Part shown: piece by piece, positions 1-64,000 of the stretch | Numbering within the stretch: position 1 is the stretch's first letter | Layout of the letters: each line of letters starts with the position of its first letter | Assembly: GCF_016863295.1 (NCBI RefSeq) | Contig: NZ_BOOP01000040.1 | Coordinates: forward strand, 1 to 64,000 | Reading direction: 5' to 3' | From: Planotetraspora phitsanulokensis | GTDB lineage: Bacteria > Actinomycetota > Actinomycetes > Streptosporangiales > Streptosporangiaceae | DNA: 64,000 bases | Position numbers and translations under genes: made by a program | Notes under the pieces: generated by a model | Databases searched by the model: none | Told to the model about the DNA's origin: nothing | Seen by the model: the letters and a program-made list of their open reading frames with translations, nothing else

Positions 1-151
1 GGTCTCGAAAGACTAGCGGTGCCCTGTTCGGACGTGGAAATCGCTCGATGACGATTGGGTTTCGCCTTCGGCCGCACGCCTGTGCCCCGCGGAACGTCCG
101 GCGAATTGTCGTCGTTCTCAAAGATCGCCAGTTAAGGGTGAATGGCGCATT

Positions 152-1708
152 ATGTTGCTGCGTGTTCTTACCGAGCGATGCGGGAGCCCCACTTTGCAGC
201 CGGCATGGTCCGATCCGCCGTTCCAACCCCTTGCCGCAGGTGATCCGCGCGAGATCGGCGGCTACCGCGTTCTCGCCCGGCTGGGCGCAGGTGGCATGGG
301 CAGGGTGTACCTGGCCAGCACCCAGAGCGGGCGGCGGCTGGCGATCAAGGTCATCCGGCCCGAATACATGGAGGATCCCGAGTTCCGCCGGCGCTTCCAG
401 CAGGAGATCGATGCGGCGCAACGGGTGCAGAGCATCTACACCGCCCCCGTCGTCGACGCCGACACCCGCGGGGCGCAGCCGTGGCTGGCCACGGCCTGCA
501 TCCCCGGCCCCTCGCTCGCCCAGGCGGTGCGGGAACTCGGGCCGTTGCCGGTCGACACCCTGCGCGTGCTGGTCGCTGGCATCGCCGAGGCCTTGCAGGC
601 CATTCACCGAGCCGGAATCGTACACCGCGACCTCAAGCCCGCCAACGTCCTTCTCGCCCCGGACGGGCCCCGGGTCATCGACTTCGGGATCGCTCGCGCG
701 GCCGACAGCACCCCGCTGACCCGCTCCGGGCTGCGCATCGGGTCGCCGCAGTTCATGTCACCTGAGCAGGCCCGGGGAGAAGCGGCGAGTCCCGCCAGCG
801 ATCTCTTCGTCCTGGGCGCCACGGCCTATTTCGCGGCCACGGGCCGTACCCCTTTCGGAGAAGGCCCGGACGCCGGGGTGCTCTACCGGATCGTGCACGA
901 GGAACCCACACTCACGGACTGCCCCGAGCCGGTCCTGTCGCTGGTGCGCGGATGCCTCGCGAAGGACCCGGAGAGTCGTCCCTCGGTCAAGCAGGTCATC
1001 GAGACGATGACGAGTGACACGGAGTCGACGAGGCCCGACTGGCTGCCACCGACGCTGGCTCACACCCTGCACCTGTACGCCGCCCCGGTGGAGACGCCGC
1101 CGGACCCGCCCCGCCGGTCGCGGGTCCGTCGTTTCGCGATCCCCGGGGCCGTCATCGCCGTCGTGCTCGCAGGCGGCGTGGCGACCGTGGTGCGGGTCGC
1201 GCAGGAACCGGAGGCCAAGGCCGCCGCGACGAGTTCGCCCGTCCCCCAGAAGGGGTCGCCCGGCGCGAGCCCGGCGGCGAGCCCGTCCGCGTCCCGTACT
1301 CCGGTCCAAGCGAAGACGCCGGCTCCCGGCCGGTATCGCATCAATCGACAGTTCTATACCGGGAGCGAATGGATTCTCACCCTGAACTACTTCGACGTGC
1401 ACAAGGAATCTCTGACGGCGTACGTCGATTACCGCCCGCGGGGCCGGTCGCGACAGCTCACCTGTAAGGACGAACTTCCCACCGCCAGTGTGCTCATGCT
1501 CGCCGGCGGCCAGGCCGTCACTTCGAAGGAGACCTTCTGTTCCGCCCATCCGCACCGGAAGGACTGGACGGTGAAGGCCGGCAAGAGGTTCACCGACCAC
1601 GCGGTCTTCCCGATGCCCGATGATCTCAGCAAACCGTTCACCCTGGAGTGGCAGCCCGGCCTGAGCCTCAGCGGCAAGGTCAAGGGAATACTCCTTCGCC
1701 GCCCGTGA
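152..1708 (+). CDS. Membrane-anchored serine/threonine protein kinase
   Basis: Hanks-type (PknB-like) kinase of 518 residues. The cytoplasmic kinase domain spans about residues 36-290: glycine loop LGAGGMGRVY (44-53), catalytic lysine in AIKVI (Lys66), catalytic loop HRDLKPANVLL (Asp160) and DFG (177-179). One membrane helix follows at about 328-349, then a Pro/Ser/Ala-rich linker and a roughly 130-residue extracellular region with two cysteines that I do not recognise as PASTA or another known sensor. The start is uncertain: an ATG at 152 has only a weak ribosome site, and a TTG at 194 is in frame closer to the kinase fold. It stands alone and converges on the phospholipase gene; a long hairpin lies just behind its stop. 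Substrates cannot be predicted. Confidence 0.9.
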   Translation: MLLRVLTERCGSPTLQPAWSDPPFQPLAAGDPREIGGYRVLARLGAGGMGRVYLASTQSGRRLAIKVIRPEYMEDPEFRRRFQQEIDAAQRVQSIYTAPVVDADTRGAQPWLATACIPGPSLAQAVRELGPLPVDTLRVLVAGIAEALQAIHRAGIVHRDLKPANVLLAPDGPRVIDFGIARAADSTPLTRSGLRIGSPQFMSPEQARGEAASPASDLFVLGATAYFAATGRTPFGEGPDAGVLYRIVHEEPTLTDCPEPVLSLVRGCLAKDPESRPSVKQVIETMTSDTESTRPDWLPPTLAHTLHLYAAPVETPPDPPRRSRVRRFAIPGAVIAVVLAGGVATVVRVAQEPEAKAAATSSPVPQKGSPGASPAASPSASRTPVQAKTPAPGRYRINRQFYTGSEWILTLNYFDVHKESLTAYVDYRPRGRSRQLTCKDELPTASVLMLAGGQAVTSKETFCSAHPHRKDWTVKAGKRFTDHAVFPMPDDLSKPFTLEWQPGLSLSGKVKGILLRRP

Positions 1709-1714
1709 AAAGGC

Positions 1715-1751
1715 GGGACCGGGCGCGGTGGCCGCCACCGCGCCCGGTCCC
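1715..1751. terminator. Strong hairpin between convergent genes
   Basis: A perfect 17-bp stem (1715-1731 with 1735-1751) closed by a 3-nt loop lies seven bases after the kinase stop and just ahead of the phospholipase stop on the other strand. There is no T tract, as is common for bidirectional terminators in GC-rich actinomycetes. Confidence 0.7.
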
Positions 1752-1763
1752 GTCCCCCGTACG

Positions 1764-3752
1764 TCAGACCTGGTGCACGGTCCCCGCGTACCGCTGGGCG
1801 AAGCGGGTGCCGGTGCTCGCGGTGACGGTGAAGTCGTACCGGCCGTCATCGGTCCGCCACGTCGTCTCGGCGTGCCGTCCGGGTCCGACCCAGATGGTCT
1901 GCTCCTTGTCGGCGAAGTCGTTCGGCGTGATCGTGAAGGCGACCTCCGCGCCGCCGTCGTTGACCAGCTTCAGCTCGACCGAGGCCTTCTCCGGGCGGCC
2001 CATGTGACGGAGCTTCGCCTCGACGGACGGCACCGCCACGTCGTCCTGACCGGCGCGCACGACCGTGCCGGAGAAGCGGCGGACGAAGCCGTCGGCCCCC
2101 TGCACCGTGAAGTCGTAGCGGCCGTCCGTCTTGGTGGTGTCCCACACGTAGGTGTGCGACGACCGCGGGGCGACCGTGAACGGCGTGCCGACGAAGGGCA
2201 GCGCGACGTTCGGCAGGACCGTGAAGTGGAAGGCGACCGTGCCGCTGTTGGTCAGCGTGCAGGTGACCTTTCCGCTCTCCCGGTCCACCGAGACGTCCGC
2301 CCAGGGCAGGTAGGGCAGCGGACGGTGCGGACGGACCCCGGACTCCTGGGCGGCCATGGACTGCTGGCCGTTCGCCGGCAGCTTCACTCCCGGCAGCGAG
2401 TTGTTCGCGTCGGCCTTGGCCATCAGCGCCACCGTGTCGGGCAGCCGCGGGATGCTGTAGTCGGGCTTGGTGAAGTCGAAGCAGCTCGTGAGGTCGCCGC
2501 ACACCGCGCGCCGCCACTCGGAGATGTTCGGCTCCTTCACGCCGGTCACGTGCTCGAGGAAGCGCACCACCGAGGTGTGGTCGAACACCTGGGAGTCGAC
2601 CCAGCCGCCGCGCGACCATGGTGAGATCGCCCACAGCGGGACCCGGCTGCCGAGCCCGATCGGCTTGCCGTTCGCGAACTCGTCCGGCGTGCCCGGCTCG
2701 GGGATCGGCGGGATCACGTGGTCGAAGTAGCCGTCGTTCTCGTCGTACATCAGCAGGAAGACGGTGTGCTTCCAGACGTCCGGGTTGGAGAACAACGACT
2801 GCAGCGCGGTGTTGACCCAGTGGGCGCCGTAGTCCGGGCTGGCCGCCGGGTGCTCGCAGAACAGGTACGGCGCCACGAGCCAGGAGACCGTGGGCAGGGT
2901 GCCGTCCTTGCAGTGCTTGTCGAACGCGGTCAGGTCCCACTTCGTCATCGCGTTGACGTAGCGCGGGTCGTCCTTCGGGAACGCGTGGAACTGCTTGAAG
3001 TACGACAGGGCGTTGTCGTCGTAGTCGCCGTTGCGGTCGTCCGACCCGTCGGGGTTGTGGTAGACGCGCCAGCTGACGCCGGCCTCCTCCAGCCGCTCGG
3101 CGTACGTCGTCCAGTCCGCCACCGGGTTGCCGGTGACCGGCGTGTTGTCGGTCCAGGGGCCGGTGGTGCCGTCGACGCCGGGGCCGGCCGTGCCGGTCCA
3201 CAGATAGAGGCGGTTGGGGTCGGTGGGCCCGTTCAGGGAACAGAAGTAGCCGTCGCACAGGGTGAAGGCGTCGGCCAGCGCGTACTGGTAGGGGATGTCC
3301 TCACGGGTGAAGTAGCCCATGGTCCGCTCGCCCTTGGCGGAGACCCACTTGTCCATGGCGCCGCCGTCGACGGCCGTGTGCCCGGTGTCCCAGTCGTGCG
3401 GGAGACCGCCCGCGTTCTGCGCGTTGTACTTGGTGGTGTCCATCCGGAAGGGCAGCAGGTACCCCTCGGCGCGCCCTCGGGCGGGCTGGCGGAACACGGA
3501 GTCGCCGTTGGGGAACTCCAGCGCCTGCCGGTCGCCGAATCCCCGCACCCCGTTGAGGGTGCCGAAGTAGTGGTCGAAGCTGCGGTTCTCCTGCATCAGG
3601 ATCACGACGTGCTTCACGTCGGCGATGCTTCCGCGCCCGTTGTCGTGTCCGTTGTCGGAGGCTTCGGCCGTGCCGCTCATGCCGGCGACGGCCGCCGCCG
3701 CTCCGGCCGCCGCGGTTGCGCCGATGAAGGCGCGACGACTGATGTCACTCAT
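1764..3752 (-). CDS. plcC: Secreted non-haemolytic phospholipase C (Tat substrate)
   Basis: A 662-residue phosphoesterase-family (PF04185) phospholipase C that would hydrolyse phosphatidylcholine or related lipids outside the cell. The N-terminus carries a twin-arginine signal (SRRAFIGA, residues 5-12) followed by an Ala-rich hydrophobic stretch. The family signature ENRSFDHYFG is present near residue 55, and metal-binding motifs follow through the catalytic domain (to about residue 450). Two C-terminal beta-domains of the bacterial PLC C-terminal type (DUF756) end in near-identical GRYDFTV motifs. It lies 22 bp downstream of the nuclease-like gene on the same strand, so the two probably form an operon for scavenging phosphate from lipids and nucleic acids; that role is inference. 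The family assignment is firm, the exact lipid substrate is not. The symbol is used for the family. Confidence 0.93.
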   Translation of the reverse strand: MSDISRRAFIGATAAAGAAAAVAGMSGTAEASDNGHDNGRGSIADVKHVVILMQENRSFDHYFGTLNGVRGFGDRQALEFPNGDSVFRQPARGRAEGYLLPFRMDTTKYNAQNAGGLPHDWDTGHTAVDGGAMDKWVSAKGERTMGYFTREDIPYQYALADAFTLCDGYFCSLNGPTDPNRLYLWTGTAGPGVDGTTGPWTDNTPVTGNPVADWTTYAERLEEAGVSWRVYHNPDGSDDRNGDYDDNALSYFKQFHAFPKDDPRYVNAMTKWDLTAFDKHCKDGTLPTVSWLVAPYLFCEHPAASPDYGAHWVNTALQSLFSNPDVWKHTVFLLMYDENDGYFDHVIPPIPEPGTPDEFANGKPIGLGSRVPLWAISPWSRGGWVDSQVFDHTSVVRFLEHVTGVKEPNISEWRRAVCGDLTSCFDFTKPDYSIPRLPDTVALMAKADANNSLPGVKLPANGQQSMAAQESGVRPHRPLPYLPWADVSVDRESGKVTCTLTNSGTVAFHFTVLPNVALPFVGTPFTVAPRSSHTYVWDTTKTDGRYDFTVQGADGFVRRFSGTVVRAGQDDVAVPSVEAKLRHMGRPEKASVELKLVNDGGAEVAFTITPNDFADKEQTIWVGPGRHAETTWRTDDGRYDFTVTASTGTRFAQRYAGTVHQV

Positions 3753-3774
3753 GGGTGGAGGTTCCTTAGGTCGG

Positions 3775-5541
3775 TCAGCCGCGTGCGGCGTTGAGGGAGA
3801 AGGTGACGACGGCCGCGGCGTGGTCGGACGGCCAGCCGTTGGCGGCGGTTCCGGGCACGGGCCGCGGCCAGCCGGTGAACAGGGAGTGGGCCTCGACGAC
3901 CTTGAGCGATCCCCGGTACTGGATCTGGTCGATCCGGTCCTGCGGCTCCGCTTTCCCGTCCTCGCCGGTCGGGCGAACCGGCGACCACGTGACGCCGGGG
4001 TCCTTCGCGGGGTTCGCGTTCGCGTCGCGGAAGGCGTCGACGAGGCCCGCCTTCTGCAGGGCGTCGGTGACCGGCCAGCGGAGCCGGCCCACTCCCCCGT
4101 GCGCGGTGGCCGTGCGGGACGTCCAGTCCAGGTGGGACGGCGAGGCCAGACCGGCCGCCAGGACCACGGGAACGCCGGACGACAGGTCGTCCTTCATCGC
4201 GGCGAGCAGCGCCTGAACCTGCCGGTAGCGCAGCGTCAGCCGCTCCGCCGCCTCCACCTGTGCCGCCGTCCGGCCGGACGCCAGCGCGTACGGGCCGTAG
4301 TCGGCCTCGTCGAGCTGGGCCGTCCACAGCCGGATCGTGCGGCGGCCGGGCAGCTCGACCGTGACGGCCGCGGCGGGCAGGGCGGCGGTCGGGGCCACGA
4401 CGTCGCCGAGCGGGTAGCGGCTGACGACGCCGAGGCTGCCGCCGCTCTGGTAGTGCCGCCAGCCCAGCGCCTTGGCCAGGGCCTGCGCGGCGGTGCCGCC
4501 GGTCTCCTGCAGCGCGACGATGTCGAGGCCCTGGGTGAGCACGAGGCGCAGCTGCTTTTCCAGCGTGCCGTCGACGTGCGATCCGCCGTCCCAGAGGTTC
4601 AGGGTCGCGATCTTGAACTGGACCTTGTCGCCGGTCCCGCGCACGGGCACCTGGACCGTGAGGGTCTCGCCGCCGATCACGCTGTCCTGAACGCCGACCA
4701 CGAGTCGGCCCGGCGTCTTCAGCGGGATGACGGGCGCACTGCCGGTGACCTCACCGGCGGTGGTGACGGACAACCAGGAGGGCCCGCTGATGCGGCGGAA
4801 GGCGGCCGAGCCGGCCGCGTTCCCCTCCGGCCTGATCCAGAGCCCGCCCAGCTGCACCGAGACGGTCTCGCCGGCCGTGTACGGGGCGGCGGTGACGGAG
4901 TCGACCACGGCGTGCGGGCGCGGGATGACGGGCCGGACGGTGAAGCTGAACGGGGCGGTCTTGGCGAGGATGCCGTAACCGTCCTTGGCCAGCAGGTACG
5001 CGGTGAACGGGCCGCCGCTCAGGCCGGAGGTGTCCAGGGTGATGTCACCGGAGGCGCCGGGGGTGTACTCCCACACGAGCGAGCCGCCGTTGCCGGGCTG
5101 CCTGCCGCCGTCGTAGATCCCGATCCAGTTGGTGGGGTCGGGGGTCTCGGTGGCCCAGTGGAAGGTGAGCTTGTCGCCCTCGAGCGGGGCGGTCGGGGAG
5201 GTCAGCGTGATGGAGTCCGTCGACACGCCGGCGAAGCTGAACGGGGCGGTCTGGGCGAGGATGCCGTAGCCGTCCTTGGCCAGCAGGTACGCGGTGTACG
5301 GCCCGCCGGCCAGCTTCGAGGTGTCCAGGGTGAGATCGCCGGACTCTCCGGTGACATAGGCCCAGACGATCGCGGTGCCGGTGCCCGGCTTCCGGTCGCC
5401 GTCGTAGATCCCGATCCAGTTCTTGGGATCGGGTGCGTCCGTGGTCCAGTGAAAGGTCAGCCGATCGCCCTTCTGGGGGGCGGTCGGCGAGGTGAGCGTG
5501 ACGGTGCTCCCGGAGGTCACGGCACGTGAGAGGGGTGACAC
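3775..5541 (-). CDS. Endonuclease/exonuclease/phosphatase-fold protein with duplicated N-terminal domain
   Basis: A 588-residue protein. Two tandem beta-domains of about 95 residues (roughly 12-102 and 107-200) are close copies, both containing LTSPTAP, NWIGIYDG and PFTAYLLAKDGYGIL-type blocks. A short Ig-like putative domain follows, then a DNase-I/sphingomyelinase-like domain from about residue 300: KIATLNLWDGG, DIVALQETG (metal-binding Glu) and a terminal PSDHAAAVV with the catalytic SDH motif. The start is the GTG at 5541 with GAGAGGA upstream. Oddly, no signal peptide can be seen although the domain make-up and the downstream Tat-secreted phospholipase suggest an extracellular enzyme. 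It is the first gene of the pair and sits directly behind a 26-bp palindrome. It could be a nuclease, sphingomyelinase or inositol-phosphatase relative. Confidence 0.85.
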   Translation of the reverse strand: MSPLSRAVTSGSTVTLTSPTAPQKGDRLTFHWTTDAPDPKNWIGIYDGDRKPGTGTAIVWAYVTGESGDLTLDTSKLAGGPYTAYLLAKDGYGILAQTAPFSFAGVSTDSITLTSPTAPLEGDKLTFHWATETPDPTNWIGIYDGGRQPGNGGSLVWEYTPGASGDITLDTSGLSGGPFTAYLLAKDGYGILAKTAPFSFTVRPVIPRPHAVVDSVTAAPYTAGETVSVQLGGLWIRPEGNAAGSAAFRRISGPSWLSVTTAGEVTGSAPVIPLKTPGRLVVGVQDSVIGGETLTVQVPVRGTGDKVQFKIATLNLWDGGSHVDGTLEKQLRLVLTQGLDIVALQETGGTAAQALAKALGWRHYQSGGSLGVVSRYPLGDVVAPTAALPAAAVTVELPGRRTIRLWTAQLDEADYGPYALASGRTAAQVEAAERLTLRYRQVQALLAAMKDDLSSGVPVVLAAGLASPSHLDWTSRTATAHGGVGRLRWPVTDALQKAGLVDAFRDANANPAKDPGVTWSPVRPTGEDGKAEPQDRIDQIQYRGSLKVVEAHSLFTGWPRPVPGTAANGWPSDHAAAVVTFSLNAARG

Positions 5542-5588
5542 AGGTACGGTCCTCTCTGCCCGGACATCACCTCAGCGATGCCGGGTGT

Positions 5589-5614
5589 GAGCAAGTTGTC
5601 TAGATAACTTGCTC
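5589..5614. promoter_or_regulatory. 26-bp near-perfect palindrome, probable repressor operator
   Basis: Arms GAGCAAGTT (5589-5597) and AACTTGCTC (5606-5614) flank a central TCTAGA; only the base pair 5598/5605 breaks the symmetry. It sits between the start of the nuclease/phospholipase operon (minus strand) and the small gene at 5654 (plus strand). The TCTAGA core flanked by AGTTG/TAACT resembles GntR/HutC-type operators, which is inference; no GntR gene lies in this window. Confidence 0.6.
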
Positions 5615-5653
5615 AAGTAAGCCCGCTCTGGACGGCGTGCTCGTGAACGACGA

Positions 5654-6049
5654 GTGACCATTATCTTGGGAGTGGTGGAAGAGAATCGGGCACGGCGGGT
5701 CGTCGACGCGCTTCGCGAGCGCGGCATCAACGGAACCCTCGCGAGAGTCGGCGTCTACCAGTTCGGCGTTCGGGTCACCCTGCCCGACGGGCGCGAGGCG
5801 GAATGGGACACCGACGGCACGGCGGGCCTCGAGGCCCAGGTCATGCGCAACGGGATGCTGGTCGGGTTCGTCCCCGTGATCGAAGGGTCGGAGGACTTCG
5901 ACGAGCAGCAGGTCATCGACGCCATCGCGCGCACCGACTACGACCAGCCCATCGCCAGGCAGCGCCCGGTTGCGCCGCCGCCCGGCGAGCCCCTGCCACG
6001 GGTGGGCGGCCTGTTCAGGCGCTTCCTGGACGGCTTCCGCTACCGCTGA
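5654..6049 (+). CDS. Hypothetical protein, 131 residues
   Basis: I do not recognise this small soluble protein. The first half alternates hydrophobic strands with charged turns (TIILGVVEENRARRVVDAL, then GVRVTLPDGREAEWD), the centre is acidic, and the last 30 residues are Pro-rich and end in a basic amphipathic stretch (GLFRRFLDGFRYR). No signal peptide or membrane segment is seen. The start is GTG at 5654; another in-frame GTG at 5672 is possible. It is divergent from the nuclease operon across the palindrome and converges on the M1 peptidase gene. GC-rich third positions support it being coding. Confidence 0.65.
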   Translation: MTIILGVVEENRARRVVDALRERGINGTLARVGVYQFGVRVTLPDGREAEWDTDGTAGLEAQVMRNGMLVGFVPVIEGSEDFDEQQVIDAIARTDYDQPIARQRPVAPPPGEPLPRVGGLFRRFLDGFRYR

Positions 6050-6070
6050 CGTCGCCCCCTGCCTGCCGGG

Positions 6071-7381
6071 TCAGGGCAGCAGGGGCAGCCGGCTGCCCTG
6101 CAGCCAGGTCCACAGGAACGTGTCGAGCGGCCGCGAGGCGTACCGCTGGACGTGGCCCGCGAACCCGGCGGTGGTCACCACGCCGTGCCGATGTGCGGTC
6201 GTCCAGTCGCGCAACATCGGGAAGAACACCGCGTCACCGAGCGTCCTGCGCAGGGCGTGCAGGGTCAGGGCGCCCCGCTTGTAGACGCGGTCATCGAAGA
6301 TCCGGTCCGGGCCGGGGTCGGTGAGCACCAGGTCCTGCGGCAGGTCCGAGAGCCTGCGGTGCCAGCGTCGGGCGTGCTCGTCCGCGTGGTCGCCGCCCGA
6401 GTCCTCCGACCACAACCACTCGGCGTACGCGGCGAAGCCCTCGTGCAGCCAGATGTCGCGCCAGTCGGCCAACGTCAGGCTGTTGCCGTACCACTGGTGC
6501 GCCAGTTCGTGCGCGACGAGCCGTTCGTGCCGGCGCCGGCCGTCCACGTGGTTCACCCCGAAGACCGACACTCCCTGCGCCTCGATCGGGATCTCCAGCT
6601 CGTCGTCCACGACGACCACGGTGTACGCGCCGAACGGATAGGGCCCGAACCGCTCGGTGAAGGCCGCCAGCATCTGCGCCTGGCGGCCGAAGTCGTGTCT
6701 CACCCGGGCGGCCAGCCGGGCCGGGAAGGCCAGGTGCTGCGGAACCGGCCCCGGCAGCTCGACGCGCTGGTAACGCCCGATCTGGATGCTCGCGAGGTAC
6801 GTCGCCATCGGCTCGTCCTGCTCGTAGACCCAGGTCGTCCCCGAGGCCGCCCTGCGCCTGGAGACCAGACGGCCGTTGGCGACGACCTGATAGGGCGCGC
6901 CCGCGGTCACCGAGATCCGGTACGTGGCCTTGTCGCCCGGCCGGTCGTTGCAGGGGAACCACGACGGCGCGCCGGTCGGCTGGCTGGCCACGAGCGCGCC
7001 GTCGGTCAGTTCCTCCCACCCCAGCCCGCCCCAGTGACTCCGCACGGGACGGGGGGTGCCGGAGTAGCGGACCTCGACGGTGACCGGTTCGCCCGGGGGC
7101 AGCGACCTGCCGGGCGTGATCCGGAGCTTGCCGTCGCGATGGGTGTGTGGCAGGCGCTCCCCGCCGAGCAGGACCTGCGCGACCCGGAAGACGCCCAGAT
7201 CCAGCGTGAGCCGGTCCAGCGGCTCCACGGGGATCACCGTGAGCCGGGCGATGCCGTCCAGCCGGTTGGAGGCAAGCCGGTAGTCCAGCGTGAGGTCGTA
7301 GTGGCCGACCCGGTAGCTCTCGTCGCCGTGGTCGGGGAAGTAGGGGTGGAGCACGCTCACGTTCCGTCGGGATCCCAGCAT
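6071..7381 (-). CDS. M1-family zinc metallopeptidase
   Basis: A 436-residue gluzincin aminopeptidase-type enzyme. The N-terminal half is the M1 beta-saddle domain; the catalytic zinc site is VAHELAHQW (His291, Glu292, His295) with the third ligand in LHEGFAAY (Glu314), giving the exact HEXXH-X18-E spacing. The protein ends soon after the thermolysin-like domain, so it is shorter than PepN-type enzymes. The M1 substrate-anchor GAMEN motif is replaced by an EAQG-like sequence. The best start is the ATG at 7381, which shares its A with the TGA of the upstream Pls-like synthetase gene, so translation is coupled. In Streptomyces albulus a polylysine-degrading metallopeptidase with this spacing lies next to pls (recalled knowledge), so degradation of, or protection from, the polymer made by the neighbour is likely. 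No signal peptide is seen. Confidence 0.9.
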   Translation of the reverse strand: MLGSRRNVSVLHPYFPDHGDESYRVGHYDLTLDYRLASNRLDGIARLTVIPVEPLDRLTLDLGVFRVAQVLLGGERLPHTHRDGKLRITPGRSLPPGEPVTVEVRYSGTPRPVRSHWGGLGWEELTDGALVASQPTGAPSWFPCNDRPGDKATYRISVTAGAPYQVVANGRLVSRRRAASGTTWVYEQDEPMATYLASIQIGRYQRVELPGPVPQHLAFPARLAARVRHDFGRQAQMLAAFTERFGPYPFGAYTVVVVDDELEIPIEAQGVSVFGVNHVDGRRRHERLVAHELAHQWYGNSLTLADWRDIWLHEGFAAYAEWLWSEDSGGDHADEHARRWHRRLSDLPQDLVLTDPGPDRIFDDRVYKRGALTLHALRRTLGDAVFFPMLRDWTTAHRHGVVTTAGFAGHVQRYASRPLDTFLWTWLQGSRLPLLP

Positions 7382-10300
7382 CAGTCGGAGGGAGCCCACG
7401 CCACGATCGGGTTGCCGAACCAGCGGGTCTGGGGCGGCACGGACTCGCCGCGCATCACCAGGGACGCCGGGCCCACCGTGGTGTCCGCCCCGACCGTGGC
7501 CGCGGGCAGGACGACCCCGTGCGGGCCGAGCGTCGCTCCCTTGTGCAGGACAACCGTATCGATGCTCATGACCCGATCATGGAACAGATGGGTCTGCAGA
7601 ACACATCCCCGGTTGACGCACGAGCCGTCGCCCAGCTCGATCAGGTCCGCTTCGGGAAGCCAGTAGGTGTTGCAGGTGACGCCGCGCCCGATGCGGGCGC
7701 CCAGCGAGCGGAGCCACAGGTTCAGCGGGGCGGTGCCCAGCCACGGCTCGGCGAACCACGGAGCGGCCAGCACCTCGACGAAGTTGTCGGCCAGCTCGTT
7801 GCGCCACACGAACGAGCTCCACAGGGGCCGGTTGCCCGCGGCGATCCGGCCGACGATCACCCACTTGGCCAGGCTCGCGACCACCGCGGCCACGAGTCCC
7901 GCGCCGAGGAGGACCACCCCGCCCAGCAGGGCCGCGACGCCGAAGCCGTACGACACCGCGAGCCGTTCGAGAGCAGCGAGGACGAGCACGGCGAGCGCCA
8001 CCGTGGCCATGGCGGGGACGATCCGGCACAGTTCGACCGCCGCCCGCGCGACCTTCAGCCGCCGCGGCGGATCGTAGGTGCGGCTGCGGTCGCCGCCCTC
8101 CACCGTGCGGCGGAGCAGAACAGGCGGCATGCCCAGATAGGACGAGCCGACCTTCGCCTTCTTCGGGGTCGCCGACAACACGCCGACCAGGCCGTCCTTG
8201 GGGACCTTCCGGCCGGGAGCGGTCATCCCCGAGTTGCCGAGGAAGGCCCGCTTGCCGATGCGGGCGTTCGCGACCCGCAGGCGGCCGCCTTCCAGCTCGT
8301 ACGGGGCGACCATGGTGTCGTCGGCGAGGAAGGCGCCGTCGCCGACGGAGGTCATGGACGGCAACGCCAGCACGGTCGACAGCTCGACGTCCCGCCCGAC
8401 CTTCATGCCGAGGGCGCGCAGCCACGACGGCGTGAGAACACTGGCGTAGAGCGGGAACAGCCAGACGCGTGCCATCGCCATCAGGTGGCCGGTCGCCCAC
8501 GCCTGCCACGCCTGGCGGCTGTGCACGGGATGGCTTCCCTCGCGCAGGCCGACCGCGAGCAGCCGGACGCAGACGAAGATCGCCAGCGCGAACGCGGCCA
8601 TCGACACAAGCGTCGCGAGCGGCACGGCGTACATGGCGGAGGCGAGCGGCGACGCGCTGTCCCGCAGGAAGGCGACGAGGACGGCGAGGCCGGGGACGGC
8701 CGCGACCACGGGGAGCAGGCTCAGCACCAGCGCGGACACGCCGTAGCCGGCGACCCAGCGCCGCGTGCGCGCCGGACGCTCCTCGGGCTTGCGCGCCTTG
8801 CCCTGCCGTACGGCGGGGGCACCCGCCCAGCGCTCACCGGAGGGAACCGTGCCGATCACGGCGGACCCGGGGGCGATCTGGGCGTTCTTCCCGATCTTGA
8901 CGCCGGGGAGCAGGGTCGAGCGGGAGCCTACGGTCGCGCCGGGGCCGACGCGGATCTCGCCGACGCGGACGAGGTCGCCGTCGTGCCAGTATCCGCTCAG
9001 GTCGACCTCGGGCTCGACGGCGGCGTTCGCGCCGAGGCGCAGCAGCCCGGTGATCGGAGGCAGGGAGTGCAGGTCGGCGTCCTTGCCGATCTTCGCGCCG
9101 AGCGCCCTGGCGTAGTAGGTGACCCATGGGGCGCCCGACAGGCCGGGGACGCCCAGGCGGGCGGCGAGCTGCTCGGCGAACCAGAGCCGCAGGTGCACGT
9201 GGCCGCCGCGCGGGTAGGCCCCCGGCCCCACCCCGCGCAGGAGCAGGCGGGCGCCCCCGGCGGCGATGGCCATGCGCCCCGCGGGTGTGAAGAACAGCAG
9301 CCACCCGGCGAGCACCCAGCCCCACGAGACGGCGGGAGCCCAGGGCAGGGAGACGACGTTGTTGATCGTGGCCAGCGCCGTCAGCCAGCGCAGCGCGCCC
9401 ACGGTGAGGAGCGGCACCATGAGCACCGCCTGCGCGATCGCGGACCTCCTGGGCATCGGCGTGACGACCCGGTCGGTGGTGGCGATCTCCTCGGTGCGCG
9501 GCGCCGACAGATGTGCCGCCAGCCCGCCCAGCGTCGGATGATCGTAGATGTCCCCGACGGCCGCGCCCGGATACTCGGCGCGCAGGGCGGAGACCAGCCG
9601 CGCAGCCGCCAGGCTGGTGCCGCCCTCGGTGAAGAAGTCGGCCGCGGGGTGATCCGGGGTCACGCCGAGGACCTCGCCCCAGCGCTCGGCCAGCCACAGC
9701 TCCGGGCCGGACAGCTCGGCGCCGGGAGCCCGCTCCTCCGACGCGCCGATGGGGAGCGGCCATGGGAGCGCATCACGGTCGATCTTGCCGGAGGTCCGGG
9801 TGGGCAGGGCGTCGACGATCGCCAGGCGCGGGACGAGCGCGGCGGGCAGAGTCTCCCTCAGCCGGCTCGTCGCCTGGTCCTGGTCGAAGCCCGCACCGGG
9901 AACGAGGTAACCGATCAGGAGCTGGTTGCCCCCGCCGGCGGTGCGGACCGCCGCCGCCGCGCCGGCGACGCCCGGGAGCGCCTGCAGCGCGGCGTCGACC
10001 TCGCCGAGCTCGATGCGGCGGCCGCCCAGCTTGATCTGCTCGTCGGCCCGGCCGTTGAAGATGAGTCCCTCGGCCTCGGCGCGGACCAGGTCGCCGCTCC
10101 GGTAGGCCCGCGCCCAGCCGAGCGACGGGAGCGGGGCGTATTTCTCCGCGTCCTTGACCGGGTCGAGATAGCGGGCGAGACCCACCCCGCCGATGACCAG
10201 CTCGCCGGTCTCCCCCAAGGGCACCGGCTCGCCGTCCCGGTCGACGACGGCCAGATCCCATCCGTCGAGCGGGAGGCCGATCCGGACCGGGCCCTCCCCC

Positions 10301-11247
10301 GTCATCCGGGCCGCGCAGGCGACCACGGTGGCCTCGGTTGGACCGTAGGTGTTCCAGACCTCCCGCCCGGGCACCGCGAGCCGTTCCGCCAGCTCGGGCG
10401 GGCAGGCCTCGCCGCCGAAGATCAGCAGGCGGACGCGGTCGAGCGTCTCGACGGGCCACAGGGCCGCCAGTGTGGGCACCGTGGACACGATCGTGATGCC
10501 CCTGTCGACCAGCCACGGCCCGAGGTCCATACCGGTCCGCACGAGCGCACGAGGTGCGGCCACCAGGCAGCCGCCGTGCCGCCACGCCAGCCACATCTCC
10601 TCACAGGACGCGTCGAACGCGACCGACAGCCCGGCGAGCACCCGGTCACCCGGCCCGATGGGCCGCCCGGACAGGAACAGCCGCGCCTCCGCGTCCACGA
10701 AGGCCGCCGCGCTCCGATGGGTCACCGCGACGCCCTTGGGCTTGCCCGTCGACCCGGAAGTGAAGATCATCCATGCGTCGTCGTCCAGGCCGGGAGGTCC
10801 CGTACGGCCCTGCGGGGTCCCGGTGACGTCGAGAGTCTCTCCGAGGACCGCGCAGACGTCCGCCTCGGAGAAGACGAGCTCGGCCCGTTCGTCCGGATCG
10901 TCGGCGTCGACGGGGACATAGGCGGCGCCGGCGGCCAGAACGCCGAGGATCGCGATATAGAGCCCAGCCGTGCCGGACGGACGGCGCACTCCGACGCGGT
11001 CGCCGGGGCCGATGCCCGCGGCACGCAGCTCGGCGGCCGTCCGGTCGACCTCGGCCCTCAGGCCGAGATAGTCGAGACGGGTGTGGCCGTCGTCGAGCGC
11101 CAGCGCGTGGGGGTGACGCCGTACCGTGCCGTCGAGAATGTCGATCAGCGTCCTCGGCCGGGGAGCGGCCCCGCTCGACAGGAAGACGGCGCGGGTGTCC
11201 CACAGGAGATCGGCGTCGTGACCGGGCTCGGCGATGAAAGGACGCAA
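7381..11247 (-). CDS. Pls/PosA-family single-module nonribosomal peptide synthetase
   Basis: A 1288-residue membrane synthetase. Residues 1-500 form an adenylation domain: IFTSGSTGKPKGV (from 161), NTYGPTEATVV (from 299), YRSGDL (382) and the A10 lysine in PTRTSGKIDR (Lys488). A carrier domain follows with the phosphopantetheine serine in FFTEGGTSLAA (Ser545). There is no standard condensation or thioesterase domain. Instead three pairs of membrane helices alternate with three left-handed hexapeptide-repeat soluble domains (for example LLPGVKIGKNAQIAPGSAVIG-like repeats), the architecture of epsilon-poly-lysine synthetase and PosA, which make amino-acid homopolymers. Acidic residues in the selectivity region (FDASCEEMW, 211-219) fit a basic substrate, which is inference. 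The start is a TTG at 11247 with GGAG upstream; the longer frame upstream has no coding signature. It is coupled to the M1 peptidase gene. Confidence 0.88.
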   Translation of the reverse strand: MRPFIAEPGHDADLLWDTRAVFLSSGAAPRPRTLIDILDGTVRRHPHALALDDGHTRLDYLGLRAEVDRTAAELRAAGIGPGDRVGVRRPSGTAGLYIAILGVLAAGAAYVPVDADDPDERAELVFSEADVCAVLGETLDVTGTPQGRTGPPGLDDDAWMIFTSGSTGKPKGVAVTHRSAAAFVDAEARLFLSGRPIGPGDRVLAGLSVAFDASCEEMWLAWRHGGCLVAAPRALVRTGMDLGPWLVDRGITIVSTVPTLAALWPVETLDRVRLLIFGGEACPPELAERLAVPGREVWNTYGPTEATVVACAARMTGEGPVRIGLPLDGWDLAVVDRDGEPVPLGETGELVIGGVGLARYLDPVKDAEKYAPLPSLGWARAYRSGDLVRAEAEGLIFNGRADEQIKLGGRRIELGEVDAALQALPGVAGAAAAVRTAGGGNQLLIGYLVPGAGFDQDQATSRLRETLPAALVPRLAIVDALPTRTSGKIDRDALPWPLPIGASEERAPGAELSGPELWLAERWGEVLGVTPDHPAADFFTEGGTSLAAARLVSALRAEYPGAAVGDIYDHPTLGGLAAHLSAPRTEEIATTDRVVTPMPRRSAIAQAVLMVPLLTVGALRWLTALATINNVVSLPWAPAVSWGWVLAGWLLFFTPAGRMAIAAGGARLLLRGVGPGAYPRGGHVHLRLWFAEQLAARLGVPGLSGAPWVTYYARALGAKIGKDADLHSLPPITGLLRLGANAAVEPEVDLSGYWHDGDLVRVGEIRVGPGATVGSRSTLLPGVKIGKNAQIAPGSAVIGTVPSGERWAGAPAVRQGKARKPEERPARTRRWVAGYGVSALVLSLLPVVAAVPGLAVLVAFLRDSASPLASAMYAVPLATLVSMAAFALAIFVCVRLLAVGLREGSHPVHSRQAWQAWATGHLMAMARVWLFPLYASVLTPSWLRALGMKVGRDVELSTVLALPSMTSVGDGAFLADDTMVAPYELEGGRLRVANARIGKRAFLGNSGMTAPGRKVPKDGLVGVLSATPKKAKVGSSYLGMPPVLLRRTVEGGDRSRTYDPPRRLKVARAAVELCRIVPAMATVALAVLVLAALERLAVSYGFGVAALLGGVVLLGAGLVAAVVASLAKWVIVGRIAAGNRPLWSSFVWRNELADNFVEVLAAPWFAEPWLGTAPLNLWLRSLGARIGRGVTCNTYWLPEADLIELGDGSCVNRGCVLQTHLFHDRVMSIDTVVLHKGATLGPHGVVLPAATVGADTTVGPASLVMRGESVPPQTRWFGNPIVAWAPSD

Positions 11248-11512
11248 AACAAGTCTCCTTCGATGTCCGCGTACCTGGCAGTGGCTCCCCGAGGGGATCG
11301 CGCGTACCGCGCGGGCATCGAGCCCTTCGCCGTGATCGTTCCGTAGTGTCCAGAACGGCCAACGATATGGATCTATTCCATGAACATCAGGCGAATAGCC
11401 GGATTCGCCGTGACCGTCGGCCTTCGGAGGGCCCCGCATCGGTCGTGGCGGATGATTGTTGCGAGAGTATCCCTGGACCCCTGAAGCCCCAGGAACCACT
11501 GTGGGAGGAACC
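11248..11512. other. Divergent intergenic region of the Pls-like gene
   Basis: This 265-bp stretch holds the promoters of the synthetase (minus) and the epimerase-like gene (plus). It contains an imperfect palindrome ATGGA-TCTAT-TCCAT at about 11368-11382, which may be an operator. Nothing else is recognisable. Confidence 0.4.
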
Positions 11513-12352
11513 ATGCCGAGGATCTGCGTCACCGGAGCGAGTGGGAAGCTCGGTCGGAGCGTGGTGCGCGACCTGCTCGAACACGGCTTCGAGGTGGTGG
11601 CGACCGATGTCAGGCCCGGACCGCCCGATCTCGGTGCCCAGGTTCTCGTCGCGGACCTGACCGAGTACGGCCAGGCCGTCGAGGTTCTGCAGGGCGTGGA
11701 CGCCGTCGTGCACCTGGCCAATATCCCGGCGCCGGGCCTGCGGACCCCCTCGGAGACCTTCAACGACAACACGGTCATGAACTCGAACGTTTTCCTGGCC
11801 GCGGCGCAGCTGAAGATCGGCCGGGTCGTGTGGGCCTCGAGCGAGACGACCCTGGGCCTGCCGTTCGACGTGCCTCCGCGCTACGCCCCCGTCGACGAGG
11901 CCCACTACCCGTACCCGACCTCGACCTACGCGTTGTCGAAGGTGGTCACGGAGACCCTGGCCGAGCACGTCTCCGGATGGTCGGGCATCCCCTTCGTGGC
12001 GCTGCGCTTTTCGAACGTCCTCGGCCCCGACGACTACCAGGCGTTCCCCGGTTACTGGGACGACGCGCGGCTGCGCCGCTGGAACCTGTGGGGGTACATC
12101 GACACCCGGGACGCCGCCGCCTCCTGCCGGCTGGCCCTCGACGCGCCTGTGCAGGGTGCCCGGAGCTTCATCATCGCAGCGGCCGACACCGTGATGAACC
12201 GGCCGTCGGCGGACCTGCTGAAGGAGGTCTACCCGGGCGTGGAGCTGACCCGTGAGATCGGGGAGTTCGAGACGCTGCTCGCCATCGACGACGCCAGGGA
12301 GGTCCTCGGCTTCGTGCCGCAGCACACCTGGCGCGACCACGTGACGCCGTAG
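11513..12352 (+). CDS. NAD-dependent epimerase/dehydratase-family oxidoreductase (extended SDR)
   Basis: A 279-residue extended short-chain dehydrogenase. The Rossmann signature TGASGKLG lies at residues 7-14, and the catalytic YALSK (Tyr-x-x-x-Lys) sits in STYALSKVV near residue 140, preceded by a WASSETT serine-rich strand. The C-terminal substrate domain is short. The start is the ATG at 11513 with GGGAGGA upstream; a longer frame beginning at 11456 has no such site. It is divergent from the Pls-like synthetase and converges on the RibD-like reductase. Relatives are annotated as uronate dehydrogenases or UDP-sugar epimerases; I cannot assign the substrate. Confidence 0.87.
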   Translation: MPRICVTGASGKLGRSVVRDLLEHGFEVVATDVRPGPPDLGAQVLVADLTEYGQAVEVLQGVDAVVHLANIPAPGLRTPSETFNDNTVMNSNVFLAAAQLKIGRVVWASSETTLGLPFDVPPRYAPVDEAHYPYPTSTYALSKVVTETLAEHVSGWSGIPFVALRFSNVLGPDDYQAFPGYWDDARLRRWNLWGYIDTRDAAASCRLALDAPVQGARSFIIAAADTVMNRPSADLLKEVYPGVELTREIGEFETLLAIDDAREVLGFVPQHTWRDHVTP

Positions 12353-12422
12353 CGCCGGAACTGCGGGCCGCCGGCCCGGGCGACCCGGCCCGGTGGTCAC
12401 GCTCCTCGGTCGGGATCCCCCG

Positions 12423-13136
12423 TCAGCAGGCGCGCTCCTTGGGCGAATAGCGGAGCAGGACGACGTCTCCGATCGGCCGCGCCTCGAGGAGTCGCATCCG
12501 GGCGAGCGGGCCCCCGGGATAGTCCGCGGGGCCGAGGAACCTCGGCGCCTGCGCCTGGCCCACCAGCAGGGGGGCGACGGCCACGTGCACCTCGTCCGCC
12601 AGGTTCGCGGACATGAGCTGTGTGTGGACGGTGCCTCCGCCCTCGACCATGAGGCGCCTGACGCCGCGACGGCCGAGTTCGTCGAGGACGGCCGGCCAGT
12701 CGAGCTCCGGACCGGTACTGACCACGTCGGCCAGGGAGCCGATCGTGTCGAGCAGCTTCGCCACCGCCGAGTCGACCGTGAAGACCAGCTTGTCCCCGCC
12801 GCAGTGCCACAGCGCGAGGGCGGGGTCCAGGTCGCCGGAGCCGGTGACCACGACCTTCATCGGGTATTCGGGCAGGCCCTTCGCGACCCGCGCGGCCCGG
12901 CGCTCGGGTGAGCCGACCAGCAGGCGGGGATTGTCGCGGCGCACGGCCGTGGCCCCGAGGAGGATCGCGTCGACGCCGGCGCGGACGTCGTCGACCCGGT
13001 CGAAGTCCAGCGCGTTGGACAGGAGCAGACGCTCGGGGCTCGTGTCGTCCAGATACCCGTCGACGCTCACCGCGGCGGAGAGCAGCACATACGGACGGGG
13101 GTTGCCCGCCTGGGGGGTGTTCGCCGTGTTCGCCAT
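12423..13136 (-). CDS. RibD C-terminal-like pyrimidine reductase
   Basis: A 237-residue stand-alone member of the RibD reductase/dihydrofolate-reductase fold. It begins YVLLSAAVSVDGYLDD, carries the ILLGATAVRRDNPRLL segment typical of the family, and has a VEGGGTVHTQL motif (NADPH/substrate loop) near residue 175. In riboflavin synthesis this fold reduces the ribosyl side chain of the deaminated pyrimidine; no RibD deaminase domain is fused. It follows the GTP cyclohydrolase II gene after 26 bp, so the two are co-transcribed and probably act in sequence. The missing deaminase could be supplied elsewhere, or the pathway may be a variant. Confidence 0.88.
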   Translation of the reverse strand: MANTANTPQAGNPRPYVLLSAAVSVDGYLDDTSPERLLLSNALDFDRVDDVRAGVDAILLGATAVRRDNPRLLVGSPERRAARVAKGLPEYPMKVVVTGSGDLDPALALWHCGGDKLVFTVDSAVAKLLDTIGSLADVVSTGPELDWPAVLDELGRRGVRRLMVEGGGTVHTQLMSANLADEVHVAVAPLLVGQAQAPRFLGPADYPGGPLARMRLLEARPIGDVVLLRYSPKERAC

Positions 13137-13162
13137 GGCTCCGGTGTTCCCCGCTCTCGGCG

Positions 13163-13789
13163 TCAGCTCGCGAGTCCGGTGAGGGCGATCGTGTGTCCGG
13201 TGCGGTCGATCTTGGCACGCAGGTAGCGCATGTTGCTCTCGGTGGCGAACACCCCGGTGGGCACCCGGCGCCGCACCGCGACGCCGAGCCCGGATAACTG
13301 GCGTGCCTTGTCGGGGTTGTTGGAGAGCAGGTCGATCGCACCGATGCCCAGCACGCCGAGCATCTGGGCGGCGACGGTGTAGTCCCTGCCGTCCTCGGGC
13401 AGCCCGAGGGCCGCGTTGGCCGCGTAGGTGTCCAGTCCCTCATCCTGCAGCGCGTACGCGTCGAGCTTGTTGTACAGGCCGATGCCACGGCCCTCCTGCC
13501 GCAGATAGAGCAGGACCCCACCGGCCGCGGAGACGCGCTCGACGGCCTCACGCAACTGCGGTCCGCAATCGCAGCGCGCCGACCCGAACACGTCGCCCGT
13601 GAGGCATTCGGAATGCAGGCGGACCAGCGGGATCTCCCCGAGCTCACCGAACACCAGGGCGACGTGCTCGCCGGCGTCGGTCAGACCCCGGAAGGTGACA
13701 GCCTCGGCCGTTGCGCTGAAGCCGTCGCCGAACCGCAGGGGGATGCGGACCCTGGTTCGGACGGCGGCTTCCGCGGGCGTGGAGCTCAT
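13163..13789 (-). CDS. ribA: GTP cyclohydrolase II
   Basis: A 208-residue stand-alone GTP cyclohydrolase II with no DHBP synthase domain. The zinc site is LHSECLTGD plus SARCDC (Cys62, Cys73, Cys75); YLRQEGRGIGL carries the active-site glutamate; Tyr112 in NKLDAYALQ and Arg135 in EDGRDY match the base-stacking tyrosine and nucleophilic arginine of the E. coli enzyme. Keeping Tyr112 argues for classic GCH II chemistry rather than the formamide-retaining variant of S. coelicolor SCO6655, which has Met there (recalled knowledge). It lies between the marR gene and the reductase on the same strand, and two copies of the putative MarR palindrome occupy the 130 bp before it. Confidence 0.95.
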   Translation of the reverse strand: MSSTPAEAAVRTRVRIPLRFGDGFSATAEAVTFRGLTDAGEHVALVFGELGEIPLVRLHSECLTGDVFGSARCDCGPQLREAVERVSAAGGVLLYLRQEGRGIGLYNKLDAYALQDEGLDTYAANAALGLPEDGRDYTVAAQMLGVLGIGAIDLLSNNPDKARQLSGLGVAVRRRVPTGVFATESNMRYLRAKIDRTGHTIALTGLAS

Positions 13790-13810
13790 GCTGGTCTCCG
13801 ATCGAATGGG

Positions 13811-13863
13811 TGTTCAAACTCGAACAGGGGTAGAACCGTACTCTTTGCTTCGAATTCGAACAA
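13811..13863. promoter_or_regulatory. Two MarR-type palindromes upstream of ribA
   Basis: TGTTCAAACTCGAACA at 13811-13826 and TTCGAATTCGAA (13849-13860, flanked by CAA) are variants of one TTGTTC-rAAYyC-GAAC motif. They lie in the ribA promoter region, and a third copy precedes marR, so they are best read as operators for that regulator. Confidence 0.65.
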
Positions 13864-13919
13864 CCCTTTCGGACCCCACCGCATGACAGCCGACAAGTCA
13901 CCGAATGTGCCACGAGCAG

Positions 13920-14384
13920 TCAACCCGCGTGGACCGACAGCCGGCCGAGCAGCGCCGACAGTCCCGAGGCCAGACCGGCGAACTCTTCCCGGCTGAGGCC
14001 GCTGACGAACACTTCACGGACCAGGGCGGCATGCCCCGGCGCAGCGGCGCGGAGCGCGGCCCACCCCTCATCGGTGAGCGAGGCGATGACTCCCCGGACA
14101 TCGGTGGGGCAGGCCCGACGCCGCACCAGGCCCGCCTTCTCCAACTGGGCGACCTGATAGGTCAGGCCGCTCTTGGAGGTGAACGCGGCGCCCGCGAGCT
14201 CGGTCATCCGCAGCTCTCCGTCCGGCGCGTCCGACAGCCGGACCAGAACCTCGTACTGCGAATGGGACAGGCCCGAGTCGTCCTTGAGCTGCTGCTCGAC
14301 CAGGCGGTTGATGATGGCGCCCGTCGCGAGAAATGCCTGCCAGGCGCTCAACTCGTGCTCGTCGAGCCACGCGGGTTCGTCCAT
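13920..14384 (-). CDS. MarR-family transcriptional regulator
   Basis: A 154-residue winged-helix regulator. The DNA-binding region runs from LSHSQYEVLVRL through MTELAGAAFTSKSGLTYQVAQLEKAGLVRRRACPTD-type helix-turn-helix and wing (about residues 45-110), with MarR dimerisation helices at both ends. The start is the ATG at 14384 behind GAGGAC; the longer upstream frame is an artefact. A matching palindrome lies about 20 bp upstream of its start and two more lie between it and ribA, suggesting autoregulation and control of the riboflavin-precursor genes. The ligand is unknown; a flavin or pyrimidine intermediate would fit the context. Confidence 0.9.
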   Translation of the reverse strand: MDEPAWLDEHELSAWQAFLATGAIINRLVEQQLKDDSGLSHSQYEVLVRLSDAPDGELRMTELAGAAFTSKSGLTYQVAQLEKAGLVRRRACPTDVRGVIASLTDEGWAALRAAAPGHAALVREVFVSGLSREEFAGLASGLSALLGRLSVHAG

Positions 14385-14403
14385 GTCCTCACGGTACAAC
14401 CAG

Positions 14404-14422
14404 TTGTTCAAACCCGAACCAA
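14404..14422. promoter_or_regulatory. MarR-type palindrome upstream of marR
   Basis: TTGTTCAAACCCGAACCAA is a third copy of the motif found before ribA. It sits 20 bp upstream of the marR start, where it would overlap the promoter. Confidence 0.6.
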
Positions 14423-14540
14423 CAGCCCGGCACGAACGGACGGCACAACCGTCCCCTGGGCCCGGCGAGGCCACGGAGCGAACCGGGACGGCGAAGGCGG
14501 CCGGCCGTACATGGCCCGGGTGGCGGCCTAGACTCCGGCT

Positions 14541-15191
14541 GTGAAGAGCGACGACCTCGAGTCGATGAGCGTGCTCGCCGATCCCGTACGGCGGGACCTG
14601 TACCGCTTCGTCGCCGCGCAGGGGCGGGACGTCGGGCGGAACGAGGCGGCCGAGGCGACCGGCGTCCAGCGCACGCTCGCCGCCTTCCACCTCGACAAGC
14701 TGGTCGACGCCGGTCTGCTGGAGGCGGATTTCCGCCGGCTCAATGAGCGCAGGGGGCCGGGCAGCGGACGGCCGGCGAAGGTCTATCGCAGAAGCGGGCC
14801 GGAACGGACGGTGAGCCTTCCGCCCCGGGACTACCGGACCCTCGCCCTCGTCCTGGCCGAAGTGGTCGACCGGCTCGACGGCGACAGCGAGGGGCAGGAC
14901 GCGGCCCGCCGCACAGGTGAGCGCCTGGCGGCGGCGAGCGAGAACACCACGCTGACGGACGTCCTGGTCGAGCGCGGATACGAGCCGTACGAGGAGGACG
15001 GGCGGATCAGACTGCGCAACTGCCCGTTCCACGTACTGGCCGAGACGCACCCCGTGCTCGTCTGCTCGATGAACCTCGCGATGTGCGAGGGCCTGCTTCG
15101 CGGTCTGGGCGAGGACCGGCTCACGGCGGCGCTCGACGCCCGCCCCGGCGAGTGCTGCGTCGTGTTCGCCGCGAAGGACGTCTCCGGGTAG
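14541..15191 (+). CDS. Winged-helix regulator with C-terminal cysteine cluster (SufR/ArsR-like)
   Basis: A 216-residue regulator. The N-terminal winged helix (about residues 5-85) includes LADPVRRDLYRFV and the recognition helix VQRTLAAFHLDKLVDAGLL. The C-terminal half contains NCPFHVL, VLVCSMN, AMCEG and GECCVVF, five cysteines placed as in actinobacterial regulators that may bind a metal or an Fe-S cluster; the spacing differs from cyanobacterial SufR, so cofactor binding is only a suggestion. The GTG start has no ribosome site, but TAGACT lies six bases before it, consistent with a leaderless transcript. Its neighbour downstream is a DUF3291 protein on the same strand. Confidence 0.85.
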   Translation: MKSDDLESMSVLADPVRRDLYRFVAAQGRDVGRNEAAEATGVQRTLAAFHLDKLVDAGLLEADFRRLNERRGPGSGRPAKVYRRSGPERTVSLPPRDYRTLALVLAEVVDRLDGDSEGQDAARRTGERLAAASENTTLTDVLVERGYEPYEEDGRIRLRNCPFHVLAETHPVLVCSMNLAMCEGLLRGLGEDRLTAALDARPGECCVVFAAKDVSG

Positions 15192-15241
15192 GGCCCCGAA
15201 AACCCTTCTAAAAACAATCAAGGCTGACATAGAATCCGGCC

Positions 15242-15718
15242 ATGCATCTGGCCCAGCTGAACGTCGCGCACCTCATCGCCCCCATCGACGGTCCCGAGCT
15301 GGCGGACTTCGTCGCCGCGCTGGAACCCATCTATGCCATCGCCGACTCGGCGCCCGGGTTCGTCTGGCGCATGAAGCAGAGCGACGACCCCACCGAGGTC
15401 ATCACCCACGAGTACGGCGACGACCTGCTGGTCAACGTGTCGGTGTGGGAGTCGCGCGAGGCGTTGTGGAATTTCGTCTACCGCAGCCCCCACCTGGAGC
15501 TACTACGCCGCCGCCGCGAATGGTTCCTCCGTACGGCTGTGCCGTACACGCTGATGTGGTGGGTGCCCGAAGGACACGTGCCGACGCTCGGCGAGGCCAT
15601 GGAGCGGCTCGAGTCGCTCCGGACCCGGGGGCCGGGGCCGGAGGCGTTCACGTTCAAGGAGTTCTACGAGCCCGGCGCCGCGGGGGCGTCCCCCTCCCGC
15701 GCGGAAATCCCGCAGTGA
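15242..15718 (+). CDS. DUF3291 domain-containing protein
   Basis: A 158-residue member of the DUF3291 family, a ferredoxin-like dimeric alpha/beta-barrel fold. Recognisable features are HLAQLNVAHL at the start, GFVWRMKQ, LLVNVSVWESREALWNFVY and WFLRTAVPYTLMWWVPEGH. Function is unknown; a small-molecule or redox role is only suggested by the fold. There is no ribosome site, but TAGAAT ends six bases before the ATG, suggesting a leaderless mRNA. Its last codons and stop are part of an exact 23-bp tandem duplication. Confidence 0.85.
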   Translation: MHLAQLNVAHLIAPIDGPELADFVAALEPIYAIADSAPGFVWRMKQSDDPTEVITHEYGDDLLVNVSVWESREALWNFVYRSPHLELLRRRREWFLRTAVPYTLMWWVPEGHVPTLGEAMERLESLRTRGPGPEAFTFKEFYEPGAAGASPSRAEIPQ

Positions 15719-15751
15719 CCTGCCCGTCAATCCCGCAGTGACCTGCCCGTC
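15706..15751. repeat. Exact 23-bp tandem duplication spanning a stop codon
   Basis: The segments 15706-15728 and 15729-15751 are identical and contiguous. The first copy contains the final codons and TGA of the DUF3291 gene, so the duplication repeats the stop region in the 3' flank. Confidence 0.9.
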
Positions 15752-15820
15752 GTGCGCGCGGCCGGGAGCTCTCGCACGACGGACCCTCAGCAGGAGTCAG
15801 GCTGGCGGAACGCCCGGCGC

Positions 15821-16450
15821 TCAGCCGCCCGGACCGACCTCGTTGTTCGGCGCGCCGTCACCCACTGTCGGGAGGTCGCCCCGCTCGACCGGCGTGCGCG
15901 GCGGCTCCGGAGTCCCGGTCCCGTCACCGGCGACGTGCCGCGCACCGGCGACCGCGTCCTTCAGCGTTTCCCGCGTCACCTCGTTCAGCATCCCGTTGAG
16001 CAGGATGAAGTGATCGCCCCGGACCACGATGTACTCGTGGCGAGCACCGGCCTTCCGGTACCAGCCCACCTCGTCGTGCTCGCAGGTGACGGGGGCGTCG
16101 ACGGCGTTGTGAACGGGCCTCTCCACGCACATGTCGTCGCCGAACGCGCCGCGGTCCACCCGCAGCTCCACTGTCCGCCCCTCGGGTGAGGAGTAGAAGG
16201 CGCCGAACCCCTCCTCGTTGACGACGCCCAGCGACTGCCCGGCCAGCGTGTAACCCGGCACGTCCACCACATAGATGAGATCCGCGGCGACGCCCTGGGC
16301 ACGTATCCGCTCGAGATCCGCCGCCGGCAGCGATGCCCCGGAGTCGCGCCCGACGAAGGCGACGAGGCCGAAGACGGCAAGCACGAGGACGACGACGCCC
16401 GATGCCACAAGCAAGATCGATCGGATCTGCACCCGGCCATCCTGTCGCAT
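15821..16450 (-). CDS. Hypothetical membrane-anchored protein
   Basis: A 209-residue protein with a short basic N-terminus and one membrane helix (about residues 11-33, ILLVASGVVVLVLAVFGLV), so it is probably type II with the bulk outside. The outer domain has two cysteines (DMCVERP and VTCEHDE) that could form a disulfide, and a strand-rich pattern ending in EYIVVRGDHFILLNG. The tail is Pro/Gly-rich. I do not recognise the family. It is divergent from the small gene at 16502 and converges on the DUF3291 gene. Confidence 0.75.
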   Translation of the reverse strand: MRQDGRVQIRSILLVASGVVVLVLAVFGLVAFVGRDSGASLPAADLERIRAQGVAADLIYVVDVPGYTLAGQSLGVVNEEGFGAFYSSPEGRTVELRVDRGAFGDDMCVERPVHNAVDAPVTCEHDEVGWYRKAGARHEYIVVRGDHFILLNGMLNEVTRETLKDAVAGARHVAGDGTGTPEPPRTPVERGDLPTVGDGAPNNEVGPGG

Positions 16451-16501
16451 GCTCTGTCCGTATCGCCAGCCGGGCGCCCACTGTCGTGAACCCGCGGTCG
16501 G

Positions 16502-16924
16502 GTGACAGACGCCCCCGATCCCCGGTTACTGTGCCGCGAGTGGGAGCCTTTCACCGCGATAAGCCAGGCAGCCGATCTCGGACGCGCCGACGTCAAGGGA
16601 GCGCTGGCGACGAGATACCGGGTGTCGCTACCCGCGTGGGAGGTCTTCGCACACGCGCCGCTGTGGTTGGCCGCCGCCCTGGACGAGCTCAAGGCGGCCG
16701 ATCGGCAGATATGGGTGGACATCTACCTCGGACTCGACGGGAGACCGCGGCGAATCGAGGCCGGCGTCAGCTTTCCCGCACCGAACGGCACCGCGCAGCG
16801 AAGCCTCAAACTGTCGGAGGACCTGACCCAGGTCGGAAAGCCCATCCTCGTGCAGGCTCCACGCCCTGAGGACATCACGGTCACCCCTCCATCAGGACTT
16901 TTCCCGGTGACCCCACCTGCGTGA
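16502..16924 (+). pseudogene. Possible truncated LppX/LprAFG-like lipoprotein remnant
   Basis: This 140-residue frame has no signal peptide or lipobox, yet residues 65-135 read like the C-terminal half of actinobacterial LppX/LprAFG-type lipoproteins: IWVDIYLGLDGRPRRIEAG, then LKLSEDLTQVGKPILVQAP-PEDI. The first 40 residues lack similarity to the missing N-terminal half. I therefore read it as a decayed or N-terminally truncated copy, though a small intact gene of unknown function remains possible. No ribosome site precedes the GTG. Confidence 0.45.
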
Positions 16925-16997
16925 GCGCGCCGGTTCGACTGAACCCGGACGCGGGATCCCTCTGGCCAGGCCTCAGGGGAATGCGACAATCAGCGAC

Positions 16998-17249
16998 ATG
17001 GCCGCCTTCAAACGACTCACCGTCGAGGAAGCACGGACACTCAGCCGCGACGAACTCCTGCCGCGCGTCGAAGCCGAACAACACCACTGGGACCGGCTCA
17101 TTTCCCGCGGCCAGATCCGCGTCGGCGAGGACGAGGCCTACAAGACCTTCCTCCGCATCACGCACGTGGTCATCGATCCCATGGCCAGAGACGAACGCCA
17201 CGACCCGGACTTCTGGACGAAGCCCCTCGGCGAGCTCGGCGAACTCTGA
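16998..17249 (+). CDS. Small hypothetical protein, 83 residues
   Basis: A charged, mostly helical protein beginning MAAFKRLTVEEARTLSRDEL and rich in Glu/Arg; the remainder includes QHHWDRLISRGQ and DPDFWTKPLGELGEL. I do not recognise a domain. GACAAT lies seven bases before the ATG and there is no ribosome site, so the message may be leaderless. It is followed after 84 bp by a YciI-like gene on the same strand. Confidence 0.6.
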   Translation: MAAFKRLTVEEARTLSRDELLPRVEAEQHHWDRLISRGQIRVGEDEAYKTFLRITHVVIDPMARDERHDPDFWTKPLGELGEL

Positions 17250-17333
17250 CCCGCACGTCCCCATGGGACAGGGGCTCGCATCTCGGCCGCCGCCACCGAT
17301 AGCGTTAGCCGACACTTACGCTTGGAGGGCTCC

Positions 17334-17603
17334 ATGAAGTACGTGATGTTCTACGACTCCGGTGACGACGTCGCGTCGAAGTCACCCGCCCACTTCGCCG
17401 CCCACCGCGCCCGACTCGACGAGTTCCACGACCAGGGCACGCTGCTGATGGTCGGCACCTTCGGCGACCCGCAGAACGAGGGCTCGATGGCCGTGTTCAC
17501 CACCCGCGAAGCAGCCGAGGAGTTCGCCAGGGAAGACCCCTTTGTCCTGAACGGTGTGGTCCGCAACTGGTACGTCCGTGAATGGAATGAGATCTTCGCA
17601 TGA
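17334..17603 (+). CDS. YciI-family protein
   Basis: An 89-residue YciI-like protein (ferredoxin-like alpha/beta fold). It begins MKYVMFYDSGDDV, keeps the central histidine of the family (AHFAAHRARL) and the GTLLMVGTFGDP and FVLNGVVRNW segments. Enzymatic function is generally unknown for such stand-alone proteins. The ATG at 17334 is chosen over the in-frame start at 17322 because GGAGGG lies just upstream. It is the last gene before the first hairpin element. Confidence 0.88.
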   Translation: MKYVMFYDSGDDVASKSPAHFAAHRARLDEFHDQGTLLMVGTFGDPQNEGSMAVFTTREAAEEFAREDPFVLNGVVRNWYVREWNEIFA

Positions 17604-17701
17604 CCCGATCCCCGGCGAGCCGTACGCCCGGACGTCGCGTCCTCCTGACCTGAGACCGACCGGACTCCTGGCCTGAGACCCGACCGGGTGGAACAGGGCC
17701 C

Positions 17702-17746
17702 TTTCGATTCTCACGGAATCACGAGCGGCTTCCGTGAGAATCGAAA
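17702..17746. repeat. Perfect 17-bp-arm hairpin element, copy 1
   Basis: Arms TTTCGATTCTCACGGAA (17702-17718) and its exact reverse complement (17730-17746) flank an 11-nt loop. An element with identical arms and an 11-nt loop occurs at 19914-19958. Short matching blocks such as GGCCTGAGACC (upstream) and ACCGATCG-GATC (downstream) flank both copies, so the repeated unit may be longer than the hairpin. It is not in any gene. It could be a dispersed palindromic repeat, a miniature mobile element or a structured RNA that also stops transcription. Confidence 0.9.
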
Positions 17747-17833
17747 CCCCGGTGCCGTACCGCGAGGCCGCCCCGACCGCCGCGGTTCGCGCAGCGGCCG
17801 CACCGATCGAGATCTCCTCCACTAGAGTTGATC

Positions 17834-17910
17834 CGGGTCGTGACTGGCGCTGAGGTGGAGCACCACCGGGGAGCGGCCCGACGGGCATCGTCGAAGCCGT
17901 GCGCCTGGGC
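17834..17910 (+). promoter_or_regulatory. ZTP (pfl-motif) riboswitch upstream of folD
   Basis: The segment shows the order of conserved blocks of the ZTP/ZMP riboswitch: GGGTCGTGACTGGCG (17835-17849), a GGTGGA hairpin arm, ACCACCGGGGAGCG (17862-17874), a variable linker and the hallmark GCGCCTGGGC (17901-17910). This aptamer class senses ZMP/ZTP, which accumulate when 10-formyl-tetrahydrofolate is short, and raises expression of one-carbon genes. The gene behind it is folD, as expected. The block CGCCTGGG recurs at 17923-17930, touching the ribosome site, and could be the switching strand. A TAGAGT at 17823-17828 may be the -10 box. Confidence 0.9.
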
Positions 17911-17938
17911 GAGATCACCTGACGCCTGGGAGAAGCCC

Positions 17939-18832
17939 GTGCCTCACACTCAGACCGCTCGTCTCATGGACGGCACCGGCCTTGCCCGCAAGATCCTCGA
18001 TCACAGCGCGGCCATGGCCACTGCCATCACACGACAGACCGGCACGCCCCCCTGCCTGGCGACCGTGCTGGTAGGAGACGACCCCGCATCGGCGACCTAT
18101 GTCCGGATGAAGCGTGCACGATGCGAGAAGGCCGGCATCGCCTCCAGGCACCTGCACCTGCCTGCGACGACCACGACGGCGGAGCTCGTCGACGCCATCA
18201 CGTCATTGTCAGAAGACCCCGAGGTGCACGGCATCCTGCTGCAGCACCCAGTGGGTGCTCACATCGACGAACGGGCCGCGTTCGAGGCCATCGCCCCGCA
18301 CAAGGACGTCGACGGGGTCACGATGCGCTCGTTCGCCGCGATGAGCTTCGGCCTGCCCGGCTTCGTGTCCTGTACCCCGGGTGGCATCATGCGCCTGCTG
18401 GACCACTACGACGTCGAACTGGCCGGCAAACGCGCCGTCGTCGTCGGCCGCAGTGCGATCCTCGGGAAGCCCGCCGGGATGCTGCTGCTCGCCCGGGACG
18501 CGACCGTCACGTACTGCCACTCGCGCACCCGCGATCTGGAGTCGATCGTTCGGGAGGCCGACGTCCTGGTCGCCGCGGTCGGCCGCCCGGGCTTCATCCG
18601 CGGCGAGGACATCAAAGTCGGCGCCGTGGTGATCGACGCCGGTTACAGCCCCGGCAACCTCGGCGACGTGGACTTCGACGGCGCCGTGACCCGCGCCCGC
18701 CTCATCACTCCAGTGCCGGGCGGTGTGGGTCCCATGACCATCGCCATGCTGCTTTCCCAGACGGCCGACGCGGCCGCGCTGCAGTCGGGCCTCGCGCCCG
18801 CTGAGCTCGTCCCGCCGTCGTCGCCGGAGTGA
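17939..18832 (+). CDS. folD: Bifunctional methylenetetrahydrofolate dehydrogenase/methenyl-THF cyclohydrolase
   Basis: A 297-residue FolD. It interconverts 5,10-methylene-, 5,10-methenyl- and 10-formyl-tetrahydrofolate with NADP. The catalytic block is YVRMKRARCEKAGI (Tyr54, Lys58); the substrate-binding GILLQHPVGAH replaces the usual LPLP-type loop; the NADP site is VVGRSAILGKPAG; the family signature PVPGGVGPMT lies near residue 270. The start is the GTG at 17939 behind GGGAGAAG, directly after the riboswitch; the longer frame from 17828 would read through the aptamer and is rejected. A 25-bp tandem duplication covers its stop codon. Confidence 0.96.
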   Translation: MPHTQTARLMDGTGLARKILDHSAAMATAITRQTGTPPCLATVLVGDDPASATYVRMKRARCEKAGIASRHLHLPATTTTAELVDAITSLSEDPEVHGILLQHPVGAHIDERAAFEAIAPHKDVDGVTMRSFAAMSFGLPGFVSCTPGGIMRLLDHYDVELAGKRAVVVGRSAILGKPAGMLLLARDATVTYCHSRTRDLESIVREADVLVAAVGRPGFIRGEDIKVGAVVIDAGYSPGNLGDVDFDGAVTRARLITPVPGGVGPMTIAMLLSQTADAAALQSGLAPAELVPPSSPE

Positions 18833-18870
18833 CAGCGCGGCGGCGTCGCCGGAGTGACAGTGCGGCGGCG
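18821..18870. repeat. 25-bp tandem duplication spanning the folD stop codon
   Basis: 18821-18845 and 18846-18870 are contiguous copies with one mismatch (C/T). The first copy includes the last folD codons and the TGA. A further degenerate pair beginning TGCGACAA follows at about 18886-18925. The rest of the 210-bp gap before the methyltransferase gene shows nothing recognisable. Confidence 0.85.
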
Positions 18871-19042
18871 TGACGGTGTCCCGCGTGCGACAAAGCGCGG
18901 CGGCGTCCTACCTGCGACAAGCGCGGCAGGCCACCGATCACCCGCGCCTTTGCCCTCGTCTCACCGTTTCCGTGGCCGTCCTTTCCTGATCATCCCTCCA
19001 GGATCCGGTCACGGATCGGCGCGGACCCCTAACGTGGAGTGA

Positions 19043-19825
19043 GTGAAACGACACCCCTACGTCGCACGCCCTCGGTCGCGCCTCGCCTACCAGTTGACGT
19101 ACGCGATACGCCATCCGAAGAAGGTCTGGCCGCATCTGAGGCGCCTGGCCCGGGACGCGAAGCTGAGGACCACGACACGGGACCACGTCTCGTACTACCG
19201 CGAGGTCATGCGGGCCGACATCCAGGAGATGACAGCGGACGGCGCGATCGGCAGCCACCGTCGGTCGAGCTGGCTGCGAGTCGGCAAGATGCAGTTCGAC
19301 TACCTGGTCAAGCACGGGCTCACACCGCAGGATCGGGTCCTGGACATCGGCTGCGGCAATCTGCGGCTCGGCTGGCGCCTCATCGAGCATCTCGATACCG
19401 GCAACTACTACGGCATCGACATCTCCCCCGAGATCCTGATGGCCGCCGCCGACACGCTCACGGAGCGCGGGCTGCAGTCGAAGCTTCCGCATCTGAGCCT
19501 GGTGAAGGACCTCACCTTCGCGTCCCTGCCCGAGGCGCACTTCACCGTGATCCACGCGCACAGCGTGTTCTCACACAACCCGATCGACGTGATCGACGAA
19601 TGCCTGAGAAATGTCGGCCGGATCCTCCACCCGGACGGGTTCTTCGACTTCACCTTCGACCGAACGGAGAAGGCCGAGCATCATGTGCTTCGCGAGGACT
19701 TCTACTACCGGACGGAGACGCTCATCGGCCTCGCCGAGCAGCATGGCCTGAAGGCCGAATTCATGGCCGACTGGGAACGGTCGCGGCACAAGCAGTCCAA
19801 GTTGCGGGTCACGCATCCCCGATGA
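19043..19825 (+). CDS. Class I SAM-dependent methyltransferase
   Basis: A 260-residue methyltransferase. The SAM-binding motif I is VLDIGCGNLRLG (about residues 99-110), followed by YYGIDISPEI (motif II) and an FTVIHAHSVFSHN motif; HPDGFFDFTF is post-motif III. A basic N-terminal extension of about 50 residues (HPKKVWPHLRRLARD) could contact nucleic acid or membrane. The start is GTG at 19043 after GGAGTGA. It lies between the two hairpin elements with no obvious partner. The substrate cannot be assigned. Confidence 0.88.
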   Translation: MKRHPYVARPRSRLAYQLTYAIRHPKKVWPHLRRLARDAKLRTTTRDHVSYYREVMRADIQEMTADGAIGSHRRSSWLRVGKMQFDYLVKHGLTPQDRVLDIGCGNLRLGWRLIEHLDTGNYYGIDISPEILMAAADTLTERGLQSKLPHLSLVKDLTFASLPEAHFTVIHAHSVFSHNPIDVIDECLRNVGRILHPDGFFDFTFDRTEKAEHHVLREDFYYRTETLIGLAEQHGLKAEFMADWERSRHKQSKLRVTHPR

Positions 19826-19913
19826 TCGGGTGAACCGGGGACACAACCGGCCGCCAAATCCCGCAACGGTGCGTCCTCCGGCCTGAGACCATCGCGGCGG
19901 ACATGGGCCTCTG

Positions 19914-19958
19914 TTTCGATTCTCACGGAATCGCGGGCGACTTCCGTGAGAATCGAAA
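19914..19958. repeat. Perfect 17-bp-arm hairpin element, copy 2
   Basis: Arms at 19914-19930 and 19942-19958 are identical in sequence to copy 1 at 17702-17746; the 11-nt loop differs at three positions (TCGCGGGCGAC against TCACGAGCGGC). It lies between the methyltransferase gene and the coiled-coil membrane gene. Stem conservation with loop drift suggests that the paired structure is what is maintained. Confidence 0.9.
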
Positions 19959-20086
19959 GCCGACGCAGTACTGGTCGCGTACTCCCCTCCCGCTCCGAGA
20001 GGCCGTGCGTTCAACGGCTGCGCGAACCGATCGCGATCTGATCAACCTTCTGGTGCGGGACCCTGCGGTCACGGTGCAATGAGACC

Positions 20087-20650
20087 GTGAGTCGGCGACA
20101 AGGCACCTTTTCTCAGACACTTCGGTACGCGAGCGACAATCCGGCAGTCACCCTCTCCGCCGTGGTGGCCGGATCCGGGGCGTTCGGGTTGACGATCGTG
20201 GGGGCACTGTCCGCCGACAACCTGACCGTCGTGGCCGGAACAGCCGCCGGCAGCGTATTGCTGATCACCACGCAGTTCCTGTGGGCGTCCCGGAGAAGGC
20301 GCAAGGCGCTGGATCAGGCGGGAGAGGATCCGGGTGAGCGGCTGCGCCGTCGGGTCGAGGGCGTGAGCGCGGCGTTCGCCGAAGCGGTCACCCTCATGGA
20401 CGACCTCCGGCGCGACGTAGAAGCTCAGCAGGCCACCCGCCAGGCGCTGATCACCGAGGCCGAACGCCAGCAGCAACTTCTCGCGGTCAACAGGGGCGAA
20501 GCCGAGAGGATCCGCGAAATCCTCCTCGGTGAGACCAAGGAGACCCTCCGCGCCGAGCGGAGGCGCGAATGGATGTTCTTCGTGTTCGGCTTCGCCGCCT
20601 CCACCGTCGTGTCCATCCCGATCGGCATCCTGGTCAACCGCATCAGCTGA
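20087..20650 (+). CDS. Hypothetical membrane protein with central coiled coil
   Basis: A 187-residue protein of unknown family. A hydrophobic region (about residues 19-66) forms two membrane helices, a charged helical stretch (about 70-160, rich in Glu/Arg/Gln, heptad-like) probably forms a coiled coil, and a third helix (WMFFVFGFAASTVVSIPIGILV) ends the protein. TGCAAT ends six bases before the GTG and there is no good ribosome site, so the mRNA may be leaderless. The second hairpin element lies 130 bp upstream. It converges on an oxidoreductase gene. Confidence 0.75.
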   Translation: MSRRQGTFSQTLRYASDNPAVTLSAVVAGSGAFGLTIVGALSADNLTVVAGTAAGSVLLITTQFLWASRRRRKALDQAGEDPGERLRRRVEGVSAAFAEAVTLMDDLRRDVEAQQATRQALITEAERQQQLLAVNRGEAERIREILLGETKETLRAERRREWMFFVFGFAASTVVSIPIGILVNRIS

Positions 20651-20842
20651 CCGGGCTGGGACCGGCCGTCCCCACCCCTCCTCCCGGCAGAGCACCAGGT
20701 GCTCGTGGTGCAGCACGCCGTCCCGGGAGAACAGCTCAACGGACGGAAGGGCCCGTCACAGCGCGGACGAAGATGAGGCGCTGGAAGCCCACTGGCACCC
20801 GTTTTCAGGCGTGGCGACAGCCCTGCTTGCCGCTCATGCCGG

Positions 20843-21871
20843 TCAGGGGATCAGAACGATCTTGCCGATATTGCGGCGTTCAGTGATACGACGATGTGCG
20901 TGTGCGGCGTGCGCGAACGGGACGACCGTGTCGATGCGCGGGGTGATGTCTCCCGCGCGTGCCAGGGAGACCAGGGCCTGGAGTCCTTCGCGCAACATCG
21001 TCGCCTGATCCCACAGATGACCGAGATTGACGCCGCTGATCGTGTGATTGCGATCCATCAGCCCCAGCGGGGTGACCAGCGGTACGCCGACCGCCTGCCG
21101 CAGGAGTCGGCCGAGGCTGCGCCGCTCACCACTGGCCAGATTGGCGAAGCCGTAGGCGACAAGCCGGCCCGCCGGGCGCAGCAGGGACAGCCCTTTCTTC
21201 CAGTCGCGGCCGCCCAGGGGATCGAGCACGACATCCACGCCTTGGCCGCCCGTCAATTCGCGGACCCGTCGGACGTAGTCGTCGCTGCGGTAGTCGATCG
21301 GATGAGTGCAGCCTTCCGCGCGCAGAACGTCATGCTTGGCAGCGGAGGCGGTGCCGTAGGTGACGACGCCGTGGATTGTCCCGCACAACTGCAGGACGGC
21401 GATCCCGACGCCACCGGCCGCCATGTGAACCAGCACTCGCTCGCCCGGCTGTACGGTCGCGACCCGGACCACCATGTGGTACGCGGTGAGGTAGTTGACG
21501 GGGATGGCCGCCGCCTGTTCGAAACCCAGTTCGTCGGGGATTTCCACTGCCTGCTCGGCCGGAAGGCAGGCGACGTCGGCATGACCGCCGAAACGCACCA
21601 ACGCCATGACACGTGTCCCGACCGCAGGTGCGGTCACAGCGGTCATCGCCGGACCGAGCTTGTCGACGACGCCGGCGATCTCATAGCCGACCACACACGG
21701 CGGCTTGGGCGCGTCCGGGTACAAGCCCTGGCGGGCCATCACATCGGAGAAGCTCAGTCCAGCGGCCTTCACCCGGACCCGGATCTCACCTGGTCCCGGC
21801 TCAGGATCGGCCGTCTCCCGCACCGCCAGCACCTCGGGCGGGCCGACCTTGGTTATCCATACCGCTCGCAT
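20843..21871 (-). CDS. Zinc-independent MDR oxidoreductase (quinone oxidoreductase/VAT1-like)
   Basis: A 342-residue medium-chain dehydrogenase. It has the GroES-like N-terminal domain (VGYEIAGVVDKLG), the nucleotide-binding motif AAGGVGIAVLQL near residue 160, and FANLASGERRSLG and LMDRNHTISGVNLGHLW segments like those of VAT1/quinone-oxidoreductase proteins. The cysteine/histidine ligands of zinc alcohol dehydrogenases are not evident. It probably reduces quinones or enones with NADPH. It is a single gene; the physiological substrate is unknown. Confidence 0.88.
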   Translation of the reverse strand: MRAVWITKVGPPEVLAVRETADPEPGPGEIRVRVKAAGLSFSDVMARQGLYPDAPKPPCVVGYEIAGVVDKLGPAMTAVTAPAVGTRVMALVRFGGHADVACLPAEQAVEIPDELGFEQAAAIPVNYLTAYHMVVRVATVQPGERVLVHMAAGGVGIAVLQLCGTIHGVVTYGTASAAKHDVLRAEGCTHPIDYRSDDYVRRVRELTGGQGVDVVLDPLGGRDWKKGLSLLRPAGRLVAYGFANLASGERRSLGRLLRQAVGVPLVTPLGLMDRNHTISGVNLGHLWDQATMLREGLQALVSLARAGDITPRIDTVVPFAHAAHAHRRITERRNIGKIVLIP

Positions 21872-22013
21872 CAGGCTCCCTCAGCTCATGCTTGCCGGAG
21901 CCCGCCGCCATCCGCACTTGGCAGGATAAACCCCGCTCCCCTGCCGTCCAACACCTTGAGGGAACCCTGGAGATCGACAGCTCGGAGTCGGCTGCGCGTA
22001 CGTCTACGGCCAC

Positions 22014-23240
22014 TCAGCGAACGGGCAGGCCCGTCACCGCGCGGCCGATGATCAGGCGTTGGATCTCCGAAGTCCCCTCGAAGATCGTGAAGATCTTGCT
22101 GTCGCGGTGGAAGCGCTCCACCGGGTGCTCACGGGTGTAGCCGGCGCCGCCCAGGATCTGGATGGCCTGCTCGCTCACCCACACCGCCGTCTCGCTGGCC
22201 ACGAGCTTGCTCATCGAGCCCTCGGCGTTGTCCAGCGGCCGCCCGTGCCTGGCCATCCAGGCCGCACGCCAGGTCATCAGCCGTGCCGCGTCGATCCGGG
22301 TGGCCATGTCGGCGAGGAGGAACGCCACCGCCTGGTTCTCACCGATCTTCCGGCCGAACTGCTCGCGCTCCCTGGCGTAGTCGCGCGCGTACTCGAAGGA
22401 CGCCCTGGCCAGGCCGACGGCCATGGCCGCGACGAGCGGCCGGGTCGACTCGAACGTGCGCATGGCGGCCTGCTCGCCGCTTTTGGCCCCGGCACGGACT
22501 CTGGCCAGGCGGGCGTCCAGCTTCTCCTTGCCGCCGAGCAGGCACGAGCCCGGGACGCGCACGTGGTCCAGGACGACCTCGGCGGTGTGCGAGGCGCGGA
22601 TGCCGTGCTTCTTGAACTTCTGCCCCTGGGACAGGCCCGGCGTGCCCGGCGGGACCACGAAGGACGCCTGGCCGCGAGTGCCGAGCGACGGGTCGACCGA
22701 GGCGACGACCACGTGCACGTTGGCGATGCCTCCGTTGGTGACCCAGGTCTTGACGCCGTTCAGCTCCCATTCGTCCGCCGCCTCGTCGTAGACCGCGCGG
22801 GTGCGGATCGAGCCGATGTCGCTGCCCGCGTCGGGCTCGGACGCGCAGAAGGCGCCCAGCTTGATGTCGTCGACGGAGCCGAACATCTGGGGCAGCCACT
22901 CCCCCATCTGCTCGGGCGTGCCGTTCGAGGCGAGGGACGCGGCGGCGAGGCCGGTGCCGACGATGGACAGGCCGATGCCCGCGTCGCCCCAGAACAGTTC
23001 CTCGAAGGTGGCCGGCAGGCCGAGTCCGGACTCCTCGAACCACTGCGAGGCGAAGAAGTCGAGAGAGTAGAGGCCGATCTTGGCCGCCTCCTGCAGGACC
23101 GGCCAGGGAGTCTCCTCCCGCTCGTCCCACTCCGCCCCGGCGGGACGGATGACGTCACGGGCGAACTCACGCGCCCAGTCACGTACCTCGCGAACGTCGT
23201 CACTCAGTTCGGGGTTGAAGCCCGTCGTGTTGTCGGTCAT
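22014..23240 (-). CDS. Acyl-CoA dehydrogenase
   Basis: A 408-residue flavin-dependent acyl-CoA dehydrogenase of fatty-acid or branched-chain catabolism. The N-terminal helical domain begins with VREVRDWAREFARDVI; the central FAD-contacting segments are AFCASEPDAGSD and KTWVTNGG; ILGGAGYTREHP and the catalytic glutamate in FEGTSEIQR (about Glu388) are near the C-terminus. It appears monocistronic and is preceded by a TetR-type palindrome, so it is probably derepressed by an acyl-CoA or related ligand. Chain-length preference cannot be read from the sequence. Confidence 0.94.
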   Translation of the reverse strand: MTDNTTGFNPELSDDVREVRDWAREFARDVIRPAGAEWDEREETPWPVLQEAAKIGLYSLDFFASQWFEESGLGLPATFEELFWGDAGIGLSIVGTGLAAASLASNGTPEQMGEWLPQMFGSVDDIKLGAFCASEPDAGSDIGSIRTRAVYDEAADEWELNGVKTWVTNGGIANVHVVVASVDPSLGTRGQASFVVPPGTPGLSQGQKFKKHGIRASHTAEVVLDHVRVPGSCLLGGKEKLDARLARVRAGAKSGEQAAMRTFESTRPLVAAMAVGLARASFEYARDYAREREQFGRKIGENQAVAFLLADMATRIDAARLMTWRAAWMARHGRPLDNAEGSMSKLVASETAVWVSEQAIQILGGAGYTREHPVERFHRDSKIFTIFEGTSEIQRLIIGRAVTGLPVR

Positions 23241-23288
23241 CGAGTCCTGCCCATGGAAAGCCGAAAGCGGATCAACGGAGAGGAATGC

Positions 23289-23300
23289 TACCGACCGGTA
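23289..23300. promoter_or_regulatory. TetR-type palindrome upstream of the acyl-CoA dehydrogenase
   Basis: TACCGACCGGTA (arms TACCG/CGGTA) lies about 50 bp upstream of the start codon. Motifs of this form are common operators of actinobacterial TetR regulators of lipid catabolism; no TetR gene is in the window. Confidence 0.5.
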
Positions 23301-23348
23301 ACCGGCTCCGAAAATTCACCCCCCGGTTAGGGAGTGGCCGACCCGTCG

Positions 23349-24302
23349 TCACAACCCCCTGCCGGCGTACTGCGGCACCGTCACCATCGGCGGGCGCTCG
23401 GCCACCGTGACGTCTCTGACCAGTGGATCGTGACCGGACAGACCTCGGCGGAACTGGGTCACCCGGGCCGACGGGACATGCAGGGAAACGATCTTTCCCT
23501 GCCGTTCGAGACGGGACCACGCGGTGTGCATGATCTGACCGGCCATCCCCCCGAGCGCCTCGGTCGACTGGTGGGAGTGCACCCGCCTGCCCAGGTCGAC
23601 CTGGGCCAGGGCGTCGAGCCCGGCGAACTCGAGCAGGTCGATCAGTAAGGCCAGCTCGACGCCGTACCCGCTCACGAAGGGCACCCGCTCCAGCGCGCTG
23701 CGCCGTCCGGCGTACTCCCCCGACAGCGGCTGGACGAAGCCGGCGAGCAGCGGCCAGTGGAGGTTGAGCAGCGGCCGCGCGACGAGCTCGGTGACCCGCC
23801 CGCCCGCGCCCTGCACCCCGGACAGCGGCCTGTCGTAGCAGCCCTTCACGTACGCGACCGAGGGGTCCGTCAGGAGCGGCCCGAGCAGCCCGGTCACGAA
23901 CGAGGTGCGGAACTCCCGCAGGTCGGCGTCGATGAAGACGACGAGGTCGCCCGTCGTCACCGCGAGCGACTTCCACAGCGCCTCACCCTTGCCGTCGAGG
24001 GGTTCCAGCTCGCACAGGATCTCGTCCTGCGCGAAGACCTTCGCCCCGGCCTGTACGGCCTGCGCCGCGGTGTCGTCGGTCGACCGGGAGTCGATGACGA
24101 CGAGCTCGTCGACCAGGGGCACCGATTCGACGAGGTCACGCCGGATCGCACCGACGATCTCCCCCACCGTCTCGGCCTCGTCGCGCGCCGGGAGCACCAC
24201 ACTGATCCGCGTGGCCCCCTTGGCCGCCATCAGGGTGCCGACCGGCCAGTCGGCGGAGGACGTGGTGCGGCTGCGCAGCCAGGATTCGACCTCAGGCAGC
24301 AC
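23349..24302 (-). CDS. gpgS: Glucosyl-3-phosphoglycerate synthase
   Basis: A 317-residue GT81-type glycosyltransferase that makes glucosyl-3-phosphoglycerate, the first step towards glucosylglycerate and, in mycobacteria, methylglucose lipopolysaccharide. Typical features are ISVVLPARDEAETVGEIV, VVIDSRSTDDTA, the KGEALWKSL loop, the metal-binding IDADL, and QPLSGEYAGRRS followed by GYGVELALLIDL. The GTG start at 24302 follows GAGAGGA. It sits 94 bp downstream of the ramB-like gene on the same strand. The family assignment is strong. Confidence 0.93.
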   Translation of the reverse strand: MLPEVESWLRSRTTSSADWPVGTLMAAKGATRISVVLPARDEAETVGEIVGAIRRDLVESVPLVDELVVIDSRSTDDTAAQAVQAGAKVFAQDEILCELEPLDGKGEALWKSLAVTTGDLVVFIDADLREFRTSFVTGLLGPLLTDPSVAYVKGCYDRPLSGVQGAGGRVTELVARPLLNLHWPLLAGFVQPLSGEYAGRRSALERVPFVSGYGVELALLIDLLEFAGLDALAQVDLGRRVHSHQSTEALGGMAGQIMHTAWSRLERQGKIVSLHVPSARVTQFRRGLSGHDPLVRDVTVAERPPMVTVPQYAGRGL

Positions 24303-24396
24303 GCATGATCCTCTCGTCGCCCTGTGAGTCCACGGCCATCACCCTACGGTGCGCCGGTCCGACTCCGGAGCCCCGGGGACCCGGACGAGAGGGTGG

Positions 24397-25866
24397 TCAG
24401 GACGACGCATGGCGGTCGAGGAAGGCGTAGACGTCCGCCTCGTCGACGCCGGGGAACGAACCGGGCGGCAGAGCGGCCAGGATGTGCGAGTTCGCCAGGA
24501 CCGAGGGCCAGGCGTACCCCTCCCACCGTTGCGCCAGATCAGCGGGCGGCCGCCGGCAGCACTCGCCGTTCGGGCAGTTGGACTTGGTCCTGCTGGTCGT
24601 CTCCCTGCCGCGGAACCAGCGCGACTCCCGGTACGGCACGCCGAGCGTGATCGCGAAGTCCTTCTCGTGCGAAGGGTCGACGTGGGCGACGCAGAAGTAG
24701 GTCCCCGTGGGGGTGTCCGAGTACTGGTAGTACAGCGAGAACCGGTCGGGCGACTGGAACACCTGCCGGCCGGACCACCTCAGGCAGAGTCGCTGCCCCT
24801 CGATGGCCCCCTGCTCGTCGGCGGGGAAGACGATTCCGTCGTTCTCGTAGGCCTTGTAGATGATCCCGCCCGCGTCGTTGCGCACGAAGTGGCACACGAG
24901 GTCGAGGTGACGGGTGGCGAGGTTGGTGAACCTGTGGGCCGCCATCTCGTAGGAGACCGCGAAGACGTCCCGGAGGTCCTCGACGGACAGCGCCTTGTCC
25001 TGCTTGGCCTCCAGCAGGTACGGCACGGCCGCCGTCTCCGGGACCAGGACGGCCGCCGCGAAGTAGTTCGCCTCGACCCGCTGGCGCAGGAAGTCGGCGA
25101 AGTCGCGGGGCTTGTGGTGCTGAAGCGCGAAGTGGCCGAGGGTCTGCAGCAGGATCGTCCGGGGCGTGTGCATTCCGAGCTGTTCGCGCTTGAGGTAGAT
25201 CCGCCGGTTCCTGAGGTCGGTCACCGACCGGGCGGAGCGCGGCAGGTCCTGCGCCTGGTGGACGGTGAACCCGAAGTGCGAGACCAGCGCCTGGACGGTG
25301 CTCTCCGACAGCGCGCCCATCCGGTAGCCCACCGCCGCGAGGGCCTCGGCGGCGGCCTGCTCGATGTCCTCGAAGTAGTTGCCCAGCTCCCGCTGCTCGC
25401 GGCGCAGGTCGGCGTTGGCCGCACGCGCCTCCTCCGGGGTGGCCGTGCCCTTCGCCTCGCGCGCCTTGAGCTCGTCGAACAGGCCGAGGATGTGCTCCAG
25501 CACGTCGTTCGGCACCCGGGCGGAGACCTTGAGCCGGCTCAGTCCGAGGCTCGTGTAGAGCGGATCGCGCTGGGCCTCCTCCAGGGCGATCTCCAGCTGG
25601 GCCCGCCGGTTGGGCGCCTGCCTGCGGAGCAGTTCCTCGACGGGGACGCTCAGCGCGGCGGCCAGGGCCTTCAGCAGCGACAACTTCGGCTCGCGCTTGC
25701 CGTTCTCCAGGAGGGAGAGCTGGCTGGGCGCGCGCCCCACGCGCTCACCCAGCTCGGAGAGGGTGAGCCCACGTTGCCTGCGCAGGTGCTTCAGGCGTTG
25801 ACCGAAGGCCAGAAGGTCCAGCTCCTGCGTCAAAGACAGTGGTTCTTCACCCAGCAAGGACGGCAT
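24397..25866 (-). CDS. ramB: RamB/ScfR-type regulator (XRE helix-turn-helix, short-chain fatty-acyl regulator)
   Basis: A 489-residue regulator. An XRE helix-turn-helix lies at residues 22-80 (GLTLSELGERVGRAPSQLSL). The middle contains a degenerate IrrE/ImmA-like segment (RTILLQTLGHFALQHH), and the C-terminal third is the short-chain fatty-acyl-regulator domain, including SNCPNGECCRRP. It is divergent from the isocitrate lyase gene, exactly the arrangement in which RamB controls aceA in corynebacteria and mycobacteria, so regulation of the glyoxylate shunt by acetate or propionate is well supported by context. The symbol is by family and synteny. Confidence 0.92.
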   Translation of the reverse strand: MPSLLGEEPLSLTQELDLLAFGQRLKHLRRQRGLTLSELGERVGRAPSQLSLLENGKREPKLSLLKALAAALSVPVEELLRRQAPNRRAQLEIALEEAQRDPLYTSLGLSRLKVSARVPNDVLEHILGLFDELKAREAKGTATPEEARAANADLRREQRELGNYFEDIEQAAAEALAAVGYRMGALSESTVQALVSHFGFTVHQAQDLPRSARSVTDLRNRRIYLKREQLGMHTPRTILLQTLGHFALQHHKPRDFADFLRQRVEANYFAAAVLVPETAAVPYLLEAKQDKALSVEDLRDVFAVSYEMAAHRFTNLATRHLDLVCHFVRNDAGGIIYKAYENDGIVFPADEQGAIEGQRLCLRWSGRQVFQSPDRFSLYYQYSDTPTGTYFCVAHVDPSHEKDFAITLGVPYRESRWFRGRETTSRTKSNCPNGECCRRPPADLAQRWEGYAWPSVLANSHILAALPPGSFPGVDEADVYAFLDRHASS

Positions 25867-26109
25867 GGCTCGATCCTAGGCGGAATTTCCTCCATTTTTC
25901 CAGCCTCTCCCGTGCCTCTGTGCTCAGATTGGTCTAGTCCATGCGGAAAGACTTGCGATTCTTCTCCTTGAAATACCGGCAGGTATTCGATTTAGGGGAA
26001 TTCTTTTCGTTCTTTCGACACATCTCGCCTTGTTGATCTCTATCGCCGGGAAGAAACTCGGAACAAGCACCCAGGTGACGGCAGAGCACGCAACGAGGGA
26101 GTGACGGAC
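25867..26109. promoter_or_regulatory. Divergent ramB/aceA control region
   Basis: This 243-bp AT-richer spacer holds both promoters. It contains a perfect inverted repeat AATACC-GGCA-GGTATT (25972-25987) and AAAGACTTGCGA at about 25947, the closest thing I see to the TTTGCAAA-type RamB motif. Which of these is the operator is not settled by inspection. Confidence 0.5.
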
Positions 26110-27400
<1,291 letters not shown>

Positions 27401-27402
<2 letters not shown>

Positions 27403-27429
27403 TCACTGATCAACTCGGGCACAGTGATC
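27401..27429 (+). terminator. Short hairpin after aceA
   Basis: GATCACTG (27401-27408) pairs perfectly with CAGTGATC (27422-27429) across a 13-nt loop, starting within the aceA stop codon. It may terminate or protect the aceA transcript. Confidence 0.4.
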
Positions 27430-27581
27430 GATGAGGCTCACTGACCCCGGCGACGGCACTGCCGGTCGGAAACCCAGGCCCCGTCACGGAGCCGCAGGTC
27501 ACCCCTCGGGATCTGACGGCCACCGGCGGGGCCTGACCGTGCCCGGACGCGCACGCCCGGGCCGGCGCAGGGTGACGCGCG

Positions 27582-28385
27582 TCAGGCCCGTTCGGCCCGG
27601 GCGTACCAGCGGCCGTCGACCGAGTCGAGCCGGAGCGGCCGGCCGAAGCAGTCCGACAGAGCGGGACCGGTGAGGACCTCCTCCACCGGACCTGCCGCGA
27701 GCACACGCGTGTCCTTCATCAGCAGCGCATGGGTGGTGGTGGCGGGCACCTCCTCCAGGTGATGCGTGACCAGGACGGTCGTCAGCCCGTCACGCGTGCT
27801 CGCGAGGTCTTCCAGCGCCTCGATCAGGTCCTCCCGCGCGGGCAGGTCGAGGCCGGCGAACGGCTCGTCGAGAAGCAGGATCGCCGGGTCGGCCATCAGC
27901 GCCCTCGCCACCCGGATCCGCGCCTTCTCCCCCTGGGAGCAGACCAGAAAAGGGCGGTCGGCCAGCTCCTTGCAGCCGAGATCGGCCAGCATCCGGTGGG
28001 CCCGCTCCCTCTCGGCGTCCCCGTACCGGTCCCAGAGCGGCGCGCTGGTCCCGGTGTGCCCGGTGAGGACCACCGTCAGCGCCGTCGCGGCCTCCTCCTC
28101 GAGGAGTGCCTCGTCGACCAGCCGCTGGCTGGCGGCCACCAGCCCGATGTCCCGCCGCAGCTCCCGCAGGTCGGTCCGGCCGAGCCGCCGCCCCAGCACC
28201 GTGGCGCTTCCCGAGCTCGGGTGGCGTACGGCCGCGGCCACCGAGAGCATCGTCGTCTTGCCGGCGCCGTTGGGTCCCAGCAGAACCCAGTGCTGCCCGT
28301 GATCCACCCTCCAGTTCACCTCGGACACCAGGGTGCGGCCGACCACGCGGACGGTCATGTCGTTCAGTTCGAGCGCTGCCTCCAT
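27582..28385 (-). CDS. Stand-alone ABC transporter ATP-binding protein
   Basis: A 267-residue ABC ATPase. The Walker A is GPNGAGKTT (about residues 38-46), Walker B ILLLDEPFAGLD, and the H-loop VTHHLEEVP. The signature motif is VCSQGEKARIRVARAL, with CSQGE instead of LSGGQ, a variation typical of the YlmA/ModF-like stand-alone ATPases. No permease lies beside it, so it could serve a permease elsewhere or act as a non-transport ATPase. It is downstream of the second kinase gene on the same strand, 37 bp away. Confidence 0.87.
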   Translation of the reverse strand: MEAALELNDMTVRVVGRTLVSEVNWRVDHGQHWVLLGPNGAGKTTMLSVAAAVRHPSSGSATVLGRRLGRTDLRELRRDIGLVAASQRLVDEALLEEEAATALTVVLTGHTGTSAPLWDRYGDAERERAHRMLADLGCKELADRPFLVCSQGEKARIRVARALMADPAILLLDEPFAGLDLPAREDLIEALEDLASTRDGLTTVLVTHHLEEVPATTTHALLMKDTRVLAAGPVEEVLTGPALSDCFGRPLRLDSVDGRWYARAERA

Positions 28386-28422
28386 GCGCCCAAGGATGCA
28401 CCACGCCCGTGTGCGGTCAGCC

Positions 28423-29895
28423 TCACGGGGGGACGGGGGTCGGGCTCGGAGTGGGGCTCGGCTCTGGGCTGGGCACGGGCGAGGGGCTCGGCTGTGGTGG
28501 AACGCCGCTGTCGTCGGGGGACGGCTGGGGGCCGGCGGGAGACGACGGCGCGGGCGTCGGCGGTCGCGACGGGCCGCAGTCCTTCGCCCGGCCCGCCCGG
28601 GAGAAACACGGGTCCACCGGCGGGAGCGACGGCCACGGCGCCTCCACCCTCACGACGGGAACGGCCGCCGTCGCGGTGACGGTCGTGCGGATGACCGGGT
28701 TCGGCTCGGTCGCCGACGGACGCGGAGGCGGCGGCGTCTGCTGGGGAACCGACGCGCCCTCGTCCCCCGGCATCACCACGGGGGCGGGGGGCGGCGGCTC
28801 GGTGTCGCCTCTGAGGCGCGCCACCCCGGACCCCGTGGCCACCACGGTCATCGCGGCGATCGTGACCGTCGCCAGGGCCGCGAACCCGGCGTGGGTGACG
28901 TGGCCGCCCGCCCTGCGGCGCGACGTCCGGCCGGCCGGACGCTCGGCCGTGTCCTGCTCGTCGTTCTCCGGGTACGGCACCGCCTGCCAGATCTCCGCCA
29001 TGATGCGGCCGACGGCGTGGCGGACGTCTCCCGGCATGGCGATCCCGCCCACCGCGAGCAGCGCGGACAGCAGTTCCCCGGCGTCGGGGCGTTCGGCGGG
29101 CTCCTTGCGCAGCGCCGCGGAGACGCTGTCCCAGAGCAGCCTGGGCACGCCCGCGATGCGCGGCTCCTCCACCAGGATCCGCCGGCTGACCACGTCGAGC
29201 TCCCCCGTGCCGAACGGATGGAGTCCGGTGGCGGCGAAGGCGACGAGGCAGCCCCACGAGAAGACGTCCGAGGCCGGGATGGCGGGGCCGCCGGTCAGCC
29301 GTTCGGGGGCGACCCAGCCGGGGCTGCCCATGATCTGGCCCGCCTGGGTGTGGGCGGTGGCGGTGTCCACGTCGCGGGCGATTCCGAAGTCGATGACGTA
29401 GGGACCGCGGGGAGAAAGCAGCACGTTCGCCGGCTTGAGGTCGCGGTGGACCAGGCCGGCTTCGTGGGTGGCGAGCAGGGCGGCCGCCGCGCCGAGCGCC
29501 ACGCCGTACGCGAGATCGGGGGTGAGCGGTCCGCCGTCGACGACCACCTGGGAGAGCGCGGGCCCGGGGATGTACTCCGTGACCAGGTAGGGCCGGTCGC
29601 GGTCGAAGCCGTCCTCGATCACGGTCGCGGTGTGGAAGGGCACCACGCGCCGGGAGAACTCGGCCTCCTCGGCGAACCTCGCGCGGAGCGTGGGGTCCGA
29701 CAGGTGCATCGAGTGGGGGGTCTTCACCGCCACCAGGCCGCCCTCGGGACGCTCGGCCAGGTAGACCACGCCCATGCCGCCGCTGCCGAGACGGCCGAGA
29801 AGCAGGTACCGCCCGATGATCACCGGATCGCCCACCGTCAGCGGCCGCACGCCCCGGGGCATGCCGTTCTGGGGGCCGTTTCCGCCACGCGCCAT
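28423..29895 (-). CDS. Serine/threonine protein kinase with Pro-rich extracellular tail
   Basis: A 490-residue Hanks-type kinase. Glycine loop LGSGGMGVVYL (36-46), catalytic Lys58 in VAVKT, HRDLKPANVLL (Asp152) and DFG (169-171) are intact. A membrane helix lies at about 336-357, followed by a disordered extracellular tail almost entirely of Pro, Ser, Thr and Glu, ending in SPSPVPSPEPSPTPSPTP. Such tails may reach through the wall; sensing function is unknown. The ATG at 29895 behind GAGAGAGG is preferred to a GTG 33 bp upstream. A 13-bp palindrome lies just upstream. Confidence 0.9.
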   Translation of the reverse strand: MARGGNGPQNGMPRGVRPLTVGDPVIIGRYLLLGRLGSGGMGVVYLAERPEGGLVAVKTPHSMHLSDPTLRARFAEEAEFSRRVVPFHTATVIEDGFDRDRPYLVTEYIPGPALSQVVVDGGPLTPDLAYGVALGAAAALLATHEAGLVHRDLKPANVLLSPRGPYVIDFGIARDVDTATAHTQAGQIMGSPGWVAPERLTGGPAIPASDVFSWGCLVAFAATGLHPFGTGELDVVSRRILVEEPRIAGVPRLLWDSVSAALRKEPAERPDAGELLSALLAVGGIAMPGDVRHAVGRIMAEIWQAVPYPENDEQDTAERPAGRTSRRRAGGHVTHAGFAALATVTIAAMTVVATGSGVARLRGDTEPPPPAPVVMPGDEGASVPQQTPPPPRPSATEPNPVIRTTVTATAAVPVVRVEAPWPSLPPVDPCFSRAGRAKDCGPSRPPTPAPSSPAGPQPSPDDSGVPPQPSPSPVPSPEPSPTPSPTPVPP

Positions 29896-29928
29896 CCGGA
29901 AGCTGCCTCTCTCACGGAAGTACCGCAC

Positions 29929-29941
29929 AGCACACTGTGCT
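29929..29941. promoter_or_regulatory. Palindrome upstream of the kinase gene
   Basis: AGCACA-C-TGTGCT is a perfect inverted repeat about 35 bp before the kinase start. Beyond it, AGGTAAGG occurs twice, 22 bp apart (29987 and 30009). These look like binding sites; the regulators are unknown. Confidence 0.4.
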
Positions 29942-30069
29942 CTCTTGGAACGCGCCAGGGGCGGTACTGACCGGAAGCGGCATGCGAGGTAAGGCCAATG
30001 GCACCTTTAGGTAAGGGGAATACGGGAAACCGCAGGTCACAAGCGTCTCATTGGTTACAAATGGCTACA

Positions 30070-31050
30070 TCACGCGGCTTCCTGCCCCGGTTGCGCGGAC
30101 CGCGCCTCGACCGCTCCGATGAAGCGGGAGATGTGCTGGAAGACCAGTCGCGCCTCGGGGACGACGTCGGCGAGGATCGCGAAGACGTGGGGCATGCGGT
30201 TCCACTCTTCGTAGGTCACCGGGACGCCGTTCTCCCTGGCGCTGAGCGCGACCCGGCGGCCGTCGTCACGAAGGATCTCCGTGGAACCCGTCACGATCAT
30301 GAGCGGGGGGATGCCGGTGTAGTCGCCGAACACGGGCGACACCAGGGGGTCGCGGCAGTCGAGGCCGTCGGTCCAGCGCCGGGCCAGCCAGTCCACCCGG
30401 CCCGCGGGCAACAGGGGGTCGGCCCAGCAGTTGACCCGCCTGCGCACGTCACTGAGGTCGGTCCAGGGCGACATGCAGATCGCGGCGGCGGGCAGCGGGC
30501 GCCCCTGGTCACGCAGGGAGAGCAGGGTGGCGAGGGCCAGGTGGCCGCCGGCCGAGTCGCCGGCGAACAGGATGTCCTTGGGGGCGTGCCCCCGGTCGAG
30601 CAGGAACTGGTAGGCCTCGAGGGCGTCGGTCAGCGAGTGGGCGAGGGTGTGGATCGGTCCCTGCCGGTAGTCGATCGCCAGCACCGGCCGCTTGGCGACC
30701 GCCGACAGCCTCCAGGTGATCGGGCGATGCGTGGCGGCGGAGCAGATGAAGTAGGCGCCGCCGTGAAAGTACAGCAGCACCTTGCTCTCATCTACGTCGT
30801 CCCCGCCCCTCACCCACTCGCCCGCGCAGGACTCGAATCGCTCCTGTCGTATCGTGACGTGCTTGGGGAGGATCCCGGGAACCCGCTCGCCGAGACAGAT
30901 CAACCGGCTGGCCACCGCCATGCCGGTCGTGTTGCGGAGGAGGATGGTGGAGATCGGTTTCATCGTGCCGCGCAGGACCCCGTTGAGCGCTGCCGCCTGC
31001 CAGCTGACCGGATATTCCGGATGAATGTCCGTGTCGATCTCATCCGACAT
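30070..31050 (-). CDS. Alpha/beta hydrolase, hormone-sensitive-lipase family esterase
   Basis: A 326-residue esterase of bacterial family IV. The oxyanion-hole motif YFHGGAYF (His96-Gly98) and nucleophile motif GDSAGGHLA (Ser166) are canonical, and the acid and histidine are in VTGSTEILRDD and RMPHVFA. It would hydrolyse short- to medium-chain esters in the cytoplasm; no signal peptide is present. The ATG at 31050 is chosen because GGGAGGT precedes it; a further upstream start is 36 bp away. It is divergent from the DUF3052 gene and has 11-bp-phased repeats in its promoter region. Confidence 0.9.
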   Translation of the reverse strand: MSDEIDTDIHPEYPVSWQAAALNGVLRGTMKPISTILLRNTTGMAVASRLICLGERVPGILPKHVTIRQERFESCAGEWVRGGDDVDESKVLLYFHGGAYFICSAATHRPITWRLSAVAKRPVLAIDYRQGPIHTLAHSLTDALEAYQFLLDRGHAPKDILFAGDSAGGHLALATLLSLRDQGRPLPAAAICMSPWTDLSDVRRRVNCWADPLLPAGRVDWLARRWTDGLDCRDPLVSPVFGDYTGIPPLMIVTGSTEILRDDGRRVALSARENGVPVTYEEWNRMPHVFAILADVVPEARLVFQHISRFIGAVEARSAQPGQEAA

Positions 31051-31117
31051 GCAAACCTCCCAAAAGGGACATACCCGGCTAGGCAATCGTTCTACCGGTT
31101 GGTACGTTTCTCCCGCC

Positions 31118-31136
31118 TTACAGAGTTGTTACAGAG
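31118..31136. promoter_or_regulatory. Direct repeats in 11-bp phase
   Basis: TTACAGAG occurs at 31118-31125 and again at 31129-31136, with a related TAACG following. The 11-bp period equals one helical turn and is the arrangement used by OmpR/PhoB-type response regulators; this is suggestive only. Confidence 0.35.
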
Positions 31137-31169
31137 CGGTAACGTTCACAGTGCGAGGATCCCCCCGAT

Positions 31170-31553
31170 ATGAGCGAATATGCCGGAATCCCGCTGGTGA
31201 GGAAGCTCGGGATCAGGCCGGGGCATCTCGTCCGGCTCTTCGGGACCCCGCCCGATCCTTCGGAACTGGGCATCGAGGGCGACGACGGCCCCGGGCCGTA
31301 CGACGTGATCCTGCTCTTCTGCCGCGACGAGGCGGCGCTGGCGCGGTGGTTCCCGGCGGCACTGGAGACGCTCGCACGCGACGGCGGGCTCTGGGTCTGC
31401 TGGCCGAAGAAGTCGAGCAGGGTGGCGACCGACCTGTCCGACGACAGAGTCAGGACCTTCGGCCTCGGCCAGGGCCTGGTCGACAACAAGGTCTGCGCCG
31501 TCGACGCCGTCTGGTCGGGGCTGCGTTTCGTCTATCGCCTGGCCGACCGATGA
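31170..31553 (+). CDS. DUF3052 domain-containing protein
   Basis: A 127-residue actinobacterial DUF3052 protein. Characteristic segments are AGIPLVRKLGIRPGHLVRL, a YDVILLFC strand, GGLWVCWPKKSS and GLVDNKVCAVDAVWSGLRFV. Function is unknown. In many actinobacteria it is a single conserved gene. It is followed by the ABC exporter genes after 53 bp on the same strand and could be co-transcribed with them. Confidence 0.9.
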   Translation: MSEYAGIPLVRKLGIRPGHLVRLFGTPPDPSELGIEGDDGPGPYDVILLFCRDEAALARWFPAALETLARDGGLWVCWPKKSSRVATDLSDDRVRTFGLGQGLVDNKVCAVDAVWSGLRFVYRLADR

Positions 31554-31606
31554 CTTAAGATCAGCGGGTTCCCCGGCCTTGGAGGTGCCCGCTCTTCACC
31601 CTCTAT

Positions 31607-32380
31607 GTGCGGCTGATCGGTTTCGGCTTCCGCAGGCACGCGACCTACTGGGCGGCCGCGGCGGCGGGCGCGTTCACCAACACCGTCTTCGGGATCCTCC
31701 GCGCGTACGTGCTGATCGCCCTCTGGCAGGCGCGGCCCGGCCTCGGCGGATACGGGGTCGTCGAGGCGGTGACCTTCTGCTTCCTGACCCAGTCGTACAT
31801 CGGGCCGATGCAGGTTTTCGGCGGAGGCCTGGACCTCCCCCAGCGGATCCGCACCGGAGACGTCGCCCTCGATCTCGTGCGCCCCGCGTCGCTCCAGCTC
31901 TGGAGCCTTTCCGAGGACCTCGGGCGGGCCGCCTACCTCTTCGTCGCCCGCAGCGTCCCGCCCACCCTGGTCGGCGCCCTGCTGTTCGGCATCGTGCTCC
32001 CCGCGGGCCTGGCCACATGGGCCGCGTTCATGGTCAGCTTCGTCCTCGGCGTCGTCGTCAGCTTCGGCTGGCGTTACCTGGTCGCGCTCGCCACCTGCTG
32101 GGTGATCGACGACCGCGGGCTCTCGGTCCTCTCGATGATCCTGACCACGTTCTTCAGCGGTCTCATGCTGCCGCTGGTGATCTTCCCCGGCTGGCTGGGC
32201 ACGCTCGCGCGGGCGCTGCCCTGGGCGGCCATGGTCCAGGTGCCCGCCGACGTGTACCTCGGGAAGACCCCGGTCGCCGGCTCCCTCGCCTTCCAGGCGT
32301 TCTGGGCGGCCGTCCTGCTCGGCGCCGGCGCCCTGGCCACGGCCGCCGCCCGCCGCAAGGTGGTGATCCAGGGTGGTTAG
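31607..32380 (+). CDS. ABC-2 type transporter permease
   Basis: A 257-residue permease of the ABC2_membrane_6 type with about six hydrophobic helices (for example FGWRYLVALATCWVI, LSMILTTFFSGLMLPLVIF) and a characteristic first loop GDVALDLVRPASLQLW. With the next two genes it forms a compact exporter: two different permeases and one ATPase. The GTG at 31607 has no good ribosome site and no better in-frame start exists. The exported substrate is unknown; relatives are implicated in drug, peptide or polysaccharide export. Confidence 0.88.
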   Translation: MRLIGFGFRRHATYWAAAAAGAFTNTVFGILRAYVLIALWQARPGLGGYGVVEAVTFCFLTQSYIGPMQVFGGGLDLPQRIRTGDVALDLVRPASLQLWSLSEDLGRAAYLFVARSVPPTLVGALLFGIVLPAGLATWAAFMVSFVLGVVVSFGWRYLVALATCWVIDDRGLSVLSMILTTFFSGLMLPLVIFPGWLGTLARALPWAAMVQVPADVYLGKTPVAGSLAFQAFWAAVLLGAGALATAAARRKVVIQGG

Positions 32381-33161
32381 GACGTACCTGCTCCTGGTGT
32401 GGGCCTGGACCCGCGCCGCCGCCCAGTACCCCGTCTCCTTCGCCCTCATGACCGTCGGCGGCTTCGTCACCAGCGGCCTCGACATCGCCGTGATCTGGGT
32501 GATCTTCACCAACACCACCAGCCTCGGGGGCTTCGACCTCAGCGAGGTCATGTTCCTGTACGGCACGGCCGCCCTGTCCTTCGCCCTCGCCGACCTGTTG
32601 TTCAGCAACGTCGAGCGGATCAGCCAGCACATCAGGGCCGGCACGTTCGACGTGATACTCATCCGGCCGGTGAGCCCGTTCGTGCAGATCGCGACCGAAC
32701 GGTTCGTGCCGCACCGGATCGGCAAGGTGATCCAGGGCGCCGCGGTCCTCGTGTTCGCGCTGGCCCGCCTCGACGTCCCCCTCGAACGCGGCTGGATGAT
32801 CCCCGTCATGGTCGCCTCCGGCACGGTGATCTTCACGGCGCTCTGGGCGCTGGGCGGCGCGGCGCAGTTCCTGCTCACCAACGCTCCCGAGGTGGCCAAC
32901 GCCTTCACCTACGGAGGCGCGACCCTCACGCAGTACCCCCTCAGCGTCTACGGGGGAGAACTCGTCCGCGGCGTCACCTACGTGCTGCCGCTGGCGTTCG
33001 TGAACTGGCAGCCGGGACTCTACGTGCTCGACCGGGACGATCCGCTCGGCCTGCCGTACTGGCTGCGTTTCCTCTCGCCGGTCGCCGCCGCCGCGATGGC
33101 GCTCGTCGCGGTCCTCGCATGGCGCGCCGGCGTCCGCCACTACCGATCGACAGGGAGCTAG
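32373..33161 (+). CDS. ABC-2 type transporter permease, second subunit
   Basis: A 262-residue permease related to its upstream neighbour. It has about six membrane helices and the loop RAGTFDVILIRPVSPFVQI, the counterpart of the LVRPASLQ loop in the first subunit. The GTG start overlaps the preceding stop by eight bases and its TAG abuts the ATPase ATG, so the three genes are translationally linked. It should heterodimerise with the first permease. Confidence 0.88.
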   Translation: MVRTYLLLVWAWTRAAAQYPVSFALMTVGGFVTSGLDIAVIWVIFTNTTSLGGFDLSEVMFLYGTAALSFALADLLFSNVERISQHIRAGTFDVILIRPVSPFVQIATERFVPHRIGKVIQGAAVLVFALARLDVPLERGWMIPVMVASGTVIFTALWALGGAAQFLLTNAPEVANAFTYGGATLTQYPLSVYGGELVRGVTYVLPLAFVNWQPGLYVLDRDDPLGLPYWLRFLSPVAAAAMALVAVLAWRAGVRHYRSTGS

Positions 33162-33962
33162 ATGATCGAGGTCGACCGCCTCGGGCGGACGTTCAAGGTG
33201 CGCGGGACGGTCGTGCACGCCGTCCGGGACCTGTCCTTCGCTGTCGAGGCAGGAGAGTTCGTCGGCTACCTGGGCCCGAACGGGGCGGGGAAGTCGACGA
33301 CGATCAAGATGCTCACGGGCATCCTCGCGCCCACCTCCGGCCGCCTGCGGGTGGCCGGGCTGGACCCCTCACGCCGCCGTACGGCTCTCGCGCGCAAGAT
33401 CGGCGTTGTCTTCGGCCAGCGGACGACGTTGTGGTGGGACCTGCCGCTCAAGGACAGCTTCGAACTGGTCCGACTCCTTTACAAAGTAGATCGCGCGGTG
33501 TTCCGCAGGAGACTGGACGAGCTGTGCTCGCTCCTCGACCTCGGGGACTTCCTCACCACTCCGGTGCGCCAACTCAGCCTCGGGCAGCGCATGCGGGGCG
33601 ACATCACCGCGGCGCTGCTCCACGACCCGCCGATCCTGGTCCTCGACGAACCCACCATCGGGCTGGACTTGGTCAGCAAGGCGGGCGTGCGCGACTTCCT
33701 GCGGCGGCTCAACGCCGAGCACGGCACGACGATCCTGCTCACGACCCACGACCTGGGCGACATCGAGCAACTGTGCCGCAGGGTGATGCTCATCGACCAC
33801 GGCCGGCTGGCCTTCGACGGGACGGTCGCCGGCCTTCGGGCGATCGTGCCGGGCGAGGCCTCCATCGAGGAGGCCGTCACCCACCTCTACCTCAGTAGCC
33901 GACGGTCTCCTCGTACTCCTCCTCATCGTCCCGCACCGGACCCGCCCAGCGTGACGGCATGA
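33162..33962 (+). CDS. ABC transporter ATP-binding protein
   Basis: A 266-residue ATPase of the exporter. Walker A GPNGAGKST (about 43-51), a Q-loop in VVFGQRTTLWWDLP, signature LSLGQRMRGD, Walker B ILVLDEPTIGLD and H-loop TTHDLGD. The FGQRTTLWWDLP segment is typical of the ATPases paired with ABC2_membrane_6 permeases. Its last 71 bases overlap, tail to tail, with the gene on the opposite strand, and the final 22 residues are Pro/Arg-rich and unlike the family, suggesting stop-codon drift. Confidence 0.92.
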   Translation: MIEVDRLGRTFKVRGTVVHAVRDLSFAVEAGEFVGYLGPNGAGKSTTIKMLTGILAPTSGRLRVAGLDPSRRRTALARKIGVVFGQRTTLWWDLPLKDSFELVRLLYKVDRAVFRRRLDELCSLLDLGDFLTTPVRQLSLGQRMRGDITAALLHDPPILVLDEPTIGLDLVSKAGVRDFLRRLNAEHGTTILLTTHDLGDIEQLCRRVMLIDHGRLAFDGTVAGLRAIVPGEASIEEAVTHLYLSSRRSPRTPPHRPAPDPPSVTA

Positions 33963-34362
33963 GCACGGGAACGAACAGGGCCACACCGAGCATGCCCAGA
34001 ATGCCGGTGGACAGCAGGGTCAGCATGCCCCGGCCGGCCTCCGCGACCTCCACCTGGACGGACGGGCCCGTCGGGGCGAGCCCGGTGGCCCGGGAGACAT
34101 CGAGGATGTAGACCACGGTCCAGGCCAGCAGCACCAGGGACGGGACGAACGCGGCCAGCGGCGAGACCCTGGTGACGAGCACGACGGCAAGCAGGAGGCC
34201 GACCAGGGCCATCACGCCGATGGCGGTCAGAATCCGCCAGTCCCTGGACGGATCGAGGTTCTGAGCCGCGCCTCGGATCACCTCCTGAGACGCCCAGCCG
34301 GCGCCGAGGAGAACGGCCGCGGTCATGAAGACGCCCAGCAGCAACCCGAAGAAGTGCCGCAT
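33892..34362 (-). CDS. Hypothetical four-helix membrane protein
   Basis: A 156-residue integral membrane protein with helices at about 4-24 (FFGLLLGVFMTAAVLLGAGW), 47-64, 68-88 and 117-139, and an acidic cytoplasmic tail (DDEEEYEETVGY). The family is not one I recognise, though similar small proteins are common in actinomycetes. The ATG at 34362 is chosen over the longer frame because it begins at the first helix and AAGGTGG precedes it. Its 3' end overlaps the ABC ATPase gene. It is divergent from the decarboxylase gene. Confidence 0.75.
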   Translation of the reverse strand: MRHFFGLLLGVFMTAAVLLGAGWASQEVIRGAAQNLDPSRDWRILTAIGVMALVGLLLAVVLVTRVSPLAAFVPSLVLLAWTVVYILDVSRATGLAPTGPSVQVEVAEAGRGMLTLLSTGILGMLGVALFVPVLMPSRWAGPVRDDEEEYEETVGY

Positions 34363-34536
34363 GCACACCACCTTGTCCAGAGGTTCGCGGCAACCATAGC
34401 GACAAAGCGCTACAAAGAGCACCCCACTTGAAGAGTTCGGTCAGACTGGTCCCAACCTGGAGTCCTGCCGAGGAACCGGACCCCTTCGCCTACTCCGCGA
34501 GTCCCGTTAGCATCCTCGTGACGCGAGGAGATCGAC

Positions 34537-35970
34537 ATGCTTCCCGAGCACGGCAGGACCGCGCAGGACCTGCTCGCCGAACTGTCCGCACTGAAGGCCG
34601 CCGATCTCCCGGTCCGCGGCGGCAAGGTGACGGCGTACGTCTACGACACGGGACGGCCGGAGGTCCACGAGACCGCCCACCGCGCCTACGCCGAGATGCT
34701 CGAGGTCAACATGCTCGACCCGACGGCGTTCCCCAGCATGGTGGCGATCGAGAAACAGGTCGTCGGCGCGGTCGCCGAACTCCTCGGACGGCCGGGCGCG
34801 CCCGGGATCTTCACCAGCGGCGGCACCGAGTCGATCATGCTGGCGGTGAAGGCTGCCCGCGACCACGGCCCGGGCGGCGGGGAGATCGTCCTGCCGGTCA
34901 CCGCCCATCCCGCGTTCCACAAGGCGGCCCACTACCTCGGCCTGGACGTGGTGCCGGTGCCGGTGGACCCGGTCACGTTCACGGTCTCCCCCGCGGCGGT
35001 CGAGGCGGCGATCACCGGCAGGACCGTGCTGGTGGTGGCGTCGGCGCCGTCCTACCCGCAAGGTGTGATCGACCCCGTCGAGGAGATCGCCGCGCTGGCC
35101 TCGGCGAGGGGGGTGCTCTGCCACGTGGACGCCTGTGTGGGCGGCTGGCTGCTCCCCTGGCTCCGGGAGGCGGGCGCCGCCGTCCCGCCGTTCGACCTGA
35201 GCGTGCCCGGCGTGACGTCGATCTCGTGCGACCTGCACAAGTTCGGCTACGCCCCCAAGGGCGCCTCGGTGCTGCTGTTCCGCGACGCCGAGCTGCGCCG
35301 GAGGGCCTACTTCGCCTCGGCGGCCTGGCCGGGCTACACGATCATCAACGCGACGGTGCAGAGCTCCCGGTCGGCCGGCCCGCTCGGCGGCGCATGGGGG
35401 ACGCTCCAGGCCCTCGGGGCCGAGGGCTATCGGGAGCTGGGCCGTACGACCCTGGAGGCGACCCGGCGGCTGGTCAAAGGAGTGGCGGCGATCCCGGGCC
35501 TGCGCGTGCTGGGCGAGCCGGAGGCGTCACTGGTCGCGATCGCGGGATCCGACGACGTCGACGTCTTCGTGGTCTCCGACGAGGCCAGGCGACTCGGCTG
35601 GTTCCTCCAGCCGCAGCTGTCGTACGCGGGGATCCCCGCCAATCTGCACATCACCGTCACCGGGGTCACGCTCGCGGGCGTCGACGCCCTGCTCGAGGTG
35701 ATCGCCGCCGCCACCGAGGCCGCGCGGACCCGGGGGCCGGCCGTGGTCCCCGACGGCCTTCCCGAGCTGATCTCCGGGCTCGACCTCGACGCCCTCGACG
35801 ACGCGACCTTCGCCGAGCTCGCCGCGTCCGTGGGCGTCGACCTGCGGGGTTCCGGTTCGGACGGCGCCGCACAGCCCGAGATGGCCGTGGTGAACGCGGT
35901 TCTCGACGCCCTGCCCGCCGCGACCCGCGAGGCGATCCTGGTCCGCTTCCTGTCGGTCATGTACTCCTGA
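34537..35970 (+). CDS. PLP-dependent decarboxylase/lyase, sphingosine-1-phosphate-lyase-like
   Basis: A 477-residue fold-type I PLP enzyme. The cofactor lysine is in SISCDLHKFGYAPKG (near residue 234), preceded by HVDACVGGWLLP with the PLP aspartate; FTSGGTESIMLAVKAARD is the phosphate-binding region. The HKFGYAPKG form is that of sphingosine-1-phosphate-lyase-like proteins rather than bacterial glutamate decarboxylases. Natural substrates in actinomycetes are unknown. The ATG follows GAGGAGA. The last 100 residues after the PLP fold are acidic and may be a small extra domain. Confidence 0.88.
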   Translation: MLPEHGRTAQDLLAELSALKAADLPVRGGKVTAYVYDTGRPEVHETAHRAYAEMLEVNMLDPTAFPSMVAIEKQVVGAVAELLGRPGAPGIFTSGGTESIMLAVKAARDHGPGGGEIVLPVTAHPAFHKAAHYLGLDVVPVPVDPVTFTVSPAAVEAAITGRTVLVVASAPSYPQGVIDPVEEIAALASARGVLCHVDACVGGWLLPWLREAGAAVPPFDLSVPGVTSISCDLHKFGYAPKGASVLLFRDAELRRRAYFASAAWPGYTIINATVQSSRSAGPLGGAWGTLQALGAEGYRELGRTTLEATRRLVKGVAAIPGLRVLGEPEASLVAIAGSDDVDVFVVSDEARRLGWFLQPQLSYAGIPANLHITVTGVTLAGVDALLEVIAAATEAARTRGPAVVPDGLPELISGLDLDALDDATFAELAASVGVDLRGSGSDGAAQPEMAVVNAVLDALPAATREAILVRFLSVMYS

Positions 35971-35994
35971 CGCCCGGACTGGAAGCGCCCGACC

Positions 35995-36840
35995 TCACGC
36001 GTCCCTGAGCCGCCCAACGGCGGCGAGTGCGGCACGGGCGCCGGCGGCGTCGTGGACGCGGAAGACCCGTGCTCCCTGCACGGCCGAGACGGCGAGGGTC
36101 GCCAGCGTCCCCTCATGCCGTCTCTCGACGGGCAGCCCGCCGAGCGCCTCCCCCACGAAGTCCTTGTTGGACACGGCCACCAGTACGGGCCAGCCCGTCG
36201 CGACCAGTTCCCCGAGCCGCCGGGAGACCTCCAGCGAGTGCCAGGTGTTCTTGCCGAAGTCGTGGGCGGGGTCGATGAGCACCGCGTCCCTGCGGACCCC
36301 CAGGGAGACCGCCCGCTCGGCCAGGGCGGTGGTGTAGCCGATCACGTCGGCCACCACGTCGGCGTAGCCGATCCGGTGCGGCCTGGTCCGCGGCTCCACC
36401 CGGCCGGCGTGGGCGCACACCAGCCCGATGCCGTACGCGCCGGCGACCTCCGCCAGCCCGGGGTCGACCCCGCCCCAGGTGTCGTTCAACAGGTCGGCGC
36501 CGGCGTCCGCGACCACCTTCGCCACCTCGGACCGCCAGGTGTCGACGCTGATGATCACATCGGGATGGCGGGCGCGGACGGCCGCGACCACGCCGGCTAC
36601 CCGGTCGATCTCCTCCGCGGGGCCGACCACGTCGCCGGGCCCGGCCTTCACCCCGCCGATGTCGACGATGTCGGCGCCCTCGTCGATCAGGCGCGTGGCC
36701 GCGTCCACCGCGGCGGTGAAGCCGAACGTCGCCCCCCTGTCGTAGAAGGAGTCGGGTGTCCGGTTGACGACAGCCATGACGGCGAAGTCGCCCGGCCCGA
36801 ACGTGCGGCCCCGAAGACGCAGAGCAGAGGGAGTAGACAT
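35995..36840 (-). CDS. folP2: Dihydropteroate synthase paralogue, FolP2 type
   Basis: A 281-residue TIM-barrel protein of the DHPS family. MAVVNRTPDSFYDRGATF replaces the usual MGILNVTPDSFSDGG, and DIVDIGGVKAGPGD replaces the DIGGESTRPG loop that contacts pterin and sulfonamides in active DHPS. These are the marks of mycobacterial FolP2 (Rv1207), which lies next to gpgS there and is not the main DHPS; true folate synthesis activity is doubtful. Here gpgS is 12 kb away. TAGTGT ends seven bases before the ATG and there is no ribosome site, so a leaderless message is possible. Confidence 0.88.
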   Translation of the reverse strand: MSTPSALRLRGRTFGPGDFAVMAVVNRTPDSFYDRGATFGFTAAVDAATRLIDEGADIVDIGGVKAGPGDVVGPAEEIDRVAGVVAAVRARHPDVIISVDTWRSEVAKVVADAGADLLNDTWGGVDPGLAEVAGAYGIGLVCAHAGRVEPRTRPHRIGYADVVADVIGYTTALAERAVSLGVRRDAVLIDPAHDFGKNTWHSLEVSRRLGELVATGWPVLVAVSNKDFVGEALGGLPVERRHEGTLATLAVSAVQGARVFRVHDAAGARAALAAVGRLRDA

Positions 36841-36912
36841 CGTGGCCACACTACTCACTCGGCGCCGACCGCGCGTTCCGGTGGTGGAACGGTCCAATCA
36901 TCGTGCCGCGGA

Positions 36913-37782
36913 TCAGGCGGCCGAACCGCCCTCGGCCATGGTCAGGAAGTCCTGCGCCACCGCGGTCAGCCGCTTGCGGGCGTGCACCACAGCGATGATC
37001 TTCTTGAGCTGGGGATCGAGGGATCGGACCACCAGGCCCGTCCGGGCCGCCTGGTCCGCCATGCCGCGGTACCACAACAGGGACGCCTTGCCGTCCCGGA
37101 CCGCGCGCAGCCAGCCGCCGCGCTCGTCCGACTCCACCGCCGGGATGGGGCGTACGCCGTAGGTCGCGAAGATGTGGTCGAACTCCCGCCGCCGGGGGCT
37201 TCCCGGCGCGGGCAGGACCAGCCTGAGGCCGTTCAGCCGGGTCAGCGGGACCGGATCGGGCAGGTCCGCGCCGGGGGGCGAGATCAGCACGATCTCCTGG
37301 CGTTCGACCGGATGGCTGACGAGGTCGGTCGGCACCGGGAGGTCGGTCAGGCCGAGGTCGGCGCGCTGCTCGCGCACGGCGTTCACCACGGCGTCACGCC
37401 CCTCGCACCGCACGATGTGCACCCGGACGTCCGGATGCTCGGCCACGTACGCGGGCAGCAGGCGCCCCGCGAGGCCGGGCTCGAGACTCGGGGTCGAGGC
37501 GACCCGGAGCTCCGCACCCGACGACGGGGTGTTCGTCGCCAGCGCCTCGATCTCATGGACGGCGTCGAGCGCCTCGCGCGCGAGCTTGACGACGCGGCGG
37601 CCCTGGGCCGTCACCACCACGCCCCTGCCCGAGCGCGCGAAGAGCGTCATTCCGAGCTCCCGCTCAAGGTCCCGAATCGCGCGGGAAAGGGCGGGCTGCG
37701 CGATGTAAAGCGATCTTGCGGCATCGGTCATGGTGCGGTGCTCCGCGGTGGCGACCACATAACGGAGCTGCTGCAGATTCAT
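36913..37782 (-). CDS. LysR-family transcriptional regulator
   Basis: A 289-residue LysR regulator. The N-terminal helix-turn-helix covers residues 1-60 (MNLQQLRYVVATAEHRTMTDAARSL-type start, AQPALSRAIRDLERELG), and a periplasmic-binding-like effector domain follows. It is divergent from the LCP gene across 314 bp and upstream of the folP2-like gene on the same strand. LysR regulators usually control a divergent gene, but the LCP gene is a wall-assembly gene, so the target is uncertain. Confidence 0.92.
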   Translation of the reverse strand: MNLQQLRYVVATAEHRTMTDAARSLYIAQPALSRAIRDLERELGMTLFARSGRGVVVTAQGRRVVKLAREALDAVHEIEALATNTPSSGAELRVASTPSLEPGLAGRLLPAYVAEHPDVRVHIVRCEGRDAVVNAVREQRADLGLTDLPVPTDLVSHPVERQEIVLISPPGADLPDPVPLTRLNGLRLVLPAPGSPRRREFDHIFATYGVRPIPAVESDERGGWLRAVRDGKASLLWYRGMADQAARTGLVVRSLDPQLKKIIAVVHARKRLTAVAQDFLTMAEGGSAA

Positions 37783-38096
37783 ACGAAAAACGCTAGGGCA
37801 GACGAGCCCGGCGATTCCGGAACATCGCAGAGATCACCTCGGACGATTACGCATTGTGCCCGGTTGCTGCTACTTCCGTGACGGGTGAGAAATCAGTGAC
37901 ATTTGTCGTACATTCGGCGCACTTGGGCGGGGTGTCGCCGGACAGCGCACCCGAAGATCCACACATGCCTCACTTCTTGTCGAAACCCGGAAAATGGCTT
38001 CTTTTCGATAACTATCGAGAGGGATGAAGAATAACGCCGGACTTGTCCGAATTTATGGCTACAATCCCGTGCCAAGCTTTTACGGGAGGGGAGCCA
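37783..38096. other. Intergenic region between LysR and LCP genes
   Basis: This 314-bp spacer is less GC-rich than its surroundings. It contains a perfect palindrome TCGATA-AC-TATCGA at 38005-38018 and a plausible -10 box TACAAT at 38060-38065 for the LCP gene; no clear -35 box is seen. No open frame in it looks coding. Confidence 0.5.
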
Positions 38097-39599
38097 GTGG
38101 TGAGTCAAGCCTCACGGGGGACGGCTGACAAGACCGGAGGCAAGCAGGGACCACGTCCCACCGGCGGAAGACCTCGATTCGTGCGCCCGGTGACGACCGG
38201 CTCCTTGATCGGGTGGACGGCTCTGTCCGCGGTGATCCCCGGAGCGGCGCACCTGAGAGCGGGCAAACGGACGGCGGGGTTCGTCCTGCTCGTCGTCTTC
38301 GGCGCCGTGCTCGCCGGCCTCGTGGTCTTCGGCCTGCAACTCACCCAGAACGCGGGCGTCGCGCTCAGGGACAGCACCCTCAACGCCGTCATGATCGGCG
38401 CGGCGGTGTGCGCGCTCGCCTGGTTCGCGCTGATCCTGTTCTCGTTCATGGCGCTTCGCCCCAGCCGTCTCCCCCGGGGCGGCCAGGTGGTAGCGGGCAT
38501 CATGGTCGGCGTCCTGTGCATCGCGGTGACGGCCCCCTTCGCCTTCACCGCCAGCACGGTCAAGACCGCGAACGACCTCCTCGACGCCGTCACCGCGCCC
38601 GACATCGCCTCACCCGGTGTGACCGCCTCCCCCATCAGGGCCGAGGACCCGTGGAACGGGCGCAAGCGGGTGAACTTCCTGCTGCTCGGCGGTGACGCGG
38701 CGGGCAACAGGATCGGCGTGCGGACCGACTCCATGACCGTCGCGAGCGTCGACATCGCCAGCGGCAACACCGTCCTGATCAGCCTCCCGCGCAACCTGCA
38801 GTACGTGCGCTTCCCCCCGTCGAGCCCGCTCCACAAGCAGTTCCCCAACGGGTTCGACGCGGAGGGCCAGGGCCTGCTCAACTCGGTCTGGTACTACGCG
38901 GACAACAACCCCCAGGTCATGGGTGGGAAGAACCGCGGCGCCCAGGCGCTGCGCGACGCGATCAGCTACACGCTCGGCCTGCACATCGACTACTACGCGA
39001 TCGTCGACATGTTCGGCTTCGCGGCGCTGATCGACGCCGTCGGCGGCCTGAAGATCCGGGTCGAGCGCGACGTCAAGTGGGGCGGGCACTTCGGCACGGC
39101 GGGCACGATCAAGGCGGGCTACCGGCAGCTGGACGGCGAGCAGGTGCTCTGGTACGGCCGGTCCCGCGTGGACAGCGACGACTACTCCCGGATGGCCCGT
39201 CAGCGCTGCGTGATCGGGGCGATGGCGCAGCAGATCACTCCGGCCACCTTCCTCGCCAACTTCACCAAGATCGCCGCGGCGGCCCGGCACATGTTCCGCA
39301 CCGACATCCCCCGCGACCTGCTGGAACACCTGGTCCCCCTCGGCCTGAAGGTGAAGGCCGCCAAGATCACCAGCCTCCAGTTCGTGCCCCCGCTGATCTA
39401 CAGCGGCGACCCGGACTGGAAGAAGATCCGCACCCTCACCACGGAGGCGATCCGGGAGTCGACGGCCGACACGGGAACCGTCGCCGCCGACGCGACGGCG
39501 GGGGCGACCCCCAGCGCGACGAAGACGAAGAAGCCGCGCGCGACGCCCACGTCCAACCAGGACGCGGCCAAGAGCCTCGACGAGTTGTGCGGCTTCTAG
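38097..39599 (+). CDS. LCP-family cell-wall polymer ligase
   Basis: A 500-residue LytR-CpsA-Psr protein, which transfers lipid-linked anionic polymers or arabinogalactan to peptidoglycan. After a basic N-terminus come about four membrane helices (between residues 35 and 155; one or three is more common in the family), then the LCP domain from about 190: RVNFLLLGGDA, VRTDSMTVASVD and ISLPRNLQYV hold the conserved Asp and Arg residues. A low-complexity Ala/Thr/Lys tail ends the protein. The GTG at 38097 (or 38100) follows GGGAGGGG. It may act on the nonulosonate polymer encoded at the window end, which is speculation. Confidence 0.92.
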   Translation: MVSQASRGTADKTGGKQGPRPTGGRPRFVRPVTTGSLIGWTALSAVIPGAAHLRAGKRTAGFVLLVVFGAVLAGLVVFGLQLTQNAGVALRDSTLNAVMIGAAVCALAWFALILFSFMALRPSRLPRGGQVVAGIMVGVLCIAVTAPFAFTASTVKTANDLLDAVTAPDIASPGVTASPIRAEDPWNGRKRVNFLLLGGDAAGNRIGVRTDSMTVASVDIASGNTVLISLPRNLQYVRFPPSSPLHKQFPNGFDAEGQGLLNSVWYYADNNPQVMGGKNRGAQALRDAISYTLGLHIDYYAIVDMFGFAALIDAVGGLKIRVERDVKWGGHFGTAGTIKAGYRQLDGEQVLWYGRSRVDSDDYSRMARQRCVIGAMAQQITPATFLANFTKIAAAARHMFRTDIPRDLLEHLVPLGLKVKAAKITSLQFVPPLIYSGDPDWKKIRTLTTEAIRESTADTGTVAADATAGATPSATKTKKPRATPTSNQDAAKSLDELCGF

Positions 39600-39603
39600 C
39601 CAG

Positions 39604-39642
39604 GCGACTTCCAGACGGGCGACTTACAAGACGACTTCCAGA
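39604..39642. repeat. Short direct repeats after the LCP stop
   Basis: CGACTTCCAGAC occurs twice (starting about 39604 and 39630) with a degenerate CGACTTACAAGA between them, a three-fold repeat of roughly 13 bp just after the stop codon. Confidence 0.6.
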
Positions 39643-39710
39643 CAGGCCACCCGGTGTCCCCGCCCCGGCGGGGCACCATGACAGGGGCGGAAGGAATCGG
39701 GGAGGCGGGG

Positions 39711-40271
39711 ATGGCGGCACCCCTGTGGGTCGTGTCGGGGCCGCCCGGCTCGGGTAAGTCGACAGTCTGCTCGATCCTCCTGCGCAGGCTCCGTCCCGTG
39801 CCCGCGCTCCTGGACAAGGACACCGTCTACGGCGGATTCGTCGCGGCCACACTCGCGGCCAACGGCCGGCCGCAGGGCGAGCGCGAGGGCGCCTGGTACG
39901 ACGAGTACGTCAAGCGGCACGAGTACGCCGGGCTGACCACGACCGCCCGGGAGATCCGCTCGCACGGCTGCCCGGTCATGCTCAGCGGGCCGTTCACCGG
40001 CCAGGTGCACGACGCCGCACGCTGGCGCGAATGGGCGGCGGAACTCGGCGGCCCCGACATCCATCTCCTCTGGATCCGGTCCGACGGTCCCACCCTGCGT
40101 GACCGGCTCGAAAGACGGGGCTGGCCGAGGGACGCGGGAAAGCTCGAGCGGTTCGAGGAGTACCTGAGGGCGATCCGCGTGGACGAGCCGCCCGCCGTGC
40201 CGTACATCGAGGTCGACAACCGCCTCGGCGCACCGGCACTCGAAGACCGGCTTCGTGACCTGACTCCCTAG
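39711..40271 (+). CDS. P-loop kinase-like ATPase
   Basis: A 186-residue P-loop protein of the AAA_33/zeta-toxin-like kinase group. The Walker A motif [18 protein letters not shown] opens the protein; [11 protein letters not shown] carries the substrate-side aspartate; [24 protein letters not shown] is a lid region with arginines; YIEVDN is the final strand. It probably phosphorylates a small molecule. The ATG at 39711 follows GGGGAGG; starts at 39654 and 39678 are possible. There is no antitoxin-like partner, so a toxin role is not supported. Confidence 0.82.
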
Positions 40272-40327
40272 CGCGGCGGCGTTCGCCCTGATGCACCGTG
40301 ACGCCGCCGCGGGCATGTCACCCGATG

Positions 40328-40423
40328 ATCCTCGTGATCGTGGGGACGGACGGCGCCGTCGAGCGCGGTCCGCGAGCCCGTGCGGCTCGAGGACGACGGC
40401 CTCCTCGCCGTCCTCGGCTGACC
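40328..40423 (+). pseudogene. Possible remnant of a small gene
   Basis: Between the kinase gene and rpsD, one frame starts MILVIVGTDGAVERG and another ends in EPVRLEDDGLLAVLG with a TGA. A single frameshift would join them into a short protein-like sequence. This may be a decayed gene end or chance in GC-rich DNA. Confidence 0.2.
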
Positions 40424-40433
40424 CGCCGCCGGC

Positions 40434-41048
40434 CTACCGCGAGTAGTGCTCGACGACGAGCTGCTCGTCGACGGGAAGCACGATGTGCTCGCGGACGGGC
40501 CGTTCGACCAGCGTGAACCGCAGCTCCTTGTGGTCCACCGAGAGGTAAGGAGCGATGCGGTCGTCGGCGTAGACGCCCTCGGAGGCGGCGACGAACGGCT
40601 GCATCGCGCGGGACCGGGCCCGGACGGCCACGACCTGGCCCGGCTTGACGAGGTAGCTGGGGACGTCGACCTTGCGGCCGTCGACCGTGATGTGACCGTG
40701 GTTGACGTACTGCCGGGCGGCGTAGATGGACGGGGCGAGCCCGGCGCGCAGCACGAGGGAGGCGAGCCGGGTCTCGAGGATGACCAGCAGCTCCTCCCCG
40801 GACCGGCCCGGCCTGCGGACCGCGAGGTCCCAGTACCGGCGCAGCTGCTTCTCCGAGACGTCGTAGTACCAGCGCAGCTTCTGCTTCTCCAGCAGCCGCA
40901 TCCCGTAGTCGCCGCCGTTGCGCCGGTTGGTCTTGCGACCGTGCTCTCCAGGCGGGTACGGCCGGGCCTCGAAGTACTTGACCGCCTTGCGGGTCAACGG
41001 AACGCCCGCCCGGCGCGACAACCGCACCTTCGGCCCTGTGTAACGCAT
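40434..41048 (-). CDS. rpsD: 30S ribosomal protein S4 (cysteine-free form)
   Basis: A 204-residue S4 with the N-terminal S4 domain (KYFEARPYPPGEHGRK, about residues 24-40) and the S4 RNA-binding domain (ILETRLASLVLRAGLAPS, GHITVDGRKVDVPSYLV). S4 nucleates 30S assembly and, in many bacteria, represses its own operon. It has no cysteine, so it cannot hold the metal or Fe-S cluster found at the N-terminus of cysteine-containing S4 forms. It is alone here, outside the rpsM-rpsK-rpoA cluster, as in Streptomyces; whether it is the only S4 or a second copy cannot be told. The start follows GGGAAGGCGG. A strong iron box lies 34 bp upstream. Confidence 0.96.
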   Translation of the reverse strand: MRYTGPKVRLSRRAGVPLTRKAVKYFEARPYPPGEHGRKTNRRNGGDYGMRLLEKQKLRWYYDVSEKQLRRYWDLAVRRPGRSGEELLVILETRLASLVLRAGLAPSIYAARQYVNHGHITVDGRKVDVPSYLVKPGQVVAVRARSRAMQPFVAASEGVYADDRIAPYLSVDHKELRFTLVERPVREHIVLPVDEQLVVEHYSR

Positions 41049-41081
41049 GTACGCCGCCTTCCCAAGTTAGCTAATCCTTAC

Positions 41082-41100
41082 TAAGGTAAGCCTAACCTAA
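41082..41100. promoter_or_regulatory. Iron box (IdeR/DmdR/DtxR-type operator)
   Basis: TAAGGTAAGCCTAACCTAA matches the 19-bp consensus TTAGGTTAGSCTAACCTAA at 17 positions. It lies between the divergent rpsD and DUF2470 genes, 27 bp before the DUF2470 ATG and 34 bp before the rpsD ATG. An adjoining TTAGCTAATCCTTACTAAG (41067-41085) may be a weaker second site. Repression by an iron-loaded DtxR-family regulator is expected; whether both genes respond depends on promoter positions. Confidence 0.8.
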
Positions 41101-41126
41101 TCGTCTGACGGCACTCAAGGAGAGTC

Positions 41127-41897
41127 ATGCAGCACCCCGTCGCGGCGGCCCCGATCCCCGAGCGGGTCAGGACCCTCGCCGCCATGGCCGCTCCGACCCA
41201 CGTGTCCATCGCGGAGGCCGACCTGCCCGCCTGCCAGGCCCGCGGGGGCGTCGACGCGCAGGGCAGGCCCGTGCTGCTGGTCAAACCCGGCGAGGCCCTG
41301 TACGGCTCGGCGCCGGAGACCGTGGTGACCGTCGACCTCGTGGCGACACGCGTCGTGGCGGGCGGCGAGAAGGCCCGCGGCCTGCTGAAGGTGCGGGGAT
41401 GGACCCAGACCGTGCCCGAGGACGAACTCCGCGACACCGCGATCGCGATCGCCGAGAGCTGCCCGGACGAGGACCTGTTCACGGCGCTGGAGGGCGGCGC
41501 CCCCCGGCTCGTGCGCGTCGACGTGGCCCACGTCGTCTACCTGACCGGGCAGGAGTCCGGACTGCTCGACGCCGAAGAGTACCTGGACGCCCGGCCCGAC
41601 CCCTTCCTGCACGCCGCGGAGCGCATGATCCGTCACATCAACGAGGCCCACCGGGACCAGCTGGCCCAGGCGACCGCCGTCCTGATGGGAGAGCCCGCGG
41701 CCGACGCCTGGCTCTGGGAGCTCGACCGTTACGGCGCCACGATCAAGTCGGCCGCACCGGGGGCGGAGCCCGCCGCGGCTGAGGACCGGTTCGTCCGCCT
41801 CCCCTGGCCGATTCCCGCGGCCAGCCCGCAGGCACTCGAGTACGCCCTGCGCTGCCTGCTGTTCCCTCGTCCGCACGACCACGCGCGGGGCCGCTGA
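41127..41897 (+). CDS. DUF2470 domain-containing protein, probable haem-iron utilisation
   Basis: A 256-residue protein with an N-terminal split-barrel-like region and a C-terminal DUF2470 domain (from about residue 160: FLHAAERMIRHINEAHRDQL). This pairing is seen in HugZ-like haem-binding and haem-degrading proteins, so a role in taking iron from haem is likely. The iron box upstream and the AAGGAGAG ribosome site support an iron-repressed gene. The detailed activity is not proven by the sequence. A 15-bp repeat covers its stop codon. Confidence 0.85.
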   Translation: MQHPVAAAPIPERVRTLAAMAAPTHVSIAEADLPACQARGGVDAQGRPVLLVKPGEALYGSAPETVVTVDLVATRVVAGGEKARGLLKVRGWTQTVPEDELRDTAIAIAESCPDEDLFTALEGGAPRLVRVDVAHVVYLTGQESGLLDAEEYLDARPDPFLHAAERMIRHINEAHRDQLAQATAVLMGEPAADAWLWELDRYGATIKSAAPGAEPAAAEDRFVRLPWPIPAASPQALEYALRCLLFPRPHDHARGR

Positions 41898-41951
41898 GAC
41901 GGTCGGCGACCACACTGCTGCGACGTCGGCCCCGCTGCTGAGACTGTCGGC
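41893..41951. repeat. 15-bp direct repeat spanning the DUF2470 stop codon
   Basis: GCTGAGACGGTCGGC (41893-41907, containing the TGA) recurs with one mismatch at 41937-41951. A looser GGCGG/CGGCC repetition fills the space to the ROK gene stop. Confidence 0.6.
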
Positions 41952-41990
41952 CTCGCCGTTGAGGCGGCCGGCGGCCCCGCGCTCAGGCGG

Positions 41991-43142
41991 TCAGCCGCCG
42001 GCCGCGTCCACCGCGTCGGCCGACAGGACGTGGTCGAGGACCATGAGCGCGCACCCGGTCAGGCCCGCGCCGGGGCCGAGGGTGCTGCGCTCGATCCTGA
42101 GGCTGCGGGTCGCGAGCTGGGTCGAGCGCTGGTAGATGACCTCACGGACGCCTGACACCAGCGGCTGGAACATCTCCGCGATGTCGCCCCCGAGCACCAC
42201 GACGGCCGGATTGAGCAGGTTCACCGCGCCCGAGATCACCTCGCCCAGCCAGCGCCCGGCCTGCCGTACGACCGCCATGGTCTCCGCGTCGCCCGCGCGG
42301 ACCAGCGCGGTCACGTCGGCCATGGTGAGGACCTCGCGGCCCTTGGCACGCAGGTCACGCAGGATGGCGGTGCCACTGGCGACCGAGTCGACGCAGTCGA
42401 GGTTGCCGCACCGGCACAACACTCCCCCGCCGTCCCTGACCGGGATGTGACCGATCTCGCCGGCCGCGCCCAGGGCGCCGCGCAGGATGCTTCCCCCGGA
42501 GATGACACCCGCACCGATCCGGGTGGAGATCTTCACGAAGAGCAGGTCGTCGAGCTCCGAGGCGTAGACGACGCGGTGCTCCCCCATCGCGATGACGTTC
42601 ACGTCGTTGTCGACGAGCACGCGGACGGGAAATCGCTCGGCGATGATCGGCGGAATGACCACACCGGTCCAGCTCGCCATCACCCGGGCGCTCTCGGTGC
42701 GCCCGGCGGCGAACTCCACGGTCGCGGGCACGCCGAGGCCGACTCCCACGACCGGCGCCTGCCCGTCGAGCAGTTTCTCCCACGTGTCCATGAGCAGGGG
42801 CAGCACGACGTCGGGCCCCTCCTCGACGTCGATGTCGAGATCGGTGCGCAGCAGCACGTCACCGGCGAGATCGCAGATCGCGATCTGGGTACGGCTTGCG
42901 CCGAGCGAGGCCACCGGGACCACGCCGCCCGCCGCGTTGAAGCGCAGCCGGACCGGCGGGCGCCCTCCGGTCGAGGGCCCCTCCGCGTCCTCCACGATCA
43001 GGCCGCGGCCGAGAAGCTCCGACACCCGCAACGCAACGGCGGGCCGCGACAGCCCCGTCACGCGCCCGATGTCGGCGCGCGTGAGGGCCTCCCCGCTCCT
43101 GATGAGCTGGAGGACTTCCCCGGTGGTTGCAAGTCGTGACAT
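41991..43142 (-). CDS. ROK-family transcriptional regulator
   Basis: A 383-residue ROK repressor. A winged helix-turn-helix occupies residues 1-75 (LTRADIGRVTGLSRPAVALRVSEL), and the ROK sugar-kinase-like domain follows, with VDNDVNVIAMGE, GAAGEIGHIPV and a zinc-binding CRCGNLDC motif. The sugar-binding part suggests glucose or a related sugar as ligand. It is divergent from zwf across 105 bp, so it almost certainly controls the Entner-Doudoroff operon. Confidence 0.94.
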   Translation of the reverse strand: MSRLATTGEVLQLIRSGEALTRADIGRVTGLSRPAVALRVSELLGRGLIVEDAEGPSTGGRPPVRLRFNAAGGVVPVASLGASRTQIAICDLAGDVLLRTDLDIDVEEGPDVVLPLLMDTWEKLLDGQAPVVGVGLGVPATVEFAAGRTESARVMASWTGVVIPPIIAERFPVRVLVDNDVNVIAMGEHRVVYASELDDLLFVKISTRIGAGVISGGSILRGALGAAGEIGHIPVRDGGGVLCRCGNLDCVDSVASGTAILRDLRAKGREVLTMADVTALVRAGDAETMAVVRQAGRWLGEVISGAVNLLNPAVVVLGGDIAEMFQPLVSGVREVIYQRSTQLATRSLRIERSTLGPGAGLTGCALMVLDHVLSADAVDAAGG

Positions 43143-43211
43143 CTACGGAAGTGAAGCACAGCGACACACCTAAGTGCAATGACTTATTCATCTTCAGTTA
43201 CAAAAGTCGGC

Positions 43212-43248
43212 TTGAAAGACAACATATCTGCCGCTAATGTCCCGAACA
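43212..43248 (+). promoter_or_regulatory. zwf promoter with leaderless start
   Basis: TTGAAA (43212-43217), a 17-bp spacer and TAATGT (43235-43240) form a good housekeeping promoter. The expected transcription start falls on or beside the ATG at 43248, and no ribosome site is present, so zwf is probably translated from a leaderless mRNA. GACTT (about 43168) and AAGTC (about 43204) form inverted arms around the -35 region and may belong to the ROK operator. Confidence 0.7.
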
Positions 43249-44732
43249 TGCCCGTTCAACCCTCTGCCGGCAGGCAAGCCGTCGACCTGATCATCTTCGG
43301 CGGCACCGGGGACCTGTCCATGCGGAAGCTCCTCCCGGCGCTCTACCACTGCGACCGCGACGGGCGGCTCGCCGAGGAGACCCGCATCATCGCCATGTCG
43401 CGCGGCGGGCTGGACGACGCCGACTTCCGCGGCAAGGTGGACGCGGAGGTGCGCCCCGCACTCGGCGCCGCCGAGGGCTGGGACCGGTTCGTGAACCGGC
43501 TCCACCACGTCTCCGTCGACGTCGGCGGGCCGGCCGAGCAGGCCGGCTGGGACGCGCTGACCACCATGCTCGCGGGCCGCGAAGACCACGATCGTGTCTT
43601 CTACCTGGCCAGCCCGCCCATGACGTTCGGCCCCTTCTGCCGCAGCGCGTACGAGGCCGGGCTGGTGACGCCGCTTTCCCGGGTCGTCCTGGAAAAGCCC
43701 CTCGGCCGTGACCTGGCCAGTGCCCAGGCCATCAACGACGAGGTCGGCGAGATCTTCGACGAGCGGCAGATCTTCCGCATCGACCACTACCTGGGCAAGG
43801 AGACGGTCCAGAACCTGCTCGTGCTGCGGTTCGCCAACGCGTTCCTCGAGCCGATCTGGAACTCGTTGTGGATCGACCACGTCCAGATCACGGCGGCGGA
43901 GACCGTCGGCACGCCCGGCCGCCGCGGCTACTACGACCACGCGGGCGCGCTGCGCGACATGGTCCAGAACCACCTGCTCCAGCTGCTCTGCCTGGTCGCC
44001 ATGGAACCGCCCTCGAAGAACGACCGCGAGGCCGTCCGTGACGAGAAGGTCAAGGTGCTGCAGTCGCTGCGGCCCATCGTCGGCTCGGAGGTCGACCGGT
44101 TCACCGTCCGGGGCCAGTACACCTCGGGCCGCCTCGGCGACGAGACCGTCCCCGGTTACCTGGACGAGCCCGACAGCACCCGGCCCACCGCCGCGTCGCA
44201 CCGGGTGGAGACCTTCGCGGCCGTCCGCGCCGAAGTGAAGAACTGGCGCTGGGCCGGCGTGCCTTTCTACCTGCGCACCGGCAAGCGACTGCCGGCCCGT
44301 CGGTCGGAGATCGTCGTCCAGTTCAAGGACGTGCCGCACGCGATCTTCACGGGTGCGGCGCCGAACCGGCTCGTCCTGCGACTGCAGCCCGACGAGGGCA
44401 TCCACCTGCGGCTGATGGCCAAGGAGCCCGGCGCGGGCGAGGTGACGCTCCGCCCGGTGCCGCTCAGCCTCAGCTTCGCCGACACGTTCACGGCCCGAGT
44501 CCCGGACGCGTACGAGCGGCTTCTCACCGACGTGCTGGCCGGCAACCCCACCTTGTTCATGCGGCGTGACGAGGTCGAGGCCGCCTGGCGCTGGATCGAC
44601 CCGATCATCGCGCACTGGGAGACGTCGGGGATGACGCCCGAGCCCTACCCCGCCGGCACCACCGGCCCCGCCGGTGCGCACGAACTGCTGGCCCGCAGCG
44701 ACCGCACGTGGCACGAGGAGGCATTCGAGTGA
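43248..44732 (+). CDS. zwf: Glucose-6-phosphate dehydrogenase
   Basis: A 494-residue G6PDH, oxidising glucose 6-phosphate to 6-phosphogluconolactone. The nucleotide-binding motif [10 protein letters not shown] (18-27) and the active-site RIDHYLGKE (177-185) are canonical. The ATG at 43248 is preferred over the GC-poorer upstream extension because the promoter places the transcript start there. It is the first gene of an Entner-Doudoroff operon and overlaps edd by four bases. No 6-phosphogluconolactonase or 6-phosphogluconate dehydrogenase gene is in the operon. Confidence 0.96.
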
Positions 44733-46561
44733 CGAACCGCGTGATCGACCAGGTCACCGACCGGATCCGCAGGCGGAGCGGCGACAGCCGTGCCGCCTAC
44801 CTGGAGCGCGTCGGGCTCGCGGGACGCGAACTGCGCGAACGCGGGCCCGCCCGCGGCCATCTCGGCTGCGCCAACCTCGCGCACGGGTTCGCCGGCGCTC
44901 CGGAGGGGGACAAGCGCGACCTGCGCGGCTCTGCCAAGCCCGGCGTGGCCATCGTCACGTCGTACAACGACATGTTGTCCGCGCACCAGCCGTACGAGAC
45001 CTACCCGCCGGAGTTGAAGCGCGCGGTGCGTGCCGCGGGCGGCGTCGCGCAGGTCGCGGGCGGCGTCCCGGCGATGTGCGACGGCATCACCCAGGGCCGG
45101 GCCGGCATGGAGCTGTCCCTGTACAGCCGCGACGTCATCGCGATGGCGACCGCGATCGCGCTGTCGCACGACATGTTCGACGCCTCGCTGCTCCTGGGAG
45201 TCTGCGACAAGATCGTGCCGGGGCTGCTCATCGGCGCCCTGCACTTCGGCCACCTGCCCGCGATATTCGTGCCCGCCGGGCCGATGACCTCGGGCCTGCC
45301 GAACAAGGTCAAGGCGAGGGCCAGGCAGCGGTTCGCCGAAGGCCTGATCGACCGGGCGGAGATGCTGGACGCCGAGGCGAAGTCGTACCACTCGCCCGGG
45401 ACGTGCACGTTCTACGGCACCGCGAACTCCAACCAGCTGCTCATGGAGGTCATGGGCCTCCACCTGCCGGGCGCGACCTTCGTCAACCCGCACACCGAAC
45501 TGCGGCACGCCCTCACGGAGGCCGCCGGCCGCCGCGCGGTCGAGATCACCGCGCACGGTGACGAGTACACGCCGGTCGGGGAGGTCGTCGACGAGCGCGC
45601 CATCGTCAACGCGGTGGTCGCGCTGCTCGCCTCCGGCGGGTCGACCAACCACACGATGCACCTGGTGGCCATGGCCGCCGCCGCGGGCATCGAGCTGACC
45701 TGGGACGACATGGCCGACCTGTCCAAGGTGGTGCCGCTGCTCACGCGCATGTACCCGAACGGGCAGGCCGACGTGAACCACTTCCAGGCCGCGGGCGGCA
45801 TGCCGGTGCTCATCGGTGACCTGCTCGACGGCGGCTTCCTCCACGAGGACGTCCTCACCGTCGCGGGACGCGGGCTCGGCCACTACCGCTCCGCACCGGC
45901 GCTCAAGGAGGGCACGCTCGTCTGGGAGGAGCGCGCCGAGGGCAGCACCGACCACGACGTGCTGCGGCCGGTCGCAGAGCCGTTCTCGGCCGACGGTGGC
46001 ATCCACATGTTGTCGGGCAACCTCGGCCGCGCGGTGAGCAAGGTGTCGGCCGTCAAGCCGGAGCACCTCGTCATCGAGGCGCCTGCCCGGGTGTTCGACG
46101 ACCAGCGCGACCTGCTCGCCGCGTTCGAGTCGGGCGCGCTCGACGGACAGGACTTCGTCGCCGTCGTCCGCTACCAGGGCCCGCGCGCGAACGGCATGCC
46201 GGAGTTGCACAAGCTCACGCCTCCGCTGGCCGTCCTGCTCGACCGCGGCCAGAAGGTGGCCATCGTCACCGACGGCCGCATGTCGGGCGCCTCGGGCAAG
46301 GTGCCCGCGGCGATCCACCTGTCCCCCGAGGCCGCCGACGGCGGGCCCATCTCGCTGATCCGCGACGGGGACGTCATCCGGCTCGACTCGGCCGCCGGGA
46401 CCCTGGTCGTCCAGGCGGACCTGTCGGACCGCACACCCGAAGGCGCTCCGCTCAGCGACGCGGAGTGGGCGGGCACCGGCCGGGAGCTCTTCTCGTCCTT
46501 CCGCCGCATGGTCGGACCGCCCGACCGGGGGGCGAGCGTGTTCGCGGGAGGTGCCCGATGA
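44729..46561 (+). CDS. edd: 6-Phosphogluconate dehydratase
   Basis: A 610-residue IlvD/Edd-family dehydratase, making 2-keto-3-deoxy-6-phosphogluconate. The Fe-S cysteines and signatures are [13 protein letters not shown] and [25 protein letters not shown] and [14 protein letters not shown] lie further on. The length fits Edd (E. coli about 603) rather than dihydroxyacid dehydratase, and the operon context decides it. The GTG at 44729 shares GTGA with the zwf stop and follows GAGGAGG. Confidence 0.96.
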
Positions 46562-47517
46562 CGTTGCCGTGGCTGGTCGCCGACGTCGGGGGGACGAACG
46601 CGCGATTCGGCCTGGTGACGCGCCGCGGCGGGCCGCCCGAGCACGTCGCCGTACTGAACGTTGCCGAGTACAGGAGCCTCTCCGATGCCGTAGCCGCCTA
46701 TATCGCAGATCATGCGGGCGGAGTTCGGCCGGGGGCAGCGTGCCTGGCGATCGCCGGTCCGGTCGAGGACGACCGGTACCGGCTGACGAACGCGGAATGG
46801 TCGGGCTCCGTCGACGACCTGCACATCCCGCACGTCGACCTGCTCAACGACTTCGAGGCGCTCGCGGTGTCCCTCCCGCGCCTCGCAGGCGACGATCTCG
46901 TGTCGCTCGGCGGGCCTCCCCCCGCCGCCGGCGACACCAAGGCGGTCCTCGGGCCGGGCACCGGTCTCGGAGTGAGCGGGCTGGTGCCGGTGCGCGGAGG
47001 CTGGGTGCCGGTTCCCGGCGAAGGGGGCCACGTCTCCGTCCCCGCCGTGACCGACCTCGAGATGGAGATCGTGCGGGCGCTGCGGGCGGACGGCCTGCCG
47101 TACGTGGACGCCGAGCACCTGCTGTCCGGCACAGGGCTGCCCCGACTCCACCGGGGTCTGGCGCTCGTGCGCGGAGTCGCGCCGATCGCGACCACCGCGG
47201 CGGAGGTCGTCGAGTCCGCCGACCCGCTCTGCGTCGAGACGGTCGACATCTTCCTCGCCCTGCTCGGCGGATTCGCCGGGAACGTCGCCCTGATGCTCGG
47301 CGCACGCGGCGGGGTCTACATCGGGGGCGGCGTGCTGCCGCGGATCGCCGAACGCGCCCGCCGAAGCGACTTCCGTGCACGGTTCGAGACGACCGCGCCC
47401 GCCCTGACCGACTACATCACCGCGATCGCGACCTCGCTGATCGTCGCCGAGCAGCCCGCACTGGTGGGAGCCGCAGCATGGCTCGCCCAGCGGTCGTCTA
47501 CCGTGGAGCTGATATGA
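46558..47517 (+). CDS. glk: Glucokinase, proteobacterial (E. coli Glk) type
   Basis: A 319-residue glucokinase. The phosphate-1 motif is [13 protein letters not shown] (7-19), [12 protein letters not shown] carries the catalytic aspartate, and [13 protein letters not shown] and [10 protein letters not shown] are typical of the E. coli Glk family. Most actinomycetes use a ROK-type or polyphosphate glucokinase instead, so this form in an Entner-Doudoroff operon hints at acquisition with the operon. ATGA overlaps join it to edd and eda. Confidence 0.93.
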
Positions 47518-48128
47518 GCCTTCTCGATCTCGCCCCCGTCGTCCCGGTCGTCGTGATCGACGACCCCGAGACCGCCGTGCCCCTCGCCCGGGCCCTCGTC
47601 TCCGGCGGCCTGCCGGTCATCGAGATCACCCTGCGTACGGCCACCGCGCTCGAGTCCATCCGGCGGATCGCCGCCGAGGTCCCGGACGCCGTGGTCGGAG
47701 CGGGCACGATCAGGTCGTCGGCCGACGTCGACGCCGCGGTCGCGGCGGGCTCGCGATTCCTGGTCTCCCCCGGGACCACGCCCGGCCTGCTCGACGCCCT
47801 GCTCGCGTCCGGTGTGCCGTTCCTCCCCGGCGCGGCCACCGCGTCCGAGGCGATGGCACTGTTCGAGCGCGGTATCGGCGAGATGAAGTTCTTCCCCGCC
47901 GAGGCGGCGGGCGGCGTGCCGTACCTGAAGTCGCTGGGCGGGCCACTGCCCGACGTGCGGTTCTGCCCCACGGGAGGGATCACTCTGTCGAGCGCGCCCT
48001 CCTACCTGGCCCTGTCCAACGTCGCCACCGTCGGCGGAAGCTGGCTGACGCCGGCCGACGCCCTGGCCACCGGCGACTACGACCGCATCGAGAAGCTCGC
48101 GGCCGAGGCGGCGGCGCTGCGCTCCTGA
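47514..48128 (+). CDS. eda: 2-Keto-3-deoxy-6-phosphogluconate aldolase
   Basis: A 204-residue class I aldolase giving pyruvate and glyceraldehyde 3-phosphate. Glu37 in PVIEITLRT and the Schiff-base Lys125 in GEMKFFPAEAAGG are in place, as are VGAGTI, SPGTTPGLL and FCPTGGIT. The ATG overlaps the glk stop by four bases with GGAG upstream. It is the last gene of the operon; two hairpins follow. Confidence 0.96.
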   Translation: MSLLDLAPVVPVVVIDDPETAVPLARALVSGGLPVIEITLRTATALESIRRIAAEVPDAVVGAGTIRSSADVDAAVAAGSRFLVSPGTTPGLLDALLASGVPFLPGAATASEAMALFERGIGEMKFFPAEAAGGVPYLKSLGGPLPDVRFCPTGGITLSSAPSYLALSNVATVGGSWLTPADALATGDYDRIEKLAAEAAALRS

Positions 48129-48213
48129 AAAGCCTTGTCAGCCGAGTCTTTCTCCCTCGGCGAGGCTGACGGCCATGCTCGTGTCCGTGATCCGGAACCA
48201 CGTCCATGGTGCT

Positions 48214-48246
48214 GGCCCGTGACCTTCCGACCGGTGGTCACGGGCC
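48214..48246. terminator. Hairpin between convergent eda and pfkB operons
   Basis: GGCCCGTGACC (48214-48224) pairs perfectly with GGTCACGGGCC (48236-48246). The stem covers the stop codon of the PfkB gene on the minus strand and lies 86 bp after eda. A weaker hairpin (GTCAGCC/GGCTGAC, 48137-48171) sits nearer eda. Confidence 0.65.
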
Positions 48247-49122
48247 TTCGCCGTCCACGCCCGCGACCGTGCACGCACGGGCGCCGGCCAGCGCGCCCAA
48301 TCGAGCGCATTCCTCCAATGGGCGACCGGTCAGGCGGCCGTGGAGAAACCCGGAGACGAACGCGTCTCCGGCCCCGACGCTGTCCACGACCGGGCCCGGC
48401 GGCGGCTCCGCCGGGAAGTGCCGGATGTCTCCGCCGTCCGACAGGACGTGACACCCGTCGGCGCCGTCCGTGCAGACCACGACACGTGCACGGCCACGGG
48501 CGGCGATGTCGCGCATGACCGCCTCCCGGCGTTCCCCGAGTGCGGTCGCGGACATGAAGACGAGGTCGGAGGAGTAGGCGAAGTCACGGTGGTAGTCGTT
48601 CTCCCCGTCCCAGTCGTGCAGGTCGGTCGACGTCGGCGTCCCGCGGGGGACGTCGGCGTAGACGTGCCGGGAGAAGTCGACGATCGACAGGTGCACGTGC
48701 CGTGCGGCGCGAACCGCCGGCAGGTAGAGGTCCCGCGGCAGCCGCTGGCCGTCGACGGGTCGCGGGTCGTGCAGCGACAGCCGGCGGCCGCCCGGGTCGA
48801 CGAGCACGACGCTGCGCCGCGTGCCCGCCGCGGAGGGCGCCCAGGCGAAGTCGACGCCGCGCCCGGCGAGATGACCGCGGACCAGCGCGCCCTGCGCGTC
48901 CTCTCCGATGAGGTCGACGAGTTTGACGCGCAACCCCATGGCGTGGCAGCCCAACGCGACGCCGGATCCCGTGTTGCCTATCCGGTCGACGACGGGCGGG
49001 ACCGGATAGGTGTCGGCGTACGGCAACGGCAGTTCCGGGACCTGGACGGTCGTGTCCACCCCGGTGCCGCCGACGACGAGCACGTCCAGTGCATGATCAC
49101 GATGGGGGTTGTGCGAGGTCAC
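48238..49122 (-). CDS. PfkB-family carbohydrate kinase
   Basis: A 294-residue ribokinase-fold kinase. It begins DVLVVGGTGVDTTV, has GNTGSGVALGCHAMGL near residue 50 (substrate GG-type motif) and the catalytic DSVGAGDAFVSGF (Asp253). The substrate is not fixed by the motifs. It is the last gene of the alpha-glucoside operon, with its GTG overlapping the lacI stop by four bases. Because the Entner-Doudoroff operon next door already has a glucokinase, a fructose-type kinase serving a glucose-fructose disaccharide is a reasonable guess. Confidence 0.88.
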   Translation of the reverse strand: MTSHNPHRDHALDVLVVGGTGVDTTVQVPELPLPYADTYPVPPVVDRIGNTGSGVALGCHAMGLRVKLVDLIGEDAQGALVRGHLAGRGVDFAWAPSAAGTRRSVVLVDPGGRRLSLHDPRPVDGQRLPRDLYLPAVRAARHVHLSIVDFSRHVYADVPRGTPTSTDLHDWDGENDYHRDFAYSSDLVFMSATALGERREAVMRDIAARGRARVVVCTDGADGCHVLSDGGDIRHFPAEPPPGPVVDSVGAGDAFVSGFLHGRLTGRPLEECARLGALAGARACTVAGVDGEGP

Positions 49123-50153
49123 GATGTGTGGTCGCGGTTGACGAGGGGCCCTGAACTGGTGGAGCCGCGGACCACGAGTTCGGGCTGATAGACCAGCTCG
49201 ACGTGCTTGGCCGGGGTGCCGCCGATCTCGTCGAGCAACGTCTGGACCGCGGCCGTGGCCATCGCGCCGATCGGCTTGCGGACGGTGGTGAGCGGCGGGT
49301 CGGTGAAGGCCATCAGCGGCGAGTCGTCGAACCCGACGATCGACACGTCCCCCGGCACCGACAGCCCCCGCTCCCTGGCGGCCCGGATCGCGCCGAGCGC
49401 CATGAGGTCGCTGGCACAGAATATTCCGGTGCAGCCGCGTTCGATCAGGGCGGCCGCCGCCGCCTGGCCGCCCTCCACGGAGAAGAGCGAGTGCTGGATC
49501 AGGTCGCCGAACTCCGTAACACCGAGCAGGTTCGTCATCGCCTGACGGAAACCCTCGATCTTCCGGATCACCGGGACGAACCGCCCCTGGCCGAGGGCGA
49601 GGCCGATGCGCTCGTGCCCGAGGTCCACCAGATGTTGTACGGCCAGGCGTGCGGCCAGCCGGTCGTCCGGCGAGATGAACGGCGCGGCGATGGCCTCGTT
49701 GTAGCCGTCGACGAGCACGATCGGCAGACCGCGGTCGGTGAGCCGGGCGTAGCGGTCCATCCGCGCCGTCGTGTCGGCGTGCAGACCGGACGCGAACACG
49801 ATGCCGGAGACGCCCCGGTCGAGGAGCATGTCGGTGAACTCGTCCTCGGTCGCGCCGCCGGGCTCCTGGGTGCACAGGATGGGCGTGTACCCGTGCTGGG
49901 TGAGCGCCTTCTCCACCGCCTGGGCGAACGCCGGGAAGATCGGGTTGCCCAGCTCCGGGATGACCAGGCCGATGAGGCCGTTGCTGCGCTCGCGCAACCG
50001 CTGCGGGCGCTCGTACCCCATCAGGTCGAGCGCGGTGAGCACGGCCTGGCGGGTGGCGGAGGAGACCCCCGCCTTCCCGTTGAGCACGCGGCTCACCGTC
50101 GCTTCGCTGACCCCTGCCTGAGCCGCGATGTCGGCGAGCCGCGTGGTACTCAT
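49119..50153 (-). CDS. LacI-family transcriptional regulator
   Basis: A 344-residue LacI repressor. The helix-turn-helix and hinge occupy residues 1-60 (RLADIAAQAGVSEATVSRVLNG), followed by a sugar-binding domain (GLIGLVIPELGNPIF, GRFVPVIRKIEGFRQAM, IVGFDDSPLMAFTDPPLTTV). It is embedded in the operon it probably controls, between the GH13 and PfkB genes, and the palindrome at 55008-55026 is its likely operator. Either ATG 50153 or 50159 could be the start; a longer frame overlaps the GH13 gene and is rejected. Confidence 0.93.
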   Translation of the reverse strand: MSTTRLADIAAQAGVSEATVSRVLNGKAGVSSATRQAVLTALDLMGYERPQRLRERSNGLIGLVIPELGNPIFPAFAQAVEKALTQHGYTPILCTQEPGGATEDEFTDMLLDRGVSGIVFASGLHADTTARMDRYARLTDRGLPIVLVDGYNEAIAAPFISPDDRLAARLAVQHLVDLGHERIGLALGQGRFVPVIRKIEGFRQAMTNLLGVTEFGDLIQHSLFSVEGGQAAAAALIERGCTGIFCASDLMALGAIRAARERGLSVPGDVSIVGFDDSPLMAFTDPPLTTVRKPIGAMATAAVQTLLDEIGGTPAKHVELVYQPELVVRGSTSSGPLVNRDHTS

Positions 50154-50163
50154 GGGCATTACT

Positions 50164-51807
50164 TTAGACATCGTCCGCGTGCCGGACGGCGTCCCCGAGA
50201 TCGCCGGACCACCAGGTGACCGAGTCGGGCGCCAGCCTGACGACGTCTCCCGCAACGGCCGGGCCCGAGCTCGCCAGGAGCAGCTCGCCGGGGCCCGCCT
50301 CGATCTCGACCCAGTCCCCGGTCAGGTTGGCCACGCAGGTGAAGTCATCACCGCGGGAGAACACGAGCGTGCCCGCCGGACCGTCCCGCCAGATGAGCGT
50401 GCCGTCCCCGAGCGAGGGGTGCTCACGCCTCATCGTGAGCGCGGTGCGGTAGAGGCTCAGCATGGACGCGCCGTCGCGCGTCTGCGCCTCCACGCTGAGG
50501 TCGCGCCATTGCGGAGGCATCGGCAGCCAGCTCTCGACGGAGCCGGGAGGGGCGAAGCCGTGCGGCGGCTCCCCCGACGCCGTCCACGGGAGCGGCACGC
50601 GGCAGCCGTCCCGCCCGCTGTCGGGGTCGCGCAGCCGCTGCGGATCGCGCAGATAACGCTCGGGCAGGTCGAGCACCTCCGGCAGGCCGAGCTCCTCCCC
50701 CTGGTAGACGTAGGCCGAGCCGGGCAGCGCCAGCATGAGCAGCGCCGCCGCCCGCGCTCTGCGCAGGCCCCGCTCGCCCCCGCCGTACCGGGTGACGTGC
50801 CGCTTGACGTCGTGGTTGGACAACACCCAGGTGGACGGCGCCCCGACGAGGGCGGCGGTCAGGAGCGACTCCTCGATGACCGCGCGGAAGGCGGCGGCCT
50901 CCCACGGCGTCTTGAGGAAGTGGAAGTTGAAGGCCTGGTGCAGTTCGTCGGGCCGGACGTACCGGGCCAGCCTCTCGGCCGAGGGCGCCCACGCCTCGGC
51001 CACGCCGATGCGCTCGCCTTCGTAGGAGTCGAGGATCCGCCGCCAGGCACGGTGGATATCGTGCACGCCCTCCTGGTCGAAGAACGGCACCTCGGCGACG
51101 CCGATCATCTCCACGTGCCCCGGGCGTCCCACGTCGGGCAGGCCGGGCGCCTTCACCATGCCGTGCGCCACGTCGATGCGGAAGCCGTCCACGCCGAGGT
51201 CGAGCCAGAAGCGGAGCACGTCGGCGAACTCGGCGTGGACCTCCGGGTTGTCCCAGTTGAGGTCGGGCTGCTCGGGGGCGAACAGGTGGAGGTACCACTG
51301 CCCGTCCTCGACCCGCGTCCACGCCGGCCCGCCGAACACGGACTCCCAGTCGTTGGGCGGCAGCTCCCCCGCCTCTCCCCTGCCGTCCCTGAAGACGTAC
51401 CGGTCGCGTTCGGGTCCGCCACGAGCGCCCGTGAGGGCTGCGGCGAACCACGTGTGCCGGTCGGAGGTGTGGTTGGGGACCACGTCCACGATGATCCGCA
51501 GCCCCAGGGCGTGGGCGTCCTCGATCAGGGCGCGCGCGTCGGCCAGCGACCCGAAGATGGGGTCGACGTCCCGGTAGTCGGCGACGTCGTAGCCGAAGTC
51601 GGCCATGGGCGAGGTGTAGAACGGCGTCAGCCAGACGGCGTCGACGCCCAGTTCTGCGAGGTACGGCAACCTGCTGCGCACTCCCGGCAGGTCGCCGACG
51701 CCGTCGCCGTTGCCGTCCGCGAAACTGCGGACGTACACCTGATAGATCACCGCGTCGCGCCACCAGCGGGTGGCCACCGCGGACGGCGGGACGGCGAGCT
51801 CGGTCAT
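50164..51807 (-). CDS. Intracellular GH13 alpha-glucosidase
   Basis: A 547-residue alpha-glucosidase/oligo-1,6-glucosidase-like enzyme of GH13. Region motifs are DVVPNHTSDRH (about 108-118), the nucleophile in DGFRIDVAHGM (Asp212), the acid/base in IGVAEAWAPS (Glu271) and VLSNHDVKRH (Asp333). No signal peptide is present, so it acts on imported sugar. It lies 25 bp after the second permease gene and 10 bp before lacI. Substrates could be maltose, isomaltose, sucrose, turanose or trehalulose; subfamily members of this kind cleave short alpha-glucosides. Confidence 0.93.
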   Translation of the reverse strand: MTELAVPPSAVATRWWRDAVIYQVYVRSFADGNGDGVGDLPGVRSRLPYLAELGVDAVWLTPFYTSPMADFGYDVADYRDVDPIFGSLADARALIEDAHALGLRIIVDVVPNHTSDRHTWFAAALTGARGGPERDRYVFRDGRGEAGELPPNDWESVFGGPAWTRVEDGQWYLHLFAPEQPDLNWDNPEVHAEFADVLRFWLDLGVDGFRIDVAHGMVKAPGLPDVGRPGHVEMIGVAEVPFFDQEGVHDIHRAWRRILDSYEGERIGVAEAWAPSAERLARYVRPDELHQAFNFHFLKTPWEAAAFRAVIEESLLTAALVGAPSTWVLSNHDVKRHVTRYGGGERGLRRARAAALLMLALPGSAYVYQGEELGLPEVLDLPERYLRDPQRLRDPDSGRDGCRVPLPWTASGEPPHGFAPPGSVESWLPMPPQWRDLSVEAQTRDGASMLSLYRTALTMRREHPSLGDGTLIWRDGPAGTLVFSRGDDFTCVANLTGDWVEIEAGPGELLLASSGPAVAGDVVRLAPDSVTWWSGDLGDAVRHADDV

Positions 51808-51832
51808 TGGGATCCCCCGGTTCTCACTATGG

Positions 51833-52687
51833 TCATGCCTTCGTCGCACCGGCGGTCAGGCCGGTGACGAGATGGCGCTGGACAAGAAGGAAGACGGCCG
51901 CCGCCGGGATGGCGATCAGCACGGACGCGGCGGTGAGCAGTCCCCACTCCGCCTTGTGCTGCCCGACGAACTGGCTGAGCCCGACGGCGAGGGTGTATCT
52001 CTCGTCGCCGGTCATGAACGCGGTCGCGTACGCGACCTCCGCCCACGCGGTGAGGAAGGAGTAGAAGGCGGCCACCGCGAGCCCCGGCTTGGCCAGCGGC
52101 AGGATCAGTCGCCAGAAGGTGCCGAACGGCGTGAGCCCGTCGACCCGTCCCGCCTCGTCGATCGTCACGGGAACGGTGTCGAAGTAGCCCTTCATCATCC
52201 AGGCGCAGAACGGCACGGTGGACGTCAGGTACGCGACGACCAGTCCCGGGAACTGGTTGATGAGGCCGAGGCCGGCCATCAGGTTGTAGATCGGCACGAT
52301 GAGGATCGCCACGGGGAACATCTGCGTGATCAGCAGCATCCACATGACGGAGCGGAAGCCGGGAAAGCGGAACCGGCTGACGGCGTATCCCGTGGTGGCC
52401 GACAGCAGGACGCCGAGCACGGCCGTCGCGAGCGACACGATGACCGAGTTGGCGGCCCACGTGAGGAACTTCGTCTGCCCGAGGACCTGCGTGTAGTTGG
52501 CGAGCGTCGGCTGCTCGAAGATGCCGACGGACGCCGTCTCGATGACCTGCCGCGGCTTGAGCGACGTCAGGACCAGCCAGGCGACGGGGAAGACGGAGAC
52601 GATGCTCGCCGCGATGAGAGTGAGGTGCAACGCCACGGACCTCGCCGGCGACCGCGAGTCCCTGGTCCTGGAGGCGACGCGGCTCAC
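51833..52687 (-). CDS. Carbohydrate ABC transporter permease (MalG type)
   Basis: A 284-residue permease with six helices and the EAA loop DEAGRVDGLTPFGTFWRLILPLAKPG (about residue 190). It is the MalG-like inner-membrane half that pairs with the gene upstream, which it overlaps by four bases (GTGA). Sequence features are those of CUT1 sugar importers. The solute is presumably an alpha-glucoside, given the neighbouring hydrolase. Confidence 0.93.
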   Translation of the reverse strand: MSRVASRTRDSRSPARSVALHLTLIAASIVSVFPVAWLVLTSLKPRQVIETASVGIFEQPTLANYTQVLGQTKFLTWAANSVIVSLATAVLGVLLSATTGYAVSRFRFPGFRSVMWMLLITQMFPVAILIVPIYNLMAGLGLINQFPGLVVAYLTSTVPFCAWMMKGYFDTVPVTIDEAGRVDGLTPFGTFWRLILPLAKPGLAVAAFYSFLTAWAEVAYATAFMTGDERYTLAVGLSQFVGQHKAEWGLLTAASVLIAIPAAAVFLLVQRHLVTGLTAGATKA

Positions 52688-53646
52688 CAGGCTTCTCCTT
52701 GCCGCTTGAGGGCGCGCCGGTACACGCCGGCCAGCACGACGAGCAGGGCGAGGATCACCATGCCCCACGCCGCCGAGCCGGAGTAGTCCCGGATGCCCTC
52801 GAACGCCTGGCGGTAGGCGTATGTCACGAGGATCTCGGTGGCACCGCCCGGCCCTCCCTTGGTCAGCAGGAAGATGACCGGGAACTGGTTGAACGTCCAG
52901 ATCGTGCCGAGCAGCACGACGGTGCTCGACACCGGGCGCAGCCCGGGAAGGGTGATGTGCCGGAATCGCTGCCACGGCGTCGCGCCGTCCACCTCGGCGG
53001 CCTCGTGGAGCTCGCGCGGGATGGCCTGCAGGCCGCCCAGCAGCGCCAGCATCATGAACGGCACGCCGAGCCACACGTTGCAGGCGATCACCGACACCTT
53101 GGCCCAGAGCGGGTCGTCGAGCCAGCTGATCCCGCCGAAGCCGGCTGCCCGGAGCATGGCGTTGACCACGCCGAACTCGCCGTTCAGCAGGTAGCGCCAG
53201 ATGAACGCCGACACGAAGGCGGGGACGGCCCAGGGCAGCACGAGCAGCACGCGGTACAGGGACCGCAGCCGCATCGGCCGGTTGAGCAACATCGCCATGC
53301 CCAACCCGATGCCCACATGGAGCGCCACGCACACGATCGTCCACACGACGGTCCAGGTCAGACGGGAGACGAACGTGCTGGACGTCAGGATGTCCGCGTA
53401 GTTGGCCAGGCCGACGAACTCGTAGGTCGAGGGGATGACGTTCATCCCGATCGTGCGGCCCATGTTGGCCTCGGTCGCGTCCGTGAGCGAGAGGTAGACG
53501 CCGCGGAGCAGCGGATAGCCGACGAGCACCAGCGTCACGACGACGACCGGCGCGGTCATCGCCCACGCGTACCAGTGACGGGACAGGAAGCGCCGCGCCC
53601 CGGAGTGGGGCGCGGCCCTTCGCCGCCCGACGACGTCAGTCGTCAT
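52684..53646 (-). CDS. Carbohydrate ABC transporter permease (MalF type)
   Basis: A 320-residue CUT1 permease with about six to seven helices and the EAA loop HEAAEVDGATPWQRFRHITLPGLRP. A short extracytoplasmic loop after the first helix (DATEANMGRTIGMNV) is as in small MalF homologues. It begins three bases after the stop of the solute-binding protein gene, so the importer genes are tightly coupled. Confidence 0.93.
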   Translation of the reverse strand: MTTDVVGRRRAAPHSGARRFLSRHWYAWAMTAPVVVVTLVLVGYPLLRGVYLSLTDATEANMGRTIGMNVIPSTYEFVGLANYADILTSSTFVSRLTWTVVWTIVCVALHVGIGLGMAMLLNRPMRLRSLYRVLLVLPWAVPAFVSAFIWRYLLNGEFGVVNAMLRAAGFGGISWLDDPLWAKVSVIACNVWLGVPFMMLALLGGLQAIPRELHEAAEVDGATPWQRFRHITLPGLRPVSSTVVLLGTIWTFNQFPVIFLLTKGGPGGATEILVTYAYRQAFEGIRDYSGSAAWGMVILALLVVLAGVYRRALKRQGEAW

Positions 53647-53649
53647 GTG

Positions 53650-54936
53650 TCACAGGCTCCAGCCCTTGAGGATGCCCTGGTAGGCCGTGGCGACGTCCTT
53701 CAGCATCGGCTCCGTGGCGGTCTGGCCGCCGGCCAGCTTCTGGTAGCCCTCGACGAGGGGCTGGAACAGGGAGGCCGCCTCGGGGATCCACGGACGCTCG
53801 ACGGCGGACTCCATCGGCTTCTGCCACTGGGCGATCTTGGGGTTCGCCGTGGCCTCCGGCGCGGTGTACGCGGGGGTGCGGGTGGGCAGCAGTCCGAGCT
53901 TGCCGGCGATGGCGGCCTGGCTCTCGGTCGAGGCCATGAACTGGATGAACAGGTAGGACGCGGCCAGGTTCTTGGAACCGGCGTAGACCGTGTAGTCGTG
54001 ACCGCCCACCGGCGAACCCGCCTTCACGGTTCCGGCCGGGACGGGGGCGACACCGAAGTTGTCCGGGTCGTCCTTGAAGACCTTGCCGCCGAGGTTGTCC
54101 GCGTTCGACCAGGGGCCGTTGAAGATCATCGCGACCTTGCCTTCCTTGAAGGCGGTCTCTGCGTTGGTGTAGCTGTCCTGGAGCGCGGGCTTGGCGGTCG
54201 CGCCGGACGTGATCAGGTCCTCGACGATCTTCACACCCGCGGTCGTCTGCGGCGAGGAGATGGTGATCTTCTTGTTCGGCACGTCGACGAAGTCACCGCC
54301 CTCGCCGTAGATGAAGGGCAGCAGGAAGTACGCGTCGACGTTCAGCGCGAGGCCGTCGGCGCCGGCCTTGGACTTCACGTCGAGCGCGACCTTCTTCAGG
54401 TCCGCCATCGTCGCCGGAGGAGCGTCGTAGCCGGCCTTCTTCAGCAACTCCTTGTTGTAGAGGAGTCCGAGGGTGTCGGTGACCTGCGGGACGCCGTACG
54501 TCTTGCCGCCGTACTTGCCGCTGGCCGCCGGGGACGGGAGGAACTCCTCCGGATTCACCAGCGCGGTCGTGCCGTCGAGCGGCGCGAGGTAGCCCAGGGA
54601 GGCGAACTCGGCGACCCAGCCGACGTCGGTGCGCAGCACGTCGGGGGCGCCGGAACCGGACTGGGCGGCGGTCTTGAACTTGTCGCGCGCCTCGGCGAAC
54701 GGCACGTTCACGTAGTTGACCTTGATCTTCGGGTACTTGGCCTCGAAGTTCTTGATGAGCTCCTGGAACGCGGGCGCCTCCGTGGTGGCGTCGGAGGTGT
54801 CCCACCAGGTGACCTCGCCGGACGCGTCGCCCGGCGCGACGCTCTGCTGGGGGGTGCCGGTGTCGCTGCCGCCGCAGGCGGAGGCCGCCAGGGCGAGCGC
54901 CGCGACGACCGCCACGGCGCAGATGACTCGCCGCAT
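53650..54936 (-). CDS. Sugar-binding lipoprotein of the ABC importer
   Basis: A 428-residue extracellular solute-binding protein of the maltose-binding type. It starts with a lipoprotein signal and lipobox LAASAC (Cys21); VTWWDTSDATTEAP opens the mature fold, and PVGGHDYTVYAGSKN and FIQFMASTESQAAIA are typical of the family. It is the first and probably most highly expressed gene of the six-gene operon. The ATG at 54936 follows GAGGAGT; the longer frame crosses the operator and is rejected. Confidence 0.94.
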   Translation of the reverse strand: MRRVICAVAVVAALALAASACGGSDTGTPQQSVAPGDASGEVTWWDTSDATTEAPAFQELIKNFEAKYPKIKVNYVNVPFAEARDKFKTAAQSGSGAPDVLRTDVGWVAEFASLGYLAPLDGTTALVNPEEFLPSPAASGKYGGKTYGVPQVTDTLGLLYNKELLKKAGYDAPPATMADLKKVALDVKSKAGADGLALNVDAYFLLPFIYGEGGDFVDVPNKKITISSPQTTAGVKIVEDLITSGATAKPALQDSYTNAETAFKEGKVAMIFNGPWSNADNLGGKVFKDDPDNFGVAPVPAGTVKAGSPVGGHDYTVYAGSKNLAASYLFIQFMASTESQAAIAGKLGLLPTRTPAYTAPEATANPKIAQWQKPMESAVERPWIPEAASLFQPLVEGYQKLAGGQTATEPMLKDVATAYQGILKGWSL

Positions 54937-55249
54937 GATGTCGTACTCCTCAGGCTCGGGGGGATTTGCCCGGAACGTAACAGGGGTCCGCACACCCTTG
55001 AAAGGCCTTGCTGAAACTTTCAGCAAAGTCGTTACATTTGACCGGCGCCCGGCGGTCACCCCAGGTCATGAATAAGCCCTGACAAACAGCCTTAACGATG
55101 GGAAACGTATCAGTAACGCCAGGTTTCACAGTGATGCCGGATTTCTCACAACATGTATGGACACAAGGCGTCAGACGCGATGTACTACCTCATCAATCAC
55201 ACCGATGGCTGGGGATCCGGGCTCGTGTGCCCGGGAGGAACGAGCTTGC
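54937..55249. promoter_or_regulatory. Divergent control region of the sugar importer
   Basis: The 313-bp spacer between the binding-protein and ATPase genes contains a perfect 19-bp palindrome, TTGCTGAAACTTTCAGCAA (55008-55026), with a half-site CTTGAAAGG just before it. This is the form of operators bound by actinobacterial LacI regulators of maltose/alpha-glucoside genes. It lies 72 bp from the binding-protein start and may control both directions. Nothing else in the spacer is recognisable. Confidence 0.75.
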
Positions 55250-56527
55250 ATGAGCACCGTCGTCCTCGACAACGTGACCAAGGTCTACCCGGGTGGGCAC
55301 CTCGCGGTCGACCGCATGAACCTCCGGGCGGCCGAAGGTGAGCTGCTCGTCCTGCTGGGGCCGTCGGGCTGCGGGAAGTCGACGCTGCTGCGCATGATCG
55401 CGGGCCTCGAGGAGATCACCAAGGGCGATCTGTGGCTGGGCGGCCAGCTCGCCAACCACCTCGCGCCCCGCGACCGCGACGTGGCGATGGTCTTCCAGAA
55501 CGGCGCCCTCTACCCGCACCGCACCGTGCGCGGCAACATCGCGTTCCCGCTCGAGATCGCCAAGACGGACCCGGCGACGGTGAAGGAGCGGGTGGTGGAG
55601 TTGTCCCGCGCCCTGCACATCGACGAGACCCTGGACCGGCGGCCGTCGACCCTCTCCGGCGGGCAGCGCCAGCGCGTCGCCATGGGCCGGGCGATCGTGC
55701 GCCGGCCGTCCCTGTTCCTCATGGACGAGCCCCTGTCGAACCTGGACGCGGGCATGCGGACGGAACTGCGGATGGAGATCTCCTCACTCGTCCGCTCGCT
55801 CGGCGTGACGACGATCTACGTGACGCACGACCAGGTCGAGGCGCTGACGCTGGCCGACCACATCGCCATCATGAACAGGGGCGTGCTGCAGGACATCGGC
55901 ACTCCCGGACAGGTCTACAACGATCCCGCGACGGCGTTCACCGCGGCGTTCCTGAGCTCCCAGCAGCTCAACCTGCTGGCCGCCAACGTGCGCACGCCGC
56001 AGAACCAGTACATACTCCTGGACTTCGGCCCGCACCAGATCACGATGCAGTGGACCGATCCACGGGCTTACGCGGTGTCGCGGCACGCGGGGACGCAGAT
56101 CATCGTCGGCATCCGGCCGGACGCGCTCGTGCCCGTGCCCGAGCACACCGAGGGCCCGACCTTCTTCGGGCGGGTCCGCACGCTCGAGTACCACGGCCAC
56201 GAATGGCTGGCCTATCTGGAGGCGGGAATCCCCGCGGTCGTCGTCCCCGAGCCGCCCGACCCGCGGCACACGAACGGCGGCGGCCAGGCCGGAGCCAGAT
56301 CACGATCGGTCATGCGCCGCCTTCTCAGCAACGGCGCGCAGGACGACGAGCAGGACACGCCCCCTGTGGGCGCCGGCAGCGGGACCCACCGCCGCGCCGA
56401 CCTGATCGTCCGCCTCGGCAGCCGGCCGGTGTGGAGGGCCGGAGAACACGGCCGCGTCGCCGTCGACGTCTCCCGGCTCATGCTGTTCACCCAGGCCGGC
56501 GACCGCATCGATCCCCCGCGCCGCTGA
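55250..56527 (+). CDS. MsiK/MalK-like sugar ABC transporter ATPase
   Basis: A 425-residue CUT1 ATPase. Walker A GPSGCGKS (37-44), Q-loop MVFQNGALYPH, signature LSGGQRQRV (135-143), Walker B LFLMDEPLSNLD (155-166) and H-loop VTHDQVEAL are canonical. The C-terminal regulatory domain is present but interrupted at about 345-390 by a polar, low-complexity insertion. Many actinomycetes use one shared MsiK for several importers; a copy divergent from its own importer suggests a dedicated subunit. The ATG at 55250 follows GGGAGGA. Confidence 0.92.
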   Translation: MSTVVLDNVTKVYPGGHLAVDRMNLRAAEGELLVLLGPSGCGKSTLLRMIAGLEEITKGDLWLGGQLANHLAPRDRDVAMVFQNGALYPHRTVRGNIAFPLEIAKTDPATVKERVVELSRALHIDETLDRRPSTLSGGQRQRVAMGRAIVRRPSLFLMDEPLSNLDAGMRTELRMEISSLVRSLGVTTIYVTHDQVEALTLADHIAIMNRGVLQDIGTPGQVYNDPATAFTAAFLSSQQLNLLAANVRTPQNQYILLDFGPHQITMQWTDPRAYAVSRHAGTQIIVGIRPDALVPVPEHTEGPTFFGRVRTLEYHGHEWLAYLEAGIPAVVVPEPPDPRHTNGGGQAGARSRSVMRRLLSNGAQDDEQDTPPVGAGSGTHRRADLIVRLGSRPVWRAGEHGRVAVDVSRLMLFTQAGDRIDPPRR

Positions 56528-56545
56528 CCCCGCGGCCCGGCCGTC

Positions 56546-57166
56546 CTAGACCGTACGGCTGACGCCCGCCCGGGCGAGCACGGCGACGATGCCGACGAGA
56601 CGAGCGATCTTGTCGAGCTCCGCCCGGTGGAAGGCCGGCCCCTGCGAGCGGGCCACCACGAGATGGGTGTCGTCCATGGGCACGCACGCCAGGTGCAGGG
56701 TCCCCTCGCTCACGGTGGACGGCCGCAGCGGCGTCAGCTCGGACACCGGCACCACTTCGGGAGCCTGCCAGCTGCCGTGCACGACCTTGCCGTTCCCCGA
56801 GTCGACGGCCACCGCCCAGTCGGCGCTGACCACGTCGGGCACCGCGTCGACCAGCGTGACGACGGCCCGGTCCGGCTCTCCCGCGACATGGCCGAGCAGA
56901 TCGTAGTCCGGGCTCGTCCCCGGGGCCTCCCTGGTCGGCCAGACCGCCTCCACCCGGGTGCCCGGCACCACGCCGATCCGCTCGCGCAGCTCGCCGGGCT
57001 CGAACACCCCCGACCAGGAAACGGTGAAGTCGTCGACGGCCCTGCCCGCCTGCCGTTCGAGGACGGTCACCTGCAGGATGTCGGCCCCCATCACGCCGAA
57101 CGCCCGGGCCACCTGGCCGAGCACCCCCGGCCGGTCGGGGAGCGAGACCCGTAGCCGCAGCAACAT
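56546..57166 (-). CDS. ACT-domain protein
   Basis: A 206-residue protein with an N-terminal ACT domain (LRLRVSLPDRPGVLGQVARAFGVMGADI), normally a ligand-binding regulatory fold, and a C-terminal region I cannot classify (MDDTHLVVARSQGPAFHRAEL, LARLVGIVAVLARAG-like) that reads like a small GAF-type sensor. The full ribosome site AAGGAGGTGAT precedes the ATG at 57166, implying strong translation. It is divergent from the histidine kinase gene. A role in sensing an amino acid is inference. Confidence 0.8.
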   Translation of the reverse strand: MLLRLRVSLPDRPGVLGQVARAFGVMGADILQVTVLERQAGRAVDDFTVSWSGVFEPGELRERIGVVPGTRVEAVWPTREAPGTSPDYDLLGHVAGEPDRAVVTLVDAVPDVVSADWAVAVDSGNGKVVHGSWQAPEVVPVSELTPLRPSTVSEGTLHLACVPMDDTHLVVARSQGPAFHRAELDKIARLVGIVAVLARAGVSRTV

Positions 57167-57224
57167 CCGTATCACCTCCTTGTGCGACAACAACAGTGTC
57201 CGACCGAGGTTTCAGGTTCATTAC

Positions 57225-57246
57225 GGCAATGGGTCATGCCATTGCC
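57225..57246. promoter_or_regulatory. Inverted repeat between the ACT and kinase genes
   Basis: GGCAATGG (57225-57232) and CCATTGCC (57239-57246) form a perfect inverted repeat with a 6-bp spacer. A third copy of GGCAATGG lies at 57340-57347. This is a likely operator in the 231-bp divergent spacer. Confidence 0.55.
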
Positions 57247-57397
57247 TCCCGATTCCCGCCGCTGTCCGTACCGCCGTACGGCCCGGGGTCGGAGACGTCC
57301 CCACCCCAGGCGGGACCATTGAGAACTTTGACCAACTTTGGCAATGGCTTGAGAATGTCGCGAAATACTGCGCGATGACCATGAGTAACCTCGGGGG

Positions 57398-58783
57398 ATG
57401 CCCCTCCCCTGGCCGCGTTCGCGATCTCTGCGCGCACGGCTGACCTTCATCGCAACCGCAGCCGCCGCCCTCGTCCTCATCCCCGTCTCCATCGCCGCCG
57501 ACGTCGGCGTCCGGCATGCCGTCGCCGCTCACATCTGGAACGACAGCCTCGACGTGGCGAGCAGGATCGCCGCGGAGATCCGCGACGGCCGGACGCCCAC
57601 GGTCATCCCCACGGCGGACGGCGGCATAGACCTGATCACGGTGACCGGAGCGGACGGCGCGGTGATCGCCACCAGCGCCGCCGCCAAGGGGCTGCGGGCC
57701 TTCACGTCGATACGGCCGTCCTCCGACACCCGGGTCGCCCAGACCACCACGTGCTCGGTCCCCAACCGCGACTGCGTGTACCTGACCGCCGTGCGGGTCT
57801 CGGACACGGCCGGCTCCCCGATCGTCTACGCCGGGCGCTCGGCGCCCGCGATTCTGGACAGCCGCTTCCCGGAACTGGAACTTCTCCTGCTGGTCGTCGT
57901 CCTGGGAGGCGGCGTGGGGCTGATGGCGTGGTGCGTCTCCGGCCGCGCGTTACGCCCGGTCGAGGCCATCAGCTCGGAGTTCGAGGAGGTCTCGGCCGAC
58001 AACCCCGGATCCCGCGTCCCCGAACCTCCCGGCGACGACGAGATCGCGCGCCTCGCCCGCACGGCGAACGACGCGCTCGCCCGGCTCGACAAGTCGATCC
58101 GGCAACAGCGGCAACTCGCCGCCGACGCCTCTCACGAACTGCGCACCCCCATCGCCGGGATCCGGGCCCAACTTGAGGACGCGCGGCTGCACCCGCAGGA
58201 CACCGCTGTGGCCATCGACGCCGCGCTGCGCGACACGACCAGGCTGGAGGCGATCGTCTCCGACCTTCTTCTGCTCACCAGCATCGGGACGACCCCGCAC
58301 ACCGTCCGCGAGCGTGTGGATCTCGGACGGCTGGTCTCCGGTGAGGTGAAGCGGAGATCGGGACACATGCCCATCCGGCTGCAGCTCGAACCGGACGTGA
58401 TCGTGAGCGGGCTGCCCGCCCAGATCGCCCGCGTCGTGACGAACCTGCTCGACAACGCGGAACGCCATGCGGCCACCGGCGTCAGCGTGGACGTCCGCGG
58501 CGACGACGAGGGCGTCGTGTTGTCCGTGGTCAACGACGGCGAGCACATCCCCGAGGAGGACCGGGAGCGGATCTTCGAACGGTTCTACCGCAGGGACACC
58601 GCGCGGAGCAGGCGGGACGGCGGCACGGGGCTCGGCCTGGCCATCGCGCGCGAGGTCGTCGAGGCCCACCACGGGACCATCACCGTCGAGGACGTCGACC
58701 AGGGAGTCAGGTTCGTCGTGCGCCTCCCGCGGGCCCCGCAGGAACCGCCCCCCGACGGCGACCCGCCGTCTCCGGACCGATGA
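57398..58783 (+). CDS. Orphan sensor histidine kinase
   Basis: A 461-residue kinase with membrane helices at about 13-34 and 160-180 enclosing a 125-residue sensor domain with a cysteine pair (TTTCSVPNRDC). A HAMP domain follows, then HisKA with the phospho-acceptor in ADASHELRTP (His246), the N box NLLDNAERH, DRERIFERFYR and the G boxes GGTGLGLAI. No response-regulator gene adjoins it on either side in this window, so its partner is elsewhere. The ATG follows GGGGG after AACCTC. Confidence 0.92.
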   Translation: MPLPWPRSRSLRARLTFIATAAAALVLIPVSIAADVGVRHAVAAHIWNDSLDVASRIAAEIRDGRTPTVIPTADGGIDLITVTGADGAVIATSAAAKGLRAFTSIRPSSDTRVAQTTTCSVPNRDCVYLTAVRVSDTAGSPIVYAGRSAPAILDSRFPELELLLLVVVLGGGVGLMAWCVSGRALRPVEAISSEFEEVSADNPGSRVPEPPGDDEIARLARTANDALARLDKSIRQQRQLAADASHELRTPIAGIRAQLEDARLHPQDTAVAIDAALRDTTRLEAIVSDLLLLTSIGTTPHTVRERVDLGRLVSGEVKRRSGHMPIRLQLEPDVIVSGLPAQIARVVTNLLDNAERHAATGVSVDVRGDDEGVVLSVVNDGEHIPEEDRERIFERFYRRDTARSRRDGGTGLGLAIAREVVEAHHGTITVEDVDQGVRFVVRLPRAPQEPPPDGDPPSPDR

Positions 58784-58798
58784 GCGCACCGGGCCGCG

Positions 58799-59725
58799 TC
58801 AGGCGGGAAGCAGCGCGGGCAACACGTCTTCGAGTTCGCGGATCCAGTACCGCCAGTCGTGGGTGCCGGCGCCGTAGAAGTCCGTGGTGACGGCCACGCC
58901 GGCGGCCCGCGCCGCGGTGACGAAGCGCCGGTTCCGCTCGAGGATGGACCGCTCCCCCTCGTCCACGGCCTCACCCCGGCCATCGAGCGGACCGGGCCGG
59001 CCGTCACCGCACGCGAGGTAGACGCGCACGTTCTCCAGGCGCCCGGCCAGGTCCGCCGGGTTGTGCGCCTTCCAGACCTCCGGCCGCTCCCGGGCGTCCC
59101 CCCACAGATCCCGCGGGTCCACGCCGTAATCGCGCATGAGGCCTTCGAGCCCGCCGGGGTCGTATCCGGTGTCGATCACTCCGGAGAACGACGCCGCCGC
59201 CTCGAAGACGCCCGGATGCCTGGCCGCGTACGCGAGCGCGCCGAACCCGCCCATGGAGGCACCCGCGACCGCACGGCGGTCACCTGTGCGGTAACGCGCC
59301 TCCACGAGAGGCATCACCTCTTTCAGGTGGAACGACTCCCAGGCGGGGCCGTCGAGCCAGTCCGAGTACCAGCTCATCTCGCCGCCCTCCGGGACGACCA
59401 CGACGGCTTTCAGGCCGGCCGTAATCCGCTCGGCGTCGCCGTACACCAGCCACGCGTCCCCTCTGCTGACGCAGCAGCCGTGCAGCAGGTAGAGGACCGG
59501 CCATCCCGCGGACCCCGGCATCCAGCCCTCCGGCTTGAGCACCCAGACCGAACCCTCCCGGCCGAGCGCGGGCGACCGGATCGACAGGCGGTCCACCCTG
59601 GCGCTCAGCCCCTCGACGGCGGTGATCCGTGCCCCCGCTCCGGTGCCTTCCGTCGTCGTGCCCGGCGCCCCGGAGCACGCCGCCACAGCGGCGAACAAGG
59701 CCAGAGCAGCAAAGATCCGGCGCAT
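58799..59725 (-). CDS. Secreted lipoprotein esterase, antigen-85/esterase-D family
   Basis: A 308-residue alpha/beta hydrolase of PF00756. A lipoprotein signal ends in VAACSG (Cys17). Catalytic features are LYLLHGCC, the nucleophile GASMGGFGAL (Ser157) and GAGTHDWRYW with the histidine. Relatives include mycolyl transferases, S-formylglutathione hydrolases and tributyrin esterases; a cell-surface ester hydrolase is likely. The ATG at 59725 follows GAGAGAGG. It converges on the histidine kinase gene and is divergent from the nonulosonate cluster. Confidence 0.88.
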   Translation of the reverse strand: MRRIFAALALFAAVAACSGAPGTTTEGTGAGARITAVEGLSARVDRLSIRSPALGREGSVWVLKPEGWMPGSAGWPVLYLLHGCCVSRGDAWLVYGDAERITAGLKAVVVVPEGGEMSWYSDWLDGPAWESFHLKEVMPLVEARYRTGDRRAVAGASMGGFGALAYAARHPGVFEAAASFSGVIDTGYDPGGLEGLMRDYGVDPRDLWGDARERPEVWKAHNPADLAGRLENVRVYLACGDGRPGPLDGRGEAVDEGERSILERNRRFVTAARAAGVAVTTDFYGAGTHDWRYWIRELEDVLPALLPA

Positions 59726-59891
59726 TCCCGCACCTCTCTCCACCGAGATCGCGCGCTTCGACGTCATCCAAAGTTAAACATGCGGCCTATACCTGTTCAG
59801 CTGACTCACGCCCAACCAGCGCTCCCACTGACTAGGTTTCGGGGCACCCCCAATCTGGGGGAACTGTCGTCGCGTGCAGAAGGAGTCACTC

Positions 59892-61964
59892 GTGCGAGTG
59901 CTGGCTGTTGTCCCCGCCCGTGGTGGTTCGGTGGGCGTCCCGCTGAAGAACCTGGAGAAGGTCGGAGGCACTCCACTGGTCGCGCGAGCGGTCGCCGCGT
60001 GTGTGCAGGCCGAGCTCATCGACGAGGTCGTCGTCAGCACCGACCACGACCGCATCGCCGAAGTCGCCGAGAACGCGGGAGCGCGCGTCGTACGCCGCCC
60101 GGCCGACATCAGCGGCTCGACCGCCTCCAGCGAATCGGCCGTCCTGCACGCCCTGTCCGAGGGCCTGGACGAGGACCCGGAGATCGTGCTCCTGGTGCAG
60201 TGCACCAGCGCCTTCATCGACCCGGCGGACCTCGACGCGGCCATCGCGAAGGTCGTGGCGGGCGAGGCCGACTCGGTGTTCTCGGGCACCGAGACCTACG
60301 AGTTCGTCTGGACCGGCGACGGCCACGGCGTCAACCACGACCCCGCGACCCGTCCCCGCCGCCAGGACCGCGATGCCCAGTTCCGCGAGACCGGCGCGTT
60401 CTACGTCATGCGCACCGAGGGCCTGCGTGAGCACGGGCACCGCTTCTTCGGCCGGATCGCCGTCCAGCAGGTCCCGGCCGAGCACTCGGTCGAGGTGGAC
60501 ACCCCCGAGGACCTGAAGATCGTCCGGGCCCTGGCCCCCGTCGTGGACAGGCCGCTGCCGATCGACGTCGACGCCGTGGTGACCGACTTCGACGGCGTGC
60601 ACACCGACGACCGCGCGTTCGTCGACTCCGAGGGCCGCGAGCTCGTGGCCGTCAGCCGCGCCGACGGCATGGGCGTCTCGCTCCTCAAGCGGGCCGGCGT
60701 CAAGGTCCTGGTGCTGTCGTCCGAGCAGAACCCCGTGGTCGCCGCCCGCGCCGCCAAGCTCGGCGTGCCCGTCGTCCAGGGCCTGGCCACCAAGCACGAG
60801 GCGCTCAGCGAGTGGCTCTCGAGCGAGGGCCTCGACCCCGAGCGGGTCGCCTACATCGGCAACGACGTCAACGACCTCGCCGCGATGTCCCTCGTCGGCT
60901 GGCCGGTCACCGTACCCGACGCCCACCCCCGTGTCCGCGCCGCCGCGCGTGTGGTGTTGTCGACCCCGGGTGGCGCCGGAGCCGTCCGCGAGCTGTCGGA
61001 CCGCGTGCTCGCCGCCCGGCCCGAGGCCGACGCGGCCGCCCCGGTCGCCCGGCCGACCGTCACGGTCACCTCGGCCGCCTCGCGGCCCCAGCCCGCTCCC
61101 GTGCAGATCGGCGACGCGCTGGTCGGCGCCGGTCAGCCGGTCTACATGATCGCCGAGATCGGCATCAACCACAACGGCGACGTCGACATCGCCCGCAGGC
61201 TGATCGACGTCGCGGCGGACGCCGGCTGCCAGGCCGTCAAGTTCCAGAAGCGGACTCCCGAGATCTGCGTGCCGGTGGAGCAGCGCAGCCAGATCCGGCA
61301 GACTCCGTGGGGCGAGATGACCTACATGGAGTACAAGATCCGAACCGAGTTCGGCTACGACGAGTACTCGCAGATCGCCAAGCACTCCGAGGAGCGCGGG
61401 CTCGCCTGGTTCGCCTCCCCCTGGGACGTCCCCTCGGTCGAGTTCCTCGAGGCGATGGACGTTCCCACGCACAAGGTCGCGTCCGCGTCGATCACCGACC
61501 ACGAGCTGCTCCGGGCGCTCGCGAGCACCGGCAAGCCGATCATCCTGTCGACCGGCATGTCGACGCTGGAGGAGATCGACAAGGCGGTGGAGATCCTCGG
61601 CACCTCCAAGCTCGTGATGATGCACGCCACCTCGACCTACCCGCTGCCTCCGGAAGAGGCGAACCTCCGCACCATCGTCACCCTCCAGGAGAGGTACGGC
61701 GTGCCGGTCGGGTACTCGGGTCACGAGCGCGGCCTGCAGATCTCGCTCGCGGCGGTCACGCTCGGCGCGGTCACCGTCGAGCGGCACATCACGCTCGACC
61801 GGACCATGTGGGGTTCGGACCACGCCGCCTCCCTCGAGCCGAGCGGCCTGGAGCACCTGGTCCGGGACATCCGCATCATCGAGAGCGCGCTCGGCGACGG
61901 CGTCAAGCGCGTCTTCCCGGGCGAGGAGGCCCCCCGCGCCCGCCTGCGCCGCACCACCGTGTGA
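59892..61964 (+). CDS. Triple-domain nonulosonic-acid synthesis protein (NeuA-KdsC-NeuB fusion)
   Basis: A 690-residue fusion. Residues 1-215 are a CMP-nonulosonate cytidylyltransferase (VVPARGGSVGVPLKNL, STDHDRIAEVA, VDTPEDL). Residues 227-375 are a KdsC/NeuA-C-type HAD phosphatase (TDFDGVHTDD, LSSEQNPVV, GNDVNDLAAM). After an Ala/Pro linker, residues 405-690 are a NeuB-type synthase (AEIGINHNGDV, KFQKRTPE, STYPLPPEEANL, VGYSGHERG, ERHITLDRTMWGSDH). The SAF/antifreeze domain that normally ends NeuB is absent. One polypeptide could thus make a 9-phosphate, remove the phosphate and activate the sugar, as in Kdn synthesis from mannose 6-phosphate. The GTG at 59892 follows AAGGAG. Confidence 0.92.
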   Translation: MRVLAVVPARGGSVGVPLKNLEKVGGTPLVARAVAACVQAELIDEVVVSTDHDRIAEVAENAGARVVRRPADISGSTASSESAVLHALSEGLDEDPEIVLLVQCTSAFIDPADLDAAIAKVVAGEADSVFSGTETYEFVWTGDGHGVNHDPATRPRRQDRDAQFRETGAFYVMRTEGLREHGHRFFGRIAVQQVPAEHSVEVDTPEDLKIVRALAPVVDRPLPIDVDAVVTDFDGVHTDDRAFVDSEGRELVAVSRADGMGVSLLKRAGVKVLVLSSEQNPVVAARAAKLGVPVVQGLATKHEALSEWLSSEGLDPERVAYIGNDVNDLAAMSLVGWPVTVPDAHPRVRAAARVVLSTPGGAGAVRELSDRVLAARPEADAAAPVARPTVTVTSAASRPQPAPVQIGDALVGAGQPVYMIAEIGINHNGDVDIARRLIDVAADAGCQAVKFQKRTPEICVPVEQRSQIRQTPWGEMTYMEYKIRTEFGYDEYSQIAKHSEERGLAWFASPWDVPSVEFLEAMDVPTHKVASASITDHELLRALASTGKPIILSTGMSTLEEIDKAVEILGTSKLVMMHATSTYPLPPEEANLRTIVTLQERYGVPVGYSGHERGLQISLAAVTLGAVTVERHITLDRTMWGSDHAASLEPSGLEHLVRDIRIIESALGDGVKRVFPGEEAPRARLRRTTV

Positions 61965-61977
61965 TCGCGGAGGGCTG

Positions 61978-62919
61978 GTGATCACACTTTCGGTCGTCGT
62001 GCCGGTCCGTGACGGGGAACCGTACATAGCCGACGCCCTGACGTCTCTGGTCCGGAACGTGTCCAGCACGTTCCGGACCGAGGTCATCGTCGTCGACGAC
62101 GGATCGGCCGACGCCACCCCGGAGGTCGTCGAGGACTTCCGGGACGACCTGCCGGGGCTCGCGGTCATCAGGAACCCGGCTCCCGTCGGCCTCGCCGACG
62201 CAAGGAACCTGGGGCTGCGGCAAGCCACCGGCAGGTACGTGACGTTCCTCGACGGCGACGACTGGCTGGCGCCCGGCTACCTGGCCCAGCTGGTGTCGGC
62301 CATCGAGGGGTTCGGCTGCGACTTCGTCCGGGTGGACCACATCCGGGCGGAGGGCCGCAAGCGGGAGATCTTCCGCGCGCCGGAGGCCCGCAGGAACGTC
62401 GTCCTCGACCCGCGGGAGTCCATCCTGCCCGCAGGCGCCAAGACGCTGGTCGACTACCCCTTCGCATGGGCCGGCATCTACCGCCGCGAGTTGGGTGAGC
62501 TGCTCACCTTCCCGAGCGGCCTGCACACGGCCGAGGACCGTCCGTGGATCTGGCGGCTGCACCAGCGGACGAGGTCGTTCGCGATGGTGTCGCTTGCGGG
62601 GGTGTTCTACCGCCGGGGTTTGCCAGGCTCCCTCACGCAGGTCGGCGACGATCGGCAGCTGTACTTCTTCGACGCGTTCGAGCAGGTCTTCGCGGAGGTC
62701 GAGGAGAGGTTCCGGCCCAAGGCGATCCGGACGTTCTGCGCGTTGCTCGTCAACCATCTCGAGGCGGGGCACCGGTTCACCCCGGAGACCGCGGCCCGTT
62801 TCTCGGCCCGGGCCACGGAGGTGCTGACCGCCCTCCCGGAGGATCTTCTCGCCGAGGCCATCGCGACCAACGAGCCCGAGCGGCAGGCTACGCTGCTGCG
62901 CCTGAAGGAGGGCTCATGA
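61978..62919 (+). CDS. Family 2 glycosyltransferase
   Basis: A 313-residue GT-A fold transferase. VVVPVRDGEPYIADAL, IVVDDGSADATPE and the DXD-type FLDGDDWLAP are the standard GT2 motifs, and YPFAWAGIYRREL with HTAEDRPWIWRLH marks the acceptor half with an ED motif. It begins 13 bp after the fusion gene (GTG after GGAGGG) and overlaps the next gene by four bases. It probably adds a sugar to, or starts, the nonulosonate-containing polymer. Confidence 0.9.
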   Translation: MITLSVVVPVRDGEPYIADALTSLVRNVSSTFRTEVIVVDDGSADATPEVVEDFRDDLPGLAVIRNPAPVGLADARNLGLRQATGRYVTFLDGDDWLAPGYLAQLVSAIEGFGCDFVRVDHIRAEGRKREIFRAPEARRNVVLDPRESILPAGAKTLVDYPFAWAGIYRRELGELLTFPSGLHTAEDRPWIWRLHQRTRSFAMVSLAGVFYRRGLPGSLTQVGDDRQLYFFDAFEQVFAEVEERFRPKAIRTFCALLVNHLEAGHRFTPETAARFSARATEVLTALPEDLLAEAIATNEPERQATLLRLKEGS

Positions 62920-64000
62920 ACCAGGTGTTCCACGCCTCGCGGTTCTTCGGGGCGATGACCATCGCGGCCGCGATCGACGCGGGGGCGTTCGGCTCCGCGG
63001 ACCGGCGGGTGTTGCTCGTCACCAACAACGCGGACATCCCCGAGGTCGCCCAGTCTCTGGACGAGACGCCCGGGTTCGCCGCGCTGCGCGACAGGTTCGA
63101 CGAGATCCGTTCGTGGAACGAGATCATCGCGCCGCTGCACCCGTCCGAGTGGAAGGCCCGCGCGGTCGAGGCGCCCCTGTTCGCACGGCTGCTGGAATCC
63201 CACCTGGGCATCGACCGCGTGGACGAACTGGTCCTGGAGTCGGTCATCGTCTCGCCGGCCCGCACGCTGCCCGGGCTGTTCAAGGACTGCAGGCTGACGG
63301 TCTACTCCGACGGCCTGATGGCCCACAGCCCGACCAGGGACCCGCTGCCAGCGGAGATCTCCGCCAGGGTCGCCCGGCTCATCCATCTCGGCCTGGTTCC
63401 CGGTCTGACTCCCCTGCTCCTCACCGAGCACGGCGTGCCGTCCCACGAGTTGCCGGTCGACGCCTTCCGGCGGGTCGTCGCGCAGGTCGCGGCCACGGAG
63501 CCGGACGGCCTGCAGGGCGACGCGGTCGTGCTCGGGCAGTATCTGGCGGCCCTCGGCATCGTCACCCCGCAGGAGGAGGCCGAGCTGCACGCCTCCATGT
63601 TGCGGGCCCTGGTCGCCAGGGGGCATGAGCGGATCGTGTTCAAACCGCACCCGGCCGCGGGACGGCGGCAGAGCATGCAGCTCAAGCGGATCGCGGCGGA
63701 CGTCGGCGCGCACCTGGTCATGGCGGGTGAGCACATCCCCGCCGAGGTCCTGTTCGCCAAGGTACGGCCCGCACTCGTCGTCAGCTGCTTCTCCACGGCA
63801 CTGATGACGGCGCGGAAGTTCTTCGGCCTGCCCGTGGCGTCCATGGGCACGGACCTGCTGCTGGAGCGGCTCAAGCCGTTCGAGAACAGTAACCGGATCC
63901 CGGTCACGATCGTCGACGCGAGCGTCCCCCGGCTGGCCGCGGACGGCTCCCTGTCCGCGCCCGCACCCGTCGACCTCGGCGAACTCATCGGCGCCGTCGC
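62916..64000 (+). CDS. Polysialyltransferase-like protein (PF07388 type), incomplete at the window end
   Basis: An open frame of 361 codons that has no stop before the window ends. It begins NQVFHASRFFGAMTIAAAID and holds YSDGLMAHSP (acidic-Gly motif), VFKPHPAAGRR (the HP motif that binds the CMP-sugar) and VVSCFSTALMTARKFFG, the pattern of alpha-2,8-polysialyltransferases. It should polymerise or cap a surface glycan with the CMP-nonulosonate made by the fusion protein. The ATG overlaps the previous stop (ATGA) and follows AAGGAGGG. Linkage and sugar are not predictable. Confidence 0.85.
   Translation, partial: MNQVFHASRFFGAMTIAAAIDAGAFGSADRRVLLVTNNADIPEVAQSLDETPGFAALRDRFDEIRSWNEIIAPLHPSEWKARAVEAPLFARLLESHLGIDRVDELVLESVIVSPARTLPGLFKDCRLTVYSDGLMAHSPTRDPLPAEISARVARLIHLGLVPGLTPLLLTEHGVPSHELPVDAFRRVVAQVAATEPDGLQGDAVVLGQYLAALGIVTPQEEAELHASMLRALVARGHERIVFKPHPAAGRRQSMQLKRIAADVGAHLVMAGEHIPAEVLFAKVRPALVVSCFSTALMTARKFFGLPVASMGTDLLLERLKPFENSNRIPVTIVDASVPRLAADGSLSAPAPVDLGELIGAV

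Follow-up and report, generated by a model that had tools for sequence, protein, structure and literature searches.

A triple enzyme fusion in a probable Kdn teichulosonic acid cluster of Planotetraspora phitsanulokensis

Described clusters and the Planotetraspora locus

In Streptomyces coelicolor, the cluster for teichulosonic acid is SCO4873-SCO4882, reportedly described by Ostash in 2014. In the accessible portions of published papers, SCO4873-4882 is assigned to teichulosonic acid and named as a target of PhoP (PMC13011467), SCO4878 is annotated as a glycosyltransferase and SCO4880 as a transferase (PMC2267785), and SCO4881 as NeuB (PMC2367054). Planobispora rosea genes EV45_RS15220-RS15235 and RS38880, which include a 'sialic acid synthase', are given as activated in a Pho-regulon table, and the available text of the same paper says that the profiles of the P. 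rosea orthologues resemble those of PhoP-activated genes (PMC8269224). Promicromonospora citrea, according to an excerpt, has Kdn teichulosonic acid (PMC6801904). Loci related to the cluster analysed here occur in three further species of Promicromonospora (L072-L074).

This cluster lies at the right end of the window, by which we mean the whole 64,000-nucleotide stretch of DNA from P. phitsanulokensis, an actinomycete of soil type, that was analysed, and continues beyond it on the same contig. Its features are as follows:

59773-59805, plus strand: PHO-box-like direct repeat upstream of the fusion gene, three 11-nt units, GTTAAACATGC-GGCCTATACCT-GTTCAGCTGAC; weak
59892-61964, plus strand: triple fusion, 690 aa, CMP-nonulosonate synthetase with HAD 9-phosphatase and NeuB barrel without SAF
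59892-60548, plus strand: CMP-nonulosonate synthetase domain (Pfam PF02348; CTP_transf_3, E 7e-25)
60549-61049, plus strand: HAD phosphatase domain of KdsC / KDN-9-P phosphatase type (Pfam HAD hydrolase families; NCBIfam matches below cut-off)
61098-61964, plus strand: NeuB synthase TIM barrel without SAF, including the stop codon of the fusion (Pfam PF03102, E 5e-82)
61978-62919, plus strand: GT2 glycosyltransferase (PF00535, E 3e-32), which accompanies the cluster in relatives
62916-64214, plus strand: polysialyltransferase-like (polyST-like) gene (PF07388, E 2e-28), crossing the window end at 64000
64321-65541, minus strand (contig, beyond the window): DUF6716 glycosyltransferase
65538-66656, minus strand (contig, beyond the window): Pfam-less protein of the ESPLQ type, polysialyltransferase-like by predicted fold
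66733-66765, minus strand (contig, beyond the window): PHO-box-like repeat before the minus-strand operon

The initial annotation, made from the window alone, had proposed that one protein joins a CMP-sugar synthetase, a HAD phosphatase and NeuB, and Pfam matches to all three bear this out. The surrounding open reading frame spans 59874-61964 in the ORF list, and a GTG start at 59892 fits the GGAG at 59882-59885, giving 690 aa. A chance or assembly artefact is ruled out by uninterrupted frames in 14 genomes (L004-L017 of the class sample, Planotetraspora included) and in the loci of 15 of 80 relatives. These 80 are the best-matching loci and hence nearest relatives rather than a random sample (L096 and L105 are Brevibacterium, L106 is Streptantibioticus); across them the triple fusion occurs in Streptosporangiaceae and two other lineages with three changes on the tree, L064 being unscorable at a contig edge.

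The synthetase domain finds its best match, by sequence and by fold, in 9t4z, the CMP-Kdn synthetase PpNeuA, and probably makes CMP-Kdn. Among NCBIfam models, those for KdsC, KDN-9-P phosphatase, NeuB and PseI match the fusion, every one under its curated cut-off; the KDN-9-P phosphatase equivalog NF058599 gives 85.8 bits where 180 is required, and exceeds its cut-off in 0 of 394 genomes. All 74 HAD domains aligned have the Glu, Arg and Lys that we take, from the B. thetaiotaomicron enzyme, to be the specificity set separating KDN-9-P from KDO-8-P phosphatase. At the Glu position, five solved HAD relatives have Arg in three cases, Ala in 3n1u and Glu in 3mmz; the last, from Streptomyces avermitilis, is the nearest solved HAD by both sequence and fold.

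Downstream, the coupled GT2 and polysialyltransferase-like genes of the initial annotation are present as described, the ATG of the latter at 62916 overlapping the GT2 stop. The contig beyond 64000 supplies the end of the polyST-like gene at 64214, followed on the minus strand by the DUF6716 gene and the Pfam-less gene, both conserved in relatives; the description of the locus as a minimal system does not hold with these two further glycosyltransferase-type genes. The best match to the predicted fold of the Pfam-less protein is a CDP-bound polysialyltransferase; against PDB sequences, the ESPLQ family profile gave nothing credible and the polyST-like protein no match. NeuB, CMP-nonulosonate synthetase, HAD, GT2, polyST-like, DUF6716 and ESPLQ-type proteins, all seven parts, are thus encoded on one contig. 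Many other actinomycetes have this set as well, although not every locus compared holds all seven. Of the ORFs read on the right-hand side of the cluster, none was recognised as an exporter or wall ligase.

A NeuB clade without SAF

No Pfam match to SAF was obtained in the fusion, as the initial annotation had noticed, and the substrate-binding SAF arginine of canonical NeuBs is missing. In known NeuBs, residues of SAF, arginine included, help to bind substrate, according to the part of the paper available (PMC7591256). Trimmed NeuB regions from 14 clade members were scanned and none of the 14 showed SAF, and the C-terminal tails of NeuB in all 80 nearest relatives are at most 28 aa, leaving no room for it (0/80). 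As a positive control, SAF was found in 11 of 12 more distant NeuBs, L139 being counted among them although its 19.6 bits fall short of the cut-off, 21. Absence of SAF is the rule across this NeuB clade, split or fused; loss of SAF together with fusion is ruled out, since split relatives are also without it. Nor was a separate, compensating SAF gene found: the single SAF match genome-wide lies on another contig rather than nearby, apparently in a 230-aa protein that we read from its sequence as CpaB-like.

The initial annotation had also raised a loss of catalytic residues. The equivalents of E25, K53, Q55, K129, H215, E234, H236 and D247 (N. meningitidis NeuB numbering) show no variation among the 81 sequences, but the E134 equivalent is lost in all 81 (Ser 73, Gly 3, Cys 3, Phe 1, Thr 1). 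A loop of the form TPWGxMTY, in Planotetraspora TPWGEMTY, characterizes the clade, its Trp (residue 473 in the fusion) being present in 81/81.

SAF-less NeuB and phosphatase occur together: the HAD is found in 73 of 78 SAF-less genomes vs 0 of 17 others, both sets being drawn from the matches listed and leaving out 25 of the 120 class-sample genomes. A strong HAD outside the 78 was seen only in G236, which is not one of the 120, and none of 11 sampled SAF-bearing NeuBs had a HAD of this kind alongside. With this link, the idea that a 9-phosphate Kdn synthase can do without SAF becomes testable. We tentatively suggest, at slightly worse than even odds, that the SAF-less NeuBs accompanied by a phosphatase of the KDN-9-P type are 9-phosphate Kdn synthases of a separate class. 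In this class neither the SAF cap nor the E134 acid would be needed, since the substrate carries no N-acyl group, and the TPWGxMTY loop would close the active site instead; repeated fusion would provide a way from mannose 6-phosphate to CMP-Kdn within one protein. Such a class, if real, would offer a natural test of what SAF contributes to a sialic acid synthase, and might give glycan chemists CMP-Kdn from a single protein. Literature searches, which covered open-access papers and few of those under subscription, found no account of SAF-less or fused synthases; as far as they show, the triple fusion and the link between SAF absence and phosphatase are new.

Promoter repeats and the proposed product

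PHO-box-like repeats stand before both operons. Of 81 sequences, 35 carry the pattern GTTMA-N17-GTTMA, picked after inspection of 24 upstream regions, at the promoter of the cluster, and about 1.43 Mb contains 1 further match. The pattern is missing from 46, including all of L070-L092; the Planotetraspora genome has 13 occurrences and 3 of the reversed control. Scored against GTTCACC, the region upstream of the fusion is not above shuffles (two units, p 0.66; three units, p 0.22). The strict PHO pattern yields 4 sites genome-wide and no clear Pho regulon, the other three not lying before phosphate genes in the ORFs as read. The repeats before the two operons are candidate PhoP-binding sites.

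We consider it likely, with a probability of roughly 0.8, that the cluster, probably PhoP-controlled, makes a phosphate-free, Kdn-containing wall glycopolymer, a teichulosonic acid, and that the fusion supplies CMP-Kdn to the neighbouring transferases. The NeuB part would condense mannose 6-phosphate with PEP to Kdn-9-phosphate, the HAD part would release Kdn, and the synthetase part would convert Kdn and CTP to CMP-Kdn, perhaps with channelling inside the fusion. Putative users of CMP-Kdn are the polyST-like protein, the Pfam-less GT-B protein and possibly DUF6716; GT2 may add the hexose of the repeat unit, while export and wall attachment would fall to genes located elsewhere. The 9-phosphate route and Kdn polymer put forward by the initial annotation gain support from the gene order shared with the published cluster, from the signature of the phosphatase, from the PHO-box-like repeats and from the lack of NanE.

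The polymer might instead contain Neu5Ac or another N-acylated nonulosonate, NeuB taking ManNAc-6-phosphate and the HAD part yielding Neu5Ac as in vertebrates. NeuB with a 9-phosphatase is the layout of the Neu5Ac-9-P route too, PF07388 is named after alpha-2,8-polysialyltransferases, and a UDP-GlcNAc 2-epimerase-like protein is encoded elsewhere in the genome. That protein, however, reaches 67.9 bits with the NeuC model, whose cut-off is 235.9, a profile search found no NanE in the genome, and neither epimerase nor ManNAc kinase was seen among the neighbouring ORFs. Known NeuBs employ an arginine of SAF in binding substrate (PMC7591256, as excerpted), and this residue is missing here; the actinomycete polymers in the cited excerpts contain Kdn; an N-acylated product is in our view unlikely. 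More improbable still is a degenerate or repurposed NeuB part, with the fusion falling short of a full three-step enzyme. The changed E134 position throughout the clade and the contribution of SAF residues to substrate binding in known NeuBs (PMC7591256, in part) would fit such decay, but the metal-site, PEP-site and other catalytic residues are kept in 81/81, the NeuB domain is conserved over many families, and it is the genome's only NeuB, a second profile match being a DAHP synthase.

Comparison with known systems

The canonical NeuBs, N. meningitidis NeuB (1xuu) and C. jejuni PseI (8h2c), share with the fusion the barrel, the metal ligands and most PEP-site residues, but carry a domain-swapped SAF. 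The top match to the NeuB part by sequence and fold, at 35% identity, is the sialic acid synthetase of Leptospira borgpetersenii (6ncs), a solved NeuB barrel also without SAF, although its 285 residues in the fold library may not be full length; it differs in being unfused and in missing most of the TPWGEMTY loop in the alignment. The 'possibly new synthase architecture' of the initial annotation therefore does not extend to the absence of SAF, a clade rule with a solved example; the triple fusion itself is real and recurrent.

Our results connect a three-enzyme protein that had gone unremarked with a wall polymer that is known, though little studied, in actinomycetes that produce antibiotics. 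For the Streptosporangiaceae they define a cluster of two operons, with candidate control sites and a transferase so far without annotation. P. rosea JCM 3166 (L057, a record of another strain) agrees with Planotetraspora in the fusion, the order of genes and the promoter repeat; the available P. rosea text speaks of teichuronic acid and mentions neither the fusion nor SAF absence (PMC8269224). Streptomyces loci, with operons arranged differently from those of Planotetraspora, run polyST-GT2 and, set apart, DUF6716-CMP/HAD-NeuB-ESPLQ, an order that fits SCO4877-4882, the S. coelicolor side being taken from the accessible paper annotations only. On that basis SCO4873-SCO4882 resembles the Streptomyces relatives in gene content and order, and shares with the present cluster PHO-box-like promoter repeats and the proposed role in a phosphate-free Kdn polymer. 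In Streptomyces the CMP-synthetase/HAD gene and NeuB are adjacent but separate, whereas Planotetraspora has the three parts in one protein. The recurrent gene set, the fit to SCO4873-4882, the PhoP-like activation reported in P. rosea and the repeats together argue that the Planotetraspora cluster, as read from its sequence, is not a minimal system but one of a known kind, the Kdn teichulosonic acid cluster of the SCO4873-4882 type, with three of its sugar-making enzymes fused.

Gene content and structural models

The initial annotation had described a three-domain fusion without a SAF domain, followed by GT2 and polysialyltransferase-like genes, and this organisation was confirmed by the open reading frame and by domain searches, which found no SAF in the fusion. 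The genes lie on a contig of 116,672 bases, numbered as in the window.

Genes of the cluster and its flanks
58799-59767, divergent from the fusion: esterase (PF00756)
59892 (GTG) to stop at 61964, + strand: fusion of 690 aa, with a CMP-nonulosonate synthetase domain first, HAD phosphatase second and the NeuB barrel last
61978-62919, + strand: GT2, the next gene after the fusion
62916-64214, + strand, ending past the window: polysialyltransferase-like gene (PF07388)
64321-65541, - strand: DUF6716 (PF20471, E 6e-132)
65538-66656, - strand, start uncertain: protein without Pfam or NCBIfam match
66853-68433 (L003:7853-9430), adjoining the second operon: sulfatase (PF00884)

The relative placement of the fusion domains is not predicted, because its model has a pTM of 0.46 despite a mean pLDDT of 82.7. 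The Pfam-less protein was modelled with AlphaFold from an alignment of 40 sequences with a mean pLDDT of 86; the top PDB match was 5wcn, a bacterial polysialyltransferase with CDP (E 1.9e-6, TM about 0.47), and the ninth was 8sv2, a CMP-bound sialyltransferase, in the company mostly of plant UDP-sugar transferases. Judged by this model, the protein is probably a GT-B transferase using a CMP-sugar, the match denoting a fold class and not proof of substrate.

Esterase relatives lie beside the cluster at seven of the best 80 named loci (L056-L059, L062, L065 and L066), and among 20 neighbourhoods a sulfatase relative occurs near the cluster in L034 alone. The Kdn polymer of Promicromonospora citrea is described as bearing sulfate (PMC6801904), which suggests a possible link between sulfatase and cluster. 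The genes beyond the sulfatase read as an ABC sugar-transport set.

SAF absence, active site and phosphatase

The NeuB frame stops at most 28 aa past the barrel match in 80 of the 80 best named loci, and at most 20 aa past it in all 20 cluster NeuBs of a smaller set that includes the window's. Twelve less closely related NeuBs served as the positive control: 11 gave a SAF match, that of L139 falling just below the Pfam cut-off. Short tails throughout the named loci, together with SAF in these distant proteins, make its absence a trait of the clade, whether the genes are split or fused. No SAF was found in the twelfth control, the NeuB of locus L147, 48% identical to the window's, and the nearest solved structure, 6ncs from Leptospira borgpetersenii, likewise has none. 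With respect to SAF absence, the suggestion of a possibly new synthase architecture is not supported, since this absence is the rule in the clade (80/80 named relatives) and is shared by 6ncs.

Active-site residues were compared across 81 NeuB sequences in N. meningitidis NeuB numbering, with roles drawn partly from PMC7591256. E25, N29, H30, K53, Q55, K129, S132, S154, Y186, S213, H215, E234, H236 and D247 are kept in 81/81; the T110 equivalent is Ser in all 81, N184 is replaced by Ser in 80 sequences and by Gly in one, and the E134 equivalent is Ser in 73, the rest having Gly, Cys, Phe or Thr. A clade-typical loop, which reads TPWGEMTY in the window, contains a Trp that does not vary.

No HAD of the KDN-9-P type was found near SAF-bearing NeuBs (0/11; 15-17 kb around each, E up to 0.01); the SAF-less L147 locus (also L148) does have one. 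A strong match (E below about 1e-16) was present in 73 of 78 genomes of the class sample with the clade NeuB versus 0 of 17 listed genomes with canonical NeuB only (Fisher p about 1e-14, computed on related genomes that are not independent, from hand-copied lists covering 78 + 17 genomes and leaving out 25 of 120). Five genomes have the clade NeuB and no strong HAD match (G143, G204, G293, G332 and G378), and G236 has the HAD and no clade NeuB. Glu, Arg and Lys occupy what we take to be the KDN-9-P specificity positions in 74 of 74 HAD domains; among five solved HAD relatives the Glu position holds Arg in three, Ala in 3n1u and Glu in 3mmz (S. avermitilis).

At L148:5478-8611, in the 1.5-Mb genome G175, the SAF-less NeuB (48%) stands with a KDN-9-P-type HAD and a CMP synthetase, and none of the remaining cluster genes was found within 16 kb. 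The G175 HAD has the top score in the class sample against NF058599, the KDN-9-P phosphatase equivalog.

In the window's genome no NanE was found and NeuC gave a sub-threshold match only, and the nearest solved relative of the CMP domain is PpNeuA, a CMP-Kdn synthetase; taken together with the Kdn polymers already described, these findings make Kdn the likelier substrate without proving it. What remains of interest is the link between SAF absence and the phosphatase and the predicted one-protein route to CMP-Kdn, both of which are directly testable.

Distribution of the cluster and the fusion

The fusion protein matched 120 of 394 genomes of the class at E 1e-20, some of them in the NeuB part only. 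The same gene set (NeuB, CMP-nonulosonate synthetase, HAD, GT2, polysialyltransferase-like, DUF6716 and the Pfam-less protein) occurs together in the window's contig and 20 neighbourhoods, not every locus having all seven. Named-genome counts refer to the best 80 loci: 74 have a nearby HAD and 15 a single-protein fusion, 13 of these in Streptosporangiaceae (Nonomuraea 4, Herbidospora 3, Streptosporangium 2, and Planobispora, Acrocarpospora, Microtetraspora and Microbispora 1 each) and the others in one uncultured Isoptericola and Arthrobacter castelli. On the NeuB tree (81 rows, unscorable L064 excluded) the fused state changes three times, which we read as three gains; one gain with two losses may also fit.

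Metagenome-assembled genomes that bear the labels Pseudomonadota, bacterium, Chloroflexi and Poribacteria (L092, L113, L124 and L131) also contain SAF-less NeuB with CMP synthetase and HAD, so that, if the binning behind these labels is right, the clade may not be exclusively actinomycete. At locus L103 of an Acidimicrobiia MAG, one NeuB relative (63%) lies on one strand and a second (56%) on the other.

Promoter repeats and known teichulosonic acid systems

PHO boxes of S. coelicolor are described as 11-nt direct repeats with the core GTTCACC (PMC4415409), and two repeats in the present region were scored.

59773-59805, upstream of the fusion: three-unit repeat
66733-66765, - strand, second operon: clearer repeat, TTTCAACCTGT-GTTCACCGCAT-GTTCCTGCCGC

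The region upstream of the window's fusion fits GTTCACC no better than shuffles (p 0.66 for two units, 0.22 for three). Of 81 sequences, 35 (the window, 12 Streptosporangiaceae and 22 Streptomyces) carry the pattern GTTMA-N17-GTTMA in the cluster promoter and 46 lack it; away from that promoter, about 1.43 Mb yields one match. The pattern was selected after inspecting 24 upstream regions, and the 35 include many close relatives; the window's genome holds 13 occurrences, and 3 of the reversed control. The second-operon repeat was equalled by 0/300 shuffles. Among eight scored relatives (L059 was unscorable), a two-unit site reaches p < 0.01 in five and does not in three, Nonomuraea L061, L067 and L068. 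GTTCACCN4GTTC occurs four times genome-wide, its reversed control never.

SCO4873-SCO4882 is described as a teichulosonic acid cluster and PhoP target (PMC13011467), the same is stated of SLI_5146-5156 in S. lividans (PMC8003754), and the polymer is given as Gal and Kdn (PMC11481543, PMC7831098). The gene order of our Streptomyces loci fits the annotations of SCO4877-4882 in PMC2267785 and PMC2367054. A Pho-regulon table lists P. rosea orthologues under activation, a 'sialic acid synthase' being paired with SCO4880 (PMC8269224); the P. rosea locus L057 carries the fusion, which would explain the pairing of that name with a CMP-synthetase gene. Promicromonospora citrea is reported to have a Kdn teichulosonic acid (PMC6801904), and related clusters occur in three other Promicromonospora species; at two of these loci, L072 and L073, GT2 and the polysialyltransferase-like gene are missing from the stretch covered. 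The cluster is thus of a known kind, carrying a lineage-restricted triple fusion.
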